The notes below the pieces were generated by a model, which saw nothing but the letters and a program-made list of their open reading frames with translations, ran no database searches and was not told the DNA's origin. Made by a program: the position numbers and the translations under genes. 64,000 nt of DNA, taken from the NCBI GenBank assembly GCA_028713125.1, contig JAQTOU010000005.1, positions 124,001 through 188,000 of the forward strand, in the 5' to 3' direction. The DNA comes from Elusimicrobiales bacterium. GTDB lineage: Bacteria > Elusimicrobiota > Elusimicrobia > Elusimicrobiales > UBA9959. Shown here piece by piece: positions 1-64,000 of the stretch. Positions within the stretch are counted from its first letter, which is position 1, and every line of letters starts with the position of its first letter.

Positions 1-61
1 CAAAGCCGGCTCAAGGTCCCAGATCCTCATAATATTTTACGGCTCCACGGCGCGGCTGACA

Positions 62-589
62 TCACTTTCCTTCCGGCACGGGGCCGGGGTAGATAAGTTT
101 GTCGGTATCGAAACCGAGCTCTTTGGCCTTGCCCGTCAGGCGCTTAAGGATCTCCGGGGAAAGCTCCGGCTTCCGGGCCAGTATCCACAAATAAGAAGTT
201 GAAGGCCCGGCTACGAGCGCATAGCCGTAAGCCTCGCGGTCCAGCTCTATTATGTTATAGCCGCCGTAAAAAGGCCGGAAGAAAGAAACTTTAAGCTGCC
301 CGACCGATTTGTCGCCCGTAAAATAAGCGCGCCCCTCGGCCTCTTTCCATTTCCCGTCCGCGGCTTTATAGCCGCGGTTCAAGACCTTAACGCCCCCGTC
401 CTCCCGCATTGAGTATTCGGCGGTCACGCCCGTCAGCCCGCGCTCGAAAGAATGGTCCAGCCTGGCGATCTCGTGCCAGGTCCCGAGGTAGCGCTGAACT
501 TCGAAACCGCTTACCGGGACCAGCCCTTTCGGGGCTGTGGCGCAGCCGCCCAGGAAAGCCGCGAATAAAGCGCAAAGGTATTTTTTCAT
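62..589 (-). CDS. blc: Blc-like outer-membrane lipocalin lipoprotein
   Basis: This 175-residue protein begins with a lipoprotein signal (MKKYLCALFAAFLGGC), with a lipobox at LGGC, so Cys16 is probably lipidated. The mature part is a bacterial lipocalin: the family signature YLGTWHEIARLDHSFERG lies around residues 34-51, and a Y-L-W-I-L-A-R strand lies near residue 133. Blc proteins bind fatty acids or lysophospholipids at the outer membrane and act in envelope maintenance. The length is normal for the family. The gene ends about 60 nt inside the left edge and starts 8 nt after the stop of the methyltransferase gene on the same strand, so the two may be co-transcribed. The family call is strong; the ligand is inferred from the family. 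Confidence 0.9.
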   Translation of the reverse strand: MKKYLCALFAAFLGGCATAPKGLVPVSGFEVQRYLGTWHEIARLDHSFERGLTGVTAEYSMREDGGVKVLNRGYKAADGKWKEAEGRAYFTGDKSVGQLKVSFFRPFYGGYNIIELDREAYGYALVAGPSTSYLWILARKPELSPEILKRLTGKAKELGFDTDKLIYPGPVPEGK

Positions 590-597
590 TATGCCCT

Positions 598-1623
598 TTA
601 TTTAAGCGCGCGGACCGGCTTGGCGGCGCAGATCACTGAATCCATCATCTGGCCGCGGCGGAGATACTCGACCTCCCCGAAGCCGGCCTTCACCAGGTCC
701 TCGCGGAGCTCTTCGAAAGTGAAAGTGTCCCCGCCCTCGGTACCGACCAGCATATTTACGGCGAAAAGAGCGCCGCCCACGGGCCGAGTGCGGGTTGAGT
801 CCACTATGATATCGCGGATCAGTATCCTCCCGCCCGGCTCGAGCGCTTTAAAGACCTTTTCGAACATCGCCCTGTTCTGGGCGCGGGAATTCTGGTGAAC
901 GATAGCGCTAACCCAGGCCAGGTCCGCGCCCTTGGGCATCTCGCCTTTATGATAGCTGCCGCCAACGAACTTTATCCTCTCGGCGAAGCCGGTTTTCTTC
1001 ATTTTCAGGCGGGCCATCGGGACCACCTCGGGCAGGTCGAAGATAGTGGCCCGCGCTTCCGGGTTCAGCCGCAGGAAAGGAATGGTCCAGGTGCCGGAGG
1101 CCCCGCCCAGGTCGAGCAAATGGCTGAATTTCAGCGGCCCGAGGCTGCTTATAAGCGGCTCCGACATCGGCTGCGACACTTCATGCATAGCCCGGATGAA
1201 AGAGTCCAGGTCGCCTTCCGCCCCGCGCACGCTCGGCCGGCGCGCGGCCGGCTTCCCGCTCAGGACTACGCCGGCCAGGTCGCCCCACCTGCGGAGGCAG
1301 GTACCGAGGTGGCGCAGCATGCCTAGCACGCAATGCGGCCCTTTCTCGGTAAGAAAACCCGCGGCTTCGCGCGGAACCCTGTAAACAGGCTTCTTTTCCT
1401 TGCCTTTGTTCAGCAGCCCCAAAGCGGCCAGAGCGTCAAGCAGGACCCTGGTCGCGCGCAAGTCGCCCTTTATCTTAGCGGCCAGCTGCCCGGCATTCAT
1501 AGGCCTCGCGTGCAAGATCGAAAATACGTCCAGGTCCGCCCCGGCTATCACTACGCAGGCGGGCTGGAAGCCGCGCACCATTTCAAGAATAGTTTTAGCG
1601 CTGAGTTTTTCTTTGGTCGCCAT
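598..1623 (-). CDS. SAM-dependent O-methyltransferase (dimerisation plus AdoMet_MTase_2 type)
   Basis: I chose the ATG at 1623 because AGGGAG lies just upstream; an in-frame extension to 1704 has no such site. The 341-residue product begins with a winged-helix dimerisation domain (residues about 1-100), as in plant and bacterial small-molecule O-methyltransferases. The SAM-binding domain follows, with LLDLGGASGTW as motif I and an A-T-I-F-D-L-P-E motif II. The late segment G-G-R-I-L-I-R-D matches the family. The substrate is unknown; relatives methylate phenolics, quinone-like compounds or antibiotic intermediates. A TATAAT box (about 1684-1689, minus strand) precedes the gene. No biosynthetic neighbours help to define the substrate. 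Confidence 0.8.
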   Translation of the reverse strand: MATKEKLSAKTILEMVRGFQPACVVIAGADLDVFSILHARPMNAGQLAAKIKGDLRATRVLLDALAALGLLNKGKEKKPVYRVPREAAGFLTEKGPHCVLGMLRHLGTCLRRWGDLAGVVLSGKPAARRPSVRGAEGDLDSFIRAMHEVSQPMSEPLISSLGPLKFSHLLDLGGASGTWTIPFLRLNPEARATIFDLPEVVPMARLKMKKTGFAERIKFVGGSYHKGEMPKGADLAWVSAIVHQNSRAQNRAMFEKVFKALEPGGRILIRDIIVDSTRTRPVGGALFAVNMLVGTEGGDTFTFEELREDLVKAGFGEVEYLRRGQMMDSVICAAKPVRALK

Positions 1624-1738
1624 ATTTCTCCCTGATAAAGTATTAAAAGCGTTCTTTTGGTTTTTCATAGCCTCAGAACAAATTATATATATTCCGCCCG
1701 GCAATTCAACCGGGAAAGGCTTCGCCCGCCTTTTTTGC

Positions 1739-1750
1739 TAAAATTGAAAT
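1739..1750 (+). promoter_or_regulatory. Extended -10 box directly abutting a start codon (leaderless arrangement)
   Basis: TGC-TAAAAT (hexamer 1739-1744) lies only 6 nt before the ATG at 1751, and no Shine-Dalgarno sequence is present. Transcription would start at or within a base or two of the ATG. The same string TTGCTAAAATTGA recurs upstream of 54038. Confidence 0.5.
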
Positions 1751-1975
1751 ATGGTCATATTACCTAAACTGCGCTGCCCTTCCTGCGGCAGGGCTATGGG
1801 CCCGGTAGAAGTGAACGAGGTCCCGCCCGCGAACACTTACGACGAGTGCCTGCGCCGCTGCCCGAGATGCGGAGTAGGGGCGACGAACGCGAAGAACCCG
1901 GCCAAAGTTAAATATATCCAGTCCGACCGGCCGCGGGACATCCCCCCCGAAAAACCGGGGCAGACCCCGGATTAA
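1751..1975 (+). CDS. Small zinc-ribbon protein, unknown role
   Basis: This 74-residue protein has two CxxC knuckles, C-P-S-C near residue 9 and C-P-R-C near residue 37, which form a probable zinc ribbon. A Pro-rich, charged tail follows. I recognise no named family. The start is fixed by a TAAAAT box 6 nt upstream with no ribosome-binding site, which suggests a leaderless transcript. It is transcribed convergently with ssb, and the shared hairpin at 2068-2094 could end both transcripts. Small stand-alone ribbons of this kind often contact nucleic acid or protein partners; nothing here says which. Confidence 0.6.
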   Translation: MVILPKLRCPSCGRAMGPVEVNEVPPANTYDECLRRCPRCGVGATNAKNPAKVKYIQSDRPRDIPPEKPGQTPD

Positions 1976-2067
1976 GCCGTCCGACCTTAACCGGCGCCGA
2001 TCAAAAGCTCTCCGCGCAGCAAGTTCCTGCAAGAAATTAAAGTAGCCTGTCCCCTTTTCCCGAAAAG

Positions 2068-2094
2068 CCGGGGCCCCGCGGCCCCGGTTTTTTT
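2068..2094. terminator. Bidirectional intrinsic terminator between the zinc-ribbon gene and ssb
   Basis: An 8-bp GC stem (CCGGGGCC / GGCCCCGG) is followed by seven T on the plus strand. Read on the minus strand, the same hairpin is followed by CTTTTC. It sits between two convergent genes, so it can serve both. Confidence 0.75.
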
Positions 2095-2101
2095 CGGAAG
2101 A

Positions 2102-2608
2102 TCATTTCTTGCGGCCGGTCTTGGCCGGTTTGCGCGCTGGCTCCTCTTCCCAGGCGGCGTCGGCAACGTGCTCGCCCGGGGCATGGTCCAGGGGCAAAGA
2201 AGCGCCCTCGCCGGGATCGTGGTCCACGGGCGCTTGCGCGGCTTCGCCGTCCTGCCGCGGCTTCTCGCCCAGGAACTCTATACCGTCAACGTAGACCATA
2301 AGCTTTGAATGGTGCTTTCCGTCCTCTTTCCCGTCCCATTGCTCCAGGACCAGATGGCCGTCCACGAAAACCTGCCGCCCTTTGCGAAGCAGCCCGGCCA
2401 AATCGGCCAGTTTCCGCCCGTGCTCGTGGTTATAGGCTTTCATATTAAGCCAGACCGGCGTCTCCTCCCACTCGCCGGTCTGCGCGTTCTTTCGCCGGTT
2501 ATGCACGGCGAAGCCGAGATTGGCCACTTTCCCGCCGTTCTTGAACTCCGTCACTTCCGGGTCGCGCGTCAGCCGCCCTATCAGCATCACTTTATTTAAG
2601 TTTCCCAT
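2102..2608 (-). CDS. ssb: Single-stranded DNA-binding protein with atypical C-terminus
   Basis: This 168-residue protein has a clear OB fold (residues 1-110) with the SSB signature MGNLNKVMLIGRLTRDPE at the start and the segment V-W-L-N-M-K-A-Y mid-domain. It coats single-stranded DNA in replication, repair and recombination. A strong Shine-Dalgarno (AAAGGGGGAAGT) supports the ATG at 2608. The C-terminus is odd. Instead of the usual acidic tip ending in D-D-I-P-F, an acidic stretch (D-A-A-W-E-E-E) is followed by a basic end, K-P-A-K-T-G-R-K-K. Its promoter at 2639-2682 carries the shared CCGACA/TGTCGG operator, which suggests co-regulation with addAB and several defence genes. It could be an auxiliary rather than the housekeeping SSB. 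Confidence 0.92.
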   Translation of the reverse strand: MGNLNKVMLIGRLTRDPEVTEFKNGGKVANLGFAVHNRRKNAQTGEWEETPVWLNMKAYNHEHGRKLADLAGLLRKGRQVFVDGHLVLEQWDGKEDGKHHSKLMVYVDGIEFLGEKPRQDGEAAQAPVDHDPGEGASLPLDHAPGEHVADAAWEEEPARKPAKTGRKK

Positions 2609-2645
2609 ACTTCCCCCTTTCCAAGTTTTTTAACGTCTCGCAAAT

Positions 2646-2682
2646 AGGATAGCAGACGAACCCGACAAGGGCGTGTCGGGTT
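2646..2682 (-). promoter_or_regulatory. Shared operator-promoter module, ssb copy (E2), with divergent -10
   Basis: The perfect palindrome AACCCGACA-AGGGCG-TGTCGGGTT occupies 2659-2682. On the minus strand TTGTCG is followed by 11 nt and then TATCCT (2646-2651), preceded by TGC, which is an extended -10 for ssb. On the plus strand the other arm is followed by 12 nt and TATAAT (2691-2696) for the peptidase gene. One bound dimer could control both genes. Confidence 0.75.
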
Positions 2683-2690
2683 GGAAATCG

Positions 2691-2702
2691 TATAATTTAA
2701 CT
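2691..2702 (+). promoter_or_regulatory. TATAAT box 6 nt before the start codon (leaderless candidate)
   Basis: A consensus TATAAT at 2691-2696 is followed by TTAACT and the ATG at 2703, without a Shine-Dalgarno sequence. The predicted transcription start falls on the initiation codon. Confidence 0.55.
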
Positions 2703-3638
2703 ATGCGCAAGCTGATAAGCTGGATCTTGCTGATAGCGGCCCTGGGCGGCGCCTTCTACCAATGGCAGACGAAGAAGGCGCAGCTCCGCGCCACGGCCCG
2801 CATTTTGCAGGCGAGGCTGTTCCCCTGCTCCTTCCCCGTCACTTATTCGATAGGAAAAATAGACCCGGGCTATACCATCTCGGAACAGGAGCTCGGCGAC
2901 GCGCTGATCGAGGCGGAAACCGCCTGGGAGAACCCGGCGCGCAAGAACCTTTTCGAATTTACCCGGAGCAGCGGCGATGTCTCTATAATACTCGTCTATG
3001 ACAACCGGCAGGCCTCGCTGGACAAGCTCAAAGCGCTGGGCATCACTACGGACCAGACGCTCGATTCCTACAAAGCGCTGAAAGCAAGGTACGACGAGCT
3101 AGCCAGGAAGGTGGACGCCGAGGACGCAAGGCTCAAAGGGATAATGGGCCGCTACAAAGAAAGGGAAGCAGCTTATAATGCCGAGGTGCGGCGGATGAAC
3201 CAGCGCGGCAGCGCTTCCCAGGCGGAAGTCCGGAGCGTAGACAGGACCAGGGGGGCGCTTGCAATGCAGTTCGGCGGCGTCAAGATGATAGAGACCGCCG
3301 TGAACTCCGACGTGGACACGCTGAACGCGCTCGGGACCACGCTCAACCAGCTGATCGTGCAGCTGAATATAAACGTGGACCAGTACAACCGCGCCGGCGC
3401 GACCATAGGCAGGTACGAAGAAGGTTTATATAAAATTTCAGGCGGGATACAGACGATAGAGATCTACAAATACACGAACCACGCGCAGCTGGTCTCGCTG
3501 CTTGCGCATGAGCTTGGCCATGCGCTCGGCCTCGAACATGTCGCGGACCCGGAAAGCCTGATGTACCCGGTCAACCGGGGCCGCGGCCTGAACCTGACCG
3601 GCAAAGACCTCGCCGAGCTGGTCCGGGTCTGCAGATAA
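2703..3638 (+). CDS. Membrane-anchored matrixin-like zinc metallopeptidase
   Basis: The chosen start (MRKLISWILLIAALGGAF) follows a TATAAT box; an upstream in-frame GTG lies inside the operator palindrome. The 311-residue product has an N-terminal hydrophobic segment (residues 5-20) acting as anchor or uncleaved signal. A probable coiled-coil follows (about 115-230, rich in K, E, R, A and N). The catalytic motif HELGHALGLEH near residue 269 is the HExxHxxGxxH zinc site of metzincins, and L-M-Y-P downstream fits the Met-turn. It should act in the periplasm or at the cell surface. The long coiled coil ahead of a short catalytic end is unusual. It is divergent from ssb across a shared palindrome. 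Confidence 0.75.
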   Translation: MRKLISWILLIAALGGAFYQWQTKKAQLRATARILQARLFPCSFPVTYSIGKIDPGYTISEQELGDALIEAETAWENPARKNLFEFTRSSGDVSIILVYDNRQASLDKLKALGITTDQTLDSYKALKARYDELARKVDAEDARLKGIMGRYKEREAAYNAEVRRMNQRGSASQAEVRSVDRTRGALAMQFGGVKMIETAVNSDVDTLNALGTTLNQLIVQLNINVDQYNRAGATIGRYEEGLYKISGGIQTIEIYKYTNHAQLVSLLAHELGHALGLEHVADPESLMYPVNRGRGLNLTGKDLAELVRVCR

Positions 3639-3647
3639 GTTCTTCCT

Positions 3648-4628
3648 TTACTTCCCGACCACAGTCACCGAACGCTTCCCTTTAAAAGACCCAGCGCCGG
3701 TAAAACCTTCCACATGGGCGTTGTAGCGGGTCTGCACCGCTTTGCCTTCGCCCAGGCCGGACGGGGCTACGGTGCGCTCCACGAATTCTTCGTTGACCGG
3801 GAAAGCTGTCACGAGGAAAGCGCGCTTCGCGGCGGAATCGTAGAAAGAATAGACCAGGAGGTGGCTGTTCCCGCCGGCCTTTTTCAGGAAAGGGACGAAA
3901 TCGGTGCGCAGGGCCACCTTGCGGCCGCCGGGCAGGGCTACTTCCTCGGTAAGGCGCAAGCGCCGCGCCGGAGAATAATTCCGCAGCGCCGCGGCGCAGA
4001 AAGGTTTCGCCCGCTCGAGCAGGGCCGAAGCCGCCTGGTCGTCTTTAAGCGCGATCCCGCCGGCCAGGCAGCTTACATTCGCAAGGAGAGTACCCTCGGA
4101 CGGGGAGGGGCCGGCGCTACCGCGCGGCAGGCCGAGGCCTTCTTCTATGTCGGGGCGCACCCAGCGCGCACGCTTGAAACCGAACTTGGTGGGAAGCAGG
4201 CTGAAAAGGTAGCCGTAAGTGTGCTCCATCCCGGCGTGGACTATTTTGCCCTTCGGCTGCGCTACGCCCAGACGCGTAGAGAGAAAACCCAATATTTCAT
4301 TATGGACGATGATACCGTTGGCCATCTCGTCGAAATTTATGCTCTCGCCCCAGAGCGAGAGGGCCGCGGTATTCGAGCGGTCCGCGTCGAGCTGTTTCAG
4401 TATCCCCGGAGCGTGAGCGGCGAATACCGGCGCCAGGTCCTCTTTCCCGCCGGCTTTCGCGTCGAGCAGACGCGCGGCGCCGGCCCAGGGGCAGTCCTCG
4501 GCTTTTTCCGAAGCCTGCGGGCAGTCAAAAACTGGCGTGGCTTTTTGCGGAACCGGCACAGTTCCGGCGTACAGGCAGTTAGCGGAAAGCAGGATTAAAG
4601 CTAAAGCGTTTATAGTTATTCTTTTCAT
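3648..4628 (-). CDS. Exported protein of unknown function
   Basis: This 326-residue protein starts with a cleavable signal peptide (MKRITINALALILLSANCLYAG, cleavage likely after L-Y-A). It contains scattered cysteines (for example D-C-P near residues 34 and 46, and S-C-L-A-G-G near 187) that could form disulfides in the periplasm. I recognise no domain. Segments such as G-M-E-H-T-Y-G-Y-L-F and R-W-V-R-P-D-I look structured and conserved-like but do not match a family I know. It is convergent with the metallopeptidase gene and ends 9 nt from it. It may be a lineage-specific envelope protein. Confidence 0.5.
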   Translation of the reverse strand: MKRITINALALILLSANCLYAGTVPVPQKATPVFDCPQASEKAEDCPWAGAARLLDAKAGGKEDLAPVFAAHAPGILKQLDADRSNTAALSLWGESINFDEMANGIIVHNEILGFLSTRLGVAQPKGKIVHAGMEHTYGYLFSLLPTKFGFKRARWVRPDIEEGLGLPRGSAGPSPSEGTLLANVSCLAGGIALKDDQAASALLERAKPFCAAALRNYSPARRLRLTEEVALPGGRKVALRTDFVPFLKKAGGNSHLLVYSFYDSAAKRAFLVTAFPVNEEFVERTVAPSGLGEGKAVQTRYNAHVEGFTGAGSFKGKRSVTVVGK

Positions 4629-4770
4629 ACCTTTATTCTAATAAAAAACGCGGACTAAAAACTCCCGGTCCCCGGCCGCGTCCGGCTTTTCCCCATAAAC
4701 CTCCAGATATCGTTCTTGATGAATTTCAAGACCGGACCCGTTCATCCTTCCCGGCGCCGCCGGCCCTCAT

Positions 4771-4814
4771 TTGCTAGGATTAAGACAGACCGATCTTACA
4801 TCAAGCTGGAGACC
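4771..4814 (+). promoter_or_regulatory. Candidate promoter of the export/outer-membrane operon
   Basis: TTTGC-TAGGAT (hexamer 4775-4780) resembles the extended -10 seen before 1751 and 54038. GGAG at about 4808-4811 precedes the ATG at 4815. No clear -35 hexamer is visible. Confidence 0.35.
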
Positions 4815-6191
4815 ATGAAAAACAAAATCTTTTTTTCTTCCGTGATCATTTTCTCGCTGGCCGCCGCCGCTTTCGCGCCGCTAGCTTCGGCCAAGCTGCC
4901 TTTCAAGCCGATCGACACCGGGAAGTCCGGCGGTAAAGGAACCACCACGCCGCAGTACATAGAGGATCTCGAAGGCGCCAGCGCCTCCTTAAGACGCCTG
5001 GACCAGGATTCCAGGAGCCTTTACAATGACCAGGCCTCGCTTATCAGCCGCGTTAACAATATAGAGAACTTCCTGGGCACAGCCTCCAGCAGGCTGGCTA
5101 TGCTTTCCGTCCTGCGCTCCGGCCTGGTAAAGCTTGAAGCCTCCCTGAACACCCTTAATACCTCGGCGGACGCGGCGGAGGCCGTCCCCCAGGCCAGGGC
5201 GAAGGTAAAAAAAATAAAAGAAACTCTTTCCACGACCCTGGCAAATGTCACAGCGGCGCGCCAGCGCCTGGACGCAATAGTTAATATCACCGATCCCGTG
5301 CAGAAGAAACTGGCCGCGGCCGCCCGCGCGGCCGAGGGCGTGGAAGCCGGCCTTTACGCGATAAACGACGGAGTGATAGCCCAGATGAAGTTCCCGATAA
5401 GCATCGCCGCCGGCTGCTATAAAAAGCTGCCCGCCGACAAGAAAGACTGCGCCGGGAAGAACATAGACAAAACCGCCGACGACGTGGACGCCGCGGTGCT
5501 TGAATACAACAGGGTAGTCCGCCTGCTCCTGGCCAACCCGGAGCCCTGGCTGCCCTCGATGAATTTCTTCGACCCTTTCGGCGCCGAGCTGAACGCTATA
5601 GACTCGCTGCGCGCCGATATCGAGAGCCTGACCGGGCGCGTTAACGCCCTGGCCCGCCAGTTCAAGGGCGTAGCCGCCGTGCTTGAGCGGGAATTCTCTT
5701 TCAGCTTCCCCTATCCCGACCCCACCGTCACGAACCCGCTGCGCTTCTCGGACAAAGAAGTGAGCCTCAGCTTCAAAGAAATAATAGATAAAGCGAACTC
5801 GATCGAGGACAAAATAGAAAGCAAGCTCGGCGGCTTCCTCTGGGGCGTGCTAAACGACCTCGGCGTCGGCAAATATGCGAACAAGCTGAAGAACGAAGCC
5901 GAGAACGCGGCTAATTCCCTGACCGACATGGTCGATCTGAATATCGACCTGAAGCTGCCGAACATGAACGCCCTGGCCCCGCTGGAGGCTTCCCTGGACG
6001 GGCTTACCGCGGACGTGAACGGACTGAAGTTCCCCTCCATAGACAAGCAGCTGCCCGGCTACGGTTTCCCCGACGTGGGCAGGGGGATCAGCTTCGGAAG
6101 CATAGACGCTTCTTTCCGCTTCTTCAACCCCGGCGGCCTGAAAGTTGACACCCCCAATGTCTGCGACGGCGCCACGTACGGCTGCAATTAA
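4815..6191 (+). CDS. Secreted helical protein, paralogue A of a tandem pair
   Basis: The start at 4815 (MKNKIFFSSVIIFSLAAAAF) gives a classical signal peptide with cleavage near A-S-A. The mature 430 residues are mostly helical. The N-terminal half is heptad-rich (Y-N-D-Q-A-S-L-I-S-R-V near the start, then A-A-R-Q-R-L-D-A-I-V). A signature W-L-P-S-M-N-F-F-D-P-F sits near the middle. A tail of repeated leucine/proline motifs (D-L-K-L-P-N-M-N-A-L) ends in two cysteines (V-C-D-G-A-T-Y-G-C-N). It shares all of these landmarks with the product of 7062-8393, so the two genes arose by duplication. I recognise no family. Location just upstream of an outer-membrane barrel suggests a periplasmic or surface partner of that barrel. 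Confidence 0.6.
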   Translation: MKNKIFFSSVIIFSLAAAAFAPLASAKLPFKPIDTGKSGGKGTTTPQYIEDLEGASASLRRLDQDSRSLYNDQASLISRVNNIENFLGTASSRLAMLSVLRSGLVKLEASLNTLNTSADAAEAVPQARAKVKKIKETLSTTLANVTAARQRLDAIVNITDPVQKKLAAAARAAEGVEAGLYAINDGVIAQMKFPISIAAGCYKKLPADKKDCAGKNIDKTADDVDAAVLEYNRVVRLLLANPEPWLPSMNFFDPFGAELNAIDSLRADIESLTGRVNALARQFKGVAAVLEREFSFSFPYPDPTVTNPLRFSDKEVSLSFKEIIDKANSIEDKIESKLGGFLWGVLNDLGVGKYANKLKNEAENAANSLTDMVDLNIDLKLPNMNALAPLEASLDGLTADVNGLKFPSIDKQLPGYGFPDVGRGISFGSIDASFRFFNPGGLKVDTPNVCDGATYGCN

Positions 6192-6194
6192 GCC

Positions 6195-7046
6195 GTGAAA
6201 AACAGCCGATTCATAGCCGCTTTGCTTTTCTCCGCCCTGGCCGCGCAGGCGCGCGCCGGAGGCTGGGAAAAGAAACTGGACCTCTCGCTCGGCGCGAACC
6301 AGTCCCGGACCCGCATCCACGTGGCCGGCGAGATCTACGAGAAGAGCACCTTCGGGCTGGAACTCCGCGCCGACGGCTCGCTTAATAAAGATACGCCGAC
6401 CTACCGGTGGAAGAACACTCTTAAGCTGGATTACGCCGGCGCTAAGCACAAAGACGAGACCAACGAATACAATGACCCGAAGTGGGCCGAAAGCGCCGAC
6501 ATTTTAATGTTGGATACGGTACACCGCTGGAAAGCCGGCTTCTTCGCCGACCCCTATGCCGGGTTGAACGCGCAGACCACGGTGTTCGACAATAATTCCT
6601 ACGGCGAATGGGCCGCTTTCAGGCCGGTGCAGCTGCGCGAATCCGCGGGGTTGTCCCTGCCGATAATGGACAATGCGGAGAATGACTTCACATTGCGCAC
6701 CGGCTTTTTCTACCAGCATTACCTCAACGCCGCCAGGCGCGAGAACGACCCGGCGCCGGGCTTCGAGGCCGTGCTCGAATACGAAGGAAAACTGTCGAAG
6801 GTGGTAGCTTTCAAGTCCAAGGCCGGCGTCTACACCGGCCTGGCAAATACCGACGATTCCTGGAGCCCCGAGACCGAATCCCGCAAAGCGGTGCTAGAGT
6901 GGGACAACCTGCTGATAATAACGCTTACCAACGCGCTTTGCCTTAATATCACCTATAACGTAGACAATAAAGACGTCAGTTCTACCGAAATAGCTTATGA
7001 AGTGGACCACCGGACCACCCTGGCCATCAATTGGAAAGTATTCTAA
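6195..7046 (+). CDS. Outer-membrane beta-barrel protein (DUF3078/DUF481-like)
   Basis: This GTG-started gene begins 3 nt after the stop of the preceding one and lacks a good ribosome-binding site, so translation is probably coupled. The 283-residue product has a signal peptide (R-F-I-A-A-L-L-F-S-A-L-A-A-Q-A-R-A). Alternating amphipathic strands follow and the chain ends in a terminal Phe, as BamA substrates do. The repeated pattern of W, K and N residues (Y-R-W-K-N-T-L-K-L-D-Y-A) resembles DUF3078/DUF481 barrels. The role could be a porin-like channel or an anchor for the paralogous secreted proteins on either side. The barrel class is confident; the family name is tentative. Confidence 0.6.
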   Translation: MKNSRFIAALLFSALAAQARAGGWEKKLDLSLGANQSRTRIHVAGEIYEKSTFGLELRADGSLNKDTPTYRWKNTLKLDYAGAKHKDETNEYNDPKWAESADILMLDTVHRWKAGFFADPYAGLNAQTTVFDNNSYGEWAAFRPVQLRESAGLSLPIMDNAENDFTLRTGFFYQHYLNAARRENDPAPGFEAVLEYEGKLSKVVAFKSKAGVYTGLANTDDSWSPETESRKAVLEWDNLLIITLTNALCLNITYNVDNKDVSSTEIAYEVDHRTTLAINWKVF

Positions 7047-7061
7047 CGAGCTGGAGATTAA

Positions 7062-8393
7062 ATGAAAAAGTTCCTTTTAGCCGCGGGGTTCACGATGCTT
7101 TTAACGCAGGGAGTCTGTGACGCAAAACCCCGTTTCCCGGGTGATAAAACCCCGCCGGCCAAACCCGGCATAGACGATCCGCAGAAGAAGAAGAACGACG
7201 CCATGATCAACTCCGGCTCGATATTTGACGTCCTGGACAATGATTCCTTCACGCTTTATTATGACCAGGCCGCCCTTATCAACCGCGTAAAGGACATCCA
7301 GACCTTCCTGAGCGTCTCAGCCAGCGTGCTGGGGGTCCTTACCACCGTGGATTCCGACCTGATAAAGCTGGAAACCTCGATAAAGACTCTCTACGGCGCG
7401 GCCGAAACCGCCACGGCCATTCCCCAGTCCAGGGAGAAAGCGCAGAAGATAAAGGACACTCTGGCCGTAACGCTCAAGAACATCACCGCCGCCCGCCAGC
7501 GGATGGACGCCATAGTGACCAAGACCGAGCCTGTGCGCGCGAAGATGGCCACCGCGGCCGCCAGGGCGAGGGTCCTGGAGTATGGACTTATCGGGCTGAA
7601 TGACGGAGTGGTAGCGAACATCCCCCGGGCTATCTCGGGCATAAAAACCTGCATCAAGAGTCTTCCCGAAGACAAACGGACTTGCGCCGACGACAACATG
7701 GCCCCTATCGCCTATAAAGTAAGCACTGTCGTAGTTGAATACGACCGCGTGGTAAAAGTCCTGATCTACACCCCGGATATCTGGCTGCCCTCGATGAACT
7801 TCTTCGACCCGTTCAACGCGGATATGCTCGCCGTAGATAAACTTCGCGACGACATCGAAGCTCTTTACAAGCGCGTCGAGAAGCTTTCCGCGGAACTCTC
7901 CGTGCTTAACGGCGTGCTGAACCAGAGTTTCTCATTCAGCTTCCGCTACCCGAACCCGACCGTGACAAACCCGGTCCGTATGTCGACTTACGATGTTTCC
8001 ATCAGCTTCAGGACCATAATACAGGGGGCCAACGCCATCCAGGACACGATAAGGAGCGTCCTGAGCAATTTCCTCTGGAACATCCTCAAAGATCTCGGCG
8101 TAGATAAATACGTGAATTCCCTGGTTAACCAGGCCAATGGCGCGGTCAACGCCCTGATGAACCTGGTCGGCTTCGACGTGGACCTGAACCTGCCGAACAT
8201 GTCGGCGCTGGACCCTTTCGGGGCTATGGAGGCGAAACTGGAAGCGGACCTGGACGCCCTCAAGTTCCCCTCGGTAAGCGCGGACTTGCCGGGCTTCGGT
8301 TTCCCCGGGTTTAACGCCGACATAGACTTAAAACTGCTTTCCGGCGCGTTCCCGAGCGCCTGCAGTGCGGAGGCCTTCGGCTGCGGCAATTGA
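7062..8393 (+). CDS. Secreted helical protein, paralogue B of a tandem pair
   Basis: This 443-residue exported protein (MKKFLLAAGFTMLLTQGVCD) is a diverged duplicate of the product of 4815-6191. The same blocks appear in the same order: Y-Y-D-Q-A-A-L-I-N-R-V, A-A-R-Q-R-M-D-A-I-V, W-L-P-S-M-N-F-F-D-P-F, and an L-P-N-M-S-A-L segment. The C-terminal pair of cysteines (A-C-S-A-E-A-F-G-C-G-N) is also kept. GGAG sits ahead of the start. The last gene of the operon, it is followed by a strong terminator. Conservation of the central W-L-P-S-M-N-F-F-D-P-F block and the C-terminal cysteines marks them as functionally important. The function is unknown. Confidence 0.6.
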   Translation: MKKFLLAAGFTMLLTQGVCDAKPRFPGDKTPPAKPGIDDPQKKKNDAMINSGSIFDVLDNDSFTLYYDQAALINRVKDIQTFLSVSASVLGVLTTVDSDLIKLETSIKTLYGAAETATAIPQSREKAQKIKDTLAVTLKNITAARQRMDAIVTKTEPVRAKMATAAARARVLEYGLIGLNDGVVANIPRAISGIKTCIKSLPEDKRTCADDNMAPIAYKVSTVVVEYDRVVKVLIYTPDIWLPSMNFFDPFNADMLAVDKLRDDIEALYKRVEKLSAELSVLNGVLNQSFSFSFRYPNPTVTNPVRMSTYDVSISFRTIIQGANAIQDTIRSVLSNFLWNILKDLGVDKYVNSLVNQANGAVNALMNLVGFDVDLNLPNMSALDPFGAMEAKLEADLDALKFPSVSADLPGFGFPGFNADIDLKLLSGAFPSACSAEAFGCGN

Positions 8394-8415
8394 ACCAGGG
8401 ACAGTTCGAATAAAA

Positions 8416-8445
8416 ACAGCCGGCCTCAAGCCGGCTGTTTTTTTT
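8416..8445 (+). terminator. Intrinsic terminator of the export/outer-membrane operon
   Basis: A 9-bp stem ACAGCCGGC / GCCGGCTGT with a 5-nt loop is followed by eight T, 22 nt after the stop at 8393. Confidence 0.85.
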
Positions 8446-8461
8446 GTTTATCGCCGTATCG

Positions 8462-9058
8462 CTACCGGGGCTTGCCTGTCTCAAAGGGGATAGTATTGCG
8501 GCACTTGGGGTAGTTGGGGCAGCCCCAGAATTTGGCGCCGGGGACGGGACCGCGCTGGGATATGCGCAGGACCATCCGTTTTTTACAGTCCGGGCAAAGA
8601 GGGTCATTCCCGGACATGGCCTGAAGCTTTTCCCTGGCTTCCAGCTCCTCCCTAATCCCGGGAGGCATAGCGGCGCCTGGCTTCGGGGCAAGAAGTTCCA
8701 CTACCGGGATATCCGCGCTGCAAAAATCATATTTGACCAGGTCCGCGGGCACGACCCATTCTATCCGGTCATGGTCGTTCAGCTTGAACTCCCCGGAAAG
8801 ATGTTCGGCCCTGTAAGCGAGCAATTCTATCGGAAGATGCTTGTACTCGAACTTGCTCGAGCAGATAAAATCGCCGATTTTCGTATCGACACCGAATTCT
8901 TCCATCAGCTCGCGCCGCAGGCAAATTTCAGGCGTCTCGCCCGGCTCAAGCTTGCCGCCCGGGAATTCCCATTTTCCAGCGAGCGCGTCCCCGCTCTTGC
9001 GCTGGGCTATCAGGATCTTCCCGTCTTTCTCCATCACCGCGGCCGTAACTTGCTTCAT
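8462..9058 (-). CDS. MutT-type Nudix hydrolase fused to a topoisomerase-type zinc ribbon
   Basis: Residues 1-125 form a MutT-like Nudix domain. The Nudix box GGKLEPGETPEICLRREL continues to M-E-E-F-G-V, matching GX5EX7REUXEEXGU. Family members hydrolyse 8-oxo-dGTP and other oxidised nucleotides. The C-terminal 50 residues add a zinc ribbon of the topoisomerase I C-terminal type (C-P-D-C ... W-G-C-P-N-Y-P-K-C), which normally binds single-stranded DNA. The fusion is unusual and suggests a sanitising enzyme that is localised to DNA or regulated by it. The length of 198 aa fits a 130-aa Nudix domain plus a linker and ribbon. It reads away from the convergent operon and may share a transcript with the small gene at 9071. 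Confidence 0.85.
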   Translation of the reverse strand: MKQVTAAVMEKDGKILIAQRKSGDALAGKWEFPGGKLEPGETPEICLRRELMEEFGVDTKIGDFICSSKFEYKHLPIELLAYRAEHLSGEFKLNDHDRIEWVVPADLVKYDFCSADIPVVELLAPKPGAAMPPGIREELEAREKLQAMSGNDPLCPDCKKRMVLRISQRGPVPGAKFWGCPNYPKCRNTIPFETGKPR

Positions 9059-9070
9059 AAATTTTATTCC

Positions 9071-9217
9071 CTACCGCACATTGCCCATGAACCAGATCGC
9101 ATTGATTATTAGATAGAGCAGGCCGCCGAAGATGACGGCCAGGACCGTGGTCAGCCATTTGGATCTGGAAGAATAGGGTTCTTCCCGGTGACCGTATGAT
9201 TTGCGGCGCTTTTTGAT
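9071..9217 (-). CDS. 48-residue single-TM protein with a probable ATC start
   Basis: Between the Nudix and nuclease genes, the minus strand carries a 48-codon reading frame. It starts with basic residues (I-K-K-R-R-K-S-Y-G-H-R) and a polar stretch. A clear membrane segment follows (W-L-T-T-V-L-A-V-I-F-G-G-L-L-Y-L-I-I-N-A-I-W-F). No ATG, GTG or TTG is available in frame at the right place. A strong Shine-Dalgarno (AAGGGGAGG) is positioned for an ATC at 9217, and a TATAAT box lies at 9234-9239, right after the stop of the nuclease gene. The non-canonical start is inference. The hydrophobic segment and the ribosome-binding site are plain in the sequence. The function is unknown. Confidence 0.4.
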   Translation of the reverse strand: MKKRRKSYGHREEPYSSRSKWLTTVLAVIFGGLLYLIINAIWFMGNVR

Positions 9218-9240
9218 ATGCCCTCCCCTTGCAATTATAC

Positions 9241-12195
9241 CTAGTCTTTAACCCACTGGCGACCGCACATTACTTTGAAGGGGCAGTGCTTGCAGTCGTC
9301 TTCGCGCTTTGTGGGCTCGAAAGGCAATTCGCGGTTAAAAATTTCTTCAAGCAGGGCGATGACGGCGCTTTTATATTTTTCGAAGGTGGACGGAACATCA
9401 GGGGCTTGGTGGTTGTAAGGCTTATAAAGACTTTCCTCGGTAATTTCTTCTTTACCCAGGATCATCAGGACGGCGTCAAAATCCTTAACTGAGCGGCCGC
9501 CTATCACGGGCGTCACTTTATCATCAGCCCCGTCAGCCGGCTTGACCTTTCCGGTCATAGTCATAAGAACATAAACAGGCAGCTGCACGGAACGGAGAGT
9601 TTTGCTCCAGTCGGCCCGCGGGTCGGTTAGCTCAAATTTCTTCCAGGAGGGAACCTTCGCGCTGGAGCCGGTCTTGTAATCCACTATGACTATCTTCTCC
9701 GGGGCGCCCTCGGCGCCGGGGCGCAGGTCTATGCGGTCGGCCTTGCCGGTAAGCCGCACTTTCTTGCCCGAGGGCAGCTCGAGCTCGGCTTCAAGCCCGG
9801 CCTCCACGGCCAGGGGAGTAAAGCCGCCTAGCTTTTCCATATGGTAACGGAGTATATCCTCAAGGCGCTTTTCGATCTGACGGCGCATTACATAGCCGTA
9901 GCCCTTGGCGGTATCGCTCAAATGGTAGAAAGCCATAGCCTCTTCCAGGCAGGCCATCATCACGGCCAGTTCATCCTTTATTTCCCCCGCCTTGAACGGC
10001 TTGCCCAGGCGGCTGCCGCGCAGGAAGTAAAGTTCCAGAGTCCTGTGGACGATATTGCCTATTGAGGCCCGGCTGATCTCCTCGGAAACCTCTTCCTGCT
10101 CGCGCAGGCCCAGCACGCTGATATAGTAGAAGCGCAGCGGGCAGCCCAGGTAATGGTTAAGCGCGGACGGGGAGAAAGCCGTCCTGTCCAACTTTCCCAT
10201 TATCCAGTCGGTCTTAACTACGGCAGACGGTTCTTTATTTTCAAAGTTCACGTCAAAGAATATGCGGTTCTCTAGTTTTTCCCGGTCGGCCCCCGCGGAC
10301 TCCAGCCGGAACAAGAGCTCTTCAACGAAGGGGCTCTTCTCGGCCTTGGAATTGTCTCGGTAGAAAATATGCGCCTCTCCGGCCCCGCCCAGGAGGGTTT
10401 CGAAATAATACTTGCGGGCGGCCTCGAGCTCGCGGCAGGTCGGCAGCTTGAGCAGTCCACGCATGAAGTCGGAAAGCACGGCGTCGCCGGCGCCGCTCAC
10501 ATTCAGCGCGTCGGCGTTTGCGTCCAGGAAATAGACGCGCTTGAACTTAAGGCCTCGGGTTTCGAGGAGGCCCAGAACCTGCAGCCCTTTAACCGGAGTG
10601 CCCTCAAAAGGATAGACCGCGCCCTTTACCGCCGAGCCGAAGAATTTAAAGTAAGACTGCCTCTCCCCGAAGCGCGCGGCAGCCAGCCGCGACCCGGCGA
10701 TGCCGTCCAGCAGGGAAAGGAAGCGACCCGAGAAATCCTGCCAGTACGGATGCCTGTGAGCGGTCGTAGCGCAGGAAACATAAGAGATCAACTCCAGCAG
10801 TTTGGAGGCAAAAGCGCCTATAGTCGGGATGTCCTCGAAGGGGCGTATAACAGCATTGTGTATGCCCTTCAGGTGCGCTGAGATTTCCGACTTGGTCACT
10901 GTGCGGTAATCCGGGTAATGCTCAAGACGCTTTAGGGCCGCGTCCAGGAAATCCTTGTCCGTCTCTATGGCGGCCAGCTCAGCGTAGCGGCTCATCCGGC
11001 CGAGGAAATGCTCCTGCAGCACCTGGAACAAAATGCGCGTCAACTCGGGGCTATTCCCCTGCAGCACGCCTTTCACATAAGGGTGGAAGACCATGTCCAG
11101 ATAGTCAGGGATGAAATAAGACTTGCCGTCAGCGCGGTCAAGAAGTTTGCCGATGGATTCGACCAAGGAATAGACCGGAGTATGCGAGACCGGGTAGCCG
11201 ATTGCGATATTATTGTTATCTTTGAAGTCCGGAAGTATATTATGGACAACGGGGAACAAAGCGTCAGCGGAAGGGATGACGATAACGTCCCGCTCGTCAA
11301 AATCTTTCTTCTCGATAATATCCCCGAGCGCGAAGACCTCGCTGTGCGTATCAGCGGCCTTGTGAAAGGTGAATTTAGAAGCGTTCGGAACCGCCGGTTT
11401 ATACGGTTCAAGTGCGGGGATTAACGCTTTCTTAACAAGGAACTCCAGGCGCTCGGCCAGACCTGGGCCCTCCTGCGCAAGCAGGCGAAAATTTTTTAGC
11501 TTGAAAAGATTCTCAAGCAGCCGCTGCTCCGCCTTGGAGAGCAGGAAGAAACCGGCCATTATGACCAGCCCTTTGCCGTCCAGGCCGGCCTTCTCAGGGA
11601 CTCCGGGCAAAGCTGCCGCCGCGTATTTCATGGCCGGGGTCAGCAGGCCCTGTTTCTCCAGCTCTTCGTAAAAAGCGCCGTAAAGCTTGGAGAAACCGCC
11701 GAACTTGCCGCTGAAATCCCGCGCCCGCTTGAACATACCGGCGGCTTCGCCAGCCTCCAGCCCTGAATCCAAACCGCCCAGATCGCGCGCGGTTTTAAGT
11801 TCCTTCTTTATCTCCTCGAAATCGGCGTAGGCCTTGAAAGCCCAGGGCAGGAACCAGTCCAGCTCAGTCTTGGACTTGCCGGCCAGGGGCCCAAGGCCCT
11901 GTATCTTTGTTTCCAGGCCGAGCATTATGGCCGCGGCGTCCAGCTCGCCTATCTCGGGGCGGGGACCGCCGGCCGCCTCGGCCAGGAAGGCGGTAAACTC
12001 GTCCATGGAATAGAGCGCCGGGCATTCAAAAGACTTCCCGAGCTTTTCAAACAGGCGCTTGCGCAGGAAATGAGCGGGGCGGCGGCCGGGGAAAACCACG
12101 ACGCAATTGGCCAGATCCTCACGGCCGGCAAGCAGGGCCGCTATGTGGGAAACAAGGTCCTCTTCCTGAGGGAGCAGGGTGAATTTATCGCTCAT
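9241..12195 (-). CDS. addB: AddB-like nuclease subunit (RecB-family, Fe-S)
   Basis: This 984-residue protein is the second subunit of an AddAB-type recombination complex that processes double-strand breaks. The N-terminal part resembles an inactivated helicase (V-V-F-P-G-R-R-P-A near residue 34). The C-terminal 270 residues are a RecB-type PD-(D/E)XK nuclease, with the core D-R-I-D and I-V-D-Y-K-T-G-S. A cysteine before the nuclease (Y-L-G-C-P-L-R-F-Y-Y) and a terminal C-K-H-C-P-F-K-V-M-C form the four-cysteine iron-sulphur staple typical of AddB. Its ATG overlaps the addA stop (ATGA), so the two are translationally coupled and made together. The length is in the usual AddB range of about 900-1150 residues. 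Confidence 0.85.
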   Translation of the reverse strand: MSDKFTLLPQEEDLVSHIAALLAGREDLANCVVVFPGRRPAHFLRKRLFEKLGKSFECPALYSMDEFTAFLAEAAGGPRPEIGELDAAAIMLGLETKIQGLGPLAGKSKTELDWFLPWAFKAYADFEEIKKELKTARDLGGLDSGLEAGEAAGMFKRARDFSGKFGGFSKLYGAFYEELEKQGLLTPAMKYAAAALPGVPEKAGLDGKGLVIMAGFFLLSKAEQRLLENLFKLKNFRLLAQEGPGLAERLEFLVKKALIPALEPYKPAVPNASKFTFHKAADTHSEVFALGDIIEKKDFDERDVIVIPSADALFPVVHNILPDFKDNNNIAIGYPVSHTPVYSLVESIGKLLDRADGKSYFIPDYLDMVFHPYVKGVLQGNSPELTRILFQVLQEHFLGRMSRYAELAAIETDKDFLDAALKRLEHYPDYRTVTKSEISAHLKGIHNAVIRPFEDIPTIGAFASKLLELISYVSCATTAHRHPYWQDFSGRFLSLLDGIAGSRLAAARFGERQSYFKFFGSAVKGAVYPFEGTPVKGLQVLGLLETRGLKFKRVYFLDANADALNVSGAGDAVLSDFMRGLLKLPTCRELEAARKYYFETLLGGAGEAHIFYRDNSKAEKSPFVEELLFRLESAGADREKLENRIFFDVNFENKEPSAVVKTDWIMGKLDRTAFSPSALNHYLGCPLRFYYISVLGLREQEEVSEEISRASIGNIVHRTLELYFLRGSRLGKPFKAGEIKDELAVMMACLEEAMAFYHLSDTAKGYGYVMRRQIEKRLEDILRYHMEKLGGFTPLAVEAGLEAELELPSGKKVRLTGKADRIDLRPGAEGAPEKIVIVDYKTGSSAKVPSWKKFELTDPRADWSKTLRSVQLPVYVLMTMTGKVKPADGADDKVTPVIGGRSVKDFDAVLMILGKEEITEESLYKPYNHQAPDVPSTFEKYKSAVIALLEEIFNRELPFEPTKREDDCKHCPFKVMCGRQWVKD

Positions 12196-15100
12196 AGGAC
12201 CTTCTCCGCTTTTTCCTCGTCCAGGTAGAGCAGCCAGCCCTCGGCCGGTAAGCCCGTGGCGTCGCTTATCACCGCGGCGTATTTTTTTATTTTATCCTCA
12301 TAACTGGCCTGCTCGCCGCCGGTCTTGAAGTCAAGGATAACGGCCTTGCCTTCTTCGATCAACAGGCGGTCCACACGGCGCAGTTTACCGCCTTCCGGGC
12401 CGGAAAGATATTCGGTCTCGCGCTTTAGCGCCCATCCGGGCTTTTTCATAAAGAACACAACTATTTCAGGTTTAGCCAGCAGGCTAAGCAGTTTTAAAGT
12501 TATCTTTTCTTTCTCGGCGCGCAGTGAAGGACTGTATTTCCAGGCGCAGGCGTCGAAAGCCCGTTCAAGATTTGCCTTCAAGCTGCTGTCTATCCAGTCA
12601 ATGCGCATAAGCACATCGTGGTAGAGCAGCCCGCGCTGTGCGGCGCGGTAGCCGTCCAGAGAAGCGCCGACCGCTGAAACCTCCGGCTCGGGAAAAACCG
12701 GCTGGTTCACTACCGACGGTTTATGCCCGCGCGGCTCGGCCTTGGCCTTGGGATCCGGCGCGCCTTTCTCCTGGTCGTTAAAAACATAATGGAACTTGGC
12801 CCCGGCCTTGTCATCCTGCTCGTCATTCCCGCGCACGACCAGGTTAGACAGCTCATTCTTTGCGCGGGTGGTTACGACATAGAGCTCATTAAGCGCCTGC
12901 ACCTTCTCGTCCGCCTCGCGCTCTTCGTAAATTACTTTAAGTTTCTCGTCCCAGTCGGTGTATTCGCTTTTTATGTAAACGATCTTCACATCGCCGCCGG
13001 CATCGCTCTTGTCGTAGAAAATATTGCGGTCCGAGGCGCTGCCGCCAGCGCCGCGCTTCTCATAAAGCAGGTTTATAATCACCGGGAAACCCAAACCCTT
13101 GCTCTTGTGGAAGGTCATCACGCGCACGGCGTCTATGTATTCCGGCAGCTCAATGCTGAAAGCGCCTACGGAATCTTCCCCGCCGTCGGTGGCGAAATTT
13201 ATGAAACTGCGCGCGTCGGCCGCCCCTTTGCCCTGCAGCGAGGACAGGACTTCGAGGAACTTGACCAAAAAACAGGCCTCCTGCGGGAAGCCCTTGAAGA
13301 TCTCAAGCATGGAGAAGGCCAGCGAGGCCAGCTCATAAACCGGCAGATAGCCGACCTTGGCGAAAAGCGGCTCTATGAACTTGCCCCAGACCGCGGGCTG
13401 CTTCTCTTTAAAAGTCGCGTAAAGCGGCCGGCCCTTTGCTTTCCATTTCTCGCGGTGCTCCGAAGCCACGCCCAGGACAGTCTCTTTATTCAGCCCCGAA
13501 GCTTTAAGGAAGATGTCGCCGCAGGCGAAATTAAGGAAAGCTATATCATTAGCCGGGAATTCCAGGAAGGTAAAAAGAGCTATAAGCTCGGCCACCACCG
13601 GGCGCTCGCGGATATCCAGCGAACTCATCGAGGCCACCGGGACCCCGGCGGCGTTAAGCCAGGAAACCACGCCGCGGATATTCTTATTCTGCGGCGCAAG
13701 CACGGCTATCTGGTCGTAGCGGTAGCGCTTATGGGCGTCTTTGATCAGTTCCACGACTTTTTCGCTCACCAGCTTATCCAGCGGATCTCCGGCGTCCTCG
13801 TCGTCCCCGTTGTCAGTTTCGGCGGCCTGCTCTTTTATGGCCTTACGCGAAAATACCACCTCGCGCACCAGCCCCGCGGCTTTTTTTTCTTCCTCTACTT
13901 TCTGTTTGCAGGAGGTAAGCCCGGTCGGGTCATTGCTCTCGGCTAAAATTTCTCCGCCCCTGTAGGCGGGCAGGCGTTCCTGGAAAAGATCGTCCACATA
14001 ATCGACTATAACCCCGCCGCTGCGGTGATTCCATTTTAAACTGTCGACGGCATGGTTGCCATCTTCCGTCATGCTCACCAGGGCGGTCATGCCCAGCGGA
14101 TCCCCGTCCATATCCAGGTCCTCCAGGGCCTCCATGAACTGGCGCATGATCTTGTAGTCGGCGTAGCGGAACATATAGATCGCCTGCTTTATATCGCCCA
14201 CCACGAAAAGCGAGCCGCCGCGGGACAAGGCCTCCTGCATCAAAGGAAGCATGGACCGCCACTGCAAAGGATCGGTGTCCTGGAATTCGTCGATCAGGAA
14301 ATGCTGAACGCGCTCGCCGAGACGGATATAAACCTCCGGCACGGACTGCCCGCCATTGGCTTTAAGGTAAGTAGTTATTTTCTTGGCTATGTCGTCGATA
14401 TGGGCGACATCTTCCAGGCCTGACTTTATGCGCTCCAGCTCGGCTTTGAACTTGGGGTAAAGCTTTACAAAACCGTTCAGGCGGTGATAGGCGTGCAGGC
14501 GGTAATAAACGCCTATGGCGGTGCGGACCTCGTCCATAGGAACAGAGAGCTGCGGGCAGTCAGTAAGCGTCTTAACCTTGCCGCCGTGAAAGAAGCCTGG
14601 CCCCAGCTTAAAGCTACCCGCTATCTTCACGTGGTTGCCGGAGTCGATAGCGTCGCGAACACCGGACTTGAGCGCATCCGAGTAAAATCTTGGTTCTTTG
14701 GGTTTGCTCTTTATAGTGTAGGTATATTTGCCGGCGTCCAGGATCTTCAGGAAGGCCGCGCTCTTTGAAACCACCGCGTCTTTAGCATCCTGCATGGCCT
14801 TCTCATCTATATCGGCGGGCACAATGCGCCCGTCGGATTTTCCCTCGAAGGCGAGGAGATTAGCGTAGATCTCGCGCATCTTCTCGACCGGGTCCCAGGC
14901 ATAGGAGCCCCCCGGCGGCAGGGATTTAAGAAAATCTTCAATTTCTTGCTTTGAAAGATGGTTCCCCGTTTCCTTTGAAAGTATCGAGTATAGCGCGACA
15001 TCCACCAGGCGCTTGTGGCTCATGGTAATATCCGGATGCAGCGGCAGGCCCAGCTCGCCGGCGGAGGACATGGCGATGCGGTTAAGGAAACTGTCTATGG

Positions 15101-15422
15101 TCTGAACATGCAGGTTGTAATAGTTGCAGAGCAGGTTCTCAAGTATCGCGGCGGCCTTCACCTTCAGTTCCGGCATCCTAAGGCCGGTATCCTCGAGCAG
15201 ATTGTCGGTTTCAGGCCCGGCGACGCCCGAAGCGGCCTTCTTCAGCCAGAACAGGATGCGCTCCTTCATCTCCTTGGCGGCATTATTGGTGAAAGTCACG
15301 GCCAGGATGCTCTCCGGGGTATTGCCCGTGAGAAGCAGCCGCACATAGCGCCGCGTCAGGGCATGGGTCTTCCCCGACCCAGCCGAAGCGCTTATAAGGA
15401 TTATTTCGCTTTTCTTTTCCAT
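12192..15422 (-). CDS. addA: AddA-like UvrD-family helicase-nuclease
   Basis: The ATG at 15422 follows GGCGGGGAG; a longer frame to 15527 runs into the promoter and is discarded. The product of about 1076 residues starts with the helicase Walker A motif SASAGSGKTHALTRRY. The chain continues with the UvrD/Rep motifs (A-V-T-F-T-N-N-A-A-K-E-M, then L-I-D-E-F-Q-D-T-D-P-L-Q-W, then V-M-T-F-H-K-S-K-G-L). A RecB-type nuclease closes the protein (R-R-V-D-R-L and V-I-L-D-F-K-T-G). With AddB it resects double-strand breaks and loads RecA. The promoter carries a diverged copy of the operator found at ssb, which fits shared control of repair genes. Confidence 0.88.
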   Translation of the reverse strand: MEKKSEIILISASAGSGKTHALTRRYVRLLLTGNTPESILAVTFTNNAAKEMKERILFWLKKAASGVAGPETDNLLEDTGLRMPELKVKAAAILENLLCNYYNLHVQTIDSFLNRIAMSSAGELGLPLHPDITMSHKRLVDVALYSILSKETGNHLSKQEIEDFLKSLPPGGSYAWDPVEKMREIYANLLAFEGKSDGRIVPADIDEKAMQDAKDAVVSKSAAFLKILDAGKYTYTIKSKPKEPRFYSDALKSGVRDAIDSGNHVKIAGSFKLGPGFFHGGKVKTLTDCPQLSVPMDEVRTAIGVYYRLHAYHRLNGFVKLYPKFKAELERIKSGLEDVAHIDDIAKKITTYLKANGGQSVPEVYIRLGERVQHFLIDEFQDTDPLQWRSMLPLMQEALSRGGSLFVVGDIKQAIYMFRYADYKIMRQFMEALEDLDMDGDPLGMTALVSMTEDGNHAVDSLKWNHRSGGVIVDYVDDLFQERLPAYRGGEILAESNDPTGLTSCKQKVEEEKKAAGLVREVVFSRKAIKEQAAETDNGDDEDAGDPLDKLVSEKVVELIKDAHKRYRYDQIAVLAPQNKNIRGVVSWLNAAGVPVASMSSLDIRERPVVAELIALFTFLEFPANDIAFLNFACGDIFLKASGLNKETVLGVASEHREKWKAKGRPLYATFKEKQPAVWGKFIEPLFAKVGYLPVYELASLAFSMLEIFKGFPQEACFLVKFLEVLSSLQGKGAADARSFINFATDGGEDSVGAFSIELPEYIDAVRVMTFHKSKGLGFPVIINLLYEKRGAGGSASDRNIFYDKSDAGGDVKIVYIKSEYTDWDEKLKVIYEEREADEKVQALNELYVVTTRAKNELSNLVVRGNDEQDDKAGAKFHYVFNDQEKGAPDPKAKAEPRGHKPSVVNQPVFPEPEVSAVGASLDGYRAAQRGLLYHDVLMRIDWIDSSLKANLERAFDACAWKYSPSLRAEKEKITLKLLSLLAKPEIVVFFMKKPGWALKRETEYLSGPEGGKLRRVDRLLIEEGKAVILDFKTGGEQASYEDKIKKYAAVISDATGLPAEGWLLYLDEEKAEKVL

Positions 15423-15444
15423 AACTCCCCGCCGTAATAAAAAT

Positions 15445-15477
15445 AGTATAGCACACCGACACGATAAGGGTCTGTCG
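15445..15477 (-). promoter_or_regulatory. Shared operator-promoter module, addA copy (E1, diverged)
   Basis: On the minus strand, CGACAGACCCTTATCG aligns base for base with the canonical CGACACGCCCTTGTCG. Eight nt later comes TGC-TATACT, the same 11-nt distance to the -10 hexamer seen in the other copies. The outer arms of the palindrome are degenerate. Confidence 0.6.
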
Positions 15478-15539
15478 CGCTTAAGGTCTATTGACCCACT
15501 AAGCAATTCATGTGTTTCTGCAGCCATTGGCCGCAGTTT

Positions 15540-16885
15540 TCACTTTAGAACCTCCCAATGCCCTCCTTTATCCGGGCCTATGCGGCGGATAACTCCCGCG
15601 GCCTTAAGCCTTCTTAAATTCCACTCCACACCTCTGATGCTCAGACCGCTTTCATTTTTCAGCATAACACGCGTTATGGCGGGGTTTTCCCTTATCAGGG
15701 CAACAATTTTCTCCTCAGTTTTCACCACAGTTTTCACCACAGTTTTCACCACAGTCTTAAGTGAAAACTCCGGTGACCTGTGGAAAATAGCGTGGAAGAA
15801 AGTATCGGAAGTAAATTCCGGCGCTTCCAAGCCGGCGCCTCGCATCAGGTCTTTCATACGGCGTATACCGGTCCCCATGCGCTCAACCTTCCCCATCCGG
15901 TGGAAAAGATCGGCTATGACCGGATTACGCCTTACGGATTCTTTCCCGAAGCTGCCCGGTGTAAGGCCTGGTAACAGGCCGCCGGGGTTTGAAATATCTA
16001 CCCTGTCGTCATAGACGCTTATATAAACGCTGGTACCGCGCATGCTGTAGTCGCGGTGGACGATGGCGTTCACCACCGCCTCGCGCAAAGCGTCCAGCGG
16101 GAGCTCGTAAATATCGAAACGGTCCAGGCCCCGTATTTCGCTGCGCACGTTTATGTGTTTCCTGATAAACTCTATCGACTCGTTAAACTGGGTTAAAAGG
16201 TCCGCCCGGGAATCTTTGCGGTCATAGATATACGTCCTTTCGGTACCTTTGAACGCGCCCATAATAATTTCCGACTGCGGGATGAACTTGTTTATATCCG
16301 CGGCGAACAGAAGCGCGCCTGCGTTGGTGACTGCGGCTTCGCGACAGACGCCAAGACTTGAAAGGAAAGCCCCCAGGTTCGCGCGCGTAACTTTTAAACG
16401 GGCTCCGGCTTCTTTCAGAAAAGCCTGAATTCTGGTAAGGCGGATGTCCCCCAAAGTAAAACCCGCGCAGGGCAGGCTTTCAAAAGAGTGTCGGCGGCCG
16501 TCCTGAACATAAGCCGCACCTCTTTCTGCGTCATTTTCTGCGTCATGCCGTCCAGCCTGCGGAAATACCCGGAGGAACAGCTGTATGGTTTTTCCGCGCC
16601 TTCGGGGACCGCTACAGCCACGACCTCCCCGATCTTTGAAATGCTCGTCAGCGAAATGTGCGGGTCACAATTTCGGGCCAGGCATGAGATCTCCGCCTTC
16701 ATCTGGTTCGTCAGGGTTTCCCCGGTTATTTTGCCGCTGTCCGTTACGCCCAGCAATATCACACCGCCGCGGGAATTGGCGAAGGCCGTAATGTCGCGGT
16801 CTATTTTCGTGGAATATTTTTCCTTGAATTCCACAGTGAGGCCTTCCCCTTCGCCTATCAGCAACTCCACGTCTTCAGGTTTCAT
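15540..16885 (-). pseudogene. AlbA_2 (Schlafen-like) / HATPase regulator, frameshifted
   Basis: Two overlapping frames encode one protein. The first (ATG 16885, Shine-Dalgarno GGGGGGG) is an AlbA_2 domain: V-E-F-K-E-K-Y near residue 20, then F-A-N-S-R-G-G-V-I-L-L-G-V. The second is the GHKL-type HATPase_c_4 domain (A-L-R-E-A-V-V-N-A-I-V-H-R-D-Y, G-T-G-I-R-R-M) followed by a winged helix. They join if one T is added to the CTTTTG run near 16485, giving D-T-L-F-E-S-L-P-C, which fits the family. The gene is therefore either broken or carries a sequencing indel. A perfect 12-bp repeat (15718-15756) encodes T-V-V-K three times before the winged helix. These proteins usually act as ATP-dependent transcriptional regulators. 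The promoter carries operator copy E3. Confidence 0.75.
15718..15756. repeat. 12-bp in-frame tandem repeat (TVVK coding)
   Basis: The unit TTTTCACCACAG occurs three times in a row, preceded by a partial copy (CTCAGTTTTC). It encodes K-T-V-V in the linker between the ATPase and the winged helix. Being a multiple of three, it can expand or contract without breaking the frame. Confidence 0.85.
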
Positions 16886-16915
16886 ATCCCCCCCTTGAAC
16901 CTGTTTTACATAAAT

Positions 16916-16954
16916 AGCATAGCAGGTCAACCCGACAAGGGCGTGTCGGGTTGA
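16916..16954 (-). promoter_or_regulatory. Shared operator-promoter module, AlbA-ATPase copy (E3)
   Basis: The palindrome with 11-bp arms TCAACCCGACA / TGTCGGGTTGA spans 16927-16954. On the minus strand TTGTCG is followed by 11 nt and TATGCT (16916-16921) with TGC in front. It sits about 30 nt upstream of the ATG at 16885. Confidence 0.8.
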
Positions 16955-16973
16955 TACTGAACGTATTTGGATC

Positions 16974-17300
16974 TTATTTGCGGGGGCGCTTGGGTTTGGG
17001 GGCCGGAAGGTGGGTGAGCGTGTAATGCACGACCTCGGAGAGCTTCTCCCGGTCCTCCAGCCACTCAGCGTTCGCCTGGCAGGTATTCTTGCTGCCCGGG
17101 TAGGCCCGCGTTTTCTTGTCGCGGAACAAATGCAGCGTTTCGGGCGAGGTTTTAAGGAAAAGCGTGTCGTCGCAGACCAAAGCGAACACACGCCCGGCGC
17201 TGTAAACGCAGTATTCCCCCATCATCGGGCGGAAACTGACCTCCGGAACAAGCGCAAGCGCGTCCCGCAGGAATTCAATAGTCTCTTTGGAGGTGGCCAT
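16974..17300 (-). CDS. TfoX/Sxy N-terminal domain protein
   Basis: This 108-residue protein is a stand-alone TfoX_N domain: an alpha-beta fold with the family signature R-P-M-M-G-E-Y-C-V-Y-S-A-G near residue 24 and a later D-D-T-L-F-L-K-T segment. Full-length Sxy/TfoX regulates competence in gammaproteobacteria. Single-domain versions like this are widespread and their role is unproven. The C-terminus is a basic, Pro-rich tail (P-A-P-K-P-K-R-P-R-K) that could touch nucleic acid. The gene lies 21 nt upstream of the next minus-strand gene's end and seems part of a run of small accessory genes. The family is confident; the function is not. Confidence 0.8.
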   Translation of the reverse strand: MATSKETIEFLRDALALVPEVSFRPMMGEYCVYSAGRVFALVCDDTLFLKTSPETLHLFRDKKTRAYPGSKNTCQANAEWLEDREKLSEVVHYTLTHLPAPKPKRPRK

Positions 17301-17321
17301 GGAGTATTTTAAGCAACGCCC

Positions 17322-17618
17322 CTATTTCTTCCGCCAGGAGGCGCATTTATTGGACCGCCTGAAAATATCGGCGCTCAGCACTTCGCCATCGTAGACTATC
17401 AGGTCGCTGAAATCGTTCAGATGCTTAGCCAGCCGCCCGTGAGCTATTTCGAACGGGTCTTTCTCCCGGTAAGAGTTCAGCAGGTCGATGTACAGCGCCT
17501 GGTGCTTCTGCGCGAAGGCGAGAATGAACTCATGGCTGGTGAATTTATCCGGCAGTTGTTTTATTACTTCCACAAGCTGCTCATCGAACCAGGCGTCAAA
17601 TTTAAATTTAATAGACAT
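17322..17618 (-). CDS. Small protein of unknown function
   Basis: This 98-residue protein has an even mix of hydrophobic and charged residues and no signal peptide. Its features are an aromatic N-terminus (F-K-F-D-A-W-F-D-E-Q) and the segment F-T-S-H-E-F-I-L-A-F-A-Q near residue 26, which could be a helix-turn-helix-like element. A basic C-terminal tail ends in W-R-K-K. I recognise no family. It lies between a TfoX_N gene and a BrnTA toxin-antitoxin pair, all on the same strand with short gaps, which fits an accessory gene in a defence-rich neighbourhood. Confidence 0.5.
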   Translation of the reverse strand: MSIKFKFDAWFDEQLVEVIKQLPDKFTSHEFILAFAQKHQALYIDLLNSYREKDPFEIAHGRLAKHLNDFSDLIVYDGEVLSADIFRRSNKCASWRKK

Positions 17619-17635
17619 AGTCGCGCCCTTTTAGC

Positions 17636-17902
17636 TTAGAGATGCTTATTCACGGACGGGCGCACAAGACGCTCGTGTATCCACATCTTTATCACGGCCT
17701 GCCTGGAAACATTGAGCTTCAGCGCCTCGTTATCAAGACGCTCTATCATCCATACCGGGAAATCCACGTTGACCCGCTTCACCACGGTCGCCTTCTTGAA
17801 ATCCAGGAAGCCGGTTATATCCTCGCCGCGCTCGAACTTCCGGTCGAACTCTTCAGCCGTTATCTTGGTGCGCACCTTGCCCTTACCCGAGGTATTTTTC
17901 AT
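17636..17902 (-). CDS. brnA: BrnA-type ribbon-helix-helix antitoxin
   Basis: This 88-residue protein ends in a ribbon-helix-helix DNA-binding domain: V-K-R-V-N-V-D-F-P-V-W-M-I-E-R-L-D-N-E-A supplies the strand and first helix. The N-terminal half is acidic and basic by turns and should wrap the toxin. Antitoxins of this kind neutralise the toxin and repress their own promoter. The start overlaps the end of the toxin gene by 20 nt, and the toxin-first gene order is the usual one for BrnT-BrnA. The perfect inverted repeat at 18163-18177 in front of the pair is the likely operator. Confidence 0.8.
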   Translation of the reverse strand: MKNTSGKGKVRTKITAEEFDRKFERGEDITGFLDFKKATVVKRVNVDFPVWMIERLDNEALKLNVSRQAVIKMWIHERLVRPSVNKHL

Positions 17903-18158
17903 AAATTTTCACCCACCGCTTGTCCGCCTTGTGACAACTGATCACCCGCACATTTCCATGCCGCATTGTGAAGATCGCTACATACACCCTGCCGTACAGT
18001 TTTCCCAGTATGGCGGAGCGGCTTTCCCCTGTGACGTTCCTGGCCGGCACTATCACGTGCGCCGAGCGCCACAGGTTCCGCGCATCCGGCAAAGCTATGC
18101 CGTGCCGCCTTTCGTTTATCCCGCTTTTCCGCGGGTCATGCTCGAACCGTGCGCTCAT
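17883..18158 (-). CDS. brnT: BrnT-family ribonuclease toxin
   Basis: With the ATG at 18158 the product is 91 residues and shows the BrnT pattern. F-E-H-D-P-R-K-S near the start corresponds to the family's F-x-W-D-x-x-K. H-G-I-A follows, then the strand region Y-V-A-I-F-T, and R-V-I-S-C-H-K-A-D near the end. BrnT toxins cleave RNA and stop growth until bound by BrnA. A TATACT box lies only three bases before the chosen ATG, so the transcript is at most barely led, and an in-frame upstream ATG (18185) is an alternative start. The conserved Arg and Lys residues expected of an active toxin are present. Confidence 0.8.
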   Translation of the reverse strand: MSARFEHDPRKSGINERRHGIALPDARNLWRSAHVIVPARNVTGESRSAILGKLYGRVYVAIFTMRHGNVRVISCHKADKRWVKIYEKYLG

Positions 18159-18162
18159 AATA

Positions 18163-18177
18163 GTATAACAGTTATAC
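18163..18177. promoter_or_regulatory. Probable BrnTA operator
   Basis: GTATAAC-A-GTTATAC is a perfect 7-bp inverted repeat with one central base. It overlaps the TATACT -10 box of the toxin gene. This is the expected position for autorepression by the BrnA ribbon-helix-helix protein. Confidence 0.6.
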
Positions 18178-18193
18178 CAGAACAATCAAGGCC

Positions 18194-18318
18194 TTGAGAT
18201 CACAGTCTTTGACCTCAAAGGAAGCAATCACGCCCTGTGGGGACCTTTGTTCCACTGCAACTTGAGGTTACAAAGCGGAACCTCAAGTTATAATTTGAAA
18301 TCACAAATTGTGATTTCA
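18194..18318. repeat. Palindrome cluster downstream of the ORF6N gene
   Basis: Three related inverted repeats lie here. An imperfect one at 18194-18218 is built on TTGAG / CTCAA. One with 11-bp arms AACTTGAGGTT / AACCTCAAGTT is at 18259-18289. One with 11-bp arms TGAAATCACAA / TTGTGATTTCA around a single A is at 18296-18318; its last bases are the ORF6N stop codon. They share the core of the palindromes inside and upstream of the gene. Confidence 0.75.
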
Positions 18319-18828
18319 TGTTTTAGCCGTAAAGCCTATCTTTTTCACTGGCGGCGGGTCCGCTATCAGGTTTTTGATGGCGTCAAAAACCACTTTGAAC
18401 TGGTAGTCGTATTTCTTTTCCATCTCCTCCAGCTTACGCCGCAAGTCGGCGTGTCTTCCGAGCAGCTCCCGGAGCTTTGTGAAGGTGCGCATTATCTGGA
18501 TGTTTACCGCCACAGCGCGCTTGCTATTCAGTACGCTGGAAAGCATAGCCACGCCGTTTTCAGTAAAGACATACGGCACGTATTTAACATTGCTGCCCCG
18601 CTTCAAGGTGCCAATTTGGCACCTTGAAAGAACGTCGGCCTCCGCCTTCTTTAACTTAAACATGAAATCGCCAGGGAATCTATCCATGTTCCTCCGGACC
18701 GCCCTGTTAAGAGCTTTTGTCTCCACCCCGTACAAAACCGCAAGGTCACGGTCCAGCATCACCTTGTGCCCTTTAAACACCAATATTTTGGATTCCAGGA
18801 TTTCCTGCGGAATGATCTCTTTAGGCAT
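18316..18828 (-). CDS. ORF6N-domain DNA-binding protein
   Basis: The N-terminal 95 residues form a phage-type ORF6N/KilA-N-like DNA-binding domain: V-M-L-D-R-D-L-A-V-L-Y-G-V-E-T-K-A-L-N near residue 22, then R-F-P-G-D-F-M-F and V-P-Y-V-F-T-E-N-G-V-A-M-L. The C-terminal third is a charged coiled coil ending in a short basic tail. GGGGGG precedes the ATG at 18828. The coding sequence contains a 27-bp palindrome (18602-18628) encoding S-R-C-Q-I-G-T-L, and related palindromes flank the gene on both sides. Proteins of this class are encoded by phages and mobile islands and are taken to be transcriptional regulators. Operator copy E4 drives it. Confidence 0.85.
   Translation of the reverse strand: MPKEIIPQEILESKILVFKGHKVMLDRDLAVLYGVETKALNRAVRRNMDRFPGDFMFKLKKAEADVLSRCQIGTLKRGSNVKYVPYVFTENGVAMLSSVLNSKRAVAVNIQIMRTFTKLRELLGRHADLRRKLEEMEKKYDYQFKVVFDAIKNLIADPPPVKKIGFTAKT
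18602..18628. repeat. 27-bp palindrome inside the ORF6N coding region
   Basis: TTCAAGGTGCCAA-T-TTGGCACCTTGAA is a perfect palindrome with 13-bp arms. Read on the coding strand it encodes R-C-Q-I-G-T-L. Confidence 0.9.
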
Positions 18829-18849
18829 ACGCCCCCCTTACCCACAAAT

Positions 18850-18886
18850 AGCATAGCAGGTGAACCCGACAAGGGGCTGTCGGGTT
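18850..18886 (-). promoter_or_regulatory. Shared operator-promoter module, ORF6N copy (E4)
   Basis: AACCCGACA-AGGGGC-TGTCGGGTT spans 18863-18886. TTGTCG is followed by 11 nt and TATGCT (18850-18855) with TGC in front, about 22 nt before the ATG at 18828. Confidence 0.8.
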
Positions 18887-18911
18887 GGTTTTAGAGATTT
18901 TGCGGATTTTT

Positions 18912-19031
18912 TGAGGTCGCAATTTGCGACCTCATACCGAAACCGGTCACAATTTGCAACCATTTCATTGCGGCCATACTGTTCAAGGTCACAAATTGTG
19001 ACCTTGAACATTCTTGCACCAATGGTGCAAG
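18912..19031. repeat. Palindrome cluster upstream of the ORF6N gene
   Basis: Four inverted repeats follow one another. TGAGGTCGCAA-T-TTGCGACCTCA is at 18912-18934. The imperfect GGTCACAATTTGCAACC is at 18945-18961. A 31-bp palindrome with 15-bp arms around one A is at 18980-19010. CTTGCACCA-A-TGGTGCAAG is at 19013-19031. Their centres are 30, 42 and 27 bp apart, all multiples of three. On the minus strand they share one frame and spell M-R-S-Q-I-A-T-S, L-Q-I-V-T-G and S-R-S-Q-F-V-T-L. Confidence 0.85.
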
Positions 19032-19033
19032 TA

Positions 19034-21118
19034 TTAGCCGCCGACGCGGTTTGCCTCTAGCAGCTCCGCGGGCATGGGGTGCTCCAGCTGCCAGACCATG
19101 GAGATGGGGCGCTCGCCGGAATAGGAAACCTGCGAACCGGGGCCTAGGAACCGGAACGGGGCCGTCAGGGGGCCGTTGGTGCGATTTAACCGGACGAACA
19201 AATAGATGGAGTAACCGCGTGCTGCGTGAGCTATAAGGTTCTGCCCGGTGGAGCTTAGCTGCGTGGTGCCTGACTGCGATTCCCAATGCAGCAGGTTCAC
19301 GTTTATGGGGTAGTCCTTGTACAAGGTGGTAGCCGAAAAATCTTTGTCACTCTTATTCAGGGTTATCAGCAGGGCGTAGGCTTTCTTCTCGGGGAAATGC
19401 AGCACGCCTACGCCGCGCTGCGTGGACTCGTTAAAAGTATCCCGGCCGAAGGCGGCCTGGATCTCGTTGTTGGTATAGCTGCCGTGCAGTTCCAGGGGCA
19501 GCGGGTAAGGCTTATGCCCGGCGCACAGGGTAACGTCCATCTGGTAGTCGGCCACCTCGCGCAGGTCGGCAAGGATGCTGGGGTTAGCCGCAAGCCGCTG
19601 GAAGGCAGCCCGGACGGTCTCCAGGCCGCGCTGTTCGCCTTTCTTGTCCCACAGCAGGGAGTACAGCATATTGGCCGCGGCCGCGTCCTCGCCAACAAGG
19701 CTAAGGCCGCTGGCCGGCAGGTCCCTGATGGCGCCAAGATACCCCGGCGCGGTGATCTGGCAAGTGCGGGCTACGGCGGCGCCGAGAACAGCCAGGTCCG
19801 GGTCAGCCGGGGCCGGCGCCAGGCCCGCGGCGGCCTTCCACTGCGTCCAGGTGCGGTCCTTGAACATGCGCTCTGGCTCAATAGCGTACGCGGCCAGGTA
19901 ATTTGCAAGCGTAAGGTCTTTGCCCGTATCCTGCCTGAAGGTCTTTAAAGTTTCTGGGATATAGTTCTGCAAATTAGAATAGGCGGCCCGGATGTTTTTA
20001 AGCACGGCGGCCATGGCCTGTTTTTCCAGGTGAATGGCGCAGCCCGGCGGCACGTGCGGGAAGCCGTGCTCGATCTCCCGCTCTATGTTGTAGCGGGTCC
20101 CCGGCAGCAGCGCCGCAAATTTGCGGTCCACGCGGTAACGGCGGTGCATCTGGGCCACAAAGTCCAGCACCTGCAGATAATCCTTGCCGGAGGAATGCCG
20201 CAAGCCGCGCCCCAATTGCTGTAAAAATACCGTCAGGCTGTCCGTGGGCCGCAATAATAGCACCGTGTTCACTTCCGGGATATCCAGGCCCTCGTTGAAC
20301 AGGTCAACCGTAAACACAAACTTTACAACACCCGCTTTCAGCTCCCGCACCGCGCGCTTGCGGGCATCGTCAGGCGTAGCGCTGGTAACGGCAACGGAGT
20401 TTATCCCCCGCTCCGTAAGCTTTGCCGCCATAAATTCGGCATGCCGTATAGAAACACAGAAGCCGATGCCTTTGGTGCGGGTCAGGTCGCCCAGCTGGTA
20501 GCGCTGCAAGGCGTTTAAAATGGCGGTTACACGCGTGCCGGCCTGGCCGGCGTCGTCCACATAGGCCTGCTCCAGCGCGCTGGTGCTGTATTTCCCCGCC
20601 TGCCAGAACCTGTCGTCTTCCACGCTTACAGGGTCGGAGGAGCTTTCCCCGTCCATGCGCTCGGGGGTGGCGGTTAAGCCAAGCAGGATCCCGGGCGAGA
20701 AGCCCTCAAAGATCCCCTTATAGCTGCCGGCGGGCGCATGGTGCGCTTCGTCCACAACTATATAGTCGTAGAAACCGGCGCCCAGCTCTTTCCAGAGCTC
20801 CTGTGAATTAGCCGTTTGGATAGTGCAGAATAGATGGTCTTTAGTTGCGGGCGTACCATGCGGCCCGCCCATGCGCACCCCGAAGTCGGGTTCCTTCAAC
20901 ACATTGCGGAGCGTAGCCAGGCTTTGGTCAAGTATCTGGTCCCTATGGGCAAGAAACAGCAATTTTGGTCTGCTGTTGCCGTTGGCCCGGCAGTAATTTT
21001 TATAATCCAGCGCGGCTATAATGGTTTTGCCGGTGCCGGTGGCGGCAACAATAAGGTTTTTAAAGCACTTGCGGTATTCGCGCTCTACCTGGAGCGCTTC
21101 AAGGATACGCGCAGACCT
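19034..21118 (-). pseudogene. 5'-truncated DEAD/DEAH helicase with C-terminal DUF3427
   Basis: The reading frame is open from 21118, just after an in-frame TAA. It encodes R-I-L-E-A-L-Q-V-E-R-E-Y and the Walker A motif V-A-A-T-G-T-G-K-T, then L-F-L-A-H-R, V-V-D-E-A-H-H-A-P (DEAH box) and L-L-G-L-T-A-T-P-E-R-M-D. The C-terminal DUF3427 contains H-W-E-S-Q-S. No ATG, GTG or TTG exists ahead of Walker A, and the first usable start (20962) would omit the ATP-binding motif. Relatives carry an extra N-terminal nuclease-like (PLD) domain and run to roughly 900-1000 residues, so the front end is gone. The break coincides with the edge of the AT-rich island, which probably inserted here. The helicase motor would be inactive if translation starts at 20962. 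Confidence 0.75.
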
Positions 21119-21130
21119 TTAGGAATGCAG

Positions 21131-21403
21131 CTAATTATGGCGTACTGAATACCCCAAGCCAGAAAGAGTGCTCTTTACTGATATCATTTTCCGAAATTCA
21201 GTGCAGTAAGAGTCGGGGACCTCAACATTTTGGCAGAATTCATGTGGGTCCATGTTTCTCAAGACATCAGCATGAATCAAAACCAAGGAATGAAATGTGG
21301 CCATTTTGCGATTTTCGCGCTCAGCCTCTTGTAATGCCAACTTTATGGTTTCAATTAGTTCCATAGGTAAATTCCCAAAAAAAGCCTTCTCAATAAACCC
21401 CAT
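21131..21403 (-). CDS. Small protein of unknown function at the island edge
   Basis: This 90-residue, AT-rich gene is the last minus-strand gene of the island and ends 12 nt from the remnant helicase. The protein is acidic and probably helical (M-E-L-I-E-T-I-K-L-A-L-Q-E-A-E-R-E), with two cysteines (F-C-Q-N and S-Y-C-T-E). No domain is recognised. Two genes upstream comes the DUF262-HNH nuclease, and gaps between these three genes are 33 and 73 nt, so they may form one transcript. It could be an immunity or accessory factor; nothing in the sequence decides this. Confidence 0.45.
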   Translation of the reverse strand: MGFIEKAFFGNLPMELIETIKLALQEAERENRKMATFHSLVLIHADVLRNMDPHEFCQNVEVPDSYCTEFRKMISVKSTLSGLGYSVRHN

Positions 21404-21436
21404 TAGTACTGCCTTTTTTACTACTATCGCTGCTGT

Positions 21437-21889
21437 TTAGGCTGCAACATCGAAGTCTTTTAATTTAATTTCAAAATAAGGGGCAAGTATTTCTTTTTCG
21501 AATTGTGCCAGTTCATTATCAGGCACTGCCGTAAAAGTTGAGTTATCGGAGGGCGCCCACCATTTACTAGCACCTTTATAACAATCGCGGCTGACCGAGG
21601 CTCTAATTAGTCTAAAAGGCCTGTCAAGCCAACCATTCCCTTTAAGAGAGAATATATTTGCAGGGCCGGAAAATTGCCCGAACAAGTACACACCACGGTT
21701 GCCATGAGTTAAGTAAAAGTAATCACCAATTGGCGCTTCAATAAAATCCTGTGCCTGCGTTTTAGATGAAGTCGCCTTTGCCTTTGTGTTTTGATTGACA
21801 TAGACTAACCCTGCGTCGATAGAATCAAGAATTTCTTTGTAGCTAAAATACCCAACACCTTGCGATAACTTCCAGAATCTTGGCAACAT
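21437..21889 (-). CDS. EVE/PUA-like domain protein (tentative)
   Basis: The start at 21889 is chosen for the preceding GGAGG. The 150-residue protein begins F-W-K-L-S-Q-G and later has the run G-D-Y-F-Y-L-T-H-G-N-R-G-V-Y-L-F-G-Q-F. That arrangement, an aromatic-rich start followed by a GD-[F/Y]-[hydrophobic] strand and G-x-Y-L-x-G-x-F, recalls EVE and McrB-N-type PUA folds that read modified bases. The fold assignment is inference from pattern, not a match I can prove. Placed next to DUF262-HNH and near two 5mC methyltransferases, a modification-reading role would make sense, for example as the recognition module of a type IV-like restriction unit. Confidence 0.4.
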   Translation of the reverse strand: MLPRFWKLSQGVGYFSYKEILDSIDAGLVYVNQNTKAKATSSKTQAQDFIEAPIGDYFYLTHGNRGVYLFGQFSGPANIFSLKGNGWLDRPFRLIRASVSRDCYKGASKWWAPSDNSTFTAVPDNELAQFEKEILAPYFEIKLKDFDVAA

Positions 21890-21962
21890 AATTCCTCCCA
21901 CTTTTGGTCGCTTGGCAATAAGCTACAAATACCTTGGCCGAAAACAATAGCGTCTCTCTTGG

Positions 21963-23192
21963 TTAGTTATTATACTTCTCCCTGTTACATCCAGGACAAA
22001 GCACTTGCCCATTGGATATTTTGGTTTCCCCGCCCTTACTATGAGGTTTTATATGATCCGCATGGAAATCCGAATCAGTACAAGGCTCTTTGCATATCTG
22101 ACATTTGCCAGCATTCTGCCAATATATAGCCCTTCGCTGCTCCTCGGAAAAGCCACGTTGCCGATCTTTCAGCACCATCTCTGGGATATCCTTAATAATC
22201 TCTTGGATTAACAGATCATGCCGATACTTCATGTTAGGGACACTATCCGAGCGGGCAGCATCTGTAAACGCAGCCAATTCTCCGTTTTGCTTTTTCTCAG
22301 GCAATTCCTCATTCTTTCTGCGCTTAAGCTCAAAAGCTAAATAAGCTTTTGCAAATTTATCTTTATGCTGTTGTAGGTCATAGTTCTCCAAGAGATTAAT
22401 TGTAAGCTGCGTTAGTGTAACAATGGCATACTTCTTAAGCTTCGGCGAATGATGACTTTTAAAAGCATCAGAAATGAAATTAAATGCCTTCGCGACCTTA
22501 ATCACATTTGGGTCAGTTTCAGTAATATATTCATTTGCTTCGTATGTTTCTTTAATTGTTTCCGGCCGTATATCCGCCCATCCGCCTTTGATTGTCAGAT
22601 GCAGAACTTTTGCCGCAGCATCTTCATAGGCGTAGCGCTTATCACTGAAACTACAAAGAGAGAATATCTTATGATGCCCAAGAGTCTCGACCACTTTTCG
22701 CATCTGCCCATGCATTGCCCTTCGTTTCTCTGCGGCATTTAATGGGGTACCATTCTGTAAGCGGAGAAACATCTCCTCTATATCATCATCTGTATACGCT
22801 TCGTTCATAATAACCACATCAAAATTACAATTATTAAACTCCATTTGAAGATCGGAGTGGAGCTCATTATACGTCCTGTTGGCGATGGGATTGCCATCAA
22901 CAGGATCACTCTCTGCAGCCAGCTTAAACCCATTGCCGATAAAATCAATTACAGCCCTGATCCGTTGCTGGCCATCTACGACCTCATAGTCATAATTATT
23001 TTTTGATATTGAACGGAAGTATACCTTCGGCACATCAATTTTGTGAAAAAAAGAATCAATCAGCCATTGCCGTTGCGAAAGGCTCCAGACTGATCCACGC
23101 TGATATTCAGGATTAATTAATAGTTTGTGCTGCCTATGTAGAAAATCAACATTCGCCAGATTAAGCGGTTTTTTACTTATATCTTTTTTCAT
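21963..23192 (-). CDS. DUF262 (GmrSD-like) / HNH endonuclease
   Basis: This 409-residue protein joins an N-terminal DUF262 ParB-like NTPase domain to a C-terminal HNH nuclease. The DUF262 hallmark is V-V-D-G-Q-Q-R-I-R-A near residue 69; N-P-E-Y-Q-R-G lies ahead of it at residues 27-33. The HNH part has C-Q-I-C, then F-H-A-D-H-I-K-P-H-S-K-G-G, then L-C-P-G-C-N, that is, the zinc-knuckle form with the catalytic His pair. GmrSD enzymes cut DNA with modified cytosines using NTP hydrolysis. The same pairing of DUF262 and HNH is common in defence islands. It lies downstream of the seven-gene operon after a 63-nt gap. Confidence 0.85.
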   Translation of the reverse strand: MKKDISKKPLNLANVDFLHRQHKLLINPEYQRGSVWSLSQRQWLIDSFFHKIDVPKVYFRSISKNNYDYEVVDGQQRIRAVIDFIGNGFKLAAESDPVDGNPIANRTYNELHSDLQMEFNNCNFDVVIMNEAYTDDDIEEMFLRLQNGTPLNAAEKRRAMHGQMRKVVETLGHHKIFSLCSFSDKRYAYEDAAAKVLHLTIKGGWADIRPETIKETYEANEYITETDPNVIKVAKAFNFISDAFKSHHSPKLKKYAIVTLTQLTINLLENYDLQQHKDKFAKAYLAFELKRRKNEELPEKKQNGELAAFTDAARSDSVPNMKYRHDLLIQEIIKDIPEMVLKDRQRGFSEEQRRAIYWQNAGKCQICKEPCTDSDFHADHIKPHSKGGETKISNGQVLCPGCNREKYNN

Positions 23193-23255
23193 ATCTCCCC
23201 TCTTGGCTCACATCCATCACGCTGATGAAGGCCCCATAGCGCCCCAGGACTTCCG

Positions 23256-24305
23256 CTATTTTCCAATCAAATGACGTACAAAGACTGTTGCCAAATGCAC
23301 AGGCACAGCATTACCGACTTGTGCTGCCTGTGAAGAGATTCCCGTACCGAAAAAGACATAGCTGTCTGGGAATGTCTGAAGCCTAGCCGCTTCTCTTACC
23401 GAAATTGCCCTATCTTGTGTTGGATGCCCAAATCTACCATTAGAAAGACAAACACACTTTGTTGTAATTGTCGGCGCCGGCTTATCCCAGGCCAGCCGGC
23501 CATAGACATCCTTATGTCCGAGATACTTGTTTTTGTGGCATTTCAACACTAATTCTTTGGCAAAAGAATTGCGGCTGCCCCCATCTTTTGGGACACTTCG
23601 TATTCGCCTTAGATTCAAATCGCTTAAGTTACGGCATGTGTGATTAGGAATTACTTCACTTTTTTCTCCAGCCTGAATAGCCGGTAAATCTTTAATAAAG
23701 TTCCCAACTGTCTTATAGCTCTCTTTATTGTGCCCATGCGTCGAATCAGGAAGAGACATGTGCGTTGTCTCTTTCTTTCCCATAAAGATAAACCGCTTTC
23801 TGTGCTGCGGAACGCCGTAATCTGCAGCGTCAACGACACCGCTTACACATGTGTATTTAAGGCGGTACAAAACATCATGAAAACGATCAAACACTAAATG
23901 GCCACCATCATTTACTCCCGGAACATTTTCTATAAAAATATAATCAGGCTTTCTCTTTAACTCTTCAATAATTCGACTCACATGCGAAAGCAGATTGCTT
24001 CTATCGTCCTCATAACCACGCAAGACATTCTTTCTGTTCTGTGTGCTGAAGGGCTGACATGGGGCGCATGATGACAGCACAAACTCCTCATCGCTTTTTA
24101 AGTCTATCAATGCTAAAAGCTCATTTCCGGTTATCTTAGTAATGTCTGCGGCAAGGAATCTTGCTCCTGGATTATTAAACTCATATGTCTTCTGAAATCC
24201 ATTATTTTTATCTATCCCGAGACGCACGTCGATACCGGCTGTGCGCATGCCCAAGGTAACCCCGCCGGCTCCGCAAAAAAGATCTACTCCGACAATCTTT
24301 CTCAT
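23256..24305 (-). CDS. DNA (cytosine-5-)-methyltransferase 1 of the operon
   Basis: This 349-residue enzyme shows the ordered C5-methyltransferase motifs. Motif I is D-L-F-C-G-A-G-G-V-T-L-G near residue 6, motif IV is S-C-A-P-C-Q-P-F-S with the catalytic Cys, and motif VI is I-E-N-V-P-G. Motif VIII is P-Q-H-R-K-R, and motifs IX-X include E-A-A-R-L-Q-T-F-P-D and the final Q-V-G-N-A-V-P. The target-recognition region between VIII and IX is short, so specificity cannot be read by eye. Its ATG overlaps the end of the DUF6339-like gene by 4 nt (ATGA), placing it last in the seven-gene operon. Having two C5 methyltransferases in one operon is unusual; two target sites or hemimethylated strands could explain it. 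Confidence 0.93.
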   Translation of the reverse strand: MRKIVGVDLFCGAGGVTLGMRTAGIDVRLGIDKNNGFQKTYEFNNPGARFLAADITKITGNELLALIDLKSDEEFVLSSCAPCQPFSTQNRKNVLRGYEDDRSNLLSHVSRIIEELKRKPDYIFIENVPGVNDGGHLVFDRFHDVLYRLKYTCVSGVVDAADYGVPQHRKRFIFMGKKETTHMSLPDSTHGHNKESYKTVGNFIKDLPAIQAGEKSEVIPNHTCRNLSDLNLRRIRSVPKDGGSRNSFAKELVLKCHKNKYLGHKDVYGRLAWDKPAPTITTKCVCLSNGRFGHPTQDRAISVREAARLQTFPDSYVFFGTGISSQAAQVGNAVPVHLATVFVRHLIGK

Positions 24306-25066
24306 GCTACCGTGCTCCCCTCAGCATCTACAGCCTGGATATCTTTTCTGAAAATATCTATTTCCTCTTTAATTTCCTGCTTATTTAAGGAAATCAGTGC
24401 CCGATAGCCGGCAAGAAGGTTTAACCTTCTCATAATTAACCTTACTTTCCCCTCTTTAAACCGAGCAAACAACTCCGGATTTTCGATTACATATTCAAGA
24501 ACAGCATGTGTAAACGCCCTGTTTCGTCCCTGCGTTCCCGGTAAAAGATGCCGAGTATAATCTAGCATGGAAAATAATTCTTTAGTTAACTGATATGGAT
24601 CTGTGCGATCTTTATCATAGGTGATATACGCACCCCACCAAAAAAGAAACAGGTCGTTTGTCTTTAGGGCACCAGCCCCGGGGTTTTGCACAAACCAGTG
24701 ATCTACAATATATCCGGCTCTTCGAGATTCCGCTTCTTTTTCGATAGGCCTTCGTTTTCGCAGATACCCCATAAACGGTCCATGGCAGAGATACGTCCAA
24801 AGCCTTATATCGGTAGCCTGTGTGGGGTCCATATCTTTCCAAAACTCGAAAAGCTTAATCGAGTTTTCACAATCATGACTAAGTTTACCTGGCCCCTCAT
24901 AATCAAGAAAGCCGACCGCATTGAGGTTAATCTCTTTAAGCCCTTTTTTAACCAACAAATCATCCTTGTCTATCGGCCAATCGCCTTTCAAATAGGACTT
25001 TGTATTTCTGCCAATAGTGCTTTTAATTCGACTTATGTAAGATGCTTTAAATATTGGTTGTGACAT
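24302..25066 (-). CDS. DUF6339-like protein of the methylation operon
   Basis: This 254-residue protein has no signal peptide or membrane segment. The middle carries aromatic blocks (L-W-T-Y-L-C-H-G-P-F-M-G-Y-L-R-K-R near residue 92, then F-L-F-W-W-G-A-Y-I-T-Y-D-K-D-R-T-D-P-Y near 145). These recall DUF6339, which I remember from C5-methyltransferase and GHKL neighbourhoods; that assignment is from memory and moderate. The protein is also rich in Arg/Lys towards the end. It overlaps the downstream methyltransferase by 4 nt and starts 6 nt after the stop of the preceding gene, so all are made together. The role is unknown; a scaffold or specificity partner of the GHKL ATPase is plausible. Confidence 0.55.
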   Translation of the reverse strand: MSQPIFKASYISRIKSTIGRNTKSYLKGDWPIDKDDLLVKKGLKEINLNAVGFLDYEGPGKLSHDCENSIKLFEFWKDMDPTQATDIRLWTYLCHGPFMGYLRKRRPIEKEAESRRAGYIVDHWFVQNPGAGALKTNDLFLFWWGAYITYDKDRTDPYQLTKELFSMLDYTRHLLPGTQGRNRAFTHAVLEYVIENPELFARFKEGKVRLIMRRLNLLAGYRALISLNKQEIKEEIDIFRKDIQAVDAEGSTVA

Positions 25067-25072
25067 TATAAT

Positions 25073-25924
25073 TTACCCGTTACAGTTCTCGGCTATCTCC
25101 GTAATAGTCACGAACATCCTATTAACAGGATTGCCCAGAATCTGTTGCGCAATTGTAGGCGCGTTCTCGGCACTCCAAACGCTTTTGCTTAGTACGGCAT
25201 CATTTTGCCTTTTATCTTTAAGAACCGAGGCCCAGGCGAAAACCTCAAATTGCTCTTCGGCCTCAATAAATTGAACAACAGCGTACAATAATGCCGGGAG
25301 GACAATTGCGGAATGAAATAAGTTATCGAATCTGCCAGATTTCTGAAGTAACGAATAGGCGTCGTAGTCGGTAGTGGAAAGTTGGATCGAAATCTTTTCA
25401 CAAGAGAGTTCGATTTTCATCGGTCCGGTCCTAAACCTACCATCAATTATTTCCATAAAATTGCCGACAGCATCGCTTGCCAACCATTGCTTGGGAGCGG
25501 AAAACTGAGTATTACCGGCATACGCCAGTACATCTCCTTTATTTAGATTGAACTTGTATACTCCATAGTCGTTGTGGGCGGTTTTCGGATGAAAATCTCT
25601 AATCCCACGCCTTGCTACTGCATAAAAATCAACCAACACCTGATCACGCAGAAGATTTTCCGGTATTTCTATTGTATGACTCGTTGTCGAGCTAAAATAT
25701 GCTTTACGAAAAAATGTTTTAGGACAGCATATTTCCACCATAAACTCGGCGTCCCCGTTATCCAAATAGTATTGTATGTCTAAATTCCGTAATACATGGC
25801 CGATCGTTATTTTAATTTTATCTACAGCTCGACTTACATGTGGTCCGTCAATTTCATACGACCCGGTCATGTCATCGTTAGACCCCAGAATGGGGTGCGG
25901 AAAAGACAGGCTATTAACTTTCAT
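25073..25924 (-). CDS. Unknown protein between the GHKL ATPase and DUF6339 genes
   Basis: The ATG at 25924 lies inside the end of the GHKL gene, with GTGGGGG just ahead of it, so translation is coupled. The 283-residue product starts L-S-F-P-H-P-I-L-G-S-N-D-D, a compact motif that looks conserved. It then alternates short hydrophobic and polar stretches typical of beta-sandwich proteins (F-M-V-E-I-C-C-P-K-T-F-F-R-K-A-Y). No named domain is recognised. Its fixed place between a GHKL ATPase and a DUF6339-like protein suggests a structural subunit of one complex. Confidence 0.5.
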   Translation of the reverse strand: MKVNSLSFPHPILGSNDDMTGSYEIDGPHVSRAVDKIKITIGHVLRNLDIQYYLDNGDAEFMVEICCPKTFFRKAYFSSTTSHTIEIPENLLRDQVLVDFYAVARRGIRDFHPKTAHNDYGVYKFNLNKGDVLAYAGNTQFSAPKQWLASDAVGNFMEIIDGRFRTGPMKIELSCEKISIQLSTTDYDAYSLLQKSGRFDNLFHSAIVLPALLYAVVQFIEAEEQFEVFAWASVLKDKRQNDAVLSKSVWSAENAPTIAQQILGNPVNRMFVTITEIAENCNG

Positions 25925-27857
25925 AGACCCCCACATTTAGTGAATACTGCTGATTGTCCTCAAACAAAACCGCTAATTTTGCGGAACCTGTTGCATCAGT
26001 TTTTACTCCGCTAATTAGATTATCTTTAAATTGCAACGTTTGATATGATCCTGTGTCCATAACCGATTTAATCGGTATTTTCGCATAATTGTCGTCAGTC
26101 CCTGCCAGAAGTTGCACAAAATATTCCTTATCCTTAGCTCCCCTTAGAATAATTACGTGCTGAATTTTACCATCGAGCCCATTTACGGCAAAAGCCCTAT
26201 GCTTAACATCTACCGAAAGCCATATTTTCTTTTCCCCATCTCCTTCAGCGCCTGAACCACCACCGGCCGAACCAGGCATTGTTCCCCCACCACCACCTGA
26301 CGAAGGGGAAGGTGGATTTGTTCCGGAATCCCCAGCAATTGCCTTACCATCAGTGCTATTACCTGTATCTTTGTGTTTTGTTACCTTAAGCTTTCTTGGA
26401 GGAGTTACGATCGGACGTTGCTCGTCCAGAAAAGCGCCCTCCGTCCCGGTTTCATGATCAGACCTTTCCGCTTTCTCGAGATCGATAGCAGATTCCGCAC
26501 CCATCATATCCCCTTCTACTGACGGCAAATACACATATTTTGCCAATCCGCCGATAGGAAGAGCTCTTCTGTCTTCTTTGGTAATAAGAGACGCAACACA
26601 TTCCCTGGTAAATGAATAAAACTCGGCATATGCCTTTTTCGCTTCGGGCAATATTTCACCCTCCGGATCTTTCGCATTTGTGTTCTCACGGTTCCATTCA
26701 TTATGATTGGGCGGCTCCAGCAGCTTAAGAGCATTATCGCCTTGCTCATTATCACATTCGAATACGCCGGCATACTGAATAACACTTCTATAATCTCTTT
26801 GCTCTATCTTCATTCCAGTGGCTCTCATACAATACATCTGATTTGGGTATCCCTCTCTTGCTAATATACGACACTGGACCTTGCCGATAGTAGGGAGAGT
26901 CTTCTCGAAAACACGACCATCCTTATATGCTAAATAGTACGGGATGGGATTCGACTCGTTCTTCCTATAAACGTCTTTTCTGTCAAACACTTCAAATATC
27001 TTCTTTTCAATATTACTGGAATCTATTTTCTGTCCCTCCACTTCCACATCAAGACTCCCTTTTTGTATGGGCCTCCAGAAATGGTCTAAAATCACTTTGG
27101 TTACATCTTCTTTCCAATGCTTATCACCACGTAACCCGAGAATGTATATATCGGTCCCATTCTCGCTTCGCAAATAGCTGTTTGGAATCAGGCTTTCATC
27201 GCGGACAGGTCTTTCACCGGCCAAACCGAATGAACCCATTCCCCGATATTTAATCCCATCTATCTCATGAGAAATCAAACGGCATTTCCCTTGAAAAAGA
27301 GTCCCAGCAGAAATCCCGTTTCCAAAACGACTTGCAACAAAAATAGTCCTAAAGGAAGAAGCTGCAATAAGCGCCCCCTTCCCAAGACCGAACGATCCGC
27401 CTGTATTGCCGATTTTATTGGTAGAGCCTGCAGCCTTTAGAAAGTTTCTGTAATTACCTGTCGGATCTTCATCGGCGCCAGTTAACCCGACAGTGTTGAA
27501 ATCGCTTATGCGAAGAACCGGAATACGTCTATCGTTTTCAAGATGCTGAACGGCATTACTGAAGAATCTGTTGCTTTGAGGATTGCCATTAGAAGACTTT
27601 ACGCACGCACGCATAATTTTCAAATAACTCTCGCATTCCAACACCTCTTGCGAGTTTATATAGGTTAGATCAAACTTAACTAGGGCGGGCTTCCCAAGCG
27701 ATTTATCGCGTGCGTCTAATACGTTCTGAATTGATTCTCTTGCTACCGCCCTAGGAATATCCTGATCGAATTGTGTGGTGCCACCGTCATTAAAACCATC
27801 GTCATCAGAGGTTCCTTGCTGGGAAAACTCATACCGAAGAAACTTTTGTTCTGACAT
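25914..27857 (-). CDS. GHKL (paraMORC/MutL-like) ATPase of the methylation operon
   Basis: This 647-residue protein shows the GHKL ATP-binding signatures. The N-box is A-R-E-S-I-Q-N-V-L-D-A-R-D near residue 39, the G1 region is L-R-I-S-D-F-N-T-V-G-L near 116, and the G2 loop is G-G-S-F-G-L-G-K-G-A-L near 153. The arrangement (GHKL then S5-like region) resembles the prokaryotic MORC/paraMORC group that Iyer, Abhiman and Aravind described in restriction-modification loci. After residue 500 comes a Gly/Ser/Pro linker with a run of six Gly, then a C-terminal beta-rich domain of about 105 residues. Such ATPases are thought to reshape DNA or clamp it for a nuclease. The next gene starts inside its 3' end, so subunits are co-made. 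Confidence 0.8.
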   Translation of the reverse strand: MSEQKFLRYEFSQQGTSDDDGFNDGGTTQFDQDIPRAVARESIQNVLDARDKSLGKPALVKFDLTYINSQEVLECESYLKIMRACVKSSNGNPQSNRFFSNAVQHLENDRRIPVLRISDFNTVGLTGADEDPTGNYRNFLKAAGSTNKIGNTGGSFGLGKGALIAASSFRTIFVASRFGNGISAGTLFQGKCRLISHEIDGIKYRGMGSFGLAGERPVRDESLIPNSYLRSENGTDIYILGLRGDKHWKEDVTKVILDHFWRPIQKGSLDVEVEGQKIDSSNIEKKIFEVFDRKDVYRKNESNPIPYYLAYKDGRVFEKTLPTIGKVQCRILAREGYPNQMYCMRATGMKIEQRDYRSVIQYAGVFECDNEQGDNALKLLEPPNHNEWNRENTNAKDPEGEILPEAKKAYAEFYSFTRECVASLITKEDRRALPIGGLAKYVYLPSVEGDMMGAESAIDLEKAERSDHETGTEGAFLDEQRPIVTPPRKLKVTKHKDTGNSTDGKAIAGDSGTNPPSPSSGGGGGTMPGSAGGGSGAEGDGEKKIWLSVDVKHRAFAVNGLDGKIQHVIILRGAKDKEYFVQLLAGTDDNYAKIPIKSVMDTGSYQTLQFKDNLISGVKTDATGSAKLAVLFEDNQQYSLNVGVYES

Positions 27858-27883
27858 ATTTCATTACCTCGCGAAGCAACCCA

Positions 27884-28807
27884 TCACTTCCTATGCTTTT
27901 TATCGTGGCAGATAGTGCAAAGGGTTGTAAGGTTTTCCTCAGTATTGGCCCCACCAGCGGCGTGTGCTTGTATGTGGTGTATCTCAAGGTGTCGCGGATC
28001 GGATGCATTCCATTCCGCATGAGACCAGCCGCAATCGGTGCATTTGTAACTATCTCTTTGGAAAACATTTCCACGGATGTCGTCGGGAATTGTCCGATCG
28101 TGCTCCGGGCTTTGCCGCATGGACTCCAAAATATATACACCCACAGGCAACTCCGGTCGGCCTGTTTGACTTGTTACTATCGGCCAACCGAATTCAGTTC
28201 GCAGCTCTCTGACTCTGCGTGCCCATTCCGTCCGGTCTTTGGCAACATACCTCAATTCTTCTCCGGTAATTGCTTTTCCCACATTGCGTTGGAAATAACC
28301 AAGAATCTTATCGCGGACTGCGCCGGCAGAATTTCTAATTTCGTTGGCGACGTTCCAGCGGAAAGCCGCCTCCTGGTCTTGATTGGAGGATAAGAGTATA
28401 TAGTCGTCTGTTCCTATGCTTTTAATAGCTTCCGCCGTAACGGGCATTTCTCCCTCTTTAGCCATATCTTTAGCAGTAGCTCCGCTTATTATTTGCCAGC
28501 CGAATTGAACCCGTAGTTCACGTATTCTTCGCGCATATTCTTGTATTCCTGCGACGACCAGTAATTCATCACCATTAATTACAGTCATGGGATACTTTCT
28601 GAAATAGAAAAGGATTCTGTCCCTGGCACCAGAGGCAGATTGATTCGGAAGTATGGCTTTTCCGATTTCGCGAAGTTTATAAAAAACGGGGATTAATGAT
28701 AGAACTTTAGCCCTAAAGTTCTCACCTGCGGATTCTTTTTCGAAATCAGAAAGAAGCACCTTAAGCTCGGCTGATTTTCGCATGAGGTCGTTTTGTGGGT
28801 TGTTCAC
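27884..28807 (-). CDS. HNH endonuclease with duplicated winged-helix-like domains
   Basis: A GTG at 28807 overlaps the Vsr stop (GTGA). The 307-residue protein has two homologous blocks of about 45 residues. The first is A-R-D-R-I-L-F-Y-F ... A-R-R-I-R-E-L-R-V-Q-F-G-W-Q-I near residue 61. The second is V-R-D-K-I-L-G-Y-F ... A-R-R-V-R-E-L-R-T-E-F-G-W-P-I near residue 163. Both have the shape of winged helices that could grip DNA. The C-terminal HNH nuclease has C-T-D-C-G-W, then L-E-I-H-H-I-Q-A-H-A-A-G-G and L-C-T-I-C-H. With Vsr and a methyltransferase just upstream it is probably the restriction enzyme of the unit; the duplicated domain may read two half-sites. Confidence 0.85.
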   Translation of the reverse strand: MNNPQNDLMRKSAELKVLLSDFEKESAGENFRAKVLSLIPVFYKLREIGKAILPNQSASGARDRILFYFRKYPMTVINGDELLVVAGIQEYARRIRELRVQFGWQIISGATAKDMAKEGEMPVTAEAIKSIGTDDYILLSSNQDQEAAFRWNVANEIRNSAGAVRDKILGYFQRNVGKAITGEELRYVAKDRTEWARRVRELRTEFGWPIVTSQTGRPELPVGVYILESMRQSPEHDRTIPDDIRGNVFQRDSYKCTDCGWSHAEWNASDPRHLEIHHIQAHAAGGANTEENLTTLCTICHDKKHRK

Positions 28808-29217
28808 ATGTCCGCCTTAAAGAACTTCATAAGTTTAGCCTTAGCTTTTGTTGTATTCTTTAGCTCACATTGCCAGATTATAAGAGGTTTCCAGCCCAAC
28901 GCTTTAAGCGATTTAACAGACCTACTGTCTCGTAATATATTTATTGCTATTTTCTCTTGCCAGAATTTAACATTTGTCGCAGGCAATTCTGCGCGCCGGC
29001 AATTCTTATGGCCATGCCAAAAACAACCGTGAACAAAAATAACTTTTTTCAGGCGGGGTAAAGTGAGGTCTGGTTTTCCAGGCAGCTTACATCCCCCCAA
29101 CCGAAAACGAAACCCCAGCTTGTGCACTAACGATCTTACTTGAAGTTCGGGTTTTGTGTCGCACCCCTTAACACGCGACATAATCCAACTTCGTTTTCTC
29201 TTTGTGAATCGATCCAT
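28804..29217 (-). CDS. vsr: Very short patch repair (Vsr) endonuclease
   Basis: I start the gene at 29217 (M-D-R-F-T-K-R-K-R-S-W-I-M-S-R-V), giving 137 residues, the normal size of Vsr. It has the Vsr landmarks: S-R-V-K-G near residue 14, D-T-K-P-E-L, then G-K-P-D-L-T-L-P-R near residue 46, which holds the catalytic Asp. F-V-H-G-C-F-W-H-G-H-x-x-C follows with the zinc/active-site residues. Vsr nicks T:G mismatches that arise when 5-methylcytosine deaminates. It overlaps the preceding methyltransferase by 50 nt in another frame, the classical dcm-vsr arrangement, and therefore most likely repairs the sites methylated by that enzyme. Confidence 0.92.
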   Translation of the reverse strand: MDRFTKRKRSWIMSRVKGCDTKPELQVRSLVHKLGFRFRLGGCKLPGKPDLTLPRLKKVIFVHGCFWHGHKNCRRAELPATNVKFWQEKIAINILRDSRSVKSLKALGWKPLIIWQCELKNTTKAKAKLMKFFKADM

Positions 29218-30472
29218 TATTAGTGTTTTTGCTGGCAGAAAGAATTGAGTAAACACAGTCTGCAATCCGTGCTGCAAACACCGGAGGAACTGCGTTGCCG
29301 ATCTGACGCGCAATTTCGGTTTTAGTTCCCTTAAACACAAAATTATCCGGGAAGGTTTGTATTCGCGCTGCTTCGCGGTGTGTTATAGGGCGATGTTGCT
29401 TCGGATGCAGATACCGGCCCTTTTCGGGTTTAAAGAATTCTGTCCTAATGGTTAAGGCAGTACGGTCCCACCACAATCTGCCGAATAAGTCCGTGCCGCC
29501 GCTTTTTTTATTGATCCAGCACCTCGGTGTCAATTCAGGGGCAAGACGCTGTAAATCAAAACGATTCATCCCTTCTTTAGGAATTGCTTTGTACCGCCGA
29601 AGGCTACTAGGGATGGGATTGCGCCCAAAATGGAGATCTAAAGGCGGGGCGACTTTTCGGATATCAGTGCCTACCGGCGCCGGCAAGTCTTCTATGGCGT
29701 CTCGGACCGTCTGCCATTTCACTGGGGTAGATAAAAAGTCTTCTTCTTTAAACAGTGACGGGTCTTTTTCTATCCCGTGGTATCCCGGGTTATAGTGAGT
29801 CTTTCTGGGCGGAAAAACAAGCGCCGGGTCGATTGTCTTAGACCCGATTATTATCGCGCGCCAGCGTGCCTGAGGTACGCCGTAATCTGCGGCGCAAACT
29901 TTACCTTGCCAAATCCTAGTAAACCCCAATTCTTTTGCGGTGTCGATAATTTGCTGATTTTCCTCAGTCCCTAAAAGCTGAGGAACGTTTTCAATAACAA
30001 ATACTTTCGCCTTAACACGTTTGACGACTTCCAAATACTGACGCCACAACTGCCGCCGCGGGTCGTTGTCTCTGTTTTTGTTTAAAAGGCTGAATCCTTG
30101 GCAGGGAGGTCCACCGATAACAACATCCGCCTCTGGGATGACTATAGACGGGTTATTAAGTATGTCTACGATGTCACCATATACTCCATGGCTCCCGAAA
30201 TTATTGTTGTAGGTGTCTATGCAATACTTGTTAAAGTCATTGGCCCAAACCGGTTTAAAATGATGACCAAAGAATTCGGTAAACCCGAGGGTCATCCCCC
30301 CGGCTCCGCAAAAAAGGTCCACTAATTTGTACGGTATTTTGGGTGTGGCAAGTGATTCTCGCCGGCGAGCCTCATATGTGGCTAGATCTTCACTTAAAAG
30401 AAGGCTTTTAAGGTCCCTTTTGGCGGGGGTATATGAGATTCGCTTTTTAAGGATCTTTCTCTTCTGTTTCAT
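29168..30472 (-). CDS. DNA (cytosine-5-)-methyltransferase 2, first gene of the operon
   Basis: The ATG at 30472 follows GGAG; the frame is open further up to 30508 without support. The 434-residue enzyme has motif I (L-V-D-L-F-C-G-A-G-G-M-T-L-G), motif IV (G-G-P-P-C-Q-G-F-S, catalytic Cys), motif VI (I-E-N-V-P) and motif VIII (Q-A-R-W-R). The end has E-A-A-R-I-Q-T-F-P-D and Q-I-G-N-A-V-P-P. A basic N-terminal extension of about 50 residues precedes motif I. Its 3' end overlaps vsr. It differs clearly from the other methyltransferase of the operon (different motif IV and a long variable region), so the two should have different targets. The promoter carries operator copy E5. Confidence 0.93.
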   Translation of the reverse strand: MKQKRKILKKRISYTPAKRDLKSLLLSEDLATYEARRRESLATPKIPYKLVDLFCGAGGMTLGFTEFFGHHFKPVWANDFNKYCIDTYNNNFGSHGVYGDIVDILNNPSIVIPEADVVIGGPPCQGFSLLNKNRDNDPRRQLWRQYLEVVKRVKAKVFVIENVPQLLGTEENQQIIDTAKELGFTRIWQGKVCAADYGVPQARWRAIIIGSKTIDPALVFPPRKTHYNPGYHGIEKDPSLFKEEDFLSTPVKWQTVRDAIEDLPAPVGTDIRKVAPPLDLHFGRNPIPSSLRRYKAIPKEGMNRFDLQRLAPELTPRCWINKKSGGTDLFGRLWWDRTALTIRTEFFKPEKGRYLHPKQHRPITHREAARIQTFPDNFVFKGTKTEIARQIGNAVPPVFAARIADCVYSILSASKNTNNGSIHKEKTKLDYVAC

Positions 30473-30552
30473 ACTAAGACTCCAGTTTCTATATGTATAA
30501 TCTACCAAATATGGGGCCCATTGTTAATTGACCACGTCGAGAGCTTTGTAAG

Positions 30553-30591
30553 AGTATAGCAGACCAACCCGACAAGGGTGTGTCGGGTTGG
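30553..30591 (-). promoter_or_regulatory. Shared operator-promoter module, methyltransferase operon copy (E5)
   Basis: The palindrome CCAACCCGACA-AGGGTG-TGTCGGGTTGG (30564-30591) has 11-bp arms. TTGTCG is followed by 11 nt and TATACT (30553-30558) with TGC in front, 81 nt before the methyltransferase ATG. It is the only member of the operator family inside the AT-rich island. Confidence 0.8.
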
Positions 30592-30646
30592 AAACAAGAT
30601 GTTTAAAGTTTTTTTGAGGTTTAATTCCGGTGTAGTCGTGTGCCTT

Positions 30647-31459
30647 TCATTTAAATGTCATTTTCCTATGGATATCAAGAAATTTTTGAGATGGAACAAA
30701 TCGCTTGGGCATGGTCAACTGCCTGCCCTCATAAGATTTAAAGACATCTTGAAATGCCCGATTTGAATAGTACTTTTCTAAGCGCGGATGAAGCAACATA
30801 CGATAATTTTCATCAAATGTAATCAAAAAACGATCAAAGGCCGTATCGTATGTCGCAGATAAGCATAAACCATTGGCCGGATTGAGTCTGTTTTCCTCAT
30901 CTTCCGCCCAAGCCACAATATGACTAGCCCGCAATACGTCTGGGATATTTAGACCGGTTATACAGCATTGCGTATCATAATTGTTTAAAATCATTTTACG
31001 AAAGAACCCTTGATTTATCCGTGTTTTAACCTGTCGAAGAGCATCTTCACCTTTTTGTCCGTCACCAGGAAGGATCAATTTAGCCCCATTTATTTCTTTA
31101 TCGCTTAACTTACGCGACAATTCAGATGCGCTGATACCTGGTGCGTTATAGACCCCCCAGAGTTCACTCTCATAGCCAGCTAAAACCAGAAACTCCTGAT
31201 AGCTTTTTAAGGCGGCTGAATAAAATCGGGACTTCCAGTAGCTGGAGGGCTCCTGTCCTCTGAAAACCCCCTTCTCTCCGAGATTCTGCTGAATAAGCAC
31301 CTCTTTGTAGAGTTCTTCAATCTGCTGTGGCGTTTTAACGGCCCAAATATTCTTTTTAACAATTGGTCCAAGCAAGTCTAATGCCCTGATATATGAAGAT
31401 GCCTTGTTGCTGCCTTCAAGGTTTTGCTCCTTCATGTATTCCGAATATAGATTTTTCAT
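30647..31459 (-). CDS. HNH_2-type restriction endonuclease
   Basis: This 270-residue protein carries a C-terminal HNH_2 domain: Y-D-T-Q-C-C-I-T-G-L-N-I, R-A-S-H-I-V-A-W-A, N-P-A-N-G-L-C-L-S-A-T-Y-D-T-A-F-D-R. This form is common in restriction enzymes paired with C5 methyltransferases. The N-terminal 150 residues are helical and may provide recognition. The gene lies upstream of the methyltransferase operon on the same strand but on the other side of its promoter, so it is a separate unit that could still supply the cutting activity. The AT-rich composition matches its neighbours. Confidence 0.8.
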   Translation of the reverse strand: MKNLYSEYMKEQNLEGSNKASSYIRALDLLGPIVKKNIWAVKTPQQIEELYKEVLIQQNLGEKGVFRGQEPSSYWKSRFYSAALKSYQEFLVLAGYESELWGVYNAPGISASELSRKLSDKEINGAKLILPGDGQKGEDALRQVKTRINQGFFRKMILNNYDTQCCITGLNIPDVLRASHIVAWAEDEENRLNPANGLCLSATYDTAFDRFLITFDENYRMLLHPRLEKYYSNRAFQDVFKSYEGRQLTMPKRFVPSQKFLDIHRKMTFK

Positions 31460-31549
31460 ATTTATTTGATCAATTCAGACTATCTGTTATCTTTTCCTGT
31501 TTAATCCCTTTGATATTATCTTGTCGCTTAACACCTGGATTTCGCCACA

Positions 31550-32959
31550 CTAAACCATTAAATAACGTTTTAAAAGCAAGTGTTCCTTCAAGATTTTGGA
31601 AACTTTATCAATATCGAGCAGTATTACTCTTTTTTCTATAGCAATTCTTTGAAACTCGTGAGGAATCTTATCCGTAATTATCAACACTGGTTTTCGATTG
31701 TAAATCGCTGACATGTCTGCAAGTTGATAAACAACTTGCATAAACTTATCGGCGGAAAATCTTTTCTTAATTTCGCATGGAACTAGGCCCGAACCGAAAT
31801 CGCACACAATATCGGGGTGATACCTCAGCTGGTGGGATTCGGACACAACGCTCCCCCCGAGTTTTTCAATCACATATTTAAAAAAGGTCGCGACACTATA
31901 AGAGCTCATTGCCTTAATATCCGCTATTTCTGTTTCATCTTGATAATTCGGGACATCTATATTCCGAATTTCTCGCTGTAATGATGATTCCCTCTCCATA
32001 TCCTCAATATAATATAGGCAAACCCCATCCCGAAAAGAACAGAAAGTGTTCCCATCGTTCTGCTGGAAGGAATCTTCCCCATAATTCCTGAATTCCTTGA
32101 AATCTTGCAAAGAAATCAAATCATCATCTACCCCGCAGAATATATAACTTTCGCCAGATATTCGCTTAACGGCTCCCCTGTAAGTTCTTCCGTTTTTTAA
32201 CAAAGTCACATAATCACTTTTGATTTTTCGATATAGGTTCTCCTTTATCGGATACTCTTTAAAATTCTTATTGAATAGTATGCGCTTCCGCATTAAATCG
32301 AAATACTCGCTAAGCTCTTTTTGGCCAATCAGATTCATGGTCCGGCAATAGTGATCTGCTTTTTGTAAAAGATAGGAATACTCCGGGTCGTATATCGGAA
32401 TGCCTGGAGGGTCTCTCAACACAACTTGGGCAGATGAATTGCAACTAAATAATGCACACGAGGAAAGATTGATGTCCCCCGTCAATTGGCGCTTTTGTTT
32501 TGCAGCTTTCCTCTTCTGAGTCTTATGATGGTGCAAGTAACCTGACCCTTTGGCCTCCACTACAATTGATTTGTTGTTGCAATTAAATACTGTAAAATCC
32601 GGTCGAGATTTCGTTGACACAACATGGGCAAGGGTTTCCCATCTGATTTTATAAAAATGATCAACAACACAGGCTGCAACTCCCACCCCCATATCCGCGG
32701 AATTGCGTGTGTTTATCTCCGGATCGGGGCTTTTTAATAAAATTAAATCTGGAGAGGTGGGGTCAATATATTCAAGAAGATCATCTTTTTCCTTGATCTT
32801 CATTCTCCAAGTTGGATTGTGCCTGCGTGTATGTATAGTTGCAGTAGAGTAGATCGCCTTAAAAAGTCTTATTGGTATAGTTGCACTTAACGGACTAAAA
32901 GGAAGACGCTGAGTTTTTATTTTTACATTTTTAGAAGAAAATAGAAGATTAGGCGGCAT
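31550..32959 (-). CDS. Protein with two PD-(D/E)XK-like nuclease cores
   Basis: In this 469-residue protein I see two separate nuclease-like cores. The first has R-P-D-F-T-V-F near residue 119 followed by I-V-V-E-A-K-G-S-G, the PD...ExK pattern. The second has Y-H-P-D-I-V-C-D-F near residue 383 followed by P-C-E-I-K-K-R. Between them is a mixed region with four Cys. No family is recognised. The start at 32959 lacks a Shine-Dalgarno, and an internal ATG near 32803 is an alternative. In this neighbourhood the protein is probably a restriction or defence nuclease. The double core is inference from motifs and should be treated as such. Confidence 0.5.
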   Translation of the reverse strand: MPPNLLFSSKNVKIKTQRLPFSPLSATIPIRLFKAIYSTATIHTRRHNPTWRMKIKEKDDLLEYIDPTSPDLILLKSPDPEINTRNSADMGVGVAACVVDHFYKIRWETLAHVVSTKSRPDFTVFNCNNKSIVVEAKGSGYLHHHKTQKRKAAKQKRQLTGDINLSSCALFSCNSSAQVVLRDPPGIPIYDPEYSYLLQKADHYCRTMNLIGQKELSEYFDLMRKRILFNKNFKEYPIKENLYRKIKSDYVTLLKNGRTYRGAVKRISGESYIFCGVDDDLISLQDFKEFRNYGEDSFQQNDGNTFCSFRDGVCLYYIEDMERESSLQREIRNIDVPNYQDETEIADIKAMSSYSVATFFKYVIEKLGGSVVSESHQLRYHPDIVCDFGSGLVPCEIKKRFSADKFMQVVYQLADMSAIYNRKPVLIITDKIPHEFQRIAIEKRVILLDIDKVSKILKEHLLLKRYLMV

Positions 32960-33013
32960 ATTTAAGTTTTCGCAGAATATATAGCTAAAAAGGTGCCAGG
33001 CACTGTTTCCTCA

Positions 33014-34486
33014 TTAATTGTCTATTTCGTAAAATCTCTGCCCTAAGTAATGTTCCACTTCAGATTGCCCTTTGAGCCTACACCTTAAGAGTTGCTCGAC
33101 GTCTGCATCATCTAGTGGGATCACATGCCCACGGCCTTTCGAAGCCGCATCCCTACAACGCTGAATGAATAGTCTTTTGTCCACAAACCTCCTATTCATT
33201 ATAAATCCAAACTTGCCATTATTAACGTTAAATCGCCCCAAAAGCTGATCCAACTCCGGATTTCCTGGATCATCAGAATAATTCTTGCACTCGATAAAAA
33301 TATACGCACAGGGGATATTCCTGACTTTGTTTAGCCAACTAAAAAACCCTTGCTTCCCGGCATTTGTAAAAATTATATCGACTCTTTTCCTTCCTTGGTC
33401 AATTTCCGCCTCAATTCTTGGATAATTTAGGGATGGAGAGAAAATAACTTCAAGCAAGCCAAAAACTTGTCGATGATAATCTGTCGCTGATTTGTTCCCC
33501 GCTGGAATTCTTTTTAATTCCGCAATCAATTCTCCCTCATTGTGCAGAAGATTACCTGCTCCAGCAATATGCAGATCGTCTTCCGATAGCTCAGTAAGAC
33601 TCTTTTCTTTGTTTTTTCTATATCCATCCAATACTTTTATATTTTTAGCAGAAAAGTCGTTTAGAAAGTCTTTGGAGTATCTGTATTCTGTCCTGCCCTC
33701 CAAGGTCTTTTTATAGGGCGGGCGCTGTTCTCCTTTTCTTTTGCCCGACTTTAGTAGTCGTACAAGGCTTGAGTTAGAGGTTAAATGCTCATTCTGAATA
33801 AACTCCAAAACATCTTTTTTATAGTACTCATAAGAATTAAACGCGATACGCCACTGGACAAAGGCTTTGGGAATCAGAAGGACAACCCTCCCGTTACAAA
33901 TTGGAAGTCTTGCTGATGCTGGCTGCCAACCTACACTTCCACCCACCCAGACATAACCGGCAGACACCTCCCGGTCACATGGCACACCCCAAAGCTCACA
34001 TTGATCGACAGTGTATTCAATTAAATGTTTACGAATTAGATTAGTTGTTATATCTGATATCTTGTCTGATGCTAGGTCTTCAACCAAAAGCGCACAATCT
34101 TCCAAATCTTTGAGAAGACCAGTTTTAATTGCCTTACTGCGTGTTAAGGCATCCAACAAAGCTTCTGCCTGTATTCCACCCACACCCCTCCCACGAGAAA
34201 CACTCCCCTTTGAAAGCCCCAAATGTGTTTGGTTTGGCTCTCTAAGATAAGACAGCAACTCCAAAGCCTCATCCTTTTTATTGGCTTGAATAGATCTAAG
34301 TACGCGCCCAAAGAAATCGACAATCGTATTGTGACAATCAAAAGCAAGCCTGTCCTCTCTATGATGAATGGCAAAAGGGTCAATAAATAATGGAATATCC
34401 CCTTTAATTGGAACATCAACAAAATCCAGCTCCGCCTGACTTTTATTTAATTTAAAGTATTCAGAGAACTTTGTTTTTTTAGGCAT
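33014..34486 (-). CDS. Restriction-endonuclease-like protein (C-terminal PD-(D/E)XK)
   Basis: The chosen ATG at 34486 begins M-P-K-K-T-K-F-S-E-Y-F-K-L-N; the open frame continues upstream only as the antisense of the helicase gene. The 490-residue protein has an N-terminal block (A-E-L-D-F-V-D-V-P, L-F-I-D-P-F-A) of unknown type. Its C-terminal core is R-I-E-A-E-I-D-Q-G-R-K-R-V-D-I-I-F followed by I-F-I-E-C-K-N, the Asp and Glu-x-Lys of a Mrr-like nuclease. It ends just after 33013 and starts 8 nt from the end of the helicase gene, at the sharp GC transition that marks the island edge. It may belong to the helicase operon or to the island. Confidence 0.55.
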   Translation of the reverse strand: MPKKTKFSEYFKLNKSQAELDFVDVPIKGDIPLFIDPFAIHHREDRLAFDCHNTIVDFFGRVLRSIQANKKDEALELLSYLREPNQTHLGLSKGSVSRGRGVGGIQAEALLDALTRSKAIKTGLLKDLEDCALLVEDLASDKISDITTNLIRKHLIEYTVDQCELWGVPCDREVSAGYVWVGGSVGWQPASARLPICNGRVVLLIPKAFVQWRIAFNSYEYYKKDVLEFIQNEHLTSNSSLVRLLKSGKRKGEQRPPYKKTLEGRTEYRYSKDFLNDFSAKNIKVLDGYRKNKEKSLTELSEDDLHIAGAGNLLHNEGELIAELKRIPAGNKSATDYHRQVFGLLEVIFSPSLNYPRIEAEIDQGRKRVDIIFTNAGKQGFFSWLNKVRNIPCAYIFIECKNYSDDPGNPELDQLLGRFNVNNGKFGFIMNRRFVDKRLFIQRCRDAASKGRGHVIPLDDADVEQLLRCRLKGQSEVEHYLGQRFYEIDN

Positions 34487-34494
34487 ATGTAACC

Positions 34495-36882
34495 TTAAAC
34501 GCACTTCCCCACCACTTCCGCTACTACCATGAACTCTTCGTCTTCCGCGTTCGGGATCACTATGGGGCTGTAGGCCGGGTTCAGCGGCTGCAGGATTATT
34601 TCTTCGTGCTGCCAGGCGCCGTCGGGGGCGTATTTCTTTTTGCTGGTGTATTTCTTTACGGTGTAGCTGCCGCCGGTGTCCGGGTCGGCTATGGCGCTGT
34701 GCTGCACCAGCACCAGCTTGTTCTGGCGGCTGCCGCCCGGGTTGGCGCGGAATACGCAGTAGTCGCCGTCCTGCAATCTGGGCTCCATGCTGCGCCCGGC
34801 CACTTGCGCGGCGAACATGTTGTGGTCGGGCTTCAGGCCGGGAGGGCATTTTATCCAGCCAAGCGGCTCTACGGCCATGCCGCGGCCTAAATTGCCGCAG
34901 GCGGCCTGCAGGCTGAACACGGGGAGGTAAGCCGTAAATTTCAGGGCGGCGGCCACTTCTTCTTCTATCCTGGAAAGCACCTTAAGCGCGGCAGCCGCGG
35001 GCGCGGCTTGGGCTGCCGGCGCGGGCGCGAGGAGGGCTTTAAAGTGCCGGGCGGTTTCTTCGTCCGTAAAGTGCACGTAGCAGCCCTTAAGGCCCCTGGT
35101 CATAAGGGTGCGGTAGGTGTTCTTTATTATGGCGTCCAGCCGGAGCTTTGCGGCGGCGGGGTCTTTTTTGGCCAGGGCTTTCCAGCCGTGGATGGATCTA
35201 TCGCTGCCGGCGCGCGCGCCGGGCGCGGTTAGCACTTCGCCAGCGCGCACTATAAGGTCCGGGCCCACTATTACGCCCACGTAGTCCAGCTCCAGGCCCT
35301 GGCAGGTGTGTATGCAGCCCACCTCGCTTACGGAAGCCGGCTGTATTATCCAGGTCTGGCCGTCTTGGGTAAGGTTCCAGGCGGCCTGGTAAGCGCCTAT
35401 TACTATGTCCTTCAGCCTGGGATCCTTCTTGCTGAGCCAGGGCCAGCAGTAGCCGGCCACCACGCGGGCTTTGTTGCTGGTGTTCTTCTGGCGGATAAGG
35501 GCATGCAGTTGGGCGGGGTCGTCCAGCACCCTGAAATCGTAGTCGCCGGTATCCAGCGTGTCGTTGGCGCTGGCTTTGGCTATGCCTAGGGCATAGTCCA
35601 GCCAGGCCAGGTAGCCGTCCGAGCCGTTGCAGCGGAACTGGGACTCCAGTTTTAGCTCGGTCACAATGGCGGCGTGCTTTTTGGCCCAGCGGCGGATCTC
35701 TTCTTTGTCGCCGATGTCCTTCAGCGTTACTTTCTGGTCTTCGTCTATAAAGAAAATGGAGAGCTTTGAGGCGTTTATGAGTTCTTTTATCTGGTTCTCG
35801 CCCTTACTGTCTACCCAACCGGATTTTTTCTTAAGACGGTGCGCCTCATCCACAATAAGACAGTCGTACTCGTTGGCCTGGGCCTGGTGGAAGGTTTCGG
35901 AACTGCGGAACATGTTATCTATACGCGTACGGCTCAGCGTGCCCGCCAGTTTAGCTGCGTACACAAGGCGGGGCGCGGAAGTTCGCGTTACATAGTGGGC
36001 CAGCATATCTTTGTTGGTAAGCGCCACCAGCAGATTTATGGCCACCACGCTTTTGCCGGTGCCGGGGCCGCCTTCAACTATGAGCACGTGCTTTTGGCCG
36101 GTGGCGGCCTGGCGAGCCTGGGCCAGGGCGGTCTCGTAGACTATCTTCTGGTCGTCCACCATTACGAATTCCTGGTTGCCCCGCAGCATGCCGGCCAGGC
36201 TGTCGGCCAGGTTCTTGGAGGGTTTTATTTTGCCGTTGTCTATGCGGTAAAGCAGCCCGTCCCGGCCGGCCCTGTCGCCGTGGCGGATGTTGCGCTTTAT
36301 GAATTCCTGCAGCTTCAGGGCGTCGGGCTTCAGGAAGACCGGGGCTTCTTTGGTGTATTGGGCGTAGAACGGGTTGGTTATGGTGTTGTCGGGCGCGTAA
36401 TTGTGCAGGTAGGCGCAGGGGTAAAGGTTTATTTTTTCTTCCTGCACGGTTGCGTTGTAGTCTTGCAGCAGGCGCTTGTAGGTCCAGGCCTGGTAGGAAG
36501 GGTGCGGGGTCTCCTGCGGGCCGCCCTTGAAGGTGGTTACTACTATGCCGTCCTTGGCGGTGAGGTCCGCCTGCTGCCACTGCTTTAGTTCCACCAGGAT
36601 GGCGGTGGCGGTGTGCTGGGCGTCGGTGCCGGTGAGGATGAAGTCTATGCGCTTGCTGGAGCGCGGGATGTGGTACTCTATGGCCACGCCGGCGGTGGCG
36701 GGGATGGCGGGGTCTTCCAGCACGCGGTCCATGTACTGCAGGGAGTTTACCCAGGAATTTATTTCGGACTGTTTGGTGCCGTGGCCGGTTACAGACTTGA
36801 AGGTGCTGGCGATGATGCCGCCGATGTCATTAGACATGACATCCTGCCGGAAGCGGCTTTTTGTGCCGGTGTAGACTATCAC
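34495..36882 (-). CDS. Nuclease-DUF2075 helicase-S24 peptidase fusion
   Basis: Three parts are visible in 795 residues. At residues 50-110 a nuclease-like core has R-I-D-F-I-L-T-G and A-I-L-V-E-L-K-Q-W. At about 260-640 lies DUF2075, a Schlafen-related SF1-type ATPase, with Walker A G-G-P-G-T-G-K-S-V and Walker B C-L-I-V-D-E-A-H-R. The last 140 residues are a LexA/UmuD-type S24 domain: G-M-A-V-E-P-L-G-W-I, then V-A-G-R-S-M-E-P with the catalytic Ser, and a strand V-K-K-Y carrying the partner Lys. S24 domains self-cleave in response to RecA filaments, so damage could switch this enzyme. The gene overlaps the MazG-like gene by 4 nt (ATGA), coupling the two. It is GC-rich, unlike the island next door. 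Confidence 0.8.
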   Translation of the reverse strand: MIVYTGTKSRFRQDVMSNDIGGIIASTFKSVTGHGTKQSEINSWVNSLQYMDRVLEDPAIPATAGVAIEYHIPRSSKRIDFILTGTDAQHTATAILVELKQWQQADLTAKDGIVVTTFKGGPQETPHPSYQAWTYKRLLQDYNATVQEEKINLYPCAYLHNYAPDNTITNPFYAQYTKEAPVFLKPDALKLQEFIKRNIRHGDRAGRDGLLYRIDNGKIKPSKNLADSLAGMLRGNQEFVMVDDQKIVYETALAQARQAATGQKHVLIVEGGPGTGKSVVAINLLVALTNKDMLAHYVTRTSAPRLVYAAKLAGTLSRTRIDNMFRSSETFHQAQANEYDCLIVDEAHRLKKKSGWVDSKGENQIKELINASKLSIFFIDEDQKVTLKDIGDKEEIRRWAKKHAAIVTELKLESQFRCNGSDGYLAWLDYALGIAKASANDTLDTGDYDFRVLDDPAQLHALIRQKNTSNKARVVAGYCWPWLSKKDPRLKDIVIGAYQAAWNLTQDGQTWIIQPASVSEVGCIHTCQGLELDYVGVIVGPDLIVRAGEVLTAPGARAGSDRSIHGWKALAKKDPAAAKLRLDAIIKNTYRTLMTRGLKGCYVHFTDEETARHFKALLAPAPAAQAAPAAAALKVLSRIEEEVAAALKFTAYLPVFSLQAACGNLGRGMAVEPLGWIKCPPGLKPDHNMFAAQVAGRSMEPRLQDGDYCVFRANPGGSRQNKLVLVQHSAIADPDTGGSYTVKKYTSKKKYAPDGAWQHEEIILQPLNPAYSPIVIPNAEDEEFMVVAEVVGKCV

Positions 36883-37232
36883 TTCTTCAGCCCTGTATAC
36901 TTGGTGTGGCGGCCTTTGGCTTTGGAGACTGGGTATTTTTTGGCGTTCTTCTTGAGTTTTTTGGAGAGGGCGGCGAGCGGGTCTATTTTCAGGTCGTGGC
37001 TGAGGAGGAGGACCCAGTAGAGGATGTCGGCGAGTTCTTCGGAGACTTCGGTTTTATGGGTTTTGAGGTGGGCCGCTATTTCCGCGGGGTTCTTCCACTG
37101 GAAGTGCTCCAGCAGTTCGGCGGCTTCGAGGGAGAGGGAGATGGCGACGTCTTTGGGATTGTGGAATTGCGCCCAGTCGCGCGCATCGCGAAAAGCAATG
37201 ATCTTTTTAGTGAGGTTTTCGATGCTGCTCAT
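36879..37232 (-). CDS. MazG-like nucleotide pyrophosphohydrolase
   Basis: This 117-residue all-alpha enzyme has the MazG/dCTPase metal motif. E-A-A-E-L-L-E-H-F near residue 37 and E-E-L-A-D-I-L-Y-W near residue 65 supply the ExxE and ExxD side chains. Members hydrolyse (d)NTPs to the monophosphate, including damaged or modified nucleotides, and some starve phage of dNTPs. The basic C-terminus is ordinary for the RS21-C6-like subgroup. It overlaps the nuclease-helicase-S24 gene by 4 nt and is the first gene of that unit. Two perfect 12-bp repeats lie just ahead of it. Confidence 0.85.
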   Translation of the reverse strand: MSSIENLTKKIIAFRDARDWAQFHNPKDVAISLSLEAAELLEHFQWKNPAEIAAHLKTHKTEVSEELADILYWVLLLSHDLKIDPLAALSKKLKKNAKKYPVSKAKGRHTKYTGLKK

Positions 37233-37630
37233 GATGCCCCCGGCTGCCTGACCCGTTGTCTGACCCGTTGTCTGATTCTACCTCTTTTCCCCGGTCTTAC
37301 CCAGACACAAAACACAATACTGTCGCTTGAATCTATATAGTTAATAATAGAATGCAATATTCGGAAAAAATAGGATATACCCTGAAAAGGGTAGCTAGTT
37401 TGTTTATAGGCATGGCGAGGCTGTGGATAATAAACACAAAATTATCTGCATCACCTATTCCCTTTGGTTAATAGTCATTTATTAATCAGTGTCCCCTAAG
37501 CCCACTCGACATCTTTATTAGGCAGGCAGAGTGAAACACATTTTTTTATTGACAACAGTGTGACCGATTGTATACCATATGCTTATAGAGTAGTGTGTTT
37601 GTGGTTCACACTAGGCAACAAGGAGAGGAT
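37233..37630. promoter_or_regulatory. Divergent regulatory region between mazG-like and 37631
   Basis: This gene-free stretch holds three things. The 12-bp unit TGACCCGTTGTC occurs twice in tandem (37249-37272). TACCCT-GAAA-AGGGTA (37378-37393) is a perfect inverted repeat. A good promoter for the plus-strand genes has TTGACA at 37549-37554, 16 nt, and TATACC at 37571-37576. AGGAGAGG then precedes the ATG at 37631. The remainder is AT-rich with no gene visible. Confidence 0.6.
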
Positions 37631-38074
37631 ATGTCAAAAGTTACAATAGAGATCGACCTGAATAAATTAAGCGAACGTGGCAAGGATGCTTTTCACACGC
37701 TAATGGGTGAGATATCCAGGCCGTCCACACACGCCGCCACTTCCGAAACCATTGAGCGCCTGGCCGACAAGCTTTACGCGCGGATGGCACGGAAAGAATC
37801 TATGCGCAGCGTATTAGACGCGATACTGGACAGCAAAGACGCAAGCTTGACCGTAGAGGAGATCTTTGAGAAAACAGGATTTAAAGGCGCCTCCCTTGCC
37901 GGAGTGCTCTCGTCCCAGACTCGCAACATGAAGCGATACACCTCCATCGGGAACAAATCTTTCCTTGCGTGGAGCGAGGCCGGCGGCAAGTCAGGGTCCT
38001 ATCATCTATCCGACATGGGACTGCTTGAGCCGCTGTTAAACGCCAGGAAGAAGTACGACAGTAAAAGTTCCTGA
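37631..38074 (+). CDS. Unknown protein with winged-helix-like C-terminal half
   Basis: The start is fixed by AGGAGAGG. The 147-residue product has an amphipathic N-terminus (V-T-I-E-I-D-L-N-K-L) that resembles a ribbon. A hinge follows, then a segment (L-T-V-E-E-I-F-E-K-T-G-F-K-G-A-S-L-A-G-V-L) shaped like a helix-turn-helix. A wing-like end is G-N-K-S-F-L-A-W. I recognise no named family. It is expressed from a strong sigma70-like promoter and followed by a second unknown gene after 40 nt, so the two are probably one operon. A regulatory or recognition role is possible. The defence context is the only external hint. Confidence 0.5.
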   Translation: MSKVTIEIDLNKLSERGKDAFHTLMGEISRPSTHAATSETIERLADKLYARMARKESMRSVLDAILDSKDASLTVEEIFEKTGFKGASLAGVLSSQTRNMKRYTSIGNKSFLAWSEAGGKSGSYHLSDMGLLEPLLNARKKYDSKSS

Positions 38075-38114
38075 TTTGAACCGGCGATGGCATATACAAA
38101 AGGACGACTCTTCA

Positions 38115-38774
38115 ATGGAAATTAACGATATAAATTACTATGACGTATTAAAGGCCCCTCTTCCGTTCATTGGCTTCGTGACCAGCATAGACGCCAGAAA
38201 AGACGTCGTCACCCTGAACGATGGTCGAAGGGAAATGAACTTTATGCCGAAACGCCTTGAAAAGGCCTCCACAGAAGAGGCTTCTCATCTCGACCTGCAC
38301 ATCGCTGCGCACAAACAGAAAGTCGGGATCGCTGTCCCCCACGGTGAAAACGGAAGGAGCCCCCAAGACTATTATGCCGGACTTAAGCGTTTTGAAAACG
38401 AACTTGCCGAAACCTCGCCAGCCGCCCTGGAGAACTTCAAGGTCCTTTGGAGGGAATTAATGGAAATAGCCGGCGATTTCCCGGGCAAAACATGGGATAT
38501 GTGCTGGAAAGCCAAGGAAAACTTTTGCCCGGTACTGAAAGCCGGACGGAAAGGAACAAATGAATGGGTCAGGTGTCTTTACCTGCTTACAGGGAACAAC
38601 CTGCGGTTGGAGATAACAAAAGAATTTTTGCCGCAGGCCAGCGACCACCTTTTCCCGATACGCAATAAAATGCACGGAACAACCCACGCCGTTAAGTTAA
38701 CTTATCCAGCTTTCAACTTGGAGCTGAAAAAAGAATATTACTCTCTTCTAAGAAAGATTTACAACAGAGAGTAA
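38115..38774 (+). CDS. Protein of unknown function downstream of 37631
   Basis: The frame is open from 38076, but I prefer the ATG at 38115 because the extension is short and unsupported. The 219-residue product has a mixed alpha/beta N-terminal region (I-G-F-V-T-S-I-D-A-R-K-D-V-V-T-L-N-D-G near residue 19). A helical half follows with several Trp, and the C-terminus is basic (L-L-R-K-I-Y-N-R-E). I recognise no domain and no signal peptide. The gene follows the wHTH-like gene at 37631 by 40 nt on the same strand. They may act together. Confidence 0.45.
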   Translation: MEINDINYYDVLKAPLPFIGFVTSIDARKDVVTLNDGRREMNFMPKRLEKASTEEASHLDLHIAAHKQKVGIAVPHGENGRSPQDYYAGLKRFENELAETSPAALENFKVLWRELMEIAGDFPGKTWDMCWKAKENFCPVLKAGRKGTNEWVRCLYLLTGNNLRLEITKEFLPQASDHLFPIRNKMHGTTHAVKLTYPAFNLELKKEYYSLLRKIYNRE

Positions 38775-38845
38775 TTTCCGGCCGCGCCAATTTAAATAGC
38801 CTGAGGCCGGTGAACAGGTTCCCGCTGCTTTTTCTCTTGCTAATA

Positions 38846-39130
38846 CTAAACAAAGTTTATCTCTATCCGCTTGCCGAATACACGGGCTATTTTTTCAAGC
38901 GTATTATAGGAAGGCTTATATTTGTCCTGTTCCAGCCTTGAGATCACCTGCTGCTTGGTATGGAGCTTTTTCGCCAGCTCGGCCTGCGTCATATGGGCCC
39001 GCTCACGCAGGTCAGCTATCTTATGTGCGATCAGCAGGCGCTCAACGCCGCGTTCATAGGCGCCGCGCCGGGCGGGAGTCTTGAAATATTCCTTCACGAA
39101 ATCATCGTGCGTATAGACTTTCCGTTTCAT
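38846..39130 (-). CDS. higA: HigA-like XRE antitoxin
   Basis: This 94-residue protein has a helix-turn-helix of the Cro/CI type in its C-terminal half: M-T-Q-A-E-L-A-K-K-L-H-T-K-Q-Q-V-I-S-R-L-E. It is read right after the toxin gene, overlapping it by 4 nt (ATGA). The toxin-first order is the one used by HigBA systems. The N-terminal 40 residues are charged and could cover the toxin. The inverted repeat at 39514-39534 in front of the pair is a probable binding site. Operator copy E6 adds a second layer of control. Confidence 0.85.
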   Translation of the reverse strand: MKRKVYTHDDFVKEYFKTPARRGAYERGVERLLIAHKIADLRERAHMTQAELAKKLHTKQQVISRLEQDKYKPSYNTLEKIARVFGKRIEINFV

Positions 39131-39480
39131 ATGTTTTCCTCCACTATGCGGGCCAGGTACTCCGCGCGTATCCGCTTCGCCCTCTCTATTTCCCCTGTCG
39201 GCACGGCCCTGGTCTTCTTCAGAAACCCATGCGTAAGAACTATTTCGCTGCCGTTAAAGAAATACAATATCCTCGGCTCATAATGCGCGAAGGTCACCCG
39301 CAATTCGAAGATCCTGTCCTCCAGGTAACTGACATATTGAGGCCTGGCCAGCGGCCCGGCAGAAGCCAGGTACCCGACATGTTCCGCTATCTTTCTGCCG
39401 ACCTTCCTTGGCAGCCCCCGGACGAATTCGGCGGCATAATTGTCGCCGCGCCGGGAAACATAATAAATGACAGTGTACAT
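39127..39480 (-). CDS. higB: HigB/Gp49-like mRNA-interferase toxin
   Basis: I start at 39480 (M-Y-T-V-I-Y-Y-V-S), where AAGGGGG precedes. The 117-residue protein is of the phage Gp49/RelE-like type: L-E-D-R-I-F-E-L-R-V-T-F near residue 55, then R-I-L-Y-F-F-N-G and L-T-H-G-F-L-K-K-T. This matches the family order of strand, Phe/Leu strand and T-H-x-F-x-K-K. Relatives cleave mRNA on the ribosome. The antitoxin gene overlaps by 4 nt. Promoter control is probably double: the local 9-bp inverted repeat for HigA and the shared operator further up. Confidence 0.85.
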   Translation of the reverse strand: MYTVIYYVSRRGDNYAAEFVRGLPRKVGRKIAEHVGYLASAGPLARPQYVSYLEDRIFELRVTFAHYEPRILYFFNGSEIVLTHGFLKKTRAVPTGEIERAKRIRAEYLARIVEENI

Positions 39481-39513
39481 CGCGCCCCCTTCGCGGGGCA
39501 TACACATCTATTT

Positions 39514-39534
39514 TGATGTAAATAGTTTACATCA
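39514..39534. promoter_or_regulatory. Probable HigBA operator
   Basis: TGATGTAAA-TAG-TTTACATCA is a perfect inverted repeat with 9-bp arms and a 3-nt centre. It lies 34 nt upstream of the toxin start, between it and operator copy E6. Confidence 0.6.
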
Positions 39535-39574
39535 TAATTGTTGTACAGTCAATGCCCCCCGCTTTACCTGAAAT

Positions 39575-39611
39575 AGCATAGCAGGCGAACCCGACAAGGG
39601 CCTGTCGGGAC
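39575..39611 (-). promoter_or_regulatory. Shared operator-promoter module, HigBA copy (E6)
   Basis: CCCGACA-AGGGCC-TGTCGGG (39590-39609) is followed on the minus strand by TTGTCG, 11 nt and TATGCT (39575-39580) with TGC before it. The outer arm has a single change. It faces away from copy E7, about 25 nt to the right. Confidence 0.75.
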
Positions 39612-39633
39612 GGGAATTATTTACTCCTGAACC

Positions 39634-39670
39634 AACCCGACACGCCCTTGTCGGGGTCGTGTTGTATACT
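39634..39670 (+). promoter_or_regulatory. Shared operator-promoter module, DUF2779 gene copy (E7)
   Basis: CCCGACA-CGCCCT-TGTCGGG (39636-39655) reads towards 39691. TTGTCG (39648-39653), 11 nt and TATACT (39665-39670) keep the spacing of the other copies. The extended -10 TGC is replaced by TTG here. Confidence 0.75.
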
Positions 39671-39690
39671 ATTAGGGCAGGTGGGAGCTT

Positions 39691-41175
39691 ATGTTTACGA
39701 AACGCATCTCAAAATCGCAGTTCATGATGGGGCTGCAGTGCCTTAAAAGGCTCTGGCTTTATAACCATCGCCGGGACCTAAGGCCGCCCATCGGGCCGGA
39801 ACAGCAGCAGCTGTTCGACCAAGGGCATGCCATAGGCCTGCTTGCGCGCGAATATTTCGCTGGAGGGGTCCTGGTCGACGCCGATTACAAGCACATCCCG
39901 CAGGCTCTTAAGCAGACCGCGGAACTCATCGAGGGCGGCGCTGATATTGTCTACGAGGGGGCTTTTGTTTTTGCAAATGTGCTGGTTCGCTGCGACATCC
40001 TGAAGCGGAACCGGGACGGGTCATGGGACCTCATAGAAGCCAAGGGCTCTACGGAGGTTAAGGATGAGCACCTGCGGGACGTGGCCGTGCAGCGTTATGT
40101 CCTGGAAGGATCTGGGCTCAAGTTAAAGAAGACGCTTCTGATGCGCATCGACAATAGTTTTATCAAGTCCGGCCCGCTGGATGCCAGGAAGTTATTCGCG
40201 CTCGAGGATATAAGCAAAGAAACCGCCGCACTTATGCCTGAGACAGGCCGGGACCTGGAGCGGTTCACTGAAACCCTGGCCTCCGCGGAAGCGCCGGAGC
40301 CAGGCATAGGCCGGCATTGTTCCACGCCTTATGATTGCGAGTTCCGCGGATATTGCTGGAAGGGGATACCGGAGTATTCCATTTACGATATCCCGCGCCT
40401 GAGCTGGGAAAAGAAGTCCATGCTTAAGGCTATGGGCATTTTGCTCTTCAGAAATGTTCCCGACAGCTTTGACCTGAGCGAAGGGCAGAAACTGGCCTTG
40501 AAGGTCGAGAAAAGCGGAGAGGCTCTTTTGGATAGGAAAAAGCTGGCTAAATTCCTGAAGAAGATAAAATATCCTCTGTACCACATAGATTTTGAAACCG
40601 TGATGCCGGGCCTGCCGCTTTATGACGGGACGAGGCCTTACCAGCAGCTGCCTTTCCAGGTTTCACTCCATGTCCAGGCCGCGCCGGGCGCGGCGCCTGC
40701 TCATTTCGAATATCTCGGCGACGGTTTAAACGACCCGCGGCCAGGCCTTATAAGCTTCATGCTGGAGAAGATCGGTCCGGAGGGCACGCTTCTTGCTTTT
40801 AATTCCTCTTTCGAAATGAAAAGGATAGAAGAGCTGGAGAGGGACTTCCCGGCTTCAGGCGCGGCTTTAGCAGCCTTGCTTGGCCGTTTCGAAGACCTAA
40901 TGAAGCCTTTCCTGGAAAGGGCTTATGTGCACCCGGACTGCCATGGCCGGTTTTCGCTTAAGAAGATCTTGCCGGCGCTTATACCGGACATGACTTACGA
41001 AGGCCTGGCCGTAGCCAATGGCGGCGACGCGCAGCTGGCTTACTATAATATACTTTCCGGGAAGCTCCCCCGCGCGGAAGCGGAGCAGCTCCGTAAGGAC
41101 CTGAAAATATATTGCGGCCAGGACACGCTGGCCATGGTAAAGATCATGGAACACCTCATTTGGATCATTTTATGA
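39691..41175 (+). CDS. DUF2779 protein: Cas4-like nuclease fused to an RNase H-like exonuclease
   Basis: This 494-residue protein has two nuclease-type domains. Residues 1-240 resemble Cas4/RecB: an early Cys (G-L-Q-C-L-K-R-L-W) and a late cluster (H-C-S-T-P-Y-D-C-E-F-R-G-Y-C-W) form the iron-sulphur staple. V-R-C-D-I-L-K and D-L-I-E-A-K-G-S supply the catalytic Asp and ExK. Residues 290-494 contain the DUF2779 exonuclease-like fold, with Y-H-I-D-F-E-T at its start and Y-C-G-Q-D-T-L-A-M near the end, like DEDD exonucleases. No CRISPR array is present in the window. The promoter carries operator E7. The gene overlaps the HAD gene by 4 nt. Confidence 0.8.
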   Translation: MFTKRISKSQFMMGLQCLKRLWLYNHRRDLRPPIGPEQQQLFDQGHAIGLLAREYFAGGVLVDADYKHIPQALKQTAELIEGGADIVYEGAFVFANVLVRCDILKRNRDGSWDLIEAKGSTEVKDEHLRDVAVQRYVLEGSGLKLKKTLLMRIDNSFIKSGPLDARKLFALEDISKETAALMPETGRDLERFTETLASAEAPEPGIGRHCSTPYDCEFRGYCWKGIPEYSIYDIPRLSWEKKSMLKAMGILLFRNVPDSFDLSEGQKLALKVEKSGEALLDRKKLAKFLKKIKYPLYHIDFETVMPGLPLYDGTRPYQQLPFQVSLHVQAAPGAAPAHFEYLGDGLNDPRPGLISFMLEKIGPEGTLLAFNSSFEMKRIEELERDFPASGAALAALLGRFEDLMKPFLERAYVHPDCHGRFSLKKILPALIPDMTYEGLAVANGGDAQLAYYNILSGKLPRAEAEQLRKDLKIYCGQDTLAMVKIMEHLIWIIL

Positions 41176-41828
41176 AGACCAAAGCTTTCGACCTCGTGAT
41201 CTTCGACATGGACGGGACGCTCCTGGATTCAATGGGTTGCCTCGCGGACTGGATACACCGCGCGGTTAAGGAGCACTGCCCGCCTTCACTCACCCCGGCC
41301 GATATCACGGCGGCTTTCGGACCAACCGAGAGAAAGATAATAGAGAAGTTCGTAGCCAGGGACCTGGTGCAGCCCTGCCTTAACGCTTACCATGAACTTT
41401 ATGAGAGCGAGCATAACCGGATCTATATTTATCCCGGGATAGACCTGCTGCTCAGGGAACTGCATCGCAAGGGGATCCCGATGGCGCTCTGCACCGGCAA
41501 AAGCCGCAGGGCGGTGGAGATAAGCCTGGAACTGATGAACTGGGAGGATTTCTTCGGGGAGATCATTACCGGCGACGACACGAAGAACCCCAAGCCCGAC
41601 CCCGAGGGCGCGAATATAATTCTTGAGCGGACCAAAGCCGCGAGACAACGGACTATCTTTATAGGCGACGGTTCCGCCGACACCGGAGCAGCCCGCGGCG
41701 CCGGGATAGTCTGCGGCCGCGCGGAATGGGGCGAACCGGGGAATCTGCCGGAGGGGAGCGCACAGCCGGAATACAGATTTTCTACGCCGCAGGAATTCCT
41801 GGATATCCTTGATAGAGCGGCCAAATAA
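41172..41828 (+). CDS. HAD-family phosphatase (Gph/PGMB-like)
   Basis: This 218-residue protein starts in the ATGA overlap with the nuclease gene. It contains the HAD motifs: D-M-D-G-T-L near residue 11 (the nucleophile Asp and acid/base Asp), C-T-G-K-S near 104 and K-P-D-P with the loop G-D-G-S-A-D-T-G-A-A. A helical cap sits between motifs one and two, as in subfamily I phosphoglycolate phosphatase. Phosphoglycolate arises when 3'-phosphoglycolate ends are repaired at strand breaks, which gives one reason for coupling to a nuclease. The substrate is a guess; the fold is clear. Confidence 0.8.
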   Translation: MKTKAFDLVIFDMDGTLLDSMGCLADWIHRAVKEHCPPSLTPADITAAFGPTERKIIEKFVARDLVQPCLNAYHELYESEHNRIYIYPGIDLLLRELHRKGIPMALCTGKSRRAVEISLELMNWEDFFGEIITGDDTKNPKPDPEGANIILERTKAARQRTIFIGDGSADTGAARGAGIVCGRAEWGEPGNLPEGSAQPEYRFSTPQEFLDILDRAAK

Positions 41829-42058
41829 TTCGGATAGCCGGAAGTTTCATAGCCCCCGGTAAAAGCCGCCCGCCTCATTTCCATATGAAAATCTATATTT
41901 TCATATGAAAATCATTTTACTGTTTTCCCCCCTCTTTTATCCCCGATACCTTTATTATAGGTCATAAGCCTTATATTCCGCCCTTGGCCGGCATTGGCAT
42001 ATTAATTGCTCTGTATTGGGCATAGCAGCACAAATCTAAAATGGCAAGAAAGGGAAAT
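41829..42058. other. Gene-free stretch with AT-rich inverted repeat
   Basis: The only structure I see is CATATGAAAAT-CTAT-ATTTTCATATG (41882-41907), a perfect inverted repeat with 11-bp arms. It is followed by ATTTTAC and a C-rich stretch. It could be a weak terminator for the HAD gene or a binding site. Confidence 0.5.
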
Positions 42059-42550
42059 ATGAAAAAAAGCGATATACTGATAGCGGTGTTCTCGGTGTTT
42101 ATGGTGAATGCCGGCGTGTGCAGTGGCGGGGAAATGTTTACTATCCCCTCTCCCTCCGCATCCGCCGCTGCGAATATCCCCGCGGTCAGGATGACCCCGG
42201 CGATCGAGGTAAATGATCTCGATGTGGCTATAGCTTCGGCGATCATCGGCTTAAAGATGAATGGCGAAACCAAGCTGGCAGGCCACTTCCAGCGATTGAT
42301 GGTCGGCGGTTCTTATGCGCAGAAGTACGAATTCGTCTATGGCAAAGGGACCTACACCATCCCGAAAGAATTCATCGTAGCAGGCGGCCGGAATAAGGGC
42401 ATAGTGGACTGCATAGCTAAATGGGCCTGCAAGACTTACACCCATGCGGTGACTTTCTACAATTGTTATACTAAGCCTGGCGAGACTATGGAGACCTGCG
42501 ATCCCGTAGTAAAAGACGTCGTTGAAGAATCCTGCAACTGGGAGTGTTAA
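42059..42550 (+). CDS. Small exported Cys-rich protein
   Basis: The ATG at 42059 follows AAGAAAGGG; the frame is open for six more codons without support. The 163-residue protein has a signal peptide (K-K-S-D-I-L-I-A-V-F-S-V-F-M-V-N-A) and a Ser/Pro/Ala stretch. A C-terminal half follows with five cysteines (D-C-I, A-C-K-T, N-C-Y-T, T-C-D, and E-S-C-N-W-E-C at the very end). Paired cysteines suggest disulfides in the periplasm or outside. I recognise no family. It is followed within 3 nt by a membrane protein gene with a pilin-like end, so the two are probably one operon. Confidence 0.5.
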   Translation: MKKSDILIAVFSVFMVNAGVCSGGEMFTIPSPSASAAANIPAVRMTPAIEVNDLDVAIASAIIGLKMNGETKLAGHFQRLMVGGSYAQKYEFVYGKGTYTIPKEFIVAGGRNKGIVDCIAKWACKTYTHAVTFYNCYTKPGETMETCDPVVKDVVEESCNWEC

Positions 42551-42552
42551 TC

Positions 42553-43035
42553 ATGGCAACTACCATACTGATAGCGCTGTTTCCTGTAGTGCAGTATCTG
42601 ATCACCGGGGTTCTGTTCGGAGTAGCTTTACCGATCGCGTACCTCTTCGCTTTTCTGGTTAAGTGGGGCATAGACGCTCTAAGGGGCAAGCAGCTCGAGA
42701 AAGCAAAGATCCTTGGCCAGGCCGCGATCCTGGTCGCGGGAATTCTGCTGGTCCACACGCTTGCGACCATGAACAACCGCAAAGCATGCAATGGCGTAGC
42801 TCCGGTGCTTGCGGCTGTACAGCAGTACAAGGCGGACAACCACAAGTACCCCGCTGACATAAAAGACCTTATTCCTAAATATCTGCCTCATCGGCCTATG
42901 GCCAAGTACGTCGCCGTCAATAGCGGCTACTTTATTCGTAACGGCAAGCTAGGCTACGTTAATGAGCCGACTACCATGATACAGGAATTCGACCTGGAGA
43001 CAGGCAGCGAAAGTTATCGGTCAATAACGGAGTAA
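42553..43035 (+). CDS. Membrane protein with a GspG/pilin-like end
   Basis: The start at 42553 sits just after the stop of the preceding gene. Of 160 residues the first 35 form two strongly hydrophobic segments, and a third lies near residues 55-75. The C-terminal half has V-A-P-V-L-A-A-V-Q-Q-Y-K-A-D-N-H-K-Y-P-A, which is the typical head of a type II secretion/type IV pseudopilin (helix followed by Y-K-x-D-N-x-x-Y-P). Here it is not at the N-terminus, and no prepilin cleavage site is seen. The role is unclear; a minor secretion-related or surface protein is possible. Confidence 0.45.
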   Translation: MATTILIALFPVVQYLITGVLFGVALPIAYLFAFLVKWGIDALRGKQLEKAKILGQAAILVAGILLVHTLATMNNRKACNGVAPVLAAVQQYKADNHKYPADIKDLIPKYLPHRPMAKYVAVNSGYFIRNGKLGYVNEPTTMIQEFDLETGSESYRSITE

Positions 43036-43114
43036 ATAATTCGCGCGGGACAGAGTTTTACCTCTGCCCCGCGCATTAATTTACAGGGTTGGCCGGTCAG
43101 TCTTTCAAGGTATT

Positions 43115-44386
43115 TTAATCCAAAATAAATTCTTCGCCGTTCTTCAGGACTTTGGCGCGTTTGCCGAAGGTAGCCGTGAATTTTTCCTGGTGTTCGGTGT
43201 TTATCGGGATTATATAGCGCGGTTTTTTATTTTCAGCCAGTTTGCGGATAGCGGAGAAAAAAGCATGGCCGGTGGACGGGGTGGGGACCAGCTCCAGGCG
43301 GCGGGCTTTGAACCATTTCAGGGTGTCCATCATGCCGGCTTCCTCGGTATAAGTTTCCCAGTCCGAATAAAGGAAGGCCGCGCCGCGGTAATCCTGTATC
43401 TGGTCCCCCAGCCAGAGCTGCGAATTCGCGCGCACGGGGATTATCAGGCGCGGCAAATTGTCCCTTACCCAGTCCCAGCCGTACATTTTCGGGCGCATCC
43501 GGACGAAAGTCTCGTTATATTCGGTCAGCTGGTAGATCCGCTGCGTAGCCAGGTTCCTGATGATGCACAGGTACTTCGTGTCCAGGCTGGGGATCTTGAG
43601 GTCCACGCCCTGTTTCTGCGCGAGGGCTTTCACCCTTTCAAGCAGAAGCGCGGTATAGCCGTCCACCACCAGAAAACGCCTTGTGTTCTTTGCGATTATC
43701 GCCAGGCTGGTGAGCAGGCCGATATCCTGCCCGGCGCACATCACGTAAAGCGCGCCGCGGCGGTCTTCCAGTTTATTTTCTATCTCGGCCATCACGTCCT
43801 GCTCTGCGGGACCTTTCTCTATATCCGCCTGGGTCCCTTCCGTTATAAGAGCGTCGACGGGGCCGGTCTTCGCCGCCAGGAACTGTTTGAAAGCCGCGGC
43901 TTTATTCCCGTGCTCGCGGAAGTCGCCGGTATAAATTATTCTTTTCCCGTCGGCCTCGACGAGGAAGGCGAAAGACTCGGCCGCGGTATGGTCCATCAGA
44001 TAAGGGGTGATGACGAAGCGGCCCACTATGAATTTATGGCCTTTCCTGAAATAATGGATATTAGCGGGGAGCTTTTTCCCGTCGCGCGGCATCTTGGCGG
44101 TTATCCGGATTACGTCTTCCATTATCTCCGTCATGTAGATCTTTACGCCGGGCTCTATCGGCCTGGCCAGCAGCGCGCCGTAATGGGTTTGGTGGGTATG
44201 GGAGATTATTATGCCGAGGATGGGGTCCGCTGACTTTTCGTAAAGGCCGGGGATGTTCAATACTGTTTCTTCCGGCGAGGCTCCCAAAGGAGCGCCATAA
44301 TCCAGGAGTATCCTGGAAGTTCCGGACTGCAGCTCTATGCAGTTCCCGCCTGTCTCTTCGGCCCCGCGGTGTACGATTATTTTCAT
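43115..44386 (-). CDS. MBL-fold hydrolase, RNase J-like, with altered metal motif
   Basis: This 423-residue metallo-beta-lactamase-fold protein resembles the RNase J/beta-CASP group: G-G-N-C-I-E near residue 13, the loop S-H-T-H-Q-T-H-Y-G-A near 62, T-G-D-F-R-E near 153 and a late histidine (N-T-E-H-Q-E-K). Motif II of this superfamily is normally HxHxDH; here the Asp is replaced by Thr (H-T-H-Q-T-H). Loss of that residue should weaken the second metal site, so activity may be changed or lost. It closes a three-gene run with tldE and tldD (gaps of 3 and 6 nt), which implies co-expression with that protease. Confidence 0.75.
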   Translation of the reverse strand: MKIIVHRGAEETGGNCIELQSGTSRILLDYGAPLGASPEETVLNIPGLYEKSADPILGIIISHTHQTHYGALLARPIEPGVKIYMTEIMEDVIRITAKMPRDGKKLPANIHYFRKGHKFIVGRFVITPYLMDHTAAESFAFLVEADGKRIIYTGDFREHGNKAAAFKQFLAAKTGPVDALITEGTQADIEKGPAEQDVMAEIENKLEDRRGALYVMCAGQDIGLLTSLAIIAKNTRRFLVVDGYTALLLERVKALAQKQGVDLKIPSLDTKYLCIIRNLATQRIYQLTEYNETFVRMRPKMYGWDWVRDNLPRLIIPVRANSQLWLGDQIQDYRGAAFLYSDWETYTEEAGMMDTLKWFKARRLELVPTPSTGHAFFSAIRKLAENKKPRYIIPINTEHQEKFTATFGKRAKVLKNGEEFILD

Positions 44387-44389
44387 TTT

Positions 44390-45613
44390 TTACATTTTAC
44401 GGACGTTCAGCATGAAGCCAAGCCAGCGGTTGTTAGAAAGCGGCATTATCTTATCGCTCGATACTCCGAGGAAATCTTTTCCGTACATCTCGTTTACGTG
44501 CGAGGTAAGCTGCAGTTCGGGCAGCCTGCCGACCAGTTTCCCGTCTTTCATCAGGAAAGCCACCTGCGCCGGGGTTCCGAAGCCGCCTTCGCTGGTAAAA
44601 TCTCCGCCGCTGGCCATGCTTACGAAGATAGCGGGGGCGCCGCCCTGCATTTCTTTTACGGTCTTGGCCCGGGCCTGTATTTTCATCCCGCCAAGGCCGG
44701 CGGTGGGCGTTCCGTCATAGGCCGCGTCGGCGGTTCCGCTCGGGGTGAAATTGAACTTGGCGGCGGTCTTTTTATCGGCGAAGGGCGCTCTAAGGACGCC
44801 ATTCTCTATATATTTGAAACCCTCGGCGCAGACTCCCTCGGCGTCGAAGAAAGGGAGGTGCTCCTCCTGCCGGCCGCTGTACAGGGTGAAGTTTTCGTTA
44901 AAAAGCTTCTGTCCTGTCTTTCCGGAGAAAAGCGAACCGCCGGAACCGAAAGTCATCCCGCCAAGCTCGCGCGCGAAAATATTTTTTACCAAAAATTCCG
45001 AATCGTCGAAGAAGACCGGCAGCTTCCCTTCCGCCGGCAGCGAAACTTCGCGCAGATGCGCGCCGAGGACCTGCCCGGCATGGTCGAGGAAAGCCTGCCT
45101 GTTATATTCCTGGCCGGCATAGGCGAACCAGCCGTCCATTATGCTCGAGGAGGAATTCATTTTATAAAGGAAGACGAATTCGTGCAGGGTGATAGCCGAA
45201 AGCAGGTCCAGCCCGGCGTCGTTCTTAAGCGCTTCAGTGTAAGTCCCCGTTTTAACGGAGGGCGAAGAAAGAACGAACTGCGGGAAATCTTTACGCAGAG
45301 CGGCTAGGATCGCCGCTACTTCCGCGTCCAACGCTTCCGGAGTGAAAGGCTTTCCGCCTATAGTAAGCGAGCGGACCAGGTTCCCCGAAGGCCGGCCGGG
45401 ATAGGCTATCTTGTAAGCAAGGGCCGCTTCGGCGCGCTTTAAAGCTTCCCCGGCGCCTTCCTCTCCCATATAGCCTGAGATACCGAGGCAGCCGTCTTTA
45501 TACACCCGGACGCCTGTGCGCTTGATCCGCTTATTTCGAAGCGATTCGGGCACGGAGGCGGAGATCTTTACGGAGACTTCGTCTTTAATAAGGGTATAGG
45601 TTTCTTTTGTCAT
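44390..45613 (-). CDS. pmbA: TldE/PmbA subunit of the TldD-TldE metalloprotease
   Basis: This 407-residue protein is the non-catalytic partner of TldD: it has the family segment A-G-Q-E-Y-N-R near residue 167 and G-G-M-T-F-G-S-G-G-S-L-F-S near 217, but no HExxxH. TldDE degrades unfolded or modified peptides and matures microcin-type or lasso-like peptides. TldD comes just upstream (6-nt gap), and an MBL-fold gene follows. No precursor peptide is visible near it, so the house-keeping role is more likely than natural-product maturation. The identification is strong. Confidence 0.85.
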   Translation of the reverse strand: MTKETYTLIKDEVSVKISASVPESLRNKRIKRTGVRVYKDGCLGISGYMGEEGAGEALKRAEAALAYKIAYPGRPSGNLVRSLTIGGKPFTPEALDAEVAAILAALRKDFPQFVLSSPSVKTGTYTEALKNDAGLDLLSAITLHEFVFLYKMNSSSSIMDGWFAYAGQEYNRQAFLDHAGQVLGAHLREVSLPAEGKLPVFFDDSEFLVKNIFARELGGMTFGSGGSLFSGKTGQKLFNENFTLYSGRQEEHLPFFDAEGVCAEGFKYIENGVLRAPFADKKTAAKFNFTPSGTADAAYDGTPTAGLGGMKIQARAKTVKEMQGGAPAIFVSMASGGDFTSEGGFGTPAQVAFLMKDGKLVGRLPELQLTSHVNEMYGKDFLGVSSDKIMPLSNNRWLGFMLNVRKM

Positions 45614-45619
45614 AGGTCC

Positions 45620-46957
45620 TCACAGAACCGACATTCCGCGCACGCGGACAAAAGGCCCGCCGAAGCCGACGGGGAGCGGGTGCTGTTCCATCTTCCCGCA
45701 GCCGCCGCCCACGAAAGAAAGAATCTCGACTTTATCCGAGATAGCGTCTATCAGCCCGAAAGTGTCAAAGACGCTTCCGGAGATGACCGAGATCTGCGCC
45801 GGGCCGGCTACCTTCCCGTCCTTTATGAAATAAGCCAGGGAGGGCGCTATAGTGAAAGTGCTCATCCCGGAGCCGTGCTTTATAGTGTCGATAAAAAGAC
45901 CGTCTTTCACGCCGGCGAAAAGTTCATCCTTCGACATATTTCCGGCTTCGAAATGGGTAGTGGTCATCCGGACTATAGGTTCATACTCGAAGCTGATAGC
46001 GCGGGCGTTCCCGGTGGCTTCTTCGCCCATCGCTGCGGCGGTAACGGCGCTATGCAGGCGGCCGGCAAGTTTCCCGTTCTTGATAAGCGTGGTCTTCTTC
46101 GCCGGGGTTCCTTCATCGTCGAAAGGGGTGAAGCCGCTCCCGGCCACTGCGCCGTCGTCCGAGATATGAAGGAAGTCGGGGCCGAGCTGCCGGCCGATAT
46201 GCCATTCTTTCATCATCGTGGCGTCGCCAAGCATGAAATCGGCTTCGCTCTTATGGCCGAAAGATTCGTGGGCGAAAACCCCGGCGGCCAGCGGCGAAAG
46301 AACCACTGTGTATTTGCCGGGAGCGACCCGCTTTGAATTGCGCAGGAACTCCAGGGACTGCGAGATGCGCTTTTCCAGGATCTCTTTGAAATCGCCGAGC
46401 TCGCTGAATTCGCCGCCGGCTTTCATCGCGCCCTCGGTGAAAGTATGCCCGTTCTCCAGGAAAGTCATACCGATGCGTATGCCGCAGAGCTGCTGCTCGC
46501 AGACGGACTGCCCGCCTTTTGAATTATAAAGCTCTCTGTGGGTGAAAGTGTCGCTATAGGAGGCCGACCACATAGTGATGGTCTTTTCGGCCGTCACCGC
46601 CGGGAAGAAAGAGGAGAGGAAATCGTTCTTCTCGGCCAGGGTGGTCTTGCGCAGGTCTTTTCCGGCGAAGCCGTGCGGCACGCCTTTCCGCGCGGCCATG
46701 TTTTTCACCACTTCATTCTCCAATATCGTTTTTGATGGCGCGGCTAGCTTCGCCAGCCGGTCAAGCTCTTCCTGGATCTTGTCCAGCGAAGTAGTGGAGG
46801 AATAATACCAGCGCTTCCCGTCGTAAACGCGGATGAAAGCGCCGGCCGTGTCCCGCTCGCGCATTTCGCGCAGGTCGCCTTTCAGGTACTGGACGAGGGT
46901 GGCGCGAACTTTCTCTATGCGCACGTCAGAATATAAACCTTCGGGAAATTTAAACAC
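45620..46957 (-). CDS. tldD: TldD catalytic subunit
   Basis: This 445-residue protein begins with a GTG at 46957 behind TGGAGG. The zinc site is H-E-S-F-G-H near residue 233, the HExxxH motif of TldD. Further family segments are G-S-G-F-T-P-F-D-D-E-G-T-P and a C-terminal end with the Gly-Gly-Cys-Gly-Lys element. It forms a heterodimer with the following gene product and cleaves peptides that enter its channel. The gene is the first of the three-gene unit. The upstream region (46958-47108) is shared with a divergent secreted peptidase gene and carries a promoter for that gene. Confidence 0.88.
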   Translation of the reverse strand: MFKFPEGLYSDVRIEKVRATLVQYLKGDLREMRERDTAGAFIRVYDGKRWYYSSTTSLDKIQEELDRLAKLAAPSKTILENEVVKNMAARKGVPHGFAGKDLRKTTLAEKNDFLSSFFPAVTAEKTITMWSASYSDTFTHRELYNSKGGQSVCEQQLCGIRIGMTFLENGHTFTEGAMKAGGEFSELGDFKEILEKRISQSLEFLRNSKRVAPGKYTVVLSPLAAGVFAHESFGHKSEADFMLGDATMMKEWHIGRQLGPDFLHISDDGAVAGSGFTPFDDEGTPAKKTTLIKNGKLAGRLHSAVTAAAMGEEATGNARAISFEYEPIVRMTTTHFEAGNMSKDELFAGVKDGLFIDTIKHGSGMSTFTIAPSLAYFIKDGKVAGPAQISVISGSVFDTFGLIDAISDKVEILSFVGGGCGKMEQHPLPVGFGGPFVRVRGMSVL

Positions 46958-47057
46958 TTGGCCTCCAGGGTCGCGGGGTTTCTCTATTAATTCTAATAAA
47001 TTAGGCGCGGTACCGCTCTAGGCCTTAGGGCCCAGCAAATACCGGGCCCAATGCGGT

Positions 47058-47086
47058 TTGATTAAGGCCGAACCGGATGGTACAAC
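47058..47086 (+). promoter_or_regulatory. Promoter of the secreted CHAP/NlpC-like gene
   Basis: TTGATT (47058-47063), a 17-nt spacer and TACAAC (47081-47086) fit a sigma70-type promoter. AAGGAAACTAT precedes the ATG at 47109. Confidence 0.5.
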
Positions 47087-47108
47087 TTAATATCGGTAAG
47101 GAAACTAT

Positions 47109-47744
47109 ATGAAAACGCTGATCTTGCTCTTAACGGCTCTCTTCACCGCCCGGCCCGTACTGGCCAGGACTGCCCTTGGGGACATTCAGGCTTTCGCCCC
47201 AGGCATAAGTTCAGCGGAAACCGCGGCAGCGCTGCCGGAGGCGAAACCTTACCCTGCCGATCTCCGCGACAGCCTCGCCGACAGCGGCGATATCGATACT
47301 GAAAAAGCCGGCCTTCTTGCCAGGCTCTCGCTTAAGCATCTCGGCCGGAACTTCGGCGGGCGCTGCTACCAGGCTGTCTGGTACGACGTTCTTATCGAGG
47401 CCGGTTTCCCCGACGATAATAATGTGCCCGCCGGCAGCGCCTACAAATTCGCCGAATACGCGAAAGAGAATCCGGCCTGGCTCAAAGATTTCAAGCTGAA
47501 GATCATCCCCACCCCGGACACTATGGAAGCCATGCCCGCCGGGAGCATAGTGGTTTACGACCCGGGCCAGGAAGACCCTTATGGCCGGGCCCACCCCGTC
47601 CACGGCCATATAGAAGTGATCGCCGATAAAGACGGGGCGCGCTACGGCTGCAGCGACGCCTGTGCCGACATTGGCGATACCGGGGCTTTCCTCGCAAAGC
47701 CGGCCGCCAAAGAGCACGTGACCGTTTTTGTCCCTATAAAGTAA
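47109..47744 (+). CDS. Secreted CHAP/NlpC-P60-like peptidase (candidate)
   Basis: This 211-residue protein has a signal peptide (M-K-T-L-I-L-L-L-T-A-L-F-T-A-R-P-V-L-A). The C-terminal 130 residues carry a possible Cys-His pair: G-G-R-C-Y-Q-A-V-W near residue 83 and H-G-H-I-E-V-I near residue 166, with A-G-S-I-V-V-Y-D-P in between. This order (Cys, Gly/Ser strand, His) is that of CHAP and NlpC/P60 peptidoglycan hydrolases. I infer cell-wall cleavage, but the domain is diverged. Two further cysteines (Y-G-C-S-D-A-C) may bond. A strong terminator follows, so the gene is monocistronic. Confidence 0.6.
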   Translation: MKTLILLLTALFTARPVLARTALGDIQAFAPGISSAETAAALPEAKPYPADLRDSLADSGDIDTEKAGLLARLSLKHLGRNFGGRCYQAVWYDVLIEAGFPDDNNVPAGSAYKFAEYAKENPAWLKDFKLKIIPTPDTMEAMPAGSIVVYDPGQEDPYGRAHPVHGHIEVIADKDGARYGCSDACADIGDTGAFLAKPAAKEHVTVFVPIK

Positions 47745-47761
47745 TTTTTTCAGCTTTGCAA

Positions 47762-47789
47762 AGCGCCGGAGAGCTCCGGCGCTTTTTTT
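47762..47789 (+). terminator. Intrinsic terminator after the secreted peptidase gene
   Basis: A 10-bp stem AGCGCCGGAG / CTCCGGCGCT with a 2-nt loop is followed by seven T. It lies 18 nt after the stop codon. Confidence 0.85.
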
Positions 47790-47793
47790 GTTT

Positions 47794-48876
47794 TCAGCGG
47801 ATTAGGGTGCGCGTTTTGCGCGGCCCGGAGGATTCGTCGGGCGAGATAGTCAGGTCTATGCGGCCGAGCTCGCGGCCGTCGGAAGTTATGATCTCCACCC
47901 GCCAGCGGCCGGGCTGATACTTTGCCTTTGAAGTGAAGCCCCGCCAGCCGCCGTCGCGGCCGCCGGCTATTGGCAGGGGGATGGTATCCGAGTCGGCCCA
48001 GCCGTCCCTTCCGAGGTACCGCCAGCGCACGGCGAGGCGCTCCCTGAAATTGGTAGGGGCGAAAACGACGGCCCAGCAATAGACAACGTCTCCGGGCCGC
48101 GCAAGGAAGGTCTGGTCGCCGCGCTGCCAGAACTTCCAGCCCGGCCGCGTCGAGACCAGCTCGAAACGGCCGTCCAGCCGGCTGATACCGTGATAGACGC
48201 CTATCTCGGACAGGGCCAGCGGCACGGGCGGGATCACCTTGGTGAAATAGAGTACGGCGAACAGGGCAGCGACCGCGGCGAAGGGCTGAACCACGTGGCT
48301 GCGCACAACCGGCCAATGTTCCGGCAGGCGCTTATTAAGCCGCCAGGCCAGGACCGCGGCGCAGAGAGAAGCGCCGGCCAGCGAGCCCAGGAAAGGCAGG
48401 ACGCCCAGGCGGCCCATCAGGGTGGGCACGAGGTAAGTGAAATAGGACACGAGGCAAAGGCTGAACAGGCTCATCCGAAGCAAGGTCCCGGAGTCCTTGA
48501 ACGGTTTCAGCTCATTGACGGCGATGAGGGAGGCCAGGGCCGCGAGGAACAGAAGCGAGGTTCCAAGCGAAGCGCTCTTGAAATAGAAGAGCGTATAAAT
48601 ATTTAGCAGGGTCCCCAGCATGAAATGCGTGGCCCCCACATGATAGCGCCAGGCGGTCTTAAGGCGCTCCGGCGGCTTGAACCCGCCGAAAGTCTCGCGA
48701 AGTTCCAGCCCGGTGAGGAAAGCGCAGAGCGACAGGTAAGTCGCCTGGTGGATGATATTGTGCAGCCTGTCTATCCGCCCCACGGCGAGGATGTCGAAAA
48801 GGAAGCCGGCGACGAAAAACCCGGCGGCGCAGGCCGGTTCGTGCTCATTATAAAAAGTTTTAACGCGTTCGAACAT
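47794..48876 (-). CDS. DUF2914 integral membrane protein
   Basis: This 360-residue protein has a long hydrophobic N-terminal part with about six to seven membrane segments (F-F-V-A-G-F-L-F-D-I-L near residue 20 through F-A-A-V-A-A-L-F-A-V-L near 206). The C-terminal DUF2914 domain is soluble and beta-rich and has W-K-F-W-Q-R-G-D-Q-T and the ending W-R-V-E-I-I-T-S-D-G. DUF2914 domains are of unknown function and are exposed on the far side of the membrane. The gene has its own unit: terminators lie on both sides (47762-47789, 48883-48914). Confidence 0.75.
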   Translation of the reverse strand: MFERVKTFYNEHEPACAAGFFVAGFLFDILAVGRIDRLHNIIHQATYLSLCAFLTGLELRETFGGFKPPERLKTAWRYHVGATHFMLGTLLNIYTLFYFKSASLGTSLLFLAALASLIAVNELKPFKDSGTLLRMSLFSLCLVSYFTYLVPTLMGRLGVLPFLGSLAGASLCAAVLAWRLNKRLPEHWPVVRSHVVQPFAAVAALFAVLYFTKVIPPVPLALSEIGVYHGISRLDGRFELVSTRPGWKFWQRGDQTFLARPGDVVYCWAVVFAPTNFRERLAVRWRYLGRDGWADSDTIPLPIAGGRDGGWRGFTSKAKYQPGRWRVEIITSDGRELGRIDLTISPDESSGPRKTRTLIR

Positions 48877-48882
48877 TTAGAT

Positions 48883-48914
48883 CCAAAAACAAAGCCGCCC
48901 GGTGGAAAGGCGGC
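48883..48914 (-). terminator. Intrinsic terminator after lemA (minus strand)
   Basis: A GCCGCC / GGCGGC stem (48894-48899 with 48909-48914) is followed on the minus strand by TTTGTTTTTGG. A second hairpin, GGGCGCC-GCGAC-GGCGCCC, lies at about 48933-48951 closer to the lemA stop. Confidence 0.6.
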
Positions 48915-48968
48915 CTTAAAGAGGGGCGGCCCGGGCGCCGCGACGGCGCCCGGAGGCCGGACCCGGTC

Positions 48969-49526
48969 CTAGAACTGTACCTTGGGCGCCTGCTTGGCCG
49001 CTTCTTCGCTCTTGAAATAATCGCTGCTCTTCTCGAAGCCGAACATCTTCGCCAGGATATTCGTCGGGAAGCCGCGCACCGTCAGGTTATAGGCGTTCAC
49101 GGTTTCGTTATAGCGCATCCTTTCCACCGAGATGCGGTTCTCGGTACCGGCCAGCTCGTCCATCAGCCTTATGAAGTTCTCGTTCGCTTTAAGCTGCGGG
49201 TACTGCTCCACCACTACCATCAGGCGGCTAAGAGCGCCTTCCATCTGGTTGGCGGCGGCCACTTTCTCCGTCTGGTTCTTCGCGGCGCCCCACTGGCTCC
49301 TGAGCGCGGTCACTTCGGTGAGAAGGTCTTTTTCATGCTTCGCATAGCCTTTCACGGTATTGACCAAGTTGGGAATAAGGTCATAGCGCCGCTGGAGGAC
49401 TGTCTCCACCTGGCTCCAGGCCTTTGGCAGGGCCTCGGAAGTGTTCACCAGCCTGTTGTAGCCGGAACCGGCCCACAGTCCTGCCACTACAACCAGTCCT
49501 AAAAGTATCAGCAATACTGTTTTCAT
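48969..49526 (-). CDS. lemA: LemA-family membrane protein
   Basis: This 185-residue protein has the LemA hallmarks: an N-terminal membrane helix (V-L-L-I-L-L-G-L-V-V-V-A-G-L) and Y-N-R-L-V near residue 23. The long helix follows with Q-R-R-Y-D-L-I-P-N-L-V near 46, and E-Q-Y-P-Q-L-K-A-N near 107 is the conserved end of the bundle. Its role in bacteria is not settled; a membrane-stress or proteolysis link is discussed because LemA genes sit next to TPM and HtpX genes. Here it closes an operon TPM-nucleotidyltransferase-lemA, which fits that association. Confidence 0.9.
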   Translation of the reverse strand: MKTVLLILLGLVVVAGLWAGSGYNRLVNTSEALPKAWSQVETVLQRRYDLIPNLVNTVKGYAKHEKDLLTEVTALRSQWGAAKNQTEKVAAANQMEGALSRLMVVVEQYPQLKANENFIRLMDELAGTENRISVERMRYNETVNAYNLTVRGFPTNILAKMFGFEKSSDYFKSEEAAKQAPKVQF

Positions 49527-49549
49527 GATTTTCTCCTGTTCTTTTTCCG

Positions 49550-50269
49550 CTATTTTGCCGTTTTCTGCAGCCAGAGGTCCACGGAGTCCGTGACGCTCTG
49601 CACCGCCGTCAGATACCGGCTGAAAAGCTGCAACGAAGTGAGGTCGGGGGACTTTTTCCCCTCTTTCAGGTCCCAGACTATCGTAAATATCTCGATGTCT
49701 ATTTTAATATGTTTTGCGAGCAGGGGGAGGGCTTCTATTTTTTTCGCCGGCGGATTCTCCCCGTAAAGCCTGAGTATAGCTTTGAAGAGAGTGAGGAAGG
49801 CCGAGATAGAGGAGACCATAAGGGCTTCCACTTCTTTCGCCGAGCCTTTCGTGGTCAGGAAACGGCTGCGGAGGACGATAAGCTTTGTTTTGAGCTCATG
49901 CTCGAGCTGCAGCCTCAGGTTCGCCGGCTCTATCTTCATCCCTTCGAAAGGGTTAGTGCCGTAAATTATCTTGTTCGACTGGATGATGTCCGAGAATTCG
50001 ATGGGAAAAACGTCGGCTGAGCCAAGGAGGGCCTCTTTCGCGAACAGCAGCGGGGCGGGATTTCCTTCCCTGCCCCAGCTCGAGCACAGCTCCGTCAGGG
50101 AAGTCAGGACTTCGGCGTCGAGGCGGTCCACCGCGACCAGGACATTATAGTCGGAAGTCTTCACTTTATCTCCGGCCGCCGAGGAACCGTACAGCACTAC
50201 CGAGCTGAGGTTAGCGCCGCAGATCTTCTTAAGTTCTTCCGATAAAATTTCAGGTGTCATTTTAGCCAT
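49550..50269 (-). CDS. Nucleotidyltransferase-like protein with altered active site
   Basis: The first 100 residues resemble a small nucleotidyltransferase: V-V-L-Y-G-S-S-A-A-G-D-K-V-K-T-S-D-Y-N near residue 24 matches the GSx(9-10)-[S/D]-D motif. The second catalytic Asp (normally S-D-x-D) is Asn here (S-D-Y-N), so activity may be lost. The C-terminal 130 residues are helical, like the HEPN domain often found with these proteins. It lies between the TPM gene and lemA with gaps of 8 and 23 nt, so it is translated from the same message. A regulatory role in that envelope operon is a guess. Confidence 0.6.
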   Translation of the reverse strand: MAKMTPEILSEELKKICGANLSSVVLYGSSAAGDKVKTSDYNVLVAVDRLDAEVLTSLTELCSSWGREGNPAPLLFAKEALLGSADVFPIEFSDIIQSNKIIYGTNPFEGMKIEPANLRLQLEHELKTKLIVLRSRFLTTKGSAKEVEALMVSSISAFLTLFKAILRLYGENPPAKKIEALPLLAKHIKIDIEIFTIVWDLKEGKKSPDLTSLQLFSRYLTAVQSVTDSVDLWLQKTAK

Positions 50270-50277
50270 AGTCTCTC

Positions 50278-51039
50278 CTACCAGCTGCGTGAACTTCCGC
50301 CGCCGCCCGAGCTCCCCCCGCCGAAGCCGCCGAAACCGCCGTCTCCGCCGAAGCCGCCGCCGCCCCGTCCGGAACTTCTGGTCATCGCGTTTATAAGGAA
50401 CAAAGCCAGGAAAGGGTGGCGTATGGAGAAAAGAATGAAGCCGACCAGCATTATCGCGAAAAATATTTTCTGGCCGCGGGTGAAAGGCGGGAGCTGGCGT
50501 TCTTCGGCCCGCGAAAAACCGCCGGAAAGAGCGACCCCGCTGTCGTCCGCTATTACCGAGGCTACGGCCATTGCGCCCTGTACGATCCCAGAAGAATAGT
50601 CGCCGGCTTTGAAATACGGGACCATGTACCTGTCCTGGATGGCCCCGGTCTTTCCGTCGGGAAGTATCCCTTCAAGGCCATAGCCGACTTCTATCCGGGA
50701 CTTCCGGTCTTCCACCGCTACAAGCAGAAGAACGCCGCGGCTGGTCTTTTTATCGCCTATGCCCCATTTCTTATAGGTTTCCACCGCATAGGTTTCTATA
50801 TCGGAACCGCCAAGGCTTTTTACGGTCAGGACCGCCACCTGGGCCTTGGCGTTTGCGTCCAGCTCGGCCAAAACGCCGTTAAGCTTCGCCGCGGCCTGCT
50901 GGTCCATCACGCCCGCATAATCGTTCACATAAGCGCCGGCGGCCGGGGCTGAAGGAGAGCCCGCTATAGCCGGGCAAGCGAAAATGACCGCGAAAAAAGC
51001 GGCGAGTAAAATTCGGGGGCGTCTGAAAAATCTGGTCAT
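50278..51039 (-). CDS. TPM-domain membrane protein with Gly-rich tail
   Basis: This 253-residue protein has a signal peptide (R-I-L-L-A-A-F-F-A-V-I-F-A-C-P-A-I-A). The TPM phosphatase-like domain follows (V-N-D-Y-A-G-V-M-D near residue 37, R-G-V-L-L-L-V-A near 100, R-I-E-V-G-Y-G-L-E-G near 114). A membrane helix is near residue 195, and the tail is Gly/Ser/Phe repeats (G-G-F-G-G-D-G-G-F-G-G-F). TPM proteins sit in the membrane with the domain outside the cytoplasm; several act in photosystem repair or envelope quality control. It is the first gene of the three-gene unit with lemA, a common pairing. Confidence 0.85.
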   Translation of the reverse strand: MTRFFRRPRILLAAFFAVIFACPAIAGSPSAPAAGAYVNDYAGVMDQQAAAKLNGVLAELDANAKAQVAVLTVKSLGGSDIETYAVETYKKWGIGDKKTSRGVLLLVAVEDRKSRIEVGYGLEGILPDGKTGAIQDRYMVPYFKAGDYSSGIVQGAMAVASVIADDSGVALSGGFSRAEERQLPPFTRGQKIFFAIMLVGFILFSIRHPFLALFLINAMTRSSGRGGGGFGGDGGFGGFGGGSSGGGGSSRSW

Positions 51040-51102
51040 TCAGGTATACATAATCCTACCACATGCCAAGCCCGTTTCCAACCCGGCACGCTTTTGGCAT
51101 AC

Positions 51103-51108
51103 TATAAT
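51103..51108 (+). promoter_or_regulatory. TATAAT box of the PHP-dinB operon
   Basis: A consensus TATAAT lies 44 nt before the ATG at 51152. The preceding 20 nt (AACCCGGCACGCTTTTGGCA) share 15 of 20 positions with the shared operator. The spacing to the -10 is wrong, so I do not count it as a copy. Confidence 0.45.
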
Positions 51109-51151
51109 ATATGAAAAGCGCTTTTGGCCCTGCGATTTTCGTTCCAGGAAA

Positions 51152-51961
51152 ATGTCTTTAATTAATCTTCACAATCATTCCACCTATTCTGACGGGACGC
51201 TCGCCCCGAAGGCGCTCGCGCTCGAGGCCGCGCGCGCCGGGATAAAATATTTCTCGCTTACCGACCACGACACTATCGACGGCTGGCCGGAGATGGGGCT
51301 CGCGCTTGAAACAGCCGGGATAAAGTACTGCTCCGGGGTGGAGATAAGCACCCGCGAGAACGGGAACCTGCATATACTCGGCTATGGGATGAACCCTACC
51401 GATCCGGGCTTCGTGGCCAGCCTGGAGGAATTCCGCGAAAGGCGCGCGGCCAGGATAAAGAAGATGCTGGAAAAGCTGAACGGCTTCGGCATAGAGATAA
51501 AATTCGAAGACCTTAAGCCGCGCGGCGGGGTATCGCCGGGCAGGGGGCAGGTGGCCGAGCTTCTGGTCCAGCGCAAAATCGTCTCCGATATCAAAGAAGC
51601 TTTCAGGCTTTACCTCTCTCCTGGAGCCGCGGCTTATGAGCCTTCGGCCGGGCCTACCGTGGAAGAAGCTATACGGGTCATAAAAGGCGCCGACGGCAAA
51701 GCCGTCCTCGCTCATCCTATTAAAGTAGGGACCACCCCCGACCTTGCGGCGATGAAAGACGCCGGGCTGGACGGCCTGGAGGCTTATTATCCTTTGCACA
51801 GCCCCGGGGATACGAAAAACCTTATCGCCCTGGCCGAGCGGCACGAGCTTTTCGTCACGGCGGGCTGCGATTTCCACGGCCCCCCTTTCGACCGCTGCGT
51901 GATGAGCGGCTTCGAATATCCTGATGAATATTTCGTGGAGATAAAAGACCTGTTCCTCTGA
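51152..51961 (+). CDS. PHP-domain phosphoesterase (TrpH/YciV-like)
   Basis: The ATG at 51152 follows CCAGGAAA. The 269-residue protein has the PHP metal motifs in order: N-L-H-N-H-S-T-Y-S-D-G near residue 5, T-D-H-D-T near 38, G-V-E-I-S near 64, V-L-A-H-P near 186 and G-C-D-F-H-G near 247. YciV-like enzymes remove phosphates from 3',5'-nucleoside bisphosphates and short RNA ends. It precedes dinB by 9 nt in the same direction, so the two are co-transcribed. A link to nucleotide salvage in repair is possible. The family call is strong; the exact substrate is inferred. Confidence 0.85.
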   Translation: MSLINLHNHSTYSDGTLAPKALALEAARAGIKYFSLTDHDTIDGWPEMGLALETAGIKYCSGVEISTRENGNLHILGYGMNPTDPGFVASLEEFRERRAARIKKMLEKLNGFGIEIKFEDLKPRGGVSPGRGQVAELLVQRKIVSDIKEAFRLYLSPGAAAYEPSAGPTVEEAIRVIKGADGKAVLAHPIKVGTTPDLAAMKDAGLDGLEAYYPLHSPGDTKNLIALAERHELFVTAGCDFHGPPFDRCVMSGFEYPDEYFVEIKDLFL

Positions 51962-51970
51962 ATTTACGAA

Positions 51971-53200
51971 ATGGCAAACAGCGACCCCTCCCGGCTTGTA
52001 AGCTGGCTTTTTTTGGACATGAACTCCTACTTCGCTTCCGTCGAGCAGGAGATGGACCCCTCTTTGCGCGGGAAGCCGGTGGCGGTGGTCCCTTTGCTTG
52101 CCGACAGCACCTGCTGCATCGCGGTCAGCTACGAGGGAAAGGCCTTCGGGGTCAAGACCGGGACGCTGGTTGGCGAGGCCAGGCGGCTCTGCCCGAAGAT
52201 GAAGTTCATCGTCGGCGATCATTCTCATTATGTCAGGTATCACAATAAGATAGTAGAGGCCGTGGAGTCCTGCGTGCCCGTCGATTCGGTCTGCTCCATA
52301 GACGAGATGGCCTGCCGGCTGACCGGCTACCAGATGGACGTGAAAGTCGCCTCCGACCTGGCCCTGAAGATCAAAGCCACTATAAAAGAGAAAGTCGGCT
52401 CTTCGCTTAAATGCTCTATCGGGCTCGGCCCGAACCGCTACCTCGCTAAGATCGCCGCCGATATGAAAAAGCCGGACGGTTTCACCGTGATCCGGCCCTG
52501 CGACCTGCCGCAGGCTCTTTACCCGCTTAAGCTGCGCGACCTCACCGGAGTCGGGAAGAAAACCGAGGAGCGCCTGAACAAGCAGGATATCCATACGATC
52601 GAGAAGCTGCTCTCGCTTAGCCCGGAGGAAATGAACAAAGCCTGGGGGAGCGTCTGCGGCGGGGAGATGTGGCATCTTCTGCGCGGCGAGAACCTCGAGA
52701 TCAGGGAAACGGAGCAGAAATCTATCAGCCATTCCCATGTTCTTCCTCCGGAACTCCGCAACAGGGCCGGCGCGCTGCGGATCCTGAAGAAGCTTACCGA
52801 TAAAGCCGCCACCCGCCTGCGCAAAGAAGGCTTCTTCGCCTCGGGGATAAATATTTACGTCAGGTTCACCGGCCAGAGCGCCTGGCAGGCCCGCTGCAAC
52901 TTGATGGAAACGCAGGACACGCTCGCTTTCATCCACGCTATCAAAACTCTCTGGAAAGAATTGCCGCAGGGCCAGGTCTTCGCCGTGGGCGTGGCTATGT
53001 CCGGCCTGGTCCCGGAAGCTTTCCACTCTCCCTCTCTGTTCGAGGACCAGCGCCGGAACCAGCTGACCAAGACCCTCGACCTGCTGAACGACAAATTCGG
53101 AAAAGACGTACTCCACTACGGAGCCACCCATGAATCCTCGGGCCTGGTCCCCCTCCGTATAGCCTTCACCAGGATCCCGGACGAGGACGAGGGGACCTAA
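51971..53200 (+). CDS. dinB: Y-family DNA polymerase (DinB-like)
   Basis: This 409-residue translesion polymerase shows F-L-D-M-N-S-Y-F-A-S-V-E-Q near residue 14 and V-S-Y-E-G-K-A-F-G-V-K-T-G near 53. S-I-D-E near residue 106 is the catalytic S-x-D-E. The little-finger region follows L-T-G-V-G-K-K-T near 192. Substitutions in the fingers (S-Y-E-G-K for A-S-Y-E-A-R) and M-A-C after S-I-D-E mark it as a diverged branch. The C-terminus lacks an obvious beta-clamp-binding tail. The PHP gene upstream and the unknown membrane protein gene downstream are within 10 nt, so it sits in an operon. Stress induction of this polymerase type is usual. Confidence 0.9.
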   Translation: MANSDPSRLVSWLFLDMNSYFASVEQEMDPSLRGKPVAVVPLLADSTCCIAVSYEGKAFGVKTGTLVGEARRLCPKMKFIVGDHSHYVRYHNKIVEAVESCVPVDSVCSIDEMACRLTGYQMDVKVASDLALKIKATIKEKVGSSLKCSIGLGPNRYLAKIAADMKKPDGFTVIRPCDLPQALYPLKLRDLTGVGKKTEERLNKQDIHTIEKLLSLSPEEMNKAWGSVCGGEMWHLLRGENLEIRETEQKSISHSHVLPPELRNRAGALRILKKLTDKAATRLRKEGFFASGINIYVRFTGQSAWQARCNLMETQDTLAFIHAIKTLWKELPQGQVFAVGVAMSGLVPEAFHSPSLFEDQRRNQLTKTLDLLNDKFGKDVLHYGATHESSGLVPLRIAFTRIPDEDEGT

Positions 53201-53201
53201 G

Positions 53202-53969
53202 ATGACTGACCAGCCCGAAAATAAAGCGCGGAAGAGCGCGCTGCCTTCCACCGGGCCCCGCAAAACTCTGCGCCCGGTCAGGTATTTTTCCCTGCTCGCT
53301 CTGCGCACCGCTCTCTGGACGGCGATCATAGTAGCCTGCTTCGCCTATGCCGTAAATGAAGGAGCTTTCAGGCCGGGGTTTATCTCCGCGGAGAAAAAAT
53401 CCTCTCCGGCGGAACAGCGGCCGCGGCAGGAAACTCCGATGGCGGTAGTCCCGGAATACGCGCCGCCCCAGGCCGACAGCCTTGCTTTGGTCAAAGCGGC
53501 TCCGCGCGGGGGCGCGGGCAGGCCGGTTCGGCAAAAAGAAGCCAGCCCGCGCCTCGTCTCCAATACCCCCGGCAGATGGTTCGCGAAAATAGATTTCCGT
53601 TCCGCCGGCTCAGGAGCGGTTCAGGAGCCGGGGCAGGAATCGGCGCCGCGCGGCCCGGCCGACGGTGAAATAGCCCTTACCAAAACGGCCCTTGCAAAGA
53701 AGATCAAGGTCGGCGGGGCGCGGCCGGTCTCAGCTTCCCTGGAAAAGCGCTACTCTTCGGTGGATAAAGAAGCTGAAAGGCTCCGCTCGGAGCATAACAG
53801 GAAAGCGGAAGCCGAAGAAATAAAGCGAAAGCAAAAGCTTCAGGGCCATATAGAGCTTTCCGCCGCGCTTCTTGCTATCGCCGCTTTTCTCGCTATCGCC
53901 GCTTCGCGCGTGATAAAGGCCTGGCGCGCGATACAAAAGCCGGACGGAACCCACTGGACGCTTAAATAG
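53202..53969 (+). CDS. Bitopic membrane protein of unknown function
   Basis: This 255-residue protein starts 2 nt after the dinB stop, with GAGGGGACC ahead. It has two hydrophobic segments, one at about 33-50 (L-R-T-A-L-W-T-A-I-I-V-A-C-F-A-Y-A) and one near 215-235 (A-A-L-L-A-I-A-A-F-L-A-I-A-A). Between them is a long polar, Pro/Arg-rich stretch that should be exposed on one side. No domain is recognised. The last third contains a charged stretch (E-R-L-R-S-E-H-N-R-K-A-E-A-E-E) suited to a coiled coil. It is co-transcribed with the polymerase gene, but whether the functions are linked is unknown. Confidence 0.45.
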   Translation: MTDQPENKARKSALPSTGPRKTLRPVRYFSLLALRTALWTAIIVACFAYAVNEGAFRPGFISAEKKSSPAEQRPRQETPMAVVPEYAPPQADSLALVKAAPRGGAGRPVRQKEASPRLVSNTPGRWFAKIDFRSAGSGAVQEPGQESAPRGPADGEIALTKTALAKKIKVGGARPVSASLEKRYSSVDKEAERLRSEHNRKAEAEEIKRKQKLQGHIELSAALLAIAAFLAIAASRVIKAWRAIQKPDGTHWTLK

Positions 53970-54026
53970 CCGCCGCCGAAACCGTATTCCTCCGGCGCTG
54001 GCCGGAAGCCGGACCCCGCAAATTGC

Positions 54027-54091
54027 TAAAATTGACTATGGCCCGCCGCAGGGCCGGCCGTTTATTCGCCGCCGCCAATGAAAAAAGATAA
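54027..54091 (+). other. Leaderless upstream mini-ORF candidate ahead of the SDR gene
   Basis: TTGC-TAAAAT (hexamer 54027-54032) is followed by an ATG at 54038 that opens a 17-codon frame ([17 protein letters not shown]). It ends at 54091, inside the start of the SDR gene at 54078. The SDR gene lacks a Shine-Dalgarno, so coupling through this mini-ORF is conceivable. Confidence 0.35.
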
Positions 54092-55634
54092 ATCAAACCA
54101 GCCCGACTTGTCCGAAAGGATAAGGGCCGCCGTAGAACTGCTCGAGGCCGTCTCGGGGAACCGCGAGCTCCTGGCCGAGGTTTCCGTAGAGGAACAGCAT
54201 CGGCTGCTCAAAGCTGCCGGCCAGATCTCGCGGCCGGATTCGCGCGCGCGGCGGCAGCTGGTCAAGGAATACGGGCGCCAGCGCAAAGCGGCCAAGACTA
54301 AACTGGCCGAGGGCCAGCTGAACCAAAGCGGGATACGCAAGCTCCGCCGGCAGACCGTTTTCACCACGCCAAATGTGCACCCGCCGCTCGGCTTCGAGCA
54401 GAAAGAAGTCACGGATAACCCGGAGTTCCGCGAGGCCCATGAAGAGCAGAACTGCTATGTCTGCAAAAAGAACTACTCGCAGCTCCATAATTTTTACGAC
54501 CAGCTTTGCCCGCCCTGCGCCGAACTGAATTTCCTCAAGCGCACCGAGACCGCCGACCTGCGCGGGCGCGTCGCGCTGCTCACCGGCGGGCGCGTCAAGA
54601 TAGGCTACCAGGCCGGGATAAAGCTGCTCCGCGCCGGGGCCCAGCTTATAGTAAGCACCCGCTTCCCGCGCGATTCGGCCAAACGCTACGCGGCCGAGCC
54701 GGATTTCAAGGACTGGGGAAGCCGCCTTGAAATTTTCGGGCTGGACCTGCGCCATACGCCCAGCGTCGAAGCTTTCTGCCGGCACCTTCTTTCTACCCGC
54801 TCCCGGCTCGATTTCATAATTAACAATGCCTGCCAGACGGTGCGGCGCCCGCCGGATTTTTATTCGCATATGATGGAAGGCGAACATGGCTCGCTGAACG
54901 ATATGCCGGAGGCGGCGCGCAAACTTCTCGGCGCTTATGAAGGTTTGCGCGGCTATCACATTCTCCCCGAAGGCGCGCCCGGCGCCCTGACCTCGACGCT
55001 TCTTCCCGGAGTTTCGCCGGTCCCCGGCCTGACCCACGCCGCGGCCCTTTCGCAGGTCCCTATGCTGCCCGAAGAAACCGCGGCCCAGAAAGCTTTATTC
55101 CCGGAGGGCAAGCTGGACCAGGACCTGCAGCAGGTGGACCTGCGCGAGCGGAATTCCTGGCGCCTCCTGATGGCCGAAGTCCCGGCCGTGGAGCTCCTTG
55201 AAGTGCAGCTCGTGAACGCGATCGCGCCTTTCATCATAAACGCGCGGCTCAAACCCCTTATGCTCCGCAGCCCGGAGCGGGACAAGCATATCGTGAACGT
55301 CTCGGCGGTGGAAGGGCAGTTCTACAGGAAGTTCAAAACCACCCGGCATCCTCACACCAATATGGCCAAAGCCGCGCTCAATATGATGACGCGGACTTCG
55401 GCGGCCGATTACCAGGCCGACGGCATCCATATGAACGCCGTCGACACCGGCTGGGTGACGGACGAGGACCCCGTACAGATAGCCGAGCGCAAAGTGAAAG
55501 AACATCGCTTCCACCCGCCGCTTGATATCGTGGACGGCGCTGCGCGCATAGTGGACCCTATCATCTCCGGCTTCAATACCGGCATACATGTCTGGGGAAA
55601 GTTCCTGAAAGATTATAAGCCGACCGACTGGTAA
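54078..55634 (+). CDS. SDR oxidoreductase with N-terminal zinc knuckle, YxxxK replaced
   Basis: This 518-residue protein has a helical head and a C-Y-V-C ... C-P-P-C zinc knuckle near residues 133-154. A short-chain dehydrogenase core follows: L-T-G-G-R-V-K-I-G near residue 170 is the nucleotide-binding loop, and N-N-A-C-Q is the usual N-N-A-G element. V-N-V-S-A-V-E-G has the catalytic Ser. The catalytic Tyr of YxxxK is absent: the sequence reads [11 protein letters not shown], with Thr at that position. I recall the H-T-N-M-A-K form from other members of this family, so it may be a distinct branch rather than a mutation. A downstream gene follows 4 nt later. Confidence 0.75.
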
Positions 55635-55638
55635 AGCT

Positions 55639-56340
55639 ATGACCCAGAAAATCTGCGCCTGCGGGGACCCTGCCTGCGGCAAGCCCAAGGGCGAGCACAG
55701 CCTTCCCTGTCCTCTTTGCGGCGAGGCCTCCGTGGACCTCGTGCCCGGGGACACGGTGCGGAAACTCCTTAAGCCCGGTCTTCCGGCCGCCGGGGATAAA
55801 TATTTTCTCTGCAGCAATCCCGCCTGCGACGCCGTCTATTTCGACGGGAAGGGCCTGGTCTATAAACAGGCGGAAGTTTCCGTGCCGGTATTTTTCAAGA
55901 CCGGGGCCGAGCCCGTCTACGCCTGCTACTGCGCCAAGGTCACAAAAGCCCAGGTAGTGGAAGCCGCGAACAGGACCCGGTCCACGCGCTGGGCCGCCGT
56001 GATCAAGGCGATAACCGGCGCCGTCCCGAAATGCCGCTGCGCCGAGACTAACCCGCTCGGAGTCTGCTGCTCGGACAACGCTTATGCGGCGGCTATAGCC
56101 GAGTGCTCGGTTAAACCCGCGCCTGCGGCAAAGCCCGGAGATCCTCTGCACGGGATCACGCTGGAGGACATCCTTATCGTTCTTCTCAAGCGGCATGGCT
56201 GGAGCAAGCTGGGGCGGCGCATCCCCGTCCGCTGCTTCATGTACGATCCAAGCGTTAAATCCAGCCTCGTTTTCCTGCGCGAGACGCCCTGGGCGCGCAA
56301 AGCGGTCGAGGACTGGTATATCAGCGAGCTGAATAAATAA
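55639..56340 (+). CDS. CopZ-like zinc/[2Fe-2S] domain fused to VF530
   Basis: This 233-residue protein fuses two known units. Residues 1-145 match the N-terminal domain of Archaeoglobus CopZ: C-P-L-C near residue 24, Y-F-L-C-S-N-P-A-C near 55, Y-A-C-Y-C near 94 and C-R-C-A-E-T-N-P-L-G-V-C-C near 132. That module holds Zn and a [2Fe-2S] cluster. The end (D-P-L-H-G-I-T-L-E-D-I-L, then R-C-F-M-Y-D-P-S-V-K-S-S-L-x-F-L and T-P-W-A-R) is the VF530/DUF2132 DNA-binding fold. No copper-transport gene is near. The fusion suggests a redox- or metal-sensing DNA-binding protein, which is inference. Confidence 0.75.
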   Translation: MTQKICACGDPACGKPKGEHSLPCPLCGEASVDLVPGDTVRKLLKPGLPAAGDKYFLCSNPACDAVYFDGKGLVYKQAEVSVPVFFKTGAEPVYACYCAKVTKAQVVEAANRTRSTRWAAVIKAITGAVPKCRCAETNPLGVCCSDNAYAAAIAECSVKPAPAAKPGDPLHGITLEDILIVLLKRHGWSKLGRRIPVRCFMYDPSVKSSLVFLRETPWARKAVEDWYISELNK

Positions 56341-56389
56341 AAAGATAGCCGCCGCCTTTTCACAATAAATATAATGGTAGCTTAAGAAG

Positions 56390-57487
56390 ATGACCAAGAT
56401 AATCCACGCGGCGGACCTTCATATCGAAGACGGGGAAGAGAAGGGCTACTGCTATGCCGTGCTGGACGAGGTGATCGCCCTGGCTCTCTCCGAGAAAGCC
56501 GCCGCGCTTGTGCTTGCGGGGGACTTATTCAACTCTTTCGGGGATTTCGAGGCGCTGCGCTCCGAGATCTGCCTTAAATTCAGGCCGCTGGCCGAAGCCG
56601 GCTGCCGCGTGATCTATATTCCCGGCAACCACGAAGCCCGCGGCGCTACCGCCGACCTTTCCGCCTATAATCTAGATCCGATCAGTTTCGCCACGGCAAA
56701 GCCTTTCTCTTTTATCGAGGCCGGCGGCGCCGAATTCATCTGCATACCGCACGCGGAGAGCTACGACGGCTACCGCGACTGGAAGATCCCGCCCAATAAG
56801 CCGGGCACGCCCCGGATCGTAGTGGCGCACGCGCTTAACTCGGCCATTTTTACCGGCCCCGACGAGGAAACTGATTCCAGGGCCGGAATTATCGACGACG
56901 ATCTTTTCGCCCATCTCGGGGCCGATTACGCCGCCCTGGGCCATGTGCACGCCGGGCGGCAGCAGGAACTGGGCGGGGCTGTGGCCTGCTACCCAGGTTC
57001 GGCCCGGGTCTGGCGCGCGCATCCGCGGGAAGCCGGGCCCCGGCGCGCCTGCGTGGTGGAGCTCGGCGCGGCCGTGGACGTGCGCACCGTTGAGCTTCAG
57101 TCCGCCGGGTCATTTAAAGAATACCGGCTTCCGCTGGACCTGGCCGGTGCCGTGAACCCCGCCGCCGCCGATAAAATTTCCGGCTCGGTCGCCGCGCTCG
57201 ACCTGGTCAAAGTGGTCCTCACCGGCGTGGTGGAGGACGAGAACGCGGCAAAAGTTTCCGCCGAAGCTCTGCGCTCGCGGCTGAAAGACAAAGCCCGGTT
57301 GGTCATCGTAGATACCGAGACCATAGTGGCCGCGGCGCTTTCCGAGAATAGCCTCACCAAAGCTTTCCTGGCCGAAATAGATAAACTCGAACCGGAAGAC
57401 GCGCAGGGCGCCGACTATAACCGCTGGCTGCTCGCTCGGCAGTACGGGCTTGAAGAACTGGCCTCCCACCTCGCGGAGGGCAAATGA
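56390..57487 (+). CDS. SbcD/YhaO-like metallophosphoesterase
   Basis: This 365-residue protein has the calcineurin-type nuclease motifs: A-A-D-L-H-I-E-D near residue 8, A-G-D-L-F near 47, G-N-H-E near 82, V-A-H-A-L near 147 and L-G-H-V-H-A-G near 185. These are the metal ligands of SbcD/Mre11. It forms the nuclease half of a complex with the ATPase encoded next, overlapping by 4 nt (ATGA). Such complexes open or clip DNA ends and hairpins. The shorter SbcC partner makes the YhaO-YhaN type more likely than classical SbcCD. Confidence 0.85.
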   Translation: MTKIIHAADLHIEDGEEKGYCYAVLDEVIALALSEKAAALVLAGDLFNSFGDFEALRSEICLKFRPLAEAGCRVIYIPGNHEARGATADLSAYNLDPISFATAKPFSFIEAGGAEFICIPHAESYDGYRDWKIPPNKPGTPRIVVAHALNSAIFTGPDEETDSRAGIIDDDLFAHLGADYAALGHVHAGRQQELGGAVACYPGSARVWRAHPREAGPRRACVVELGAAVDVRTVELQSAGSFKEYRLPLDLAGAVNPAAADKISGSVAALDLVKVVLTGVVEDENAAKVSAEALRSRLKDKARLVIVDTETIVAAALSENSLTKAFLAEIDKLEPEDAQGADYNRWLLARQYGLEELASHLAEGK

Positions 57488-59790
57488 TAAAGCGCCTGGA
57501 AATGGTGGATTACGGCAAGTTTAAAAAAGACGGGCTGGACCTCGGCCCTTTCACTGTCATCACCGGGCCAAATGAAGCCGGCAAGACCACTATTTTCGAC
57601 GCTCTTTTCGACGCTCTCTGCGCCGAGTCGCGGCATGAAGGGCACCCGCTCTGGAAGAACCTGGCCGGCCGCTACGGCGCTCTGCGCAAATCCGCGCTGA
57701 CCTGGGAGGAAGGCGCCGCCCCCCTCTCCTTCGGCGATAATGAATTCATAGAGATCTTCGCGATACGCGGCGGGGAGCTTGGCGTGAAGCACGCCGACAA
57801 TAGCGGCGCTTCCTCCTGGGCGCTGGCCGCCGAGAACGCTCTCCTCAATGCCGGGCTGAACCCGGAAGTTCTGGCCGCCGCGCTCGCCGACAAAGCGGAG
57901 AGCGGCCGCAAGGGCTCGGTGAAGGCCAATATCAAGCGCCTGCGCGAAGCGCTGAAAGACCATGAGCAGGCCATAGCCGGCCTTAAGGCCGAACGCGACG
58001 CGGTCCTGGCCGACGCTTCGCAGGCCCCCCGGCTCGAGGCGGAGAAAAAAGACAAGGAAGCCAAACTGGCCGCAAAGACCGCCGAGCTCAAGGCGAAAGA
58101 AGCGGCTCTTGAAAAACTTTCAGCCTCGGCACGGCGCGCCGTGGTGATGGCCGGGATAACGGCGGTGCGCGAGCTTGAAGAAGCGCGCTCGGCCGCGGCT
58201 GCTATGGCCGCCTTCGCTTCCGACGAAACGACTAATCTCAGGAGCCTGCAGAGAGCGCTTGCGGAAGCCGAAAAGAGCGCGGCCGCCGCCGAAGCCGCCC
58301 TGGCCGAAAAGCGGCTTGCCGTAGCCGCTGCCGCCGAGGCCTCCGGCGAGCTGGCCAGGCGCCTGGAACCGCTGAAGCTGCAGAGCGAGCGCGCCGACGC
58401 CCTGGCCGCGCGCCTCGGGGCTTTCGCCTCCGAGCCGGAAAAAATATCGCGGTCGGTGAACGCAAATATGCGCTTCGGGATCTTCGCCGGCGGCGCGGTC
58501 CTGGCCGCTTTCGTGGCCTATTCGGGCCGGAGCGCGGCGGCTTACGGCGCGGCGGCCCTTATCATGGGCGCGGCGCTCTGGGCCGGCTTTAAATTCTCTA
58601 TCGTAGAGACCCTCACCGGCCATACTTCGGCAGAAACCCGGGACTTGCTGTCCGCGCTTGAAGCTGACTGGAACACGGTCTCGTCCGACCCTTTCCCGAC
58701 CACGGACCTGGAGGCCGCGCGCGCTTTCCTGGCCAAGATCAAAGCGGAGTACGAGGCGGCGGTCAGGTCTTCCGGAGAGAAGTCGGCCGAGTCGGGCGTC
58801 CTGGCGGTGCTTGCAGGCGAAGCGGAAAAGGTCAGCGCCGAGCTCGGGAAGACGGCGCAACAAGCCCAGGGCGCGATCGAGGCCTGGCTCAAAGCCCGCG
58901 GCTGCCTCAGCGAGGAAGATTATCAGAATAAAGTGGCCGAATTTAACAAGCGGTCGGCGCGCGCGGCCGACAGGGAGCAGCGCGTGCTCGCCCTGGCCGG
59001 CGGCAGCGGCTGCGCTAACGAGAGCGAGTTCAAGGACAAGCTTTTCGCCGAGAACGGGGACCTCGAGCGCCGGGGCGTAATTCCGGCGCAGGGCGCGGAC
59101 GCCGAACTGGCCCGCCTGAAGCATGAAGCGGCGGCGCTCTCGGCCGAAGCGCGAGATATCGAAGCCGCTCTAAATAAGGTCAATTCCGCGCTCGAGACCA
59201 ATAAAGCCGTTTCCGGTGCCAGGCTTGGCGGCCTGCCGGAGCGCCTGAACCAGGTGGAGACCGTGCTGGAGCTGGATAAAACCGAGCTGGCCGAACTGGA
59301 GCTGCAGGCTGAGGCTTACACCCTGGCCTCGGGAATTTTTAAAAAGCTCGCCGAGTCTTCGGCTATAGCTTTCGAAGCTTTGGGGAAAGAAGTAACCGGG
59401 ACTTTAAGGGCAATTTTGCCCGAAGCGCACGCCGAGTTCCGCGGTTTCGAAGCGGCCGGGGCCGCCGTAACGGACGCCTCGGGGATAACCCGGCCCGTGA
59501 AAAGCCTTTCTTCGGGCACGCGCGACCTCTTCATGCTCGCGGCGCGCCTTACCATAGCTCACCGCGCCCGGCTGGGCCCCGAAGGCCTCGCGCCCGCCCT
59601 GCTGGTCCTGGACGAGCCCTTCTATACCATGGACGCGGAGCGCGAGCGCCTTGCGCTTAAGCTGCTCGGCGCTTTCCACAGGAACACCGGCTGGCAGATA
59701 ATAATCCTCACCAAAGACGCCGCCCTGGCTCCCGCCGCCAAAACCGAAGGCCTCCCGGTCACTGAAGTCGCGCTGACCTCTCTTTCCTGA
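57484..59790 (+). CDS. YhaN-like SbcC/Rad50-family ATPase
   Basis: Residues 1-40 hold Walker A (G-P-N-E-A-G-K-T-T near residue 30), then an N-terminal half ATPase. Long Ala/Glu/Lys coiled coils fill 160-600. The signature L-S-S-G-T-R-D-L-F-M-L-A-A-R-L and Walker B L-L-V-L-D-E-P-F-Y lie near the end. There is no CxxC zinc hook. Around residue 340 two hydrophobic segments (F-G-I-F-A-G-G-A-V-L-A-A-F-V, A-A-L-I-M-G-A-A-L-W) interrupt the coil, as in membrane-linked YhaN proteins. The protein pairs with the metallophosphoesterase in front. Membrane association is inferred. 768 residues is short for SbcC. Confidence 0.82.
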   Translation: MIKRLEMVDYGKFKKDGLDLGPFTVITGPNEAGKTTIFDALFDALCAESRHEGHPLWKNLAGRYGALRKSALTWEEGAAPLSFGDNEFIEIFAIRGGELGVKHADNSGASSWALAAENALLNAGLNPEVLAAALADKAESGRKGSVKANIKRLREALKDHEQAIAGLKAERDAVLADASQAPRLEAEKKDKEAKLAAKTAELKAKEAALEKLSASARRAVVMAGITAVRELEEARSAAAAMAAFASDETTNLRSLQRALAEAEKSAAAAEAALAEKRLAVAAAAEASGELARRLEPLKLQSERADALAARLGAFASEPEKISRSVNANMRFGIFAGGAVLAAFVAYSGRSAAAYGAAALIMGAALWAGFKFSIVETLTGHTSAETRDLLSALEADWNTVSSDPFPTTDLEAARAFLAKIKAEYEAAVRSSGEKSAESGVLAVLAGEAEKVSAELGKTAQQAQGAIEAWLKARGCLSEEDYQNKVAEFNKRSARAADREQRVLALAGGSGCANESEFKDKLFAENGDLERRGVIPAQGADAELARLKHEAAALSAEARDIEAALNKVNSALETNKAVSGARLGGLPERLNQVETVLELDKTELAELELQAEAYTLASGIFKKLAESSAIAFEALGKEVTGTLRAILPEAHAEFRGFEAAGAAVTDASGITRPVKSLSSGTRDLFMLAARLTIAHRARLGPEGLAPALLVLDEPFYTMDAERERLALKLLGAFHRNTGWQIIILTKDAALAPAAKTEGLPVTEVALTSLS

Positions 59791-59803
59791 CTATTAGCCG
59801 CCC

Positions 59804-59932
59804 GGGGCAGCGCGTGGGCCGGGTTAGCAAAACCCTCGGAGAGCCCGCCGGTTGCATAGCCCGGCGGGCGAACACGGAGTGAGGCCACGGTGTGGCCGAA
59901 CGCGTTTTGCGTTCCGGCCCACGCACTGCCCC
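59804..59932. repeat. Cruciform-like structured element with four inner hairpins
   Basis: A 19-bp outer stem (59804-59822 with 59914-59932, one mismatch) closes over inner hairpins. They are GGGTT/AACCC (59821-59835), GCCCGCCGG/CCGGCGGGC (59843-59869), GGCCAC/GTGGCC (59883-59897) and AACGC/GCGTT (59899-59913). It lies between convergent genes. It could be a structured RNA or a dispersed palindromic repeat. No second copy is in the window. Confidence 0.7.
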
Positions 59933-59942
59933 TTGCGGGTAT

Positions 59943-60560
59943 TTAGATATAAAAAAGTATGGCGAAGTAGTGGGAGAGGCTGCCGGCGAGGACGAAGAGG
60001 TGCCAGATGCCGTGGTAGTGCGGGTAAAGATCGTCCATAACGTAGAAGATCACGCCCGAAGTGTAGAACAGCCCCCCGATCATCAGCCAGGCCAGCCCCC
60101 AGAAAGGCAGGGCCCGCGCCAGCGGCCCGAGCGCGAGTATTATCATCCAGCCCATCATCAGGTAAATAATAAGCTGGGCTATCCGGTTCCCTTTCCTGTG
60201 CAGGGAGTCCAGGACTATGCCGAAAACGGCGAGCACCCAGACCACCACGAACAGCGACCAGCCCCAGGCCCCGCGCAGCGTCACCAAAGTGAAAGGGGTA
60301 TAGGTCCCGGCTATCAGGAGATAGATCGCCTGGTGGTCCACCATGCGCAGGATCTTTTTAAGGCGCCCCTGGTGCGCGGCGTGATAAAGCGCGGAGGAAG
60401 AGTAGAGAAGAAGCAGGGTGACGCCGTAGATGCTGAAGCTTACTATATGCCAGGCGTCGCCCCTGAGCGAGGCTTTCACTACCAGCACGACCAGGCCTGC
60501 CAAAGCCAGCGCGGCGCCCGCAGTGTGCGTCAAAGTGTTGACGAATTCTTTTTTATGCAT
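59943..60560 (-). CDS. Hemolysin III / PAQR-family membrane protein
   Basis: I take the ATG at 60560 (M-H-K-K-E-F-V-N-T-L-T-H), which overlaps the end of the 5-oxoprolinase fusion gene; the frame is open upstream only in antisense to it. The 205-residue protein has seven hydrophobic segments and the Hly-III/PAQR residues: L-T-H near residue 10, S-S-A-L-Y-H near 54, D-H-x-x-I-Y near 74 and H-Y-H-G-I-W-H near the end. These His and Asp residues form the metal site of PAQR proteins. Bacterial members are of uncertain function; ceramidase-like hydrolysis and membrane homeostasis have been proposed for the family. Confidence 0.85.
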   Translation of the reverse strand: MHKKEFVNTLTHTAGAALALAGLVVLVVKASLRGDAWHIVSFSIYGVTLLLLYSSSALYHAAHQGRLKKILRMVDHQAIYLLIAGTYTPFTLVTLRGAWGWSLFVVVWVLAVFGIVLDSLHRKGNRIAQLIIYLMMGWMIILALGPLARALPFWGLAWLMIGGLFYTSGVIFYVMDDLYPHYHGIWHLFVLAGSLSHYFAILFYI

Positions 60561-62124
60561 GCCCCAGGGCTTTCTCTTTCTGCCGCGCGAATTCCACGGC
60601 CTCTTCCCGCGTAACCTGCACGAAATGGATCTGCTGGTTTGGGCCGTACTGGCCAAGCAGGTCTATGTCGGCGGTAATAACGTTGAAGATCCGCGGATAG
60701 CCGCCCGTGGTCTGGCGGTGGCGGAGCAGGACGATAGGTCCGTCCGGGGTAAGCTGAACGGTCCCGTCCGCCACGGCGGCGGAGACCATATTCCCCAGGT
60801 CGCACTTCAGGCCTGGCTCGCCGGCCAGGCGCATCCCCATCTTGTCCATCTTGAAGGTGGTATGCCACTGGGTGAAGAAGAATTGTTCCGGATCCTTCAG
60901 AAAGCCGTATTCCGGGCCCGGCAGGACGCGGATGCGGCCCTGCGGGTCGGCCCAGCCGTTCACCGCCGAGAAAGGCACGGCCCCCTCCGGGGCTGTGCCG
61001 CCTCCGGCGCGGCCCCTGAAACAGAAATAAGTGTAAAGGCCGTAGCGCTTTTCTCCGAAGGCGAGCTTGTCGCCGGCCTCAACCTCGTAGACGCGGCTGT
61101 GCTCCACCTCGGCCGGTTCGTCCGCGCCGCGGCGCAGGAAGGCCTGCAGTTTGGCGCCCGTCAGGACGAAGCGGCCCGGCGTCAGGATCTCTATCTCCGG
61201 GGGGCCGACTATCTCCAGGGCCTGGCTGCCCTCGGGATTGCCAAGCATAAGGTTGCCGCGCCGCAGGGAAAAGCAGTCCATCGCGCCGCCCGGCGAGACG
61301 GCCAGGTGCTGCCTGCCATAGGCCGGGAGGCCGGCGGTTCCGCAAAAGCCGGGTTTTACCAGGCGCATATTGCCCCTGACCCCGGCGGCGGCGGCGGCTT
61401 TTTCGGCGGCGTCGAGCGCCGCGCGCAGGGCTTCGGCCAGCTCCAGGGCTATGGGAGAATCGGAATGTATGCAGACGGTGTCGGCTTTTATCTCCCGCCA
61501 GTCGGGCTTTTCGGGATCGCAGCTGACGTTCACGCGGCCGCGCCTTGCTATCTCTTCGGCCTGGGCCAGCGCTTCTTTCACGCCGGAAATTGCGGCGTCG
61601 GCTTCGGCGCGGGAGGCCAGGCGCAGGCGGCCGCCCTCCGCGTCCCAGGCGTAGCGGCGGTCCGCGAAAGCTTCGCGCAGCACGGTTATGCCCAGCCGGC
61701 GCGCCGCGGCGGCCAGCTCGGAGTCGGCCGGGGCAAGTATTCCGTTTATGCCGGAGCGCATCAGCCAGCCGGCAAGCAGGTCGGCCAGGCGGGCGTCGCT
61801 CCAGGCGTCATTATAAAGCGCGCCGTGGAACTTCACCAGCTTCACGCCGGGAAGCAGGGATAATTGCGCGTCAAGCGCGGCCAGCAGGTCGGCCTCCGGC
61901 AGGGCCATGCTGGCCCGGCCGAAATTTTCTTTGTCAGGGTAGGACAGGTGGGCCGACAAGCCTACGCCGCGCCGCGCGGCCAGGGCGCGGAAAGCCTCCA
62001 CGCTTTCCCGGTCCCCGGCGTGGCCCTCGCAGGCCAGGTTGGCTATATGGATGAACTCCATCAGCTTGCGGTCCCCCTCGTGCAGGGGGCCCTTCTCGCC
62101 GATATCGCAGTTTATCTGGATCAT
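60553..62124 (-). CDS. Fused 5-oxoprolinase subunits PxpA-PxpC
   Basis: This 523-residue protein joins two subunits usually encoded apart. Residues 1-240 are PxpA (LamB/YcsF family): I-N-C-D-I-G-E near residue 3, I-A-N-L-A-C-E-G-H near 27 and L-S-A-H-L-S-Y-P-D near 55. Residues 250-523 are PxpC (biotin-dependent carboxylase-like): G-L-P-A-Y-G near residue 269, M-D-C-F-S near 285 and Q-T-T-G-G-Y-P near 479. With PxpB encoded just upstream (ATGA overlap) it forms the ATP-dependent enzyme that opens 5-oxoproline to glutamate. Gene fusion order A-C with B separate is unusual. Confidence 0.82.
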   Translation of the reverse strand: MIQINCDIGEKGPLHEGDRKLMEFIHIANLACEGHAGDRESVEAFRALAARRGVGLSAHLSYPDKENFGRASMALPEADLLAALDAQLSLLPGVKLVKFHGALYNDAWSDARLADLLAGWLMRSGINGILAPADSELAAAARRLGITVLREAFADRRYAWDAEGGRLRLASRAEADAAISGVKEALAQAEEIARRGRVNVSCDPEKPDWREIKADTVCIHSDSPIALELAEALRAALDAAEKAAAAAGVRGNMRLVKPGFCGTAGLPAYGRQHLAVSPGGAMDCFSLRRGNLMLGNPEGSQALEIVGPPEIEILTPGRFVLTGAKLQAFLRRGADEPAEVEHSRVYEVEAGDKLAFGEKRYGLYTYFCFRGRAGGGTAPEGAVPFSAVNGWADPQGRIRVLPGPEYGFLKDPEQFFFTQWHTTFKMDKMGMRLAGEPGLKCDLGNMVSAAVADGTVQLTPDGPIVLLRHRQTTGGYPRIFNVITADIDLLGQYGPNQQIHFVQVTREEAVEFARQKEKALGHA

Positions 62125-62774
62125 GCTTCGGCCCTCTTGAAGACCACGGCGTCTCCGGGCTCGATGGGGTAGAGCAGCTCGGGCGAGGTCATGCCGAGGA
62201 TGTTCCAGCCGCCGGGCGAGGTTTCCGGGTAGATCCCGGTCTGTTCGCCGCCTATAGCCACGGCGCCCGCCGGCACCGCGGTGCGAGGAGAGTCCAGGCG
62301 CGGCATGACGAGGCTGCGGTCGAGGCCGAGCAGGTAAGGGAAATGCGGGCGGAAGCCTATCATGGCTACCAGGTATTCTGGCGCCGTGTGGCGGCGGATA
62401 ACCTCTTCTATAGCGATCTTCGCGTGGTCGGCCACGCGCTTCAGGTCCTCGCCGTTGTAGGTGACCGGCAGCACGTGCAGCGCGGAGCGCTCCTTAAGAC
62501 CGGCCTCGTCGGCCGGGATAGAGGCGAGGCAGGCGTTCACCACGCGGCGCACCGCCGCCCAGTCGCAGAGCGGGTGCGCGTGGGCCGCGAGCGCGGTATA
62601 GGAAGGGACCAGGTCGTGCACGCCCAGGCGCGCGAGCTCGGGGTCCTTCCTGAGCTGCCGGAAGACGTAGAGCACCTGCAGGGAAGTAAGCCTGTTTATC
62701 GCGTCGCCCAGCTGCCAGCATAAACAGGCGTCTCCCAGGAAATAGGTCGAATACGGTTTGGCGGCTGCGGGCAT
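62121..62774 (-). CDS. pxpB: 5-oxoprolinase subunit PxpB (KipI-like)
   Basis: This 217-residue protein is PxpB/KipI: G-D-A-C-L near residue 14, V-P-S-Y-T-A-L near 55, H-V-L-P-V-T-Y-N-G-E-D-L near 99, G-F-R-P-H-F-P-Y-L near 137 and G-G-E-Q-T-G-I-Y-P near 172. It supplies the phosphorylation half of the PxpABC complex. It is the first gene of a short operon pxpB-pxpA/C with the hemolysin III gene behind. The family match is clear across its length. Confidence 0.88.
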   Translation of the reverse strand: MPAAAKPYSTYFLGDACLCWQLGDAINRLTSLQVLYVFRQLRKDPELARLGVHDLVPSYTALAAHAHPLCDWAAVRRVVNACLASIPADEAGLKERSALHVLPVTYNGEDLKRVADHAKIAIEEVIRRHTAPEYLVAMIGFRPHFPYLLGLDRSLVMPRLDSPRTAVPAGAVAIGGEQTGIYPETSPGGWNILGMTSPELLYPIEPGDAVVFKRAEA

Positions 62775-62808
62775 AATAAAGGATATATATAATAAGCGGC
62801 CGCTCCCG

Positions 62809-63739
62809 CTAGTCCTTCCGTCGGGGAGCGAGGACCCTGACCGCGCGCGGCAGGATCCCGAACACGGCGGGCAGCATCCCGTCCGCCTCGCCGTCTATAT
62901 TGAGGTATACGGTTTCATCGGACCCCGCCTCCAGCCTGCGCAGCCCGGTCAGGGTTATGCCGGGGGAATCCAGGTGCGCGCCTTTATACAGCGCGGGGAA
63001 ATTGCGCAGCAGCGAGAACCGGCTCATGTCCCGGACCAGGACCAGGTCCAGCACCCCGTCGTCGTCCCTGGCTCCTGGGGCTATCAGCATCCCGCCCCCC
63101 ATCGACGAGGTATTGGCCAGCACGCCGAGGTGGTAGCGGCCCGAGAGGTCCAGGCCGTCGGCTTTCAGGCGCACCGCTTTGGCCCTGGCGGTAAGCAGAG
63201 CGAGGGCCGAGGAAAGAAAATAGGAAAGCGTGCCGCCCAGCGGCTTGCCGGTAGCTTTGACGCGGCGCGCGACGTCGCCGGCCAGGCCGAAGGCCGCGAT
63301 ATTAATGAAGTGCCGGCGGCGCGGGGCGCCGTCCGGGCCGGTATAATTTACCAGGCCAACGTCGAGAGGCCGGGAGGTTCCGCGCGAGCAGGTCGATAAG
63401 CCCGTCCCTGTCCGCCGGGTATCCGAGGTGGCGCGCCAGGTCGCAGCCCGAGCCGGCGGGGATCGCTCCCAGCGTCACGCCCCGGCGCAGATGTTCCGGC
63501 GCCGCCATCACGCCTTCGAGCATTTCGCTGAAGGTCCCGTCGCCGCCCACGGCGATCAGCCGGGTCGTTCCGGCCAGGACGGCCTCCCTCGCAAGCTCCG
63601 AAGCATGCCCCGGCCCGCCGGTCGCCGCGCAGGCCGAACCGGGGAGCAGCCGGAGCGCCGCGTCCTCCAGGGACGCCCAGACCCGGCCGGCCCGGCCGTG
63701 GCCTGCCGCTGGGTTTAAAATAAAAATATTTGCCGGCAT
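62809..63739 (-). pseudogene. Diacylglycerol kinase-like lipid kinase, frameshifted
   Basis: The N-terminal half (ATG 63739) has F-I-L-N-P-A-A-G-H-G, G-G-D-G-T-F-S-E and P-A-G-S-G-C-D-L, the catalytic loop of YegS/DgkB kinases. The C-terminal half, in another frame, has P-L-D-V-G-L-V-N, F-I-N-I-A-A-F-G, A-N-T-S-S-M-G-G-G and D-G-V-L-D-L-V-L. The switch falls near 63366-63395, where an extra base in a C run shifts the frame. The joined protein would be about 308 residues, the normal size. A second frameshift in the window (15540-16885) makes assembly error a serious alternative to a true pseudogene. Confidence 0.8.
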
Positions 63740-63832
63740 ATTCGCCCTGAATTCCGCGCGCTTATTATTTTATGGATTTGAAAAAGTTTTTTTAAGGAAG
63801 GAGAAGCGGATGTTTTTACCGCCTAAAACAGA

Positions 63833-63872
63833 GGCGGCACCGAAGGCCTTTGAACCGCGCCCTGGTGCCGCC
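63833..63872 (-). terminator. Possible terminator after the Lys-rich miniprotein gene
   Basis: GGCGGCACC / GGTGCCGCC (9 bp) brackets a 22-nt loop. On the minus strand it is followed by TCTGTTTTAGG. The loop is long and the T run short, so this is a moderate call. Confidence 0.45.
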
Positions 63873-63891
63873 TTCCGACGTAAGAAACGAA

Positions 63892-63960
63892 CTATTTCTT
63901 CTTCGCTTTCTTTACGGTTTTCTTCGCAACTTTCTTTACAGCTTTCTTTTTAGCGGCCAT
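63892..63960 (-). CDS. 22-residue Lys/Ala/Val nucleoid-type miniprotein
   Basis: An AAGGAG site lies upstream of an ATG at 63960. The product (M-A-A-K-K-K-A-V-K-K-V-A-K-K-T-V-K-K-A-K-K-K) is 22 residues with 13 lysines in a K-K-x-V/A pattern like the tail of histone H1. Such short proteins are not reported often because gene finders skip them. The strong ribosome-binding site and the own terminator-like hairpin argue for a real gene. It should be expressed and bind nucleic acid. It could also be a stand-alone copy of a tail found on larger DNA-binding proteins. Confidence 0.6.
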   Translation of the reverse strand: MAAKKKAVKKVAKKTVKKAKKK

Positions 63961-64000
63961 TGTTTTTTCTCCTTGCGCCTTTGCGCTGTGAATTGATTTT

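Follow-up and report, generated by a model that had tools for sequence, protein, structure and literature searches.

How bacteria protect themselves from their own nucleases upon DNA damage is understood only in a few restriction-modification systems of Escherichia coli. In EcoKI restriction alleviation, HsdR is inactivated through ClpXP proteolysis upon the appearance of unmodified sites in host DNA, by direct action of ClpXP and with no need for the LexA regulon (PMC11109961). Among nuclease-helicase defences, AbpAB is turned on, not off, when a phage protein is bound to ssDNA or DNA is damaged (PMC10732053), and Nhi and AbiO are single-chain proteins in which a helicase of the same broad type as the one described here is likewise joined to a nuclease. 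UmuD and LexA cut their own chains at a defined bond through a Ser-Lys pair. Here we describe a locus in which a LexA/UmuD-type (S24) module is fused to a nuclease-helicase, so that the proposed switch would reside in the nuclease chain itself.

The locus lies in a 64,000-nucleotide stretch of contig JAQTOU010000005.1 from an Elusimicrobiales bacterium (positions 124,001 to 188,000; assembly GCA_028713125.1), hereafter the window, whose first letter is position 1. Two adjoining genes, whose architecture and pairing can be read from the sequence, show the following features:

34495..36882, minus strand: nuclease-SLFN-g3 (DUF2075) helicase-S24 protein, 795 aa, GTG start
36406..36771, minus strand: PD-(D/E)XK-like nuclease core, aa 38-159, from invariant residues and AlphaFold secondary structure
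35062..36093, minus strand: SLFN-g3 helicase, aa 264-607, from Pfam PF09848 and structure matches
34498..34929, minus strand: LexA/UmuD-type S24 module, aa 652-795, from Pfam PF00717, PDB profile and LexA fold
34894..34899, minus strand: predicted self-cleavage bond Cys662-Gly663, from alignment with E. coli UmuD and LexA
34789..34791, minus strand: predicted catalytic Ser698, kept in 64/64 S24-bearing sequences of the 81 aligned; UmuD/LexA alignment
34654..34656, minus strand: predicted catalytic Lys743, kept in 63/64 of the same S24-bearing sequences; UmuD/LexA alignment
36879..37232, minus strand: MazG-like all-alpha NTP pyrophosphohydrolase, 117 aa, from Pfam, with the metal motif E36xxE39 + E66xxD69 intact
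36879..36882, minus strand: 4-nt stop/start overlap (GTGA) of the MazG-like and 795-aa genes, read in the sequence

A preliminary description of this DNA had already proposed the three-part chain, the catalytic Ser in G-R-S-M-E-P and the four-nucleotide overlap with a dNTP pyrophosphohydrolase gene, and all of these readings held, the helicase and S24 parts through Pfam and the nuclease core through its motif and the AlphaFold model; its functional interpretation finds support in part. As a DNA cutter with a DNA motor, encoded together with a nucleotide-destroying partner, the 795-aa enzyme is probably an anti-virus defence.

The N-terminal nuclease part gave no match among Pfam families or PDB sequences in profile searches. 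In the alignment of 81 sequences, D80 and E98-L-K100 of this putative core are invariant (81/81), as are E69, Q101 and W102. The AlphaFold model shows a helix at 38-54, strands at 65-71, 78-86 and 92-100, a helix at 128-142 and a strand at 152-159, and this alpha-beta-beta-beta-alpha-beta order, together with the D/E-x-K motif, points to a PD-(D/E)XK-like core. The following region matches SLFN-g3_helicase (DUF2075; Pfam, 3.5e-98), carries the Walker A motif GGPGTGK277 and the Walker B motif D345-E-A-H, and resembles UvrD (Z 20) and SLFN11 (Z 18) in structure comparison. SLFN11 is also the best PDB match of the whole model in Foldseek; the human Schlafen proteins SLFN11 and SLFN14 have the SLFN-g3 helicase in common with the window protein, whereas its N-terminal nuclease is PD-(D/E)XK-like, and neither of them is known to carry an S24 module. 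A search of a viral structure library returned generic helicases and one CI repressor and was uninformative. PADLOC matched the helicase part to the Nhi and AbiO models (1e-12 to 1e-13), but the profiles cover only residues 237-419 (AbiO) and 238-419 (Nhi) of the window protein and leave the nuclease part unmatched, so that membership of AbiO or Nhi as whole proteins was not found; the matched models are without the MazG partner and the S24 module, both of which are present here. Membership of a named PADLOC system was rejected because the matches are partial and confined to the helicase, and PADLOC, to which the preliminary description had pointed, holds no fitting system for the pair of MazG and nuclease-SLFN-helicase.

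The C-terminal part matches Peptidase_S24 at aa 684-791 (Pfam, 1.7e-9), which exceeds the curated cut-off, just as the helicase and MazG-like matches exceed theirs, and a profile made from 45 S24 modules matched no PDB chains other than LexA (1.2e-5). When modelled separately (pLDDT 85.6), the module best matches Thermotoga maritima LexA (VIA Z 13.0, 3.8 Å over 129 residues), with the lambda repressor and UmuD ranking next. Alignment with E. coli UmuD and LexA, taken from the MG1655 record, places Ser698 and Lys743 (in T-V-K-K-Y) on the catalytic residues of both, and C662-G663 on their cleavage sites, 35 residues ahead of Ser698, the spacing between G25 and S60 in E. coli UmuD. The window S24 shares with UmuD and LexA the fold, the Ser-Lys pair, the cleavage bond and the distance from this bond to the Ser, but differs in its fusion to a nuclease-helicase and in a Ser-Lys spacing of 45 rather than 37, owing to a longer loop. 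A missing Lys partner would have spoken against self-cleavage according to the preliminary description; the alignment with UmuD that it called for located both this Lys and the cleavage bond, which is conserved as [A/C]-G among the S24-bearing relatives. The three residues ahead of the predicted cut (P3-P2-P1) read [IVAM]-A-[AC] in 62 of the 64 S24-bearing sequences. Bond, Ser and Lys occur together in complete modules, and they are lost jointly in the S24 copies on type III Res enzymes of two relatives (L150/L151), in which AAG has become VVR, Ser has become Ala and Lys has become Arg; the module of L014 is degenerate. The S24 chemistry thus looks to be under selection, its elements being retained or lost as a set, and the module of the window is predicted to be a LexA-type self-cleavage module with intact residues. 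In one close relative (L021:9833-12253) the S24 domain is interrupted by an insertion and some stretches have diverged, which may reflect faulty assembly or decay of this copy.

The 117-aa partner contains a MazG-like domain (Pfam, 8.5e-19), and the metal-binding ExxE...ExxD residues E36, E39, E66 and D69 are conserved at 99-100% among MazG-like partners. Among solved structures it comes closest to an archaeal pyrophosphatase and to dCTP pyrophosphatase 1; it matches DCTPP1/RS21-C6 at 1e-15 and differs from it in adjoining a nuclease gene. A scan of GTDB contigs yielded 383 stretches encoding relatives of the enzyme, and of the best 80 of these, 69 have a MazG-like gene no more than 10 kb away, some of the other 11 loci being near contig ends. 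The gene occurs in three layouts: it may precede the enzyme gene on the same strand, follow it, as in the Halomonas group, or lie downstream on the opposite strand; in the upstream layout a 4-nt overlap or a 1-nt contact was seen in 8 loci and mostly short gaps elsewhere. The retention of MazG across such rearrangement argues for a functional link. A second family, from gammaproteobacterial genomes, has a GIY-YIG nuclease joined, by Pfam, to a helicase of the same type and to the same S24 module, and MazG stands directly upstream in 9/9 checked loci. The recurrence of MazG-DUF2075 pairs, which the preliminary description had suggested looking for, is therefore clear, and the pair, seen with two unrelated nuclease types, is a candidate defence system without an entry in PADLOC 2.0. 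In the best 80 of 383 loci MazG is the only broadly conserved neighbour and no dedicated methyltransferase partner was found, whereas type I restriction-modification systems have a methyltransferase; a gene resembling nucleotidyltransferases is a repeated neighbour chiefly within the Halomonas group. For MazG, starvation of phage replication for dNTPs and removal of modified phage dNTPs would both be compatible with these findings.

The S24 module is absent from 17 of the 81 relatives, which retain the nuclease and helicase motifs and, in 15 of the 17 cases, MazG; the module therefore appears to be a switch added to a working enzyme. On the enzyme tree, made by a quick method and with some long branches, the S24 label changes six times, with at least three changes forced by well-supported branches, which points to several gains or losses of the module within the family. 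The S24 of L068 is shorter and more LexA-like than the others and was apparently acquired separately. Genome searches with the S24 module by itself matched 22/295, 13/349 and 16/277 genomes, and revealed fusions beyond the PD-(D/E)XK-SLFN enzymes of the window family and the GIY-YIG-SLFN enzymes of gammaproteobacterial genomes: with a type I HsdR beside HsdM and HsdS (L118), with a DruE-like helicase of 1987 aa adjoining a type IIG restriction-modification enzyme (L117), with two families of ResIII-type enzymes (L152/L153 and L154-L156), and with a type III Res next to a type III methyltransferase (L157/L158). Some weak or broken module matches (L113, L114, L131-L133) could be assigned to no partner, and on plasmids the module was found in one record, a Halomonas megaplasmid. 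The HsdR (L118:4104-6902) carries its S24 at aa 82-234, and a gene for an RtcR-type CARF regulator lies upstream. In a tree of the modules, a quick tree of 162 columns and hence a lead only and no proof of domain swap, the window S24, along with those of other Elusimicrobiota and of one Omnitrophota, clusters with modules of restriction enzymes (95, starred) and not with most modules from its own enzyme family. The preliminary description had held that homologues without S24 would mark a random fusion; such homologues do exist, but random fusion was rejected, given the intact residues, the repeated gain or loss and the sharing of the module with restriction enzymes (HsdR, ResIII-type, DruE-like). 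Since the module is also found on enzymes without a detected MazG, S24 control and MazG coupling seem to be separable traits. A broader reading, plausible but held with less than even confidence, is that a LexA-type cassette has repeatedly been attached to ATP-dependent restriction and defence nucleases, with damage-coupled removal serving as restriction alleviation within the enzyme itself; the recipients would be the two MazG-linked SLFN nuclease-helicases, HsdR, ResIII-type enzymes and the DruE-like helicase, an extension we put forward with the same reserve. The literature searched, which left most subscription journals outside, yielded no paper that treats DUF2075 together with MazG, GIY-YIG or phage defence, nor anything relevant on S24 with restriction enzymes; the built-in damage-controlled switch that these S24-bearing defence enzymes suggest had no published description there.

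We tentatively propose, at nearly even confidence, that the two genes form a defence module in which S24 is a RecA-triggered, self-cleaving off-switch on the nuclease-helicase. The module would pair the MazG-like nucleotide pyrophosphohydrolase with the ATP-driven nuclease-helicase, and the latter would attack invading or replicating DNA. RecA filaments on single-stranded DNA would trigger self-cleavage of the chain between C662 and G663, leaving the nuclease-helicase as aa 1-662 and the S24 domain as aa 663-795. The cut may destabilise or inactivate the nuclease, so that a damaged host would be spared self-destruction of its DNA, a built-in form of restriction alleviation. If this is true, a LexA-type module on a nuclease would couple defence to RecA without the detour through transcription. 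We infer the RecA trigger from S24 family membership and from the host genome, in which recA is adjacent to a LexA-like gene; the off direction, the defence against phage and the role of MazG are likewise inferences.

The main rival reading, which we consider unlikely although it is the strongest of the alternatives, has the S24 domain inhibit the nuclease-helicase until RecA filaments, arising while a phage replicates or host DNA is broken down, induce the self-cleavage that frees a toxic enzyme and brings about abortive infection, one of the two outcomes, freed or destroyed, that the preliminary description had named. UmuD is activated by the same cut, and the C-terminal position of S24 behind a linker modelled with low confidence (aa 621-637 and 662-670, pLDDT <50) would be compatible with an autoinhibitory lid. 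Moreover, several nuclease-helicase defences, AbpAB among them, turn on in response to phage proteins on ssDNA or to damaged DNA (PMC10732053), a precedent that counts against the off direction. Nevertheless, if release meant activation, the 17 S24-less relatives would be permanently released, yet they keep their motifs and mostly MazG, and the module also occurs on a type I HsdR beside HsdM and HsdS, where DNA methylation already gates enzymes of this type. The off-switch is favoured by these S24-less relatives, by the position of the HsdR module immediately ahead of the matched nuclease part, and by the [IVAM]-A-[AC] before the cut, which resembles the Val-Ala-Ala end of cut LexA. That end is a signal for ClpX. 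Against reading it as a degron here, Ala at P2-P1 may merely reflect protease specificity, and the new end in the window would be Ala-Ala-Cys, a poorer degron. The off direction is favoured further by the fact that ClpXP proteolysis already turns off E. coli HsdR (PMC11109961).

It is distinctly improbable that S24 cleaves itself for another reason, either under a trigger other than RecA or as constitutive maturation after which the two chains stay together. IrvR, a LexA-like protein, departs from RecA control (PMC7101444), a full-length LexA match was missing in 3 of the 26 genomes that have the S24 form, and the operon is without an SOS box of the E. coli type. SOS boxes were not enriched upstream of the operon (7 loci against 9.2 expected, for the E. 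coli-type box only, an unfair test outside proteobacteria), and LexA-box control of the operon was rejected on this count; post-translational control would need no such box. On the other side, LexA-like genes accompany the S24 form in 23/26 genomes versus 10/17 without it (p 0.034), an association that phylogeny confounds, that is partly driven by four Bacteroidota genomes and that does not serve as our main support for a RecA-triggered off-switch.

Less probable still is a module for DNA repair and nucleotide sanitation, in which MazG would clear damaged dNTPs and the nuclease-helicase would process lesions during the SOS response. The RecA/LexA-type module and the kinship of MazG with the archaeal pyrophosphatase and dCTP pyrophosphatase 1 would suit it, but the S24 module is common to restriction enzymes, and the genomic setting is that of a defence gene. 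Matches are patchy in the phylum, with 4 of 150 Elusimicrobiota genomes (two as fragments only, one in the helicase part only) and 2 of 5 genomes within the genus of the window. The Elusimicrobia relatives L001 and L003 have one upstream gene family in common, whereas their downstream genes differ. Such rare occurrence and variable neighbours are more in keeping with defence than with housekeeping. Around 19-37 kb, the window holds matches to type II restriction genes, an HNH nuclease, PDC-M33A/B/C, PDC-M36A and a type IV-like enzyme, and by these matches it is a defence island. That S24 is a catalytically dead leftover kept for structure alone is scarcely credible, because bond, Ser and Lys are jointly intact in the window protein and in almost every relative, the degenerate copies L150/L151 and L014 notwithstanding.

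A phage origin of the enzyme was rejected, as a pattern scan of viral contigs gave no match and the four matching records of a phage collection all stay below 80% query coverage. A relative without S24 (55.6% over aa 1-615) is encoded in the Microcystis phage Mwe-JY31 record (PP438423.1:3861-5705); this copy could be cargo or host contamination.

Several neighbouring genes of the window are recorded here. The downstream gene (33014-34487, minus strand) starts with an ATG 7 nt past the stop of the 795-aa gene and matches PDC-M36A (8.5e-48), a PADLOC candidate family; a longer ORF of 611 aa overlaps the 795-aa gene and is an unlikely start. Three adjacent genes (24302-27857, minus strand) match the candidate system PDC-M33A/B/C (4e-103, 1.5e-49 and 1.1e-38). 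Two C5-cytosine methyltransferases lie at 29168-31459 and 23256-24305 (minus strand), the first adjoining the HNH nuclease, which weakly matches a PT-DNA restriction endonuclease model. On the other side, a look-alike of a RelE/HigB-type toxin with an HTH antitoxin, judged from translations only, is encoded at 38846-39507 (minus strand), and a DUF2779 protein with a weak Cas4-like match at 39691-41175 (plus strand).
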